DNA of 21,382 nucleotides from a virus: IMG/VR virus record IMGVR_UViG_3300046368_000150, positions 1-21,382 of that record; one strand, 5' to 3'. A model generated the notes under the pieces. That model ran no database searches, had not been told where the DNA came from, and saw only the letters and a program-made list of their open reading frames with translations. The translations under genes were made by a program, and so were the position numbers. The stretch's first letter is position 1; each line of letters starts with the position of its first letter. Of this stretch, positions 1 through 21,382 are shown one piece after another.

Positions 1-108
1 GACATTCTCAAGCCCGCCGGTTGGTCAGCACCAGCCCGCAATAAAGCGCGTGGCAATATTTTCGGTGAGTATAAAATTCAATGGACAGGCCCAAACTACT
101 TGGTCTGA
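1..108 (+). CDS. 3' end of an unidentified gene (partial)
   Basis: Reading frame 1 is open from the left edge to a TGA at 106-108 and encodes the last 35 residues of a protein, including GEYKIQWTGPNYLV at the very end. The composition is that of a normal soluble protein. The frame runs codirectionally with the following early genes, and the next start codon lies 44 bases downstream, so it is probably the upstream member of the same operon. I do not recognise the family from so short a tail. A replication, recombination or packaging protein would all fit the position, but nothing in these residues decides between them. Confidence 0.6.
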   Translation, partial: DILKPAGWSAPARNKARGNIFGEYKIQWTGPNYLV

Positions 109-114
109 TAATCA

Positions 115-130
115 GGGGGCTACGGCCCCC
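115..130 (+). other. GC-rich hairpin with UACG tetraloop
   Basis: GGGGGC, TACG, GCCCCC form a perfect 6-bp all-GC stem closed by a C(UACG)G loop, one of the exceptionally stable UNCG tetraloops of RNA. It lies between the stop of the upstream gene (106-108) and the ribosome binding site AGGAGA of the next gene (ATG at 153). No U-tract follows, so it is unlikely to be a full intrinsic terminator. An mRNA 3'-end protector, processing site or translational insulator is more likely. The structure is seen directly; the role is inferred. Confidence 0.6.
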
Positions 131-152
131 ACTACAGCGACAGGAGAACGCT

Positions 153-572
153 ATGAAACTTTATACGAACAACAAAGGCGAATGGGCTGGAACGCAAGCT
201 GACGCTCGCAAGCGCTTTAAAAATGATATGAGAATTATTGAGGTTCCAACCGACAAGCCAAGCTTGCTGGCATTCCTCAACGAAAATCAAGTTGGCTCAT
301 TTGATGCTCTTGGCAGTAAGCCAGCCGATAACCAACTTTCCGATATGATGGGTGGCAATCCTTTAGACAGCTTTCCAGATGCCCCTTTAAGATTTAAGAT
401 GAGCCACGGCCCTGATGGTGATGTGCGCTTGTCACGGCAGAACCCAGACAGCCACCCGCACCGCTGGGATACTATTCGGGAATGTGCTGAGAAAGCATCC
501 TTCAAGGATCTAGGCGTTGCTCTGGCAGTGTTAATGAACCGGCTGGATGAGGTGGCCGATCAAGTCTCATAA
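153..572 (+). CDS. conserved phage hypothetical protein (139 aa)
   Basis: The start at 153 is preferred over an in-frame ATG at 81, because AGGAGA stands 5-10 bases before it and the earlier ATG would overlap the upstream gene and the hairpin. The product begins MKLYTNNKGEWAGTQADARK and continues with a segment (RIIEVPTDKPSLLAFLN, about residues 27-43) that I associate with small early proteins of marine phages. A polar, Gly/Pro/Asp-rich middle (about 45-100) looks disordered, and the last 35 residues are helical. No catalytic motif, signal peptide or membrane segment is visible. It is the last gene before a terminator, so it belongs to the transcript entering from the left. Function is unknown. 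Confidence 0.8.
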   Translation: MKLYTNNKGEWAGTQADARKRFKNDMRIIEVPTDKPSLLAFLNENQVGSFDALGSKPADNQLSDMMGGNPLDSFPDAPLRFKMSHGPDGDVRLSRQNPDSHPHRWDTIRECAEKASFKDLGVALAVLMNRLDEVADQVS

Positions 573-610
573 CCTGTCAAGGTAACAACTGGCAGCAGTT
601 TATCCCAAAG

Positions 611-650
611 AGTTTGCTATTAACCTAAAATGGTTTTAGCAAACTTTTTT
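611..650 (+). terminator. rho-independent terminator
   Basis: AGTTTGCTA (611-619) pairs perfectly with TAGCAAACT (637-645). An inner AACC/GGTT stem (622-625 with 632-635) closes a six-base loop after a one-by-one internal mismatch, and six T residues (645-650) follow. It sits 38 bases after the stop at 572 and immediately before a promoter, so it ends the upstream early transcript. In the leftward direction only a weak CTTT follows the stem, so it should act on the plus strand. Confidence 0.85.
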
Positions 651-652
651 AC

Positions 653-680
653 TTGCAATGTAGTCTGCAATCTCTATAAT
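653..680 (+). promoter_or_regulatory. sigma70-type promoter
   Basis: A -35 element TTGCAA (653-658, 4 of 6 to consensus) and a perfect -10 TATAAT (675-680) are separated by 16 bases. The promoter begins three bases after the terminator T-run and lies 28 bases upstream of the ATG at 709, which has its own AAGGAGAA ribosome binding site. This placement suggests that the genes from 709 to 2492 are one transcription unit made by host RNA polymerase. No operator-like palindrome is obvious between -35 and start. Confidence 0.75.
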
Positions 681-708
681 AGCATCTGTAAGCAACAAGG
701 AGAATAAA

Positions 709-1278
709 ATGGCATACGATCCGACACACGAATATGAGCATAATTACGAACCAGCTATTCAAGCTCGCAAGATGGCAAACGCTGCCCACACAAAGCGCGT
801 CAACTGGATTGCATCTGATGATCGCGCTCAAGAGATCATTGATTTTGTAGCTGACTACAGCCCAGAAGGTGATGGTTTTTTCTCAGCTTGCAACAAAGGC
901 ATCTGGCAGTTTGGATCTCTTACACCCAACATGCGTAATGCCATAGTTAAGGTGCTGGACAAACGCGCCGCTCAAAAAGCAGAATGGGCTGATAGAGACA
1001 GCAAGTGTGAGTTTGTTGGCACTGTAGGCGAGCGCCAAGCCTTCTCTCTCAAGGTTATTATCATTGTAGAGTTAGAAAGCATGTATGGATCTGCGTACCT
1101 TCATGTATGCCGTGACGATAATCAAAATATTATTATTTACAAAGGCTCACAATATTGGGGAAGCGGCGCTGAAGTAACTTGCACGGCCAAGGTCAAAGAC
1201 CATGATGTGCGTGAAGGCGTCAAACAAACCATCATCCAGCGTCCTACCAAAGTTAAAGTAAATGGGGAGAATTACTAA
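709..1278 (+). CDS. early protein with probable OB-fold C-terminal domain (189 aa)
   Basis: The start is fixed by AAGGAGAATAAAATG. Residues about 35-90 resemble a small helical module seen in phage proteins, with a substrate-like 'W.FGSLTPNMRNAIVKVL' stretch. Residues about 100-185 look like a beta-rich domain ending in CTAKVKDHDVREGVKQTIIQR, a version of the 'G.V..H..y.GvkQT...R' signature I associate with OB-fold-like nucleic-acid-associated phage proteins. That assignment is recollection plus pattern, not a search result. It is the first gene after the promoter at 653-680 and its stop codon overlaps the start of the next gene (TAATG). DNA or RNA binding in the early program is the best guess; no enzyme motif is visible. 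Confidence 0.8.
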   Translation: MAYDPTHEYEHNYEPAIQARKMANAAHTKRVNWIASDDRAQEIIDFVADYSPEGDGFFSACNKGIWQFGSLTPNMRNAIVKVLDKRAAQKAEWADRDSKCEFVGTVGERQAFSLKVIIIVELESMYGSAYLHVCRDDNQNIIIYKGSQYWGSGAEVTCTAKVKDHDVREGVKQTIIQRPTKVKVNGENY

Positions 1279-1538
1279 TGGCTTGCAAACAATGTAAAGG
1301 CACGGGCCTTATCAGTTACTCACACCGGCACAACTGGTTTGATGACCGTGTAACCATCACAGAGGCTTGTGACTGCAACACAGGCCCAACCGATGCTGAA
1401 GTTGATATGCTTAACGCACGACTTAAATCTGCTTCTCTCTATGGCACGTTAGATGAGATCATAGAGATCGTGCAGGGCATCAAACACACCCCAACGCGCA
1501 ACCAGCTATGGCGCAGCTATGGAGTTATCAATGACTAA
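1278..1538 (+). CDS. small CxxC zinc-ribbon-like protein (86 aa)
   Basis: The ATG shares one base with the stop of the preceding gene, a typical coupled arrangement. The N-terminus MACKQCKGTGLI carries a CxxCxGxG motif of the kind found in DnaJ-type zinc domains. A second CDC motif about 30 residues later (EACDCNTG) could supply the other zinc ligands, so residues about 3-33 could form one small zinc-binding unit. The rest is helical and acidic. Such proteins often stabilise nucleic-acid or protein contacts, but no specific role can be read here. It is cotranscribed with the OB-fold-like gene upstream and the tiny membrane peptide downstream. Confidence 0.8.
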   Translation: MACKQCKGTGLISYSHRHNWFDDRVTITEACDCNTGPTDAEVDMLNARLKSASLYGTLDEIIEIVQGIKHTPTRNQLWRSYGVIND

Positions 1539-1623
1539 TTGGGTACAAGACATCATCATCACTGCGGCGATTGCTGCGGTGGTGTTAGGCTGGATCTTCG
1601 GCGTTAGCATGGGGTGGATGTGA
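1531..1623 (+). CDS. 30-residue single-span membrane peptide
   Basis: This short frame has an ATG at 1531 inside the end of the upstream gene and a TGA at 1621-1623 that overlaps the ATG of the next gene (TGATG). GGAG at 1521-1524 is a suitable ribosome binding site. The product begins MTNWVQDII and is almost entirely one hydrophobic segment (residues about 7-27) rich in Ile, Ala, Val and Gly, ending in GWM. The stop/start overlaps on both sides and the clean transmembrane profile argue that it is real, although it is well below usual length cut-offs. A role at the host inner membrane (superinfection exclusion or inhibition of a membrane protein) is possible but purely inferred. Confidence 0.6.
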   Translation: MTNWVQDIIITAAIAAVVLGWIFGVSMGWM

Positions 1624-1814
1624 TGAATATTGCTGAACCAGTTTTCATGGCGTTTGTCATCTTTTCATCGCCAGATGAGTGCAAAGCGTTTTCTGAGTAT
1701 TACGATCTTGAACGGATCTTTCTCCCTCAGTGCGTAGAAATGGGCGGTGAAGCAGATTATCGCCGCACTATCCCAAACATCAAACCACGGCCACGGCCAG
1801 AACAGGAGCAGTAA
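1623..1814 (+). CDS. small hypothetical protein (63 aa)
   Basis: An ATG at 1623 overlaps the TGA of the membrane peptide, with GGGGTGG just upstream; an in-frame GTG at 1614 is less likely. The protein has a hydrophobic N-terminal stretch (PVFMAFVIFSS, about residues 6-16), an amphipathic acidic middle with aromatic residues, and a proline- and arginine-rich tail ending RPRPEQEQ. The hydrophobic part reads more like a beta strand of a small ferredoxin-like fold than a membrane anchor. I do not recognise the family. The gene end contains the AGGAG that serves the next gene. Confidence 0.65.
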   Translation: MNIAEPVFMAFVIFSSPDECKAFSEYYDLERIFLPQCVEMGGEADYRRTIPNIKPRPRPEQEQ

Positions 1815-1815
1815 C

Positions 1816-2076
1816 TTGGAAACTTGGGCAGAAATCCGCAACCGTCACCAGCAAGAAAAGATTGCTTTGGTCAAATCACTCGCTGATGATTACACTTATG
1901 CACAGGCCGCAAGCATTTTGGAATGGGATGCTAAGAGCCTTGTTAGATTTTGCCACTATTGGCAGATCAATTTTAAAAACAGCCAAAAAGGGGGGTATAT
2001 CAATGCAGAGCCTTACATCAGCCGATCACGCACATTTGCGGTTTCTTCGGGGGCAAGTAGATCGTTTGCAAGATGA
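1816..2076 (+). CDS. small helix-turn-helix protein, TTG start (86 aa)
   Basis: The best start is TTG at 1816-1818, two bases after the preceding stop, because AGGAG at 1804-1808 is spaced seven bases from it. The in-frame ATG at 1747 lies deep in the upstream gene. Residues about 26-50 (YTYAQAASILEWDAKSLVRF) fit a helix-turn-helix of the 'small-terminase or Fis-like' type, with a Tyr/Trp-rich following segment. The last 25 residues, after the point where the next gene starts, are Ser/Arg-rich and look like incidental overlap coding. The 74-base overlap with the next gene and an A5G6 run at 1985-1995 are unusual. It probably binds DNA; the target is unknown. Confidence 0.65.
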   Translation: METWAEIRNRHQQEKIALVKSLADDYTYAQAASILEWDAKSLVRFCHYWQINFKNSQKGGYINAEPYISRSRTFAVSSGASRSFAR

Positions 2077-2191
2077 AAGCTTTAGGCTAGATCCGCACCC
2101 TAACGTGAAGCAAGATTTGGAACGCGCCAGATCAGAATTAAAATCATTTATCTTATCACTACAAAAAGAAGGAAAGAATATTCATGGATGA
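2003..2191 (+). CDS. small coiled-coil protein (62 aa)
   Basis: ATG at 2003 follows a GGGGGG run (1990-1995) that can act as a ribosome binding site. The product starts MQSLTSADHAHLRFLRGQ and is predicted to be two helices: a first about residues 5-27 with regularly spaced hydrophobics (LRFLRGQVDRLQDESF) and a second about 35-55, separated by a proline. It could form a dimeric coiled coil. The gene overlaps its upstream neighbour by 74 bases and the next by 8. An alternative is that it is the C-terminal half of the upstream helix-turn-helix protein, reached by frameshifting at the A5G6 run. No family recognised. Confidence 0.6.
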   Translation: MQSLTSADHAHLRFLRGQVDRLQDESFRLDPHPNVKQDLERARSELKSFILSLQKEGKNIHG

Positions 2192-2492
2192 AACCGTGTT
2201 AGCCGCCAGAATGAGAGAGATGGCAAAGGCAGATATGAATTACGTTAAAAGTAAAGAAAGCTGGGGAAACAACCCAAGTTGGGGCAAGGTTGAGGAGTAT
2301 GAAAAAACACAAAAGCAAGGCGGGCGCTTAGGAAGGCCAGATAGCTTTAAAACCAAAATCAATGAGCGTTTAGAAAAAGGTATGTCTAGGGATGAAATTG
2401 TGGCAGAATTAGGGTGCAGCCGTAATATCGTAAACCAATACATTCGCAAACGGCGCTTAGAACAGAATGCTGCGCACTCCCACGCGGCATAG
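2184..2492 (+). CDS. helix-turn-helix DNA-binding protein (102 aa)
   Basis: The ATG at 2184 overlaps the previous stop and is preceded by AAGGAAAG. The N-terminal half is charged and helical and then gives way to a Gly/Arg linker (GGRLGRP, residues 46-52). Residues 66-90 form a convincing helix-turn-helix, with GMSRDEIVAELGCSRNIVNQ containing the turn glycine and the recognition helix, followed by a basic IRKRR. It is the last gene of the rightward operon, 20 bases before a strong terminator. A transcriptional regulator of the early/late switch or a small terminase-like DNA-recognition subunit would both fit its size and domain. The large terminase is not in the window to decide. Confidence 0.75.
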   Translation: MDETVLAARMREMAKADMNYVKSKESWGNNPSWGKVEEYEKTQKQGGRLGRPDSFKTKINERLEKGMSRDEIVAELGCSRNIVNQYIRKRRLEQNAAHSHAA

Positions 2493-2512
2493 ATGAAGGG
2501 TCAAACCTTCTC

Positions 2513-2552
2513 CCCCGTCACTATCTTCTCCTTGTGTAGTGGCGGGGTTTTT
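2513..2552 (+). terminator. rho-independent terminator of the early operon
   Basis: CCCCGTCACTA (2513-2523) pairs over 11 bp with TAGTGGCGGGG (2537-2547), with one U-G wobble in the plus-strand RNA, a 13-base loop and five T residues (2548-2552). It lies 20 bases after the last rightward stop. In the opposite direction the wobble becomes an A-C mismatch and no T-run follows, so it should terminate only the rightward transcript. Confidence 0.85.
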
Positions 2553-2555
2553 CGT

Positions 2556-2607
2556 GGGGCCAGCAAGTTCATCACAACCCTGTCACAGTTTCCTATGAGC
2601 CAGCCCC
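2556..2607 (-). other. long-loop inverted repeat after the late operon
   Basis: In the leftward RNA, GGGGCTGGC (from 2607-2599) can pair with GCTGGCCCC (from 2564-2556) over nine base pairs, two of them G-U, around a 34-base loop. In the plus-strand RNA the two wobbles become mismatches, which hints that the minus-strand transcript is the folded one. It is the only stem I find within 60 bases after the amidase stop, and it lacks a T-run. It may mark or protect the 3' end of the late mRNA, but it is weak as a terminator. Confidence 0.3.
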
Positions 2608-2616
2608 GACTTTTGC

Positions 2617-3045
2617 TTATGACCAATCCTTAACAGCGAAGCAAGGGCAAGCTTTTCTTGCATATGAATTATGTCCAGATATTTCCTTGATGCTAGGAAA
2701 CTTGGCGCTGTATTCCACAATTAACTCACGCAAAGCTGTTTCCTGCTCTGGTGTAAAGTTGTCCAGAAAAGCATCGTCAGCACAGCCGCCACGGCCACCC
2801 ACTAGGCTCACCCCTATAGATGACTTGTTTCGGCCTCTACAGTGCGCTCCTGATCGCTCTACGGGCCTACCATAACCCACAGACCCATCACGGTGAATGA
2901 TTGCGTGATAACCAATATCAGACCAATTACGTTCTTCAACATGCCACCGCCTAATCTCTGCGACTACATCATCAACAGACCGATCAGCATACCAGTTTGA
3001 ATTAGTGGCAGTGCAGTGAATTATAATCTCGTTTATCTTTCTCAT
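2617..3045 (-). CDS. endolysin: T7-lysozyme-like N-acetylmuramoyl-L-alanine amidase
   Basis: This 142-residue protein is an Amidase_2-type zinc amidase, cleaving the bond between N-acetylmuramic acid and the stem peptide of peptidoglycan. The catalytic set of T7 lysozyme can be matched: His10 in IIIHCTAT, Tyr46 in SDIGYHAII, His125 in SGHN, and Lys131 and Cys133 in RKACPCF, with His10, His125 and Cys133 as zinc ligands. Length is close to that of T7 lysozyme (about 150). There is no signal peptide, so it needs the holin for access to the wall. The start overlaps the holin stop by four bases (ATGA), with AAAGG upstream. It is the last gene of the late operon. T7 lysozyme also inhibits its RNA polymerase; nothing shows that here. 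Confidence 0.93.
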   Translation of the reverse strand: MRKINEIIIHCTATNSNWYADRSVDDVVAEIRRWHVEERNWSDIGYHAIIHRDGSVGYGRPVERSGAHCRGRNKSSIGVSLVGGRGGCADDAFLDNFTPEQETALRELIVEYSAKFPSIKEISGHNSYARKACPCFAVKDWS

Positions 3046-3437
3046 TTGGTTAAGCCTTTCTGCTTTTCATATGTTCTCAAGCCACCAATCCCCAGCATAC
3101 CACCGAGAACAGTGAGCAGCGTTCCCATGTCAAACTCTGGCAAAGGCGGGATCTCTGTTCCCGTTAAGGCTACAAAAAAAAGGGCAACAGGATTGCCAAT
3201 AAAATGCCAACCAAAAGAAAGCCCGCAGATCCAGCCAATGAAAGGGCGCCAGCCACCTTTAAAAGTGCTTCCACTTGCCGCCTCTGCTGTGTTGAGTTGT
3301 ATTTGAGCGAGGGCCAAGTCTTGCGCGTGTCTATCCGACATTGTAGCAATTTCGTGCGCGAGCTTTGCCTTCTCGTCAGCATCAGGAATGAACTTGTCTA
3401 AGAGGCCAGTGACCGGCGCTATCAGCTTGTCAATCAT
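3042..3437 (-). CDS. holin, three-helix GTA type
   Basis: The 131-residue protein matches the 3TM holin family known from Rhodobacter gene transfer agents. It has an amphipathic charged N-terminal part (residues 1-55), a 'GGWRPFIGWICGLSFGWHFI' segment (61-80) leading into a second hydrophobic stretch (81-93), and then a LPEFDMG turn and a glycine-rich helix (104-120) ending LRTYEKQKG. The protein would form the inner-membrane lesion that lets the amidase reach the wall. It overlaps both neighbours by four bases (ATGA). The family is mostly found in alphaproteobacterial phages and GTAs, which supports the host guess. Confidence 0.88.
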   Translation of the reverse strand: MIDKLIAPVTGLLDKFIPDADEKAKLAHEIATMSDRHAQDLALAQIQLNTAEAASGSTFKGGWRPFIGWICGLSFGWHFIGNPVALFFVALTGTEIPPLPEFDMGTLLTVLGGMLGIGGLRTYEKQKGLTK

Positions 3438-3634
3438 TTCTCAGACCCCAGCCAAACGGCTATCGTTCCTGTCATCGCTCCGCTGACCACTGAAATCATT
3501 GCAGATTGCTGCGTTGACAAGTCATCCAAGCTCATTCCCCACTCAATCACGCGGATATACATAATGGTCATAACAACCATCATAAAACGTGGCATGAGCT
3601 TGTATTGCAAAATCTTTTCAAAGGTATTCGCCAT
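3434..3634 (-). CDS. small two-span membrane protein, possible second holin or antiholin
   Basis: This is a 66-residue protein with a basic N-terminus (FEKILQYKLMPRF) and two hydrophobic segments, about residues 14-32 and 45-63, joined by an acidic loop. GAGG before the ATG is a good ribosome binding site. It lies directly upstream of the 3-helix holin and overlaps it by four bases. Similar short proteins accompany the lysis genes of many uncultured marine phages, as I recall. Size, topology and position fit a holin-class protein (partner, antiholin or pinholin), but no experiment or motif proves it. Confidence 0.8.
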   Translation of the reverse strand: MANTFEKILQYKLMPRFMMVVMTIMYIRVIEWGMSLDDLSTQQSAMISVVSGAMTGTIAVWLGSEK

Positions 3635-3635
3635 G

Positions 3636-3890
3636 TTAAACCTCTATGTTTATCTTAGTTCCTTGCGGTCTATCCGCTGTAGTCTTGCGGCCAAACCTAT
3701 CATAAGTTTCGTTTAGATCAAATCTTTGCTTTGCAAGTGCTTCTAGGTGGCTGTGGTTGGCCCTATGCTCTTTCTCTACCCTCTGCTCTACCAGATGCGT
3801 TTCTATGCGCTCACGCGATCTAGTTTGCTGGTGTATGTCCGACTGCACGTTAAACGGTGCGCTGCCTATGCCTGATAGCCCGTCAGCCAT
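3636..3890 (-). CDS. small charged hypothetical protein (84 aa)
   Basis: The ATG follows the upstream stop directly (TAAATG). The N-terminus has a glycine-rich start (MADGLSGIGSAPF). The middle (about residues 18-60) is a long polar helix rich in Glu, Arg, His and Gln that could be a coiled coil, and the tail DRFGRKTTADRPQGTKINI is extended and basic. No membrane segment or signal peptide is present, unlike the genes on either side. It may be a soluble virion or lysis-timing protein; I do not recognise it. Confidence 0.7.
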   Translation of the reverse strand: MADGLSGIGSAPFNVQSDIHQQTRSRERIETHLVEQRVEKEHRANHSHLEALAKQRFDLNETYDRFGRKTTADRPQGTKINIEV

Positions 3891-4373
3891 TTACCACCAC
3901 CCAGCGCCTAATCCTGTCAACCATGTGCCGCCCCCTATAATAGCCGCCAGCATCGCAAATAATAATATCAAGAGTAGTGTTTCAAAGAATGCAGCCTTAC
4001 GTTCTTGCTGCTTATATAGCGTTTCCTCGCGCTCTTTCTTAATCTTGCGGCGAAGCTCCACCATTTCGCGCCAAGTGCCATAGCCAAAGCGATTATTCAG
4101 CATTTGCTGCAAGTCTTTCTCTTGCTCTGCCAGCTTCTTTTGGTGAATGATTATCTGCAAAGCTTCTTGCTCTACAGATCCAGACGAAAACAGTTTAGTG
4201 AAAATAGGCGGGTTCTTACGCTGCTGTTCTGCGCGGCCAAGATCCGCTGCTGCTCCATACCACTTGCCAAGCTGGCCCGCTACATCTTCTAGCTCACGGC
4301 CCGCATAAACCATTTTCTTGACAAGATTGTACGCTTGCGTAGCCCCCGCAATAGCTGTGATAGGATCTATCAT
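3891..4373 (-). CDS. coiled-coil protein with C-terminal membrane helix (160 aa)
   Basis: The start is set at 4373 (MIDPITAIAGATQAYNLVKK) rather than the upstream in-frame ATG at 4406, because the stop of the preceding small gene overlaps 4373 as ATGA and GGGGCGAG lies just upstream. An Ala/Gly-rich N-terminal helix (1-45) is followed by a long charged coiled-coil region (about 66-128) and one clear transmembrane helix at 130-149, ending GLGAGWW. This 'soluble coiled coil plus C-terminal anchor' layout could suit a lysis accessory or a virion membrane-contact protein, but it has neither the N-terminal anchor of an i-spanin nor a lipobox. The family is conserved in marine phages as I recall; function is unknown. 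Confidence 0.8.
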   Translation of the reverse strand: MIDPITAIAGATQAYNLVKKMVYAGRELEDVAGQLGKWYGAAADLGRAEQQRKNPPIFTKLFSSGSVEQEALQIIIHQKKLAEQEKDLQQMLNNRFGYGTWREMVELRRKIKKEREETLYKQQERKAAFFETLLLILLFAMLAAIIGGGTWLTGLGAGWW

Positions 4374-4543
4374 GTATCTCGCCCCACGATAATGTATCCC
4401 AAGCATTTTGCATCAGGATGTATTCTGTATATTTTTGGATAATGATAATAAAATGACGGGCGCGGGCAACGATACCGGCAAGCCTTATACATGATCCCAT
4501 GCGGAAACATTCCAAAGGCAATAGATGTGAGGGCGCAAATCAT
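4370..4543 (-). CDS. 57-residue Cys- and Tyr-rich basic protein
   Basis: ATG at 4543 opens a frame ending in a TGA (4372-4370) that overlaps the next ATG as ATGA, the usual coupling in this operon. The product starts MICALTSIAFGMFPHG, a hydrophobic stretch, followed by a basic, aromatic region with four cysteines in all (residues 3, 22, 26 and 47). CRYRC (22-26) plus Cys47 may bind metal. The ribosome binding site is weak (GGGCC). It fills what would otherwise be a 170-base hole between coupled genes. A longer competing frame (4294-4521) covers much of the same DNA but overlaps 3891-4373 out of frame, so this one is preferred. Function unknown. Confidence 0.6.
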   Translation of the reverse strand: MICALTSIAFGMFPHGIMYKACRYRCPRPSFYYHYPKIYRIHPDAKCLGYIIVGRDT

Positions 4544-4562
4544 GGCCCAATTATATCACATT

Positions 4563-4775
4563 TTACTTGACAGCTAAATTCTGAATATCGCGCCGCATCT
4601 CTTTTTGATCGTCACGCATTTCTTTTAACAGTTCATGCATCATGTCTGTTTTTTGCTCAAGAAGCTTAATCTGAGATTTACTGGTCAAAAGATTGTTAAT
4701 TATCCACCATGCTGATGCAGCAAAAGCACCCGCTATGGCTATCAAAAAGCCCATGTAATCTTCAATAAACTTCAT
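4563..4775 (-). CDS. small membrane-anchored coiled-coil protein (70 aa)
   Basis: ATG at 4775 with AGGG upstream is preferred over 4796, which would overlap the preceding gene. One N-terminal transmembrane segment (about residues 9-28, MGFLIAIAGAFAASAWWII) is followed by a heptad-like charged helix (about 38-70). The topology (short cytoplasmic end, one helix, long soluble coiled coil) is that of a small lysis or hemolysin-XhlA-like accessory protein, with the order of coil and anchor reversed from XhlA. It could also be an inner-membrane spanin-like component, although it is short for that. No partner outer-membrane lipoprotein is visible nearby. Confidence 0.75.
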   Translation of the reverse strand: MKFIEDYMGFLIAIAGAFAASAWWIINNLLTSKSQIKLLEQKTDMMHELLKEMRDDQKEMRRDIQNLAVK

Positions 4776-4785
4776 TATTCGCGCC

Positions 4786-5073
4786 CTAATAACCATGAAC
4801 CATCAGCTTGCTGTAATCACCAGAAAGTAATTTTCCTTTGACATATTCAGAAAATTCTGGAGAACCTAATTTTAATCCACTTTCTTTCAGCCACATTTCC
4901 GCAACTACAAAAGGAATTGAAGTAACGTGACGCATATCTGATTTACGGTTATGCCCGTCTATTTGTTTTTCCTTATTAAAATCTAAAATGGCACTGACAT
5001 CTTGTGAACGGCTCACGATCAGCTTGTCATCTTCTGTTTTGTAAGAGGTTTTTAGACTTAGGCTATCAGTCAT
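4786..5073 (-). CDS. conserved phage hypothetical protein (95 aa)
   Basis: The start at 5073 (MTDSLSLK) is chosen because the preceding small gene ends eight bases inside it; the in-frame ATG at 5121 lies well within that gene. The protein has an N-terminal beta-rich region mentioning a nucleotide-like 'SYKTEDDKLIVSRSQDV' stretch, then 'SIPFVVAEMWLKESG' (about 55-69), which resembles a signature common to a small protein found near the capsid gene in T7-like and related marine podoviruses ('IP..V.EkW..e.G'). The C-terminus is a mixed helix. It probably has a virion or assembly role, but this is from memory of synteny, and no fold is known to me. Confidence 0.75.
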   Translation of the reverse strand: MTDSLSLKTSYKTEDDKLIVSRSQDVSAILDFNKEKQIDGHNRKSDMRHVTSIPFVVAEMWLKESGLKLGSPEFSEYVKGKLLSGDYSKLMVHGY

Positions 5074-5236
5074 CTTTTTTCTTCTTTGGCTTTTTAGGCT
5101 TTTCTTCTGCCCGCATAGCAAACTCTAATGACATCATTAGCTTTGCTTCTTCTGTTGAAACGTCAACGATATCGCCCATTTTTGCGCGTACACCATCAAC
5201 AAACGGGCCTCTGTCAGTGATAATTTTAATTTTCAT
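5066..5236 (-). CDS. 56-residue post-capsid protein
   Basis: This gene sits between the capsid gene and the next one. GGAAGG lies seven bases before the ATG at 5236, and the TGA at 5068-5066 overlaps the next ATG by eight bases. The first 45 residues (MKIKIITDRGPFVDGVRAKM, then GDIVDVSTEEAKLM) match the small 'beta-hairpin, GD.v.v...A..L' pattern typical of short structural proteins encoded next to capsid or head-completion genes. The tail is a run of lysine and proline (KPKKPKKKKDD), probably disordered and DNA- or capsid-contacting. A head decoration or head-tail role is likely but not proven. Confidence 0.75.
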   Translation of the reverse strand: MKIKIITDRGPFVDGVRAKMGDIVDVSTEEAKLMMSLEFAMRAEEKPKKPKKKKDD

Positions 5237-5252
5237 ATCAACCTTCCATAAG

Positions 5253-5280
5253 AATAGAGGGGCATCTCTGCCCCCCTACT
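5253..5280 (-). terminator. long hairpin with GAGA loop just after the capsid gene
   Basis: In the leftward RNA, twelve base pairs (plus-strand 5269-5280 with 5253-5264, two of them G-U) close on a GAGA tetraloop, a GNRA loop. The hairpin begins ten bases after the capsid stop and ends 16 bases before the next ATG. The following bases (CTTATGG) are only moderately T-rich, so it is more likely a partial terminator or an mRNA-stabilising element than a full stop. Either would raise capsid protein output over the downstream lysis block. Confidence 0.55.
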
Positions 5281-5289
5281 ATGCCTTAT

Positions 5290-6249
5290 TTAGCTTACAT
5301 CAGCAATAACGCCGTGCGCTTTCTCTGAAGTAACCTGTAAACCCCACTCAGCAGAAATCAAGCGGCGCTCTGACAGGCCAGTGCGAGCCAATGGCTTCTG
5401 ATTAGCAGTTTGCAAGTACGCAATCTCAGCGTAGCTTGGGTCAAGCACGAACACATCACGCGAGCGAATGTGACGGGCTGGAACGATTTGCAACTCACCA
5501 AAGTCTGAGATGTAAACATCAATTGCAGCGTTCAGCTTGCTATCTTCTGCTTCTTTGAAGCGCGTAGCGTTACCTGTGAAGGCAGAGATAGTTTGCTTCT
5601 GAGCAGATCCGCAAAGCACAATTGAAGGCGTTGCACCCTCATCCCAACAATCAGCGATAATTCCTTTAAGGAGCGCTTCTGTGATTGCTCTTTGAGTACC
5701 ATCAGTTGCAGCAGCATTTGGATAACCAGATGTTCCTGATCCTGATGTAGTACCGTCTGCACCGCCAGTGCCGCGTGAAGCATTAGTGGTCAAGAATGCT
5801 GGCAAACCAGCAGTAACGCGAGCCGTACCAGACGCCCCTGCATTGCCAGCTACATTTGACAGACACATCTTTTCCATGTCTCGCTTCATTTCAGACAACT
5901 TATAGGCGACTTGCTTGGCTACTGTCTGAGCATTAGCAACACCATTAACCGCTTGGTTTGTATCAGAAACCTCTACAACCTTAGCGCTAATATTTGTATA
6001 GTTGCCTTTTCGCACTGCGTTTGTTGGTGCAGAGTTAGACAGCCCAACATCACCCTCTATTTGGGTGTTTGACGCTGCTGCGGCCAAATCTACTTCAGAC
6101 CATTCAAAGTAAGTATTATCAACGCTGCGCGTTCCAATAGCACTCATAAAAACGGTTTCAGTAGGCGATACTGAGGCTAACGCCTCGCTTAAATCCTCGC
6201 GGATTGTTGAAACATCATATGTTTCATTTGTATTTGCAGTAACAGCCAT
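5290..6249 (-). CDS. major capsid protein, SU10 type
   Basis: The 319-residue product is the coat protein that forms the icosahedral shell; SU10-type capsid proteins have an HK97-like fold. Residues 11-39 (YDVSTIREDLSEALAS then SPTETVFMSAIG) and the FEW triplet at 48-50 are the typical opening of the SU10_MCP family (formerly DUF5309). The expected helix about 105-128 and a Gly/Ser/Thr-rich loop (about 135-180) follow. AAGGA lies seven bases before the ATG. The gene follows the scaffold and portal in the usual order and is itself followed by a strong hairpin. There is no fused protease domain and no separate maturation protease gene in the window. The family assignment is by eye but strong. 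Confidence 0.92.
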   Translation of the reverse strand: MAVTANTNETYDVSTIREDLSEALASVSPTETVFMSAIGTRSVDNTYFEWSEVDLAAAASNTQIEGDVGLSNSAPTNAVRKGNYTNISAKVVEVSDTNQAVNGVANAQTVAKQVAYKLSEMKRDMEKMCLSNVAGNAGASGTARVTAGLPAFLTTNASRGTGGADGTTSGSGTSGYPNAAATDGTQRAITEALLKGIIADCWDEGATPSIVLCGSAQKQTISAFTGNATRFKEAEDSKLNAAIDVYISDFGELQIVPARHIRSRDVFVLDPSYAEIAYLQTANQKPLARTGLSERRLISAEWGLQVTSEKAHGVIADVS

Positions 6250-6273
6250 TGCCGTATCCTTTCATTGCAAAAG

Positions 6274-7254
6274 TTAAGAGAGAAGAAAATTAGCAACATC
6301 ATCAATGCCGCCTCTTTTCTGCATCTGCGCTCTAGCTTGTTTAGATTTTGTAGCTTTTCCTGCCGTTGCTGCCCGCTTTGCTGCCGGTTTCACTACAGGC
6401 CGCGCACCTTCTGCTTTTTTAGTAGCAGCGGTTTTGGTTTGCTGTAGCTCACGCCATTTCAAAGCATCGTTCAAGATCATAACTTCTTCAGCGGTTTTCA
6501 CAGTAGAAATCTGCTCATTTGTCAGATCATAGTGCTTCTTTGCTTTAGTAGTCATTTCCTTGATAAATACAGTGCGCTTTTCTGGATCAGCAAAATCAGG
6601 CATCCATTCCTGCAAACGCATAGCTTGCTGTTCAAGAAACTGATTGTGTTGCTGTTCTTCTTGGGCGCGCTGCTGTTGCGCAACATATTGAGCCTTACGG
6701 TCAAAATCATTACGCTTATCAACGGCACGGCGATATTCTGCCTCTGCTTCTAAATAGCCTAGAGGGTCACTAGCGCGTAGTTCCTCTGATGGATATTGTG
6801 GCATAGGCGGTATTTCACCGCTTTGGATTTGCTGCATCATCTGTGCAAGCATTTGACGCTCTTGGGTCACTTTTTGAGTTACTTCCTCAACTTGCTTTTT
6901 GGCTTGCGCCGCTTCAGCCATGCCCTTTTGGATATACTTTTGCCCTGAGTACCCGCGTTTGAGTTCATCTAGGCTTACCTCTTTTTCTTCGCCATCTACT
7001 CTGACGCGATAAATAGGTTCCTCTTGAACTTCGCTTTCTTCAGCTTCTTCGTATTCCTCATCAACACTTTCTTCACTGGCATTGATCTCAGTGTCATCCA
7101 CAAATTCAGCTTCAGCTTCTACCGTTTCGGGCTGACCGTCATCAGTTACCTCTACAGCATCTTCTATAGCTTCTTGCGGATTTGGGGCTTCCATAATCAA
7201 ATTTTCGGCAACAGCCCCTAAGTCATTACCGTTGATTGGGTTAGTCGTGTCCAC
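6274..7254 (-). CDS. capsid scaffold protein
   Basis: A scaffold guides coat-protein assembly and leaves the procapsid before DNA packaging. The start is GTG at 7254, with AAGGGAAAG upstream. The 326-residue sequence shows the expected layout: an acidic, disordered N-terminus (about residues 25-80, rich in Glu and Asp), a YRVRVDGEEKEVSLDELKRG beta-hairpin/helix module, a long Gln/Ala/Glu-rich coiled-coil core (about 110-240), and a basic Lys/Ala-rich C-terminal tail (about 275-318), similar in character to the coat-binding tail of P22 gp8. It sits between a small post-portal protein and the capsid gene. There is no protease motif. Confidence 0.85.
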   Translation of the reverse strand: MDTTNPINGNDLGAVAENLIMEAPNPQEAIEDAVEVTDDGQPETVEAEAEFVDDTEINASEESVDEEYEEAEESEVQEEPIYRVRVDGEEKEVSLDELKRGYSGQKYIQKGMAEAAQAKKQVEEVTQKVTQERQMLAQMMQQIQSGEIPPMPQYPSEELRASDPLGYLEAEAEYRRAVDKRNDFDRKAQYVAQQQRAQEEQQHNQFLEQQAMRLQEWMPDFADPEKRTVFIKEMTTKAKKHYDLTNEQISTVKTAEEVMILNDALKWRELQQTKTAATKKAEGARPVVKPAAKRAATAGKATKSKQARAQMQKRGGIDDVANFLLS

Positions 7255-7489
7255 GGTGCTTTCCCTTCTTCTGAAGGAGCTTCACTGCATCCACATCGGC
7301 TTGCAGCAAATGCTCAATTGCATTTAAGGCCCGCAGAATTGCGTGTGCCTCCTCGCGGTTGGATACGTCATCCTTACCGCTACTTGCGAAAACACTTTTT
7401 TGATGTTCTCGCAAATCTTCTATGGTTTCTCTAAACCAATCATTTTGCAGCAGAGATTGTGAGCGCTTGGCTCTTGTTTCAATATCCAC
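7241..7489 (-). CDS. small helical protein between portal and scaffold (82 aa)
   Basis: A GTG start at 7489 lies 11 bases inside the portal gene, and the stop lies 14 bases inside the scaffold. GGGA upstream is a modest ribosome binding site. The protein (MDIETRAKRSQSLLQNDWF) is all helix, with an EEAHAILRALNAIEHLLQAD stretch (about residues 46-65) typical of small genes that follow the portal in many phages. It may be a head-assembly accessory, perhaps a portal- or scaffold-binding factor. The exact role is unknown to me. Confidence 0.8.
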   Translation of the reverse strand: MDIETRAKRSQSLLQNDWFRETIEDLREHQKSVFASSGKDDVSNREEAHAILRALNAIEHLLQADVDAVKLLQKKGKHRGHD

Positions 7490-9581
7490 CAGACATTCCC
7501 ATCATTTGAGCGTTATGCTCACGAATAGCGTTTTGCTCCTGCTTTACGCCCTCAACGTCAACAGCAGCGCCGTATTTACCTAGTATCTCAGCAACCTTAA
7601 CGGCAAGATCCTGCACCATCTCATCACGCTGCAAATCATCATCCATGCCAAGCTTATGCATTTTATACTGCTGATCCATCTGCGCTTTTGCCATGTCAAC
7701 TTGCGCTCTTGTCTGTGCCTTCATTTGCTCTGTTTGCAGGAAGGCCGCATTCGGATCTGGTTGGGGTTGTTGCGCTGCCATTTGTGCTTGCTGCTGTTGC
7801 TGCTGCATCATTTGCTGCTCAATTTCTGGCGTCATTGGCATAAAATACCTGTCTGCGTTTCTAATTCCACCCAAAGCCAGCATATCTGCCATAGTATTGC
7901 GTAGCTGTGTGAGCGTTACAACGCCGTTCTGAGGCCCGTATGTCTGATATAGCTGCTGCTGTATAGCAAATGCCTGTTGCAGCGCTACAGCGCGTTCATT
8001 TTCGCGCCCTGTGCCAATCCCGACATTAACAATGAGATCCATTTCTGCATCCCACGCTCTAGGATCTACAGGAACAAAACCACCATTTAAACGCATAAGC
8101 TGTTCATCATCAGTGTGCTTGACCATTAACTCCAACATGCGTTGAAACAATTGACGCATACCGCCTTCAGCAAAATTGCGAGCTATAACTTCAGCTTGAC
8201 CCGTTTGGCCCTCTTGAGATGCAGCAATTGCCGTTGCTGTAGAAGATTTCAAAACGTCTGGATCAAGACCCTGCGCCATTTTGCTAACGCCGGTTTTGTT
8301 ATCTACCAATTGGTCAAAATACTGCATAGCCGGTAAAGTCTGACCAGCCGTGAAAGGCACTGTCATTTCAGAAACCGCAGCCGGTGATTTAACCCTGATT
8401 ATTCGTCCGATTTCATTATTTAAGAGATCGTCCACCGCGACCTGACCATCTACAATTTGTAGTGCTGGATTGTTCGTCAACGCCACGTTGTCCAAAACAC
8501 CCCGCAACATTGCTGTAGCAGCGTCCTGATCGTCCATAACTAAGTCAACAAGAGATGTGCCAAAAAAAGCGTGTGGCTCTGGATCGCATTCAAAGATAGC
8601 GTATGGAATGTGATCTGCTTCGTAAAAATTAAGCAGCTTGTAGGAAGATCCAGCGCAAAGGAATTGATACAAAACCGGCACACCCGATCCTTCTATATCA
8701 AGTTCCATATATGCCGTTGTTACAGTGATTTTCTTTGATGCCGTAGAGGTGTTCTCATCATCGTCATCTGTAGCATACCCACGGCGCTCAAATTCTGCCT
8801 CATCGTCCATTGTGCTATACTGAGATCCATCAAGGTCAGCTAAATTATCCAAGCTAAAACCCATAGCCAAAAGGTCAGAAACACGCATTTCTGTGCTATG
8901 ACCAACGCAATAGCAATCATCTATAGAACGTGCATTTCTATCTACAAAGAAATCTTCTGGCGGCACACTTTCTATGCATAGATCGCCATGAGGCATTGAC
9001 CGCGCAATTTTTACATCATGCTCTGGGGTTTCTATTTCCATTCCCATTTCATCTACAGTGATGGTCATGCGGGCTTCATGCTCTAAAACCTCTACGTCAT
9101 CCTCTTTTACGATAACAGTAAACGCCTCATCAGTCAGATTAGTAAACGTGTGGATCTCTGTTTCCATGTTTTCTTTGTGGTAAACGTAAGCAATCCCCGC
9201 CTTCTTCACCATAGCATCTTGGAAAACATCGTTTAGCACACGATACCCATCATGCTGCTGAAACTTGTAGCTTATATATTGCGTAGCCTGTTCTGCTGAT
9301 TGGACATCTTCTGGCCCACGCGGCACAAACTCAACAGGTTTTTCGCTTGTCAAAAAAATGCGTTGAATAGATGGCTTCATGCCACGCACGACTTCACGGC
9401 ACTTAGTTGCTACAACTCTTGACCGGCCTTCTTCATAGCCAATGTCAACTTCCCCATCAAAGTACCGTTGAGCTTTAATTCTTTGAGGCGCTATTTCACC
9501 GTCTATGAAATCCACAGCATCTTGAATTGCTTTGGAAACAATGCTTTCAATCTGTACTTCGTCTAATGGTTCTAAGCGCAT
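7479..9581 (-). CDS. portal protein, P22-like
   Basis: The 700-residue protein matches the P22-like portal family in size (P22 gp1 is 725) and in sequence features. They include a helical N-terminus with EGRSRVVATKCREVVRGMKP (about 56-75), an acidic wing domain with an unusual Asp/Glu-rich loop (about 268-277, RGYATDDDDENTS), a stem-forming region, and a low-complexity Gln tract at about 583-605. The C-terminus is a long helical, Gln- and Met-rich barrel-like part (about 620-695), as in P22. The portal dodecamer forms the DNA entry and exit channel and nucleates procapsid assembly. AAAGGAAAC precedes the ATG. The terminase that should dock on it is not in the window. Confidence 0.93.
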   Translation of the reverse strand: MRLEPLDEVQIESIVSKAIQDAVDFIDGEIAPQRIKAQRYFDGEVDIGYEEGRSRVVATKCREVVRGMKPSIQRIFLTSEKPVEFVPRGPEDVQSAEQATQYISYKFQQHDGYRVLNDVFQDAMVKKAGIAYVYHKENMETEIHTFTNLTDEAFTVIVKEDDVEVLEHEARMTITVDEMGMEIETPEHDVKIARSMPHGDLCIESVPPEDFFVDRNARSIDDCYCVGHSTEMRVSDLLAMGFSLDNLADLDGSQYSTMDDEAEFERRGYATDDDDENTSTASKKITVTTAYMELDIEGSGVPVLYQFLCAGSSYKLLNFYEADHIPYAIFECDPEPHAFFGTSLVDLVMDDQDAATAMLRGVLDNVALTNNPALQIVDGQVAVDDLLNNEIGRIIRVKSPAAVSEMTVPFTAGQTLPAMQYFDQLVDNKTGVSKMAQGLDPDVLKSSTATAIAASQEGQTGQAEVIARNFAEGGMRQLFQRMLELMVKHTDDEQLMRLNGGFVPVDPRAWDAEMDLIVNVGIGTGRENERAVALQQAFAIQQQLYQTYGPQNGVVTLTQLRNTMADMLALGGIRNADRYFMPMTPEIEQQMMQQQQQQAQMAAQQPQPDPNAAFLQTEQMKAQTRAQVDMAKAQMDQQYKMHKLGMDDDLQRDEMVQDLAVKVAEILGKYGAAVDVEGVKQEQNAIREHNAQMMGMSGGY

Positions 9582-9591
9582 GTTGTTTCCT

Positions 9592-11187
9592 TTATTGTGT
9601 CGCAGCTTGCCCAGATAAATAAGCGGTCAATGCTGCCCGCATTCTTTGTTGCGCTGCCGGTGACATATTTCTGCTTTGGATAATACTTTGATAAAGATTA
9701 TCTATATTTCTTTTTTGCAACTGAGAACCTACTACTCTGCCTGTTGCGCCAACGCCCGCAACCGTTCCCGCAACGCCAAGAGCGGTTAAAGGATCTCTTG
9801 TCAACATTCCAGCAACGCCAGCCGGTGCTATTGAGGCTATAGCTGAAACTGACCCCGTAGGCGCAAATTTACCGATAAATCTTGCTATATTTTCTGCTGA
9901 ACCGCCCTCAACGATTTGTGCAATTTGGTCTTTTTCAGTTTGCGTCCATCCAGCTTCTTTGCCTTGAATAATACGTCTATAAAGCGGTCTAAATTCCGTT
10001 CGCACCGCATTTTCTAAATCTAAATTGTTAGAAGTCGCTCTGGATTTTGCTAAAGATAACAATTCCTCAATTTGATCTGCCTTCATTGCCCTTGAATATA
10101 AAGCATTAGCAACTTGTATCTCAGGCGCAAGTTCAGAAGTATTTGCATCAAATGTTCGCAGTACATTTCTCAAAGCATTTTTTTCTTCACCTTTGGCGTC
10201 ATTCATTCTACCAGATATTGCCCTTCTTGTAGTTTGAATGCTTGCGGCGGTCATACCCTTTTCAGCAAACCCCTCAAGAATTGAAACAACCATACGCAAT
10301 TTTGTATAATCTGGGGCAACCCTAACTTTATTACTTCCCCGAACAGGAGTTAAATATCCTTGTTGATCTAATAGGCTAAAAACATCGCTGTAAATTTTAT
10401 CTGTTACCGCCGGTTGCGCAGACAATCCTTCAGCTTTTTGTAATTCATACAACCTTCCAGCTTGTTTTTTTAAATCAACAGCAGACAATGGGCCTTTAGG
10501 TGCTTTTGTTAAAATTTTATCTGCTGTTTGCGCAACTTTCCCGCCGCCAACAGCACCTAAAATTTCTGCGATCATTTCAGCCGTTGGATTGTCTGGGAAC
10601 AATTCTTCTATACCAGCGCCAGCCGCGCCGCCGCCAAAACTTGTTGCAGCTTCAGTAGCCGCAAATGCTGTCGGAGCTTTAGCTGCTTCTGCTCGCACAG
10701 ACGCCAAAGCGTTTTTTGCACCTTGATAAATAGAAGGCGCTGCCGTTAATGCCGCTTTTGGCCCAGCTAAAGCTATTGTCGCAGCAGCCGGTATAGTCTC
10801 TCCAATTGCTTCAGTACCGCCTCTTACAATTCGTTGACTTCTTGTTTGCGGCTCCACATCTGAAATTGCCTGATCTGCGCTTAATGCTTGAAATAAATCT
10901 CGTAAACTTTCAGAACCGCCAACAGGCTTTTCACCAATTGGCACTCCAATTTTTTGCAACCCAGATGCCGCTATGTCTACTGGCGCACCAAATCCACTTG
11001 CTAAACCCTCATATATTCCAGATAAAGATTGCTCAACTATGTCAGTTTTTTCACCTGATGGAGTAGAAGTCTTTTGACGGTTGTTTAATTCACGCTCAAA
11101 CATCAAAGCATTTGCAAAATCTTTTGCAGTCAGCGCTTTATTCATTGCACCTTCAATTTCTTCATTTGAAAATTTACTGAGATCCAT
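9592..11187 (-). CDS. probable internal virion/DNA-ejection protein (531 aa)
   Basis: The start at 11187 (MDLSKFSNEEIEG) is preferred over the longer frame from 11232, because AAGGA stands before it and the upstream gene ends one base away (TAAAATG). After a helical N-terminus there are several Ala/Gly-rich hydrophobic patches that could insert in a membrane, for instance IPAAATIALAGPKAALTAAP (about residues 130-150) and LTALGVAGTVAGVGATGRVV near 475-495, alternating with charged helices. This pattern suits ejection proteins such as those of P22 or T7, which cross the host envelope ahead of DNA. It is next to the portal and downstream of two low-complexity virion genes. No lytic transglycosylase motif is seen. 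Confidence 0.7.
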   Translation of the reverse strand: MDLSKFSNEEIEGAMNKALTAKDFANALMFERELNNRQKTSTPSGEKTDIVEQSLSGIYEGLASGFGAPVDIAASGLQKIGVPIGEKPVGGSESLRDLFQALSADQAISDVEPQTRSQRIVRGGTEAIGETIPAAATIALAGPKAALTAAPSIYQGAKNALASVRAEAAKAPTAFAATEAATSFGGGAAGAGIEELFPDNPTAEMIAEILGAVGGGKVAQTADKILTKAPKGPLSAVDLKKQAGRLYELQKAEGLSAQPAVTDKIYSDVFSLLDQQGYLTPVRGSNKVRVAPDYTKLRMVVSILEGFAEKGMTAASIQTTRRAISGRMNDAKGEEKNALRNVLRTFDANTSELAPEIQVANALYSRAMKADQIEELLSLAKSRATSNNLDLENAVRTEFRPLYRRIIQGKEAGWTQTEKDQIAQIVEGGSAENIARFIGKFAPTGSVSAIASIAPAGVAGMLTRDPLTALGVAGTVAGVGATGRVVGSQLQKRNIDNLYQSIIQSRNMSPAAQQRMRAALTAYLSGQAATQ

Positions 11188-11188
11188 T

Positions 11189-12205
11189 TTAATTCCTTGG
11201 CAAATAATCAGATGGATTTGCCTGTGAAGCAAATGGATCTGGACGGTTTAACAATTGTTGAAACGCTGCATTTTTATCAATTTCACCAGAACGATATTGC
11301 TGTACGATCTGCGCACCTAAAGCATCATATTGAGCAATACCACGCAAGGTTTCTAAAATAATTTCATTTCCTCGCGGTTGATTAATTAAACGCGGCAACG
11401 ATTGTTTAAACAAAGCTAAATCCGCATCTGACATAGGCCCAGAACCCGCTGGCCTCTGCTGCGGCACTAAGGAATTGATTAAGGCAGCAGCAGCTTGCAA
11501 ATCATCTAAGCCTTCAGTTTCTATTCCAAAATTACCCGCTGCAAACTTTAGTGCAGCCATACTGCCCGTTTCTGTTTCACCTAAAAGTTGCTCTAACCTG
11601 TTAATATTTGCCATGTTTCTTTGCGCATTTGCACCGACGCTAAATGCCTCAGACAAAGTTTTTGCATCTAACTTTGCAAACTCGTCAACGCCTTTGTCAG
11701 AAATAATTGTTGTTTGACTGCTATCAGCAAACTTTAAAGCTTCTTCTTGCGTCATTCCTAACTGATTGACCGCATATTCATAAGCTTGAACTTTGCTTGG
11801 CTTCTTAACCTTACCAGCCGCCATCATTGCCCTAGCATTTGCAGCAGCTTCAGTCTGGCGCAATCTTTCGTTAGCTTGCATTTCAGTAAGATACCCTGAG
11901 AAGCCTTGAGAAGCGTCCAGAGCGCGTGACTGCACTGCCTCTAAATACCTTTTAGCCACCTTATCACCCGCCTCTGCGCGTTTCTGTAGCTCTGCTACGG
12001 TGCGGTTGCGAGCCTGACCCTGCATTCGTTGCTGGCCTCTCGCCATCATCTCTGCGCGATAATTAGCAGATTGCGGGTTCATCGGATTAAGAACAGATGC
12101 AGCCATTCCAAGCTTATTCATAAAGTTTAAGCCGGTTTCCTCATCTGGCTTTCTCATACGGCTAAATAACCCTAAAAGCCCGCCTTGGTTTGGATCCATT
12201 GTCAT
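11189..12205 (-). CDS. probable internal virion protein (338 aa)
   Basis: AGGAG lies eight bases before the ATG at 12205. The N-terminus (NQGGLLGLFSRMRKPDEETG) and an 'LNPMNPQSANYRAEMMARGQ' segment at about residues 40-60 are typical of small ejection or head-interior proteins of marine podoviruses. The rest is long helices rich in Ala, Gln, Glu and Lys, with no membrane segment or enzyme motif. It ends in a Pro/Phe-rich tail (PDPFASQANPSDYLPRN). The gene is coupled to the ejection-protein gene downstream. The structural role is inferred from composition and position. Confidence 0.7.
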   Translation of the reverse strand: MTMDPNQGGLLGLFSRMRKPDEETGLNFMNKLGMAASVLNPMNPQSANYRAEMMARGQQRMQGQARNRTVAELQKRAEAGDKVAKRYLEAVQSRALDASQGFSGYLTEMQANERLRQTEAAANARAMMAAGKVKKPSKVQAYEYAVNQLGMTQEEALKFADSSQTTIISDKGVDEFAKLDAKTLSEAFSVGANAQRNMANINRLEQLLGETETGSMAALKFAAGNFGIETEGLDDLQAAAALINSLVPQQRPAGSGPMSDADLALFKQSLPRLINQPRGNEIILETLRGIAQYDALGAQIVQQYRSGEIDKNAAFQQLLNRPDPFASQANPSDYLPRN

Positions 12206-12216
12206 CTAATAATCTC

Positions 12217-13218
12217 CTAAGCGAAAGCCCCAGCAGCTTGAAAATAATCAAAAAATCCGGGGTTGTAACCCTGCTGCTGACCCTGCAAGTTAGGCACACC
12301 AGACATAGCGCCCAAGAAAGTAGCTAAACCCTGCTGTGGAGCGCCAGTATATCCCGCATATTGCTGCTTCCCAGCGTTAATAAGTTGCTGCATCATCTGT
12401 TGCTGCATAGCTCCTTGCATCATTTGCTGGTTCTGTACGCTTTGACCGTACCCAAATGACTGCTGGCCTAAATTAGCCATTTGCTGCGCAGCGCCTAAAT
12501 TTTGTTGATTAGCTTGCAAACCGGCTTGCTGATTTAGCTGCTGAGAAGTCATGCCTTGCTGTGCGCCAAATTGGTTGGCTACATTTGATGCACTAGCGCC
12601 AAATTGATTTGCGGCATTAGCAGCCCCCGCACCAAACTGTGCAGCCTGATTAGCCGCCATTTGATTAGCTGCGTTTACTGATTGCTGCTGCCCTACATCA
12701 AATTGTGAAGCCCCAAGAGCAGTGTTGAAACCTTGAGAACGCAACCTTGCAGATTGATCCAGTGCTTGTTGAGCAAAGTTTTTATTAGTCTCTGCCTCTA
12801 CCAAACCGTGCCGTGAGCCGCCAAAAGCGTTAGCTGATGTAGCTTGCGCCCCTGCTGCATTCATGGCTTGCTGACGCGCTCCCTCTACATCTCGCAAAGA
12901 AGCTTGCACAACTTGATTTTCATATGGATTTTGATAATTAGCCATCCCAGCAGCAGCCGTTTGTGGGCCTCCCTGCATAGCTGCATTATACCCCGTAGAC
13001 TGATAACCAGTTGCGCCGTAACCAGTTGGGCGCACCTGTTGCGGGCTATATCCCATTTGGGCCTGTGTTCCAGCTAATGCCGTTTGCTGTGCGTTAGCCG
13101 CTTGCGTATAAGGATCTTGCGCAATTGCTGGCGGCATGGGCCTTCCAACGCTATACATATTTGGGCCTGTTCTGCTGGATGGCATCTGTGACATTGCTGG
13201 GTTTGCTGAACCGCCCAT
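12217..13218 (-). CDS. Gln/Asn/Ala-rich virion protein (333 aa)
   Basis: AGGAGAGG precedes the ATG, which follows the upstream stop by one base. The sequence is dominated by Gln, Ala, Asn and Gly; tracts such as NQMAANQAAQFGAGAANAAN and ANQFGASASNVANQFGAQQG repeat an 'ANQFGA' unit in the middle (about 185-225). A better-conserved island, NPYENQVVQASLRDVEGARQ with AFGGSRHGL (about residues 97-142), is a pattern I know from tail or ejection proteins of marine phages. The C-terminus ends in an aromatic GFFDYFQAAGAFA. It is probably an internal or tail-tip virion protein with a large disordered part. No enzyme domain. Confidence 0.7.
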   Translation of the reverse strand: MGGSANPAMSQMPSSRTGPNMYSVGRPMPPAIAQDPYTQAANAQQTALAGTQAQMGYSPQQVRPTGYGATGYQSTGYNAAMQGGPQTAAAGMANYQNPYENQVVQASLRDVEGARQQAMNAAGAQATSANAFGGSRHGLVEAETNKNFAQQALDQSARLRSQGFNTALGASQFDVGQQQSVNAANQMAANQAAQFGAGAANAANQFGASASNVANQFGAQQGMTSQQLNQQAGLQANQQNLGAAQQMANLGQQSFGYGQSVQNQQMMQGAMQQQMMQQLINAGKQQYAGYTGAPQQGLATFLGAMSGVPNLQGQQQGYNPGFFDYFQAAGAFA

Positions 13219-13219
13219 A

Positions 13220-13681
13220 TTATTTACCTCTCCTGCCGCCGCCCTGCATCTCTAATGCAACAGGCTGATTTGATGGTGCGCGACTTCCCATATCACCCGT
13301 AACGGGATCTATTGAAAAGCTGTTTAAATAATCATATTGCGCTGGCCTATTTTCCTGCAATTGCTGTTGAGCTTGTTCAAAAATTGGCGCTGAAGAATAT
13401 CCAGAAACCCCGCCATCATATTGCGTTGGCTCTGGAAGATATGATTGCGGCTGCCCATCTGGCCCTGCACCAGTAGGCATCCCAAAAGCGCTTGCCATTT
13501 GATTAGTACCTTGAAAAGAGGCTTGCTGCATCGGACTAAAGGAAGCAACGTCTGGCCCATAATAAGGCACATATCCTGTTGACGCCACATCGCTTCCCAT
13601 GCCTATACCTTGCTGATAGGCCGTTTCTAAAAAGGCTGGAACGGTTGCCTTAGTATTAGATGTTCCACCACCACCAGACAT
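13220..13681 (-). CDS. small tail/ejection-associated protein (153 aa)
   Basis: AAGGAGATATAAAAATG gives a confident start. The N-terminus is glycine-rich (MSGGGGTSNTKATVPAFLE) and is followed by YVPYYGPDVASFSPMQQASF (about residues 37-56). In other marine phages this type of segment occurs near the 'NPY...' island now found in the next gene. The rest is Pro/Gly/Gln-rich and probably disordered. The two genes, separated by one base, may be the halves of what is elsewhere one protein. A virion role is inferred. Confidence 0.7.
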   Translation of the reverse strand: MSGGGGTSNTKATVPAFLETAYQQGIGMGSDVASTGYVPYYGPDVASFSPMQQASFQGTNQMASAFGMPTGAGPDGQPQSYLPEPTQYDGGVSGYSSAPIFEQAQQQLQENRPAQYDYLNSFSIDPVTGDMGSRAPSNQPVALEMQGGGRRGK

Positions 13682-13683
13682 TT

Positions 13684-14058
13684 TTATATCTCCTTAATAA
13701 AGTTTGCATGAAGCATTTTCCAATTTAACGGTGCTAAGGGCTTTTTCCACCCAATGCGCCCCGCCATAATTGCTGCCGTGCAATTTTGTTCTTTGGCCCA
13801 AGCCTTAACGTCAGTGTCCATGTCTAGTATTTGATCCAATTCGCCACCAGCCAAAAAGATGTTTAAAACTCTCTTTCTAGGATATACCACAATTTCAGTA
13901 ACAATACACCCCTTGGGCGCGGGCCATAGCTGCATACGCCCTTCCATGATGCCTTTCTCAATATCTTCCCATTCGTGAGTACCGCCACAATAGGAAAGAG
14001 CATCTTCTATCCATTGCCTACAACGCTGTAGCTGACTTATTGGAGTGAGATCATTCAT
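13684..14058 (-). CDS. GNAT-like protein of the tail module (124 aa)
   Basis: The start at 14058 (MNDLTPISQLQ) follows the upstream stop by four bases, with GGTGA nearby; the longer in-frame start at 14109 would overlap the upstream gene by 47 bases and has no ribosome binding site. The middle carries LWPAPKGCIVTEIVVYPRKR, then an 'AWAKEQNCTAAIMAGRIGWK' block (about residues 84-103). Beta-strand pairs followed by 'A...gC....GR.GW' are what I remember of a phage family with an acetyltransferase-like fold. The acetyl-CoA loop is not convincing, so catalysis is doubtful. It sits among tail and virion genes, suggesting a structural or assembly role. Confidence 0.65.
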   Translation of the reverse strand: MNDLTPISQLQRCRQWIEDALSYCGGTHEWEDIEKGIMEGRMQLWPAPKGCIVTEIVVYPRKRVLNIFLAGGELDQILDMDTDVKAWAKEQNCTAAIMAGRIGWKKPLAPLNWKMLHANFIKEI

Positions 14059-14062
14059 GTTA

Positions 14063-14413
14063 TCACCATGCCGAAAGCGCAACGCGCTTCCATATTGCTG
14101 TACTGCCATTATATGATGCCGTGCAGACGTAAATATAATTCGTATCCCAGCTAATCATTCCAGAGACATCACCGGCAGATCCAACATTTGAAGCCGGTAC
14201 AGATTGCTGCGTTGCTAATTGCCGAAATGATCCATCCAAAGAAACAACAGCATATTTCTTGCTTTCATCCCAAAGAAAAACACCATCCTCTGATGGATTG
14301 TCAGAAGATCCTTTAAATGAAATCTTAGATAAGTTTCTTTGAAGATATTGCGATAACTGTCTCCCCCATTCAGCCAAATCTACACCTATCGGCGGGGGCA
14401 ATGGACTAGGCAT
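14063..14413 (-). CDS. conserved small virion-module protein (116 aa)
   Basis: The ATG overlaps the upstream stop by one base (TAATG). A proline-rich N-terminus (MPSPLPPPIGVDLAEWGRQL) and amphipathic helix (about residues 9-30) lead into a beta-rich region: GVFLWDESKKYAVVS (about 44-58) and GDVSGMISWDTNYIYVCTAS (about 81-100), ending WKRVALSAW. The C-terminal block is very common in uncultured marine phages as I remember and looks like a small beta-sandwich or fibre-head motif. The neighbours point to tail assembly. Its precise function is not known. Confidence 0.8.
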   Translation of the reverse strand: MPSPLPPPIGVDLAEWGRQLSQYLQRNLSKISFKGSSDNPSEDGVFLWDESKKYAVVSLDGSFRQLATQQSVPASNVGSAGDVSGMISWDTNYIYVCTASYNGSTAIWKRVALSAW

Positions 14414-15915
14414 TATCTTTTACCTGCTGGCAAAGTATCAACCCTCATGTTTCCAACACGCCAATCAGCGTTTGTTACTCCCTCAATCCTCATTCTCATT
14501 TGACGCCCAGAAAACCTTACACCTGTAGGATTGGCTGGTGCATATGGCCCATGCTCTTGCTCAGACCCATTTGGATAAAACCTTGTTTTAAATTTTACTT
14601 GCACTTGGCCCTGCGTAGCCTCATCAGGAATAAGCTGCATCACATTCATAATGTTATCGCCATTACCTAATGAAATAGGGCCGGTTTCAGCAAAAACTGA
14701 TTGGCTGTCGTATGCGTGTCCAACCTCATGCTCATATAATGTTTTATTATTTCCAGCAAGCAAAGCAAACCTAAATACGCCCCTTGCAACACCAGAGGAT
14801 CGGCCAAGATCACCAATAACCCAATGGTTTTCTTGAAAATCATAAGCAACATATTTATCTATATCTGCGCTACCAGAAGAACAATAAAACCACCAGATTT
14901 CATTATATTCTGTATTAGCCCACGCCCAAACTTGACTTTGCTGCGACCTGTTAAAGTTGTTAAAAACATGATCGTGAACATCGCACGGCAATTCTCTAAC
15001 ACCATTGCCATCAAAATGATGAAAGCCCCGCTGACCCATCCAAAAAACACCGGCATCAACATCAGCAGCCGCTTTTCGTGAAATTGCACCACACGCGGTT
15101 CCTACTCTTTGGTTTGAGTAAACATACGGTGGCCCCAAATATCTCATGGCATGAGCGTCTACATCAGTAATAATTAAAGTTTGCCCGCGTGTTCTAATCC
15201 CTTGCATAATTTGCCCAGATGTTTGCAGCAAAATATCACCGGCTTCATTTGTTGTAGCGGGTGTCCATACAGTGTTTGCCTCACGATCACACCACTGCAC
15301 CTTTCTAGGATCATCACCCGCTCCTAGCGCAAAAATAAACCGTTCTTCTGTAACGACTAAACCTAAATTTTTAGTTGGTGCGTTTGTCAAAACAGAAGCC
15401 GTAGAGGGATTGGCTGATTTATCCCAATACCAAATTCTGCCATCTGATGAAGAAGAAGCTATTAAATCCTCACCCCAATTATCTATTGACCAAGTTGTAG
15501 CCTCGTCAAAATTACCATCATTGGGCCGCGCTGTTCCATATTCAGTTTCACCATAATCACCATAACCATATCCAGTAATTACACTGCCACGCTCTAACTC
15601 AGGAACCCGCCGTGCCGAAACATTATTCAATGAGCTTGGAGTAATGGCCGTTAATGTACCACCGCCATTCATTAACTTTAACTCATTATATGAACCGCCA
15701 GCTATATAAGCTGTGCCATCATTTGCTTCCCACGAATGCATGCCCCGCAATGTATTTGATGCAAAACTAGCTTTTCTTGTTTGCCACCCCTTTACAGGCC
15801 GCAAACTATTATCACGCCAACGAACTAAACTGCCATCACGCCATCTACCAGTTTGCTCTAAATCAGTGCCATTTCGGTAAAATCCTGCGGGTATATCTAA
15901 GGGTACTAAAGTCAT
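14413..15915 (-). CDS. tail protein resembling P22 gp10-type stabilisation protein (500 aa)
   Basis: AGGATCGG precedes the ATG. The N-terminus IPAGFYRNGTDLEQTGRWRD is a common opening in marine phage tail proteins. The whole protein is beta-rich with repeated aromatic 'W' strands (for example DNWGEDLIASSSSDGRIWYW and VFWMGQRGFHHFDGNG), which suggests a beta-propeller. Length is similar to P22 gp10 (472), the packaged-DNA stabilisation and tail hub protein. It is encoded in the expected place between portal-side genes and fibres. The similarity is from fold-like appearance and synteny, so the exact homology needs a profile search. Confidence 0.65.
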   Translation of the reverse strand: MTLVPLDIPAGFYRNGTDLEQTGRWRDGSLVRWRDNSLRPVKGWQTRKASFASNTLRGMHSWEANDGTAYIAGGSYNELKLMNGGGTLTAITPSSLNNVSARRVPELERGSVITGYGYGDYGETEYGTARPNDGNFDEATTWSIDNWGEDLIASSSSDGRIWYWDKSANPSTASVLTNAPTKNLGLVVTEERFIFALGAGDDPRKVQWCDREANTVWTPATTNEAGDILLQTSGQIMQGIRTRGQTLIITDVDAHAMRYLGPPYVYSNQRVGTACGAISRKAAADVDAGVFWMGQRGFHHFDGNGVRELPCDVHDHVFNNFNRSQQSQVWAWANTEYNEIWWFYCSSGSADIDKYVAYDFQENHWVIGDLGRSSGVARGVFRFALLAGNNKTLYEHEVGHAYDSQSVFAETGPISLGNGDNIMNVMQLIPDEATQGQVQVKFKTRFYPNGSEQEHGPYAPANPTGVRFSGRQMRMRIEGVTNADWRVGNMRVDTLPAGKR

Positions 15916-15928
15916 TTACCGATCCTGA

Positions 15929-16813
15929 TTACAGGGTTGCGTTAGAGTTTACATTTCCAGCCACACTTAAATTGCCACTACTATCTAAAGTCATTAAAAC
16001 TGTTGTGCCGTTCTTGAACTGCAAGGTTGTTCCAGACTTTACAATTTCCCAATGCCCGCCAGTACCACCAGAAATAAAATGGCTATCTGCGGTAACGGTG
16101 TCATCCTTTAAAAGAACGCTATCAATAGTTACGCCTGTATTAGATGAAACTTCTGTAATTGTATTTGTGTAAAGGTGGTTGCCAGAACCTACGTTTAAGC
16201 TTCCTGTTAATGTGCCGCCACCAGTAGATAGCTTTCCATCAATCTGTGTTTGTACAGCAGACGAAACGCCAGATAAACGCCCAAGCTCCGTAGATGTCAC
16301 GGCTGAAACTGCGACCTTACCGCTTCCATTTGATATAACAGCACGATTTACCGTTAAATTAGACCCATCAATTGTTGTAGCTGCCCCAGTTATAGTAGGT
16401 TGTTTTCCATTTAATTGCGTTTGAATATTGCTGCTTACATTATTTAAATGTCCTAACTCTGTAGTAGTGATCGTTGAAGATACCGCCACCTTACCGCTGC
16501 TATTTGAAATAAGCGCCCGTCCAGCAGTTAAATTACTGCTTGCGATAGTCGTTGCCCCGCCAGTGATAGCAGCGGGAATGTTATTTAATTGCGTAGCTGT
16601 AGCCGTAATTGCTGTGCCGTTTACAGCCCAATTTCCCCCCGATAGATCAGGTCTAATGCGCTCTACGGTTTGGCTGTCTCCATCAGTATAAGACGCCCCG
16701 TATAAAAGGCTGTCTATTTTATCCCAATTTTCGTTTAACTCACCGCCCCAGCTATCGCTATCTGCGCCTACAACTGGCTTATTAAATTTATAATTTGTGG
16801 TATTTACAGCCAT
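15929..16813 (-). CDS. tail fibre-like protein with internal duplication (294 aa)
   Basis: The N-terminus NYKFNKPVVGADSDSWGGEL followed by NENWDKID is the typical particle-binding start of phage tail fibres ('TTN..F.kP..G.d.d.WG..lN.Nwd.iD'). Residues 83-139 and 141-195 are two copies of a unit that includes ATTI, SNLT, SNGSGKVAVS, TELG, VSS and QTQ. The C-terminal 90 residues are beta-rich and end in GNLSVAGNVNSNATL without an S74 domain. It would be one of several host-attachment candidates. It lies upstream of the tail protein, in the same operon as three other fibre-module genes. Confidence 0.8.
   Translation of the reverse strand: MAVNTTNYKFNKPVVGADSDSWGGELNENWDKIDSLLYGASYTDGDSQTVERIRPDLSGGNWAVNGTAITATATQLNNIPAAITGGATTIASSNLTAGRALISNSSGKVAVSSTITTTELGHLNNVSSNIQTQLNGKQPTITGAATTIDGSNLTVNRAVISNGSGKVAVSAVTSTELGRLSGVSSAVQTQIDGKLSTGGGTLTGSLNVGSGNHLYTNTITEVSSNTGVTIDSVLLKDDTVTADSHFISGGTGGHWEIVKSGTTLQFKNGTTVLMTLDSSGNLSVAGNVNSNATL
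16229..16567 (-). repeat. two tandem 55-57-codon repeats in a fibre gene
   Basis: The two copies (16397-16567 and 16229-16393) code for ITGGATTIASSNLT... and ITGAATTIDGSNLT..., with the same order of motifs and similar DNA. The copies have diverged at many third positions, so the duplication is not recent. Such units often vary in number among related fibres. Confidence 0.75.
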
Positions 16814-16847
16814 ATTTTACATCCTTTGTTGTGCGCAATGTACCACG

Positions 16848-18041
16848 CTATGCGGCCTCAGTCCATGTTTCACTACTAACTGCTTGTTCAGTCCACGTTC
16901 CATCGGAAATTTGTTGCACCGTATAAACTTCCACGCTTTGGAAAGGCTCTAACCAACCCCTTATTTTAACATCAAAACCAGAATATAAGAAAGATCCGCT
17001 TGCAAAATCAACAGTCATAACTTTGGTTATCGTGACATCAAACACAGCCAGCGAAAACGCGCCGCTATCGGCTGGCATTCTGCTGCCAACCCTAAACAGA
17101 GCATTATTGCCAGTATAAGCAAACGACCCACCCGCAAGATCAACATTCATCGCCTTTTTAAACGGGATGACATTACCAGTTGTTGCAAAAACGCCAGCAT
17201 CAAGCTGCGTATTCATCGCAATTCTGAATGACGCATCTTGACCGGAATAGGTAAACACACCAGCCGGTGTAAATTCTGTAATATCTTCAGTTATGGATTG
17301 GCCGGTAACAACGAACAATGCATGAGAGGCATCAAACCTAAGCGCCTTTTGCAGCGTCACAGCTTGCCCTGTGGATGCGAAAGATCCAGACAGTACATCT
17401 ACGCTCAGATTGAACGACATAGGCGCTGCATGGCCCGTTAGAGCGAAGCTGCCAGCTTCTACAGCCTCAGATATATCTTCAGTAATATTCTGGCCTGTAG
17501 TCGCAAAAGATCCAGATGCCAGAGAGATGTTAAACTGCGCATTAACCGCCGCGTCTTGACCCGTTAAGGCAAAGCTTCCAGCGTCAAATACTTCACTGAT
17601 TTTTTCAGTGATTTCATGTCCGGTTAAAACAAATGAACCAGAGGCCGCTGAAATGTTAAGCTGCGCATTTACATCTGCATCTTGACCAGTAAGAGAAAAA
17701 GAGCCGCTCTCTGCGTTTTCCCTTAACGCCTTTTGCAGCGTTACATCTTGGCCGGTAAGACCAAACGAAACGGGTTCAGCAATCAGGCCAAAGCCAAGCT
17801 CAAAGATAACAGTTTGACCTGAGACAGCGTAAGAACCCGCCGCCAGATCCACATTCATCGTTTTGCTAAACTCAGCCGCCCTACCATTTAGAACGTACTG
17901 ACCATCAGGCACAAACTCAGTGATGAGTTTTGCTGCGCCCTGCCCACTAACCGCAAACGTGCCAGTATTTACCTCAAAGATATAATCCTGAGTTCCTGAG
18001 CTTGCTATTGGCCCTGCGGCTAGTGGGGTAAAGCCCAGCAT
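16848..18041 (-). CDS. tandem-repeat beta protein of the fibre module (397 aa)
   Basis: After a short leader, almost the whole protein consists of about 16 units of 19-23 residues built on 'aGSFaLTGQdat...', such as SGSFSLTGQDADVNAQLNIS and AGSFALTGQDAAVNAQFNIS. The alternation of small residues with aromatic Phe/Tyr and Thr-Gly suggests a beta-solenoid or stacked-hairpin rod. The last 27 residues carry two WTE motifs (GTWTEQ and ETWTEA). There is no signal peptide and no cysteine. It is encoded between two fibre genes and two assembly factors, so a rod or adhesin-like part of the tail is likely. The ribosome binding site is poor; the start sits one base after the preceding TAA, so translation is probably coupled. 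Confidence 0.75.
   Translation of the reverse strand: MLGFTPLAAGPIASSGTQDYIFEVNTGTFAVSGQGAAKLITEFVPDGQYVLNGRAAEFSKTMNVDLAAGSYAVSGQTVIFELGFGLIAEPVSFGLTGQDVTLQKALRENAESGSFSLTGQDADVNAQLNISAASGSFVLTGHEITEKISEVFDAGSFALTGQDAAVNAQFNISLASGSFATTGQNITEDISEAVEAGSFALTGHAAPMSFNLSVDVLSGSFASTGQAVTLQKALRFDASHALFVVTGQSITEDITEFTPAGVFTYSGQDASFRIAMNTQLDAGVFATTGNVIPFKKAMNVDLAGGSFAYTGNNALFRVGSRMPADSGAFSLAVFDVTITKVMTVDFASGSFLYSGFDVKIRGWLEPFQSVEVYTVQQISDGTWTEQAVSSETWTEAA
16945..17975 (-). repeat. about 16 tandem 'GSFxxTGQ' repeats
   Basis: The units are 57-69 bases long and code for the GSF-x-x-TGQ consensus. Central units (for example those with DADVNAQ, DAAVNAQ, ITEDISE and ITEDITE) fall into at least two alternating subtypes, hinting at duplication of two-unit blocks. 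The DNA copies are diverged but clearly related. Confidence 0.8.
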
Positions 18042-18042
18042 T

Positions 18043-18267
18043 TTAGTTTGCTACAACTTCTTTTTCTGGATGTTCTTCCAATGATTTAATCAAAGAAGAA
18101 ACGAATGCATCATATGCTGCTTTTTCCCGATCAGCGGCCATTTGCGCTTGCTTAGTGCGAGCTTGACATTCTTTTACTTGAGCCAAGAAATATTGTTGCT
18201 GGTCATTAAACCCAGACGGGTCATATTCTTTATCGTTTATGTAGATAACATTATTTTCTTCAGCCAT
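18043..18267 (-). CDS. small helical protein, possible fibre chaperone (74 aa)
   Basis: TAGGGG precedes the ATG. The N-terminus has a short strand motif (NNVIYINDKEYDPSGFNDQQ), and the rest (about residues 22-66) is a long helix with charged heptads. This resembles the small DUF6447-like proteins seen in the fibre region of marine phages; I make this link from memory of the pattern, not from a search. It lies directly upstream of the tandem-repeat protein and downstream of a probable tail assembly chaperone. An assembly or adaptor role is possible. Confidence 0.7.
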   Translation of the reverse strand: MAEENNVIYINDKEYDPSGFNDQQQYFLAQVKECQARTKQAQMAADREKAAYDAFVSSLIKSLEEHPEKEVVAN

Positions 18268-18276
18268 TTTTATCCC

Positions 18277-18582
18277 CTACGGTTTAGTCGGCCAATCGCT
18301 ATCGGCCAAATTAGGCCAATTCGCATGGGTGGTTATATCACGCAAAGCCTGACGATAAGTCTTGATTGCAGTTGCATCAGAACCAGTTTCAAGCGCCCTG
18401 AGAATATCAACGTCAGCGGCTTCTAGCAGTTGGTTTCTAACCGCACGATTGTTTGCCTCTAACTCGGCGCTTGTATGAGCGCGTGGAACACCCTCTAGCG
18501 GTACATCGTCAGCATTTACATAGATATAAACTGCTTCAGAAGTTAAATCGCCAGTTGTTTTGTTGTAATGAAAATATGCCAT
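18277..18582 (-). CDS. phage tail assembly chaperone (101 aa)
   Basis: The ATG overlaps the upstream stop by one base. The sequence has the features of Phage_tail_APC-type tail assembly chaperones: a helical part with RAVRNQLLEAADVDILRALE (about residues 47-66), then TYRQALRDITTHANWP (about 74-89), and the closing 'DSDWPTKP'. These small proteins help fold or attach tail fibres and are not usually in the virion. It lies between two fibre-like genes, exactly where such a chaperone is expected. The family match by eye is good, and the target fibre is not known. Confidence 0.8.
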   Translation of the reverse strand: MAYFHYNKTTGDLTSEAVYIYVNADDVPLEGVPRAHTSAELEANNRAVRNQLLEAADVDILRALETGSDATAIKTYRQALRDITTHANWPNLADSDWPTKP

Positions 18583-19094
18583 TAGACGTTCACCCTATAT
18601 CCATATGCAGCTACCGTGTTAAACATGCTCCATAAAAGTTTTACGCTACTGCCACTTTCAATAAATCCATAAAGACATGCTCTAATGTTACCCGCGCCAT
18701 CATGTTCAGTAATGCCCGTGCTTGCGCTGGTGTTGAGACTATTTACAAAATCTAAATCTACAACAAACCCTGTATTAGCAGTGACAAATTGCGACCTTGC
18801 TCGTCTCCCACCACCAACATCGCTCATGTTGGCGTAGAAAAATGTTCCATTTCCTTGACCCGTTATAGTAATAACGCCGCCAGAATTGGAATTGCCACTT
18901 GGAGCCGTTCCTGTCGTATTACCCGCAATATTTTGGTAGTTAAAATATAGTGCATTGTTATCAAAAACTGGATGTCCTAACCCCCCAACGCCAGCCGCAG
19001 AAATTGCGTTTTTTGTAGTGGTGTCAATACTTGCAATATTCTGCAATTGCCTTGAGTTATTTACGACCGTTGTGCCGCTTATTTGAATAGCCAT
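18582..19094 (-). CDS. fibre-associated beta protein (170 aa)
   Basis: GGAAG precedes the ATG. The N-terminus MAIQISGTTVVNNSRQLQNI is a common opening of phage tail-fibre or tail-tip proteins. The rest is a Gly/Ser/Asn-rich beta protein with GQGNGTFFYANMSDVGGG near the middle (about residues 79-96) and two short hydrophobic strands near the C-terminus. There is no S74 or lectin motif. The neighbouring S74 fibre and chaperone suggest a receptor-binding or adaptor subunit. The family is not identified. Confidence 0.75.
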   Translation of the reverse strand: MAIQISGTTVVNNSRQLQNIASIDTTTKNAISAAGVGGLGHPVFDNNALYFNYQNIAGNTTGTAPSGNSNSGGVITITGQGNGTFFYANMSDVGGGRRARSQFVTANTGFVVDLDFVNSLNTSASTGITEHDGAGNIRACLYGFIESGSSVKLLWSMFNTVAAYGYRVNV

Positions 19095-19112
19095 CGTCGC
19101 TTCCTTTCGCTA

Positions 19113-21382
19113 TTAGCTTTTCATGGATTGGATTTCAGCTTTCAGATCATTGATCTGAGTTTGCTGTTCTTTGATCGCCTCAATCAGCAGGCCGACCATG
19201 TTGCCGTAAGCTACGTTTTTAAATCCCGTTTCTGGATTTTGACGAACTGCCTCTGGCAAAACCTTTTCAACGTCTTGAGCAATTACGCCCGTAGCACGTT
19301 CCGTAAAGTTTGGTTTTTTGTTAGTTTCATTTTCTGAAAAAGCGTCGTTATCCCAATCAAAAGTAACACCGCGCAAAGCAGTTACTTTGTCTACCGCACC
19401 TTCAATAGTCTCAATGTTCTTTTTATAGCGAATGTCTGAGGTGCTGTTTAAATCACCATTTACGGTCACACCGCTGCTAGACGTTTCTACCTTGGACGCC
19501 CCATTATGGTACATTCTGGTGTAAGAATTATGAACGGCGTAAAACAGCCACTCATTGTTTACATCGTTATAAATACCTGTGCTGCTGCTGTTGTCATGCA
19601 TAAACACAGCACGACCACCAATGCTGTAGCCTTCCCAACCAGTATGAGCGCCACCATCAATTTGAATAGAGCCGTAGTTGCCAGAGACAGGCTGGAAATA
19701 GCCGTTGCCGCTATCGCCTAAACGAACACCTGTGGTATTTACATATAACTCAGTTGAACCCCCTACAGTCATACTAATTTGGTCAGTATCAAACTTTATG
19801 TATGTGTTGGTGTCGCCGTGGTGGAACAACTGATCGCATCCGTAGATGTCATAGTTATTCATATCTAAGTGGCGAGCCATTTCAAGATAAGTCGCACCTG
19901 TGGTGAAGTTAGCGACATTATTGTGGTAGAGCGTAACTCCACCGTTTTCTTGCATCTGCACAGCCCAATCGCCGTTCTCATCATCATAAAAACCAGCCGT
20001 TGAGCCATCGGTCATAAATGACCAGCGACCTTCATTTGAGCTATTACGAATTTGCAAGCCAGCCCAAGTAGAAGTTGATGATGTAATTTGCAGCAAGTCT
20101 GCGCGGTCTGTACTCTCTGCAAGATTTACTTGAGACCCAATGTTGATGCCCGTGACAGAGGGTGTTGCTGGTAAGCTGTAGTTGTTAGCGTTGGTGGCAA
20201 TTGTATCTAGCTTCGTTCCATCCGCTGCAACATCGCGGCCATCAACGGTGCCCCCAACAAGGATACTACCGCTTGTCCAGATATTAGTACCTAACGCAAC
20301 TTTTGGAGAACCGTTTATAACGTGAACAGTCTGATGACTGCTTGCCATAGTACCATTACCGTTGTTTGGATGGTAGTAAGATAAACCATATTGATTGCCA
20401 AAATCAGATCCGTTAGCAGCATTGCGGTAAGATGTTCCCATACTCCATATATGTTGCGTTTTGTAACTATCATATGTTCCAAAAATACCTTGATTACGGT
20501 TTGCAGTAGGTACAATAATAGCGGCGGTAAGGTTATCATTGGCATCACTGCGTAAGAAACTAGCGCCGTGAATACCATCAACAGTATCAGCATCACCAAC
20601 ACTCACACTCAGAGTAACATTGGCTGAACCATCCCAAGATACAGAACCAGATGCGTCACCACTTAGGGATAGTGTTCTGGCTGTAGTCCATTTGTCAGCA
20701 TTAGGGTGATACGCATCATTGAAAACACGCTGTAAGCCAGAACCTTCATCTACTTTAAAGGCTCCATTTTTACTTTTTTGTATATCCCAGCCGCCCCAAT
20801 TTGCATCCAAGAAACCGTACTCTGTGCTGCCCCCATAAAGCTGAATGCAATGAGCACCAGCGCCATTAAACATAGTAAGCCCGACAGTTGTTAAAGTGTC
20901 AGTTGGTTGAATTTTTAAGTTGCGAGCAACGTTGCTGCCTGCCCTAAATCTCACGCCGTTGACGTTTAAGTCACCAGTTATAGTACCGCCGCTTAAAGGT
21001 AGTTTGGTGCTGTCAGCTACAGTGATATTCGCAGAGCCGTTAAAAGAAACACCGTTGATGGTTCTTGCAGTTGTTAGCGTGTCTGCATTGGGGTGGTAGT
21101 TATCGTGAAATACTCTTTGACCGCCAAAGTAACCTTGAGCATAAAGCTCCCCAGAAACATAGAGGTTATTACCGCCACCACTAGCACCAATTTGTACATG
21201 TTGCCCTGCGTTGCTATATTGAAGCCATAGATCATCTGTACCAGAAGATGAGCTACTTTTGCCCCAAATATGCCTGACTTGTATGCGTCCATCGCCAGAA
21301 CCGCCAACATTTAACATACCGTTGCCCGAGTTGTACGTTGAGCTACTGTCAATAGTTAAATCACCAGTCACAGTATCGCCAG
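19113..21382 (-). CDS. tail fibre with C-terminal S74 chaperone (5' end outside the window)
   Basis: The frame is open to the right edge, so the visible 752 residues (numbered from the first in-frame GTG, 21371) lack the true N-terminus. The body is a long beta-rich fibre with repeated motifs such as YHPNAD, TTART and GSANVTL and a MTGDLTID-like trimer segment. The C-terminal 108 residues form a peptidase S74 intramolecular chaperone: SDIRYKKNIETI with the presumed catalytic Ser at about residue 645 (codon 19437-19439) and its Lys, then ATGVIAQDVEKVLPEAV and a terminal coiled coil (LLIEAIKEQQTQINDLKAEI). The chaperone trimerises the fibre and then cuts itself off just before the serine. It is the likely main receptor-binding protein. 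Confidence 0.92.
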   Translation of the reverse strand, partial: GDTVTGDLTIDSSSTYNSGNGMLNVGGSGDGRIQVRHIWGKSSSSSGTDDLWLQYSNAGQHVQIGASGGGNNLYVSGELYAQGYFGGQRVFHDNYHPNADTLTTARTINGVSFNGSANITVADSTKLPLSGGTITGDLNVNGVRFRAGSNVARNLKIQPTDTLTTVGLTMFNGAGAHCIQLYGGSTEYGFLDANWGGWDIQKSKNGAFKVDEGSGLQRVFNDAYHPNADKWTTARTLSLSGDASGSVSWDGSANVTLSVSVGDADTVDGIHGASFLRSDANDNLTAAIIVPTANRNQGIFGTYDSYKTQHIWSMGTSYRNAANGSDFGNQYGLSYYHPNNGNGTMASSHQTVHVINGSPKVALGTNIWTSGSILVGGTVDGRDVAADGTKLDTIATNANNYSLPATPSVTGINIGSQVNLAESTDRADLLQITSSTSTWAGLQIRNSSNEGRWSFMTDGSTAGFYDDENGDWAVQMQENGGVTLYHNNVANFTTGATYLEMARHLDMNNYDIYGCDQLFHHGDTNTYIKFDTDQISMTVGGSTELYVNTTGVRLGDSGNGYFQPVSGNYGSIQIDGGAHTGWEGYSIGGRAVFMHDNSSSTGIYNDVNNEWLFYAVHNSYTRMYHNGASKVETSSSGVTVNGDLNSTSDIRYKKNIETIEGAVDKVTALRGVTFDWDNDAFSENETNKKPNFTERATGVIAQDVEKVLPEAVRQNPETGFKNVAYGNMVGLLIEAIKEQQTQINDLKAEIQSMKS

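Follow-up and report, generated by a model that had tools for sequence, protein, structure and literature searches.

A capped array of GxFxxTGQ repeats in the tail-fibre module of uncultivated podoviruses: a candidate structural rod or spacer

What does a protein built largely of short tandem repeats contribute to a phage tail, and does it take part in the choice of the host? This question is raised by a gene on the minus strand (16848..18041) encoding a 397 aa protein, homologues of which occur on other viral contigs. The window analyzed here is the entire 21.4-kb IMG/VR record, in which podovirus portal, scaffold, capsid, and tail genes are present; its source is probably a marine, uncultivated short-tailed phage. 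The nearest match of the portal within isolated phages belongs to Octadecabacter Antarctic DB virus 2 (49%), a podovirus whose neck is of the P22 type (PMC9239159). The initial annotation proposed that the repeat protein could set reach or specificity of the tail and that recombination-driven changes in repeat number could tune the host range. We favor, at a probability of roughly 60%, a different reading, in which the protein would have a structural role as a rod or spacer within the tail apparatus.

The proposed location within the receptor-binding module is confirmed by the adjoining genes, all encoded on the minus strand. The module opens with a tail fibre carrying a Peptidase_S74 chaperone domain (19113..21380), the 5' end of which is lost at the contig end, and a tail fibre assembly protein (Phage_tail_APC, PF16778; 18277..18582) assigned by Pfam and PHROG. 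Directly upstream of the repeat gene lies a 74-aa ORF (18043..18267), its stop being located one base ahead of the start codon of the repeat gene. The module continues downstream with a second fibre-like protein of 294 aa (15929..16813), assigned as phrog_16122 virion structural protein, and a further virion structural protein (14413..15915, phrog_3287). The latter is labelled phage stabilization protein in relatives, i.e., stabilisation/nozzle-like, and detection of its homologue in the particle proteome is noted in the record of Sinorhizobium phage phiM5. Location within the tail-fibre module, one of the marks of tail appendage proteins, is thereby given for the repeat protein; another, a fibre domain recognisable by Pfam or PHROG, was absent. 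Sequence searches against Pfam, PHROG, and PDB returned no family, with scattered weak PHROG matches only, and literature searches found no paper on the GxFxxTGQ repeat. Two homologues (L045 and L035) weakly hit unrelated beta domains in Pfam; these hits were discarded as repeat artefacts. Judged by its sequence, the protein apparently represents an undescribed capped repeat family, although of an ordinary kind of phage part, namely a beta-repeat tail component.

A unit profile of the GxFxxTGQ core, trained on the repeat-protein family itself, detected 16 tandem units with successive spacings of 20, 22, 22, 22, 22, 20, 22, 20, 22, 22, 20, 22, 22, 22, and 22 residues. The weakest of these units scores 7.0; in shuffled sequences, the best-scoring site reaches 1.2 at the 95th percentile. 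Since the profile originates from the same family, BLOSUM62 self-similarity served as an independent check; it peaks at lags of 22, 42, and 64 (0.43, 0.43, and 0.37), with none of 500 shuffles above -0.24. Both analyses bear out the initially described array of about 16 GSFxxTGQ copies, the details of which require some correction. Unit lengths are exactly 20 or 22 residues instead of ranging from 19 to 23, and the two unit types do exist but do not strictly alternate. The array does not make up almost the entire product either; it covers residues 27-370 (16932..17963), about 87% of the protein, and the ends form caps, including a second, short repeat at the C-terminus.

The N-terminal cap (residues 1-26, 17964..18041; MLGFTPLAAGPIASSGTQDYIFEVNT) lies outside the array and is conserved family-wide in the alignments. 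It is followed by unit 1, a special 20-residue unit (residues 27-46, 17904..17963) containing GAAKLIT, the most conserved motif of the family with invariant or nearly invariant alignment columns. At the opposite end, the alignments define the KIRGW motif within the last unit (residues 359-363, 16953..16967) as landmark of the C-terminal cap, and a C-terminal tail (16851..16928) of W/Y-T-x-Q repeats of ~10 residues (YTVQ..TWTEQ..TWTEAA). The number of these W/Y-T-E-Q repeats varies from ~1 to 5 in a comparison of the window with L060, L078, and L045; the window and its relative L002 carry one WTEQ repeat more than most siblings.

Within the units, hydrophobic residues occupy positions 3, 5, 10, 12, 16, and 18, corresponding to an in/out alternation that is interrupted by the TGQD turn. 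The two-residue steps in unit length would be compatible with keeping this alternation. The protein thus combines near-constant tandem units with a regular hydrophobic pattern, as is characteristic of beta-solenoids. Structure prediction of the full protein, proposed beforehand as a check, returned a repetitive all-beta fold at low confidence (pLDDT 55-61). The AlphaFold2 model from the single sequence reached pLDDT 61 and pTM 0.62, and an alignment of 31 sequences brought no gain (pLDDT 55, pTM 0.53). Strand starts fall within one residue of the unit start at all 16 units of the alignment-based model and at 13 of 16 units of the model built from the single sequence. Foldseek searches with both models gave no match at E <= 0.001 (best E 0.7). 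For both models, beta-helix adhesins or tailspikes appear several times among the top-ranking PDB matches, none of them significant; such proteins (Sf6 and HK620 tailspikes, HMW1, pertactin) share repeating beta strands with the models, but neither a structural nor a sequence match is significant. The third weak match in the viral structure library, F8TV92 (919 aa), probably corresponds, judging from its length, to EBPR siphovirus 2 gp72, which carries the same repeats. The models therewith point to a beta-repetitive fold class as likely and make a beta-solenoid plausible as tertiary fold. Of the rod-like beta-solenoid initially suggested, the repetitive strands in register with the units hold, but the solenoid itself is not established at this model confidence and with non-significant Foldseek matches.

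The same pattern may be read as the shaft of a trimeric fibre similar to a triple beta-spiral, in which each unit would provide one strand-turn-strand step among three chains and a single-chain solenoid would be wrong. The strand-turn-strand hydrophobic pattern with its conserved Gly turn is in agreement with such an assembly, and an obligate trimer could explain the poor confidence of single-chain models. However, the repeats of triple beta-spirals measure about 15 residues in adenovirus and about 8 in reovirus, unlike the 20/22 residues found here, and we regard this architecture as unlikely.

Homologues were found on about 60 further metagenomic viral contigs (two overlapping scans of viral contigs comprising 19 and 62 loci), complete ones spanning 203 to 515 residues. 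Records of isolated or assembled phages contributed five weak matches, and two scans of genome contigs revealed no cellular or prophage relatives. The relatives commonly start with MLGFxPIAxxPIG or a variant thereof, followed by the first unit with GAAKLIT; extra units precede the GAAKLIT unit in L045, L074, and L078. In most lineages the last unit carries KIRGW and the C-terminal cap ends with WTEAA, the L035-L042 clade having another C-terminal end (VTVYGELIP...WQLVA). Spacings are highly uniform across the family: of 457 spacings, 424 measure 20 or 22 residues and 437 are even. The L035 clade, about 40% identical, shows the same run of 20 and 22 as the window across 13 spacings.

Unit counting in homologues, the second check named beforehand, revealed 7/8, 10, 11, 15, 16, and 21 units across the family, with the number tracking lineage in the tree of the neighbouring structural protein. 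The expected variability of repeat number consequently applies between lineages, but not among close relatives: all complete copies in the window clade have 16 units, with L016 (11 units) as the sole exception. An apparent count of 15 in several siblings turned out to be an artefact, the HALFFVTGQ unit being missed under a stricter threshold. Unit order is fixed as well, with a same-index identity of 0.91 compared with 0.31 elsewhere between the window protein and that of L002.

On DNA level, Tandem Repeats Finder reported no tandem repeats in the window, and its units share a mean DNA identity of 43% (best pair 68%). The repetition is therefore present on protein level only, and easy slippage appears unlikely from the sequence; as a source of variation in the window, slippage was rejected on these grounds. 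Neither the near-identical DNA repeats nor the copy-number differences between close relatives that are typical of slippage-tuned VNTR genes were found, the mosaic L016 being the one deviation from 16 units. Among the relatives examined, only L045 contains whole-unit DNA repeats; its true tandem repeats measure 66 bases (one unit), 132 bases (two units), and, in the WTEQ tail, 30 bases, showing that duplication does occur. The allele of L016 (5009-5854) is a mosaic of conserved ends and a different, shorter middle. Its DNA identity to the window is 85-90% in the initial 80 codons and 75-85% towards the end, and the middle is absent or only 46-77% alike; its shorter array hence arose from an exchange of the middle and not from slippage. 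This exchange and the duplications in L045 show how repeat number can change, but the window units are too diverged for easy slippage.

In close relatives, the repeat protein retains 87-94% identity (88-91% in complete copies) with a dN/dS of about 0.12-0.22, and 71% in the mosaic L016. For comparison, the structural neighbour is conserved at 95-99%, the second fibre at 61-95%, and the S74 fibre at 29-55% in full-length alignment. This difference between the repeat protein and the S74 fibre speaks against a role in specificity and fits a structural spacer. By sequence divergence, the S74 fibre is the fast-changing part, as receptor recognition would predict, and the repeat protein behaves as a structural component. 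It remains to weigh the reading as a receptor- or glycan-binding protein, in which type and number of the units would set host specificity and be tuned by recombination. The gene does sit in the receptor-binding module, unit number does differ between lineages, and the replaced central array of L016 as well as the tandem repeats of L045 show routes of change. These points are opposed by a conservation far above that of the S74 fibre, by the constancy of unit number in close relatives with one exception, and by the fixed unit order. We consider this reading doubtful, and the proposed tuning of specificity and host range is not supported by the identity values and the constant 16 units outside L016.

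For the structural rod or spacer, we propose the following arrangement. The N-terminal cap may dock onto the tail hub or the fibre base, and the units would stack into an elongated beta rod, either as beta-solenoid or as stacked hairpins. The KIRGW/WTEQ end might touch a partner, perhaps the neighbouring fibre, and unit number would set the length of the spacer, not the choice of the receptor. A more specific version, a modular spacer-ruler whose unit number follows main-fibre length and whose middle is exchanged while the caps stay fixed, tail reach thereby evolving independently of the choice of receptor, strikes us as quite improbable. A length ruler in the strict sense, its unit number adjusted to how long the main tail fibre is, is likewise improbable. 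Across 25 genomes, repeat-protein length correlates with that of the longest fibre ORF (Spearman 0.51, Pearson 0.87), but related genomes are non-independent and the correlation is confounded by ancestry. Reduced to 11 lineages, with hand-set lineage medians and in a comparison chosen after the data had been seen, values of Pearson 0.77 and Spearman 0.59 (p = 0.056) were obtained, dropping to a Spearman of 0.42 (p = 0.26) once the window clade and L016 were left out. In L016, the one window-clade genome with a shorter array (11 units), the S74 fibre is shorter too (710 aa vs 827-909). The suggestion that the protein sets tail reach can accordingly draw on a weak length correlation with the fibre, which ancestry confounds. 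The family supplies a natural set of rods, ranging from 7/8 to 21 units and borne on similar tails, with which tail reach could be measured apart from receptor specificity. Should the protein be only a rod, this would be a gain for annotation and not a surprise.

The slot within the tail-fibre module is kept, across wide divergence, in nearly all relatives for which sufficient flanking sequence exists, the family thus holding a fixed position in a widespread group of uncultivated podoviruses. Comparison with known systems extends this picture. The protein UOF81327 of Podoviridae sp. ctVRi840 and kin from Manatee Spring (MW202742) shares the 22-residue spacing and, like the repeat gene in the window, lies two genes ahead of a phage stabilization protein, but is only 25-30% identical and lacks the GAAKLIT and WTEAA caps. 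EBPR siphovirus 2 gp72 (JF412297; L022, 5017-7776) contains about 12 GxFxxTGQ-type units, spaced mostly by 18 and 20 residues; unlike the window protein, it belongs to a siphovirus and has its repeats joined to a ~500-residue C-terminal domain (phrog_8917, a PHROG of unknown function). In Octadecabacter Antarctic DB virus 2, gp11 occupies the same slot and shares a repeat-built middle and a WTEQ-type C-tail, for which this phage was the sole match in isolated phages. It differs in its repeat (ADNVEAASETTAPSIGQTHALT) and its N-terminal domain, sequence homology being confined to the tail. The first residues of gp11 (MAxPxVVQSRVxTxKST) match those of the adjoining tailspike gene gp10, suggesting a slot used for tail appendages. 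The available text of the paper on this phage reports no virion proteome (PMC9239159).

A non-virion protein, i.e., a secreted adhesin or accessory gene placed among the tail genes by chance, could be argued from the lack of a structural family match and of any proteome found to cover a homologue, but is highly improbable given the identical slot shared across wide divergence by almost all of the related genomes examined, the upstream ORF ending one base before the start codon, and the similar repeats N-terminal in the 919-aa protein of EBPR siphovirus 2 near a tail gene.

Two further observations were made in the course of this comparison. Gp11 of the Octadecabacter phage (L085, 7065-8591) is annotated as ribonuclease E, even though it combines a tailspike-like N-terminus with repeats of the ADNVEAASETTAP type and a C-tail of the WTEQ kind; this label is a probable misannotation of what looks like a repeat-built tail appendage. 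For p116 (14063-14413), most siblings show 91-99% identity, and L011/L034 and kin only 49%. This subclade carries a longer gene of 219 aa in its place within a surrounding block that is 96% identical, i.e., p116 was locally replaced.
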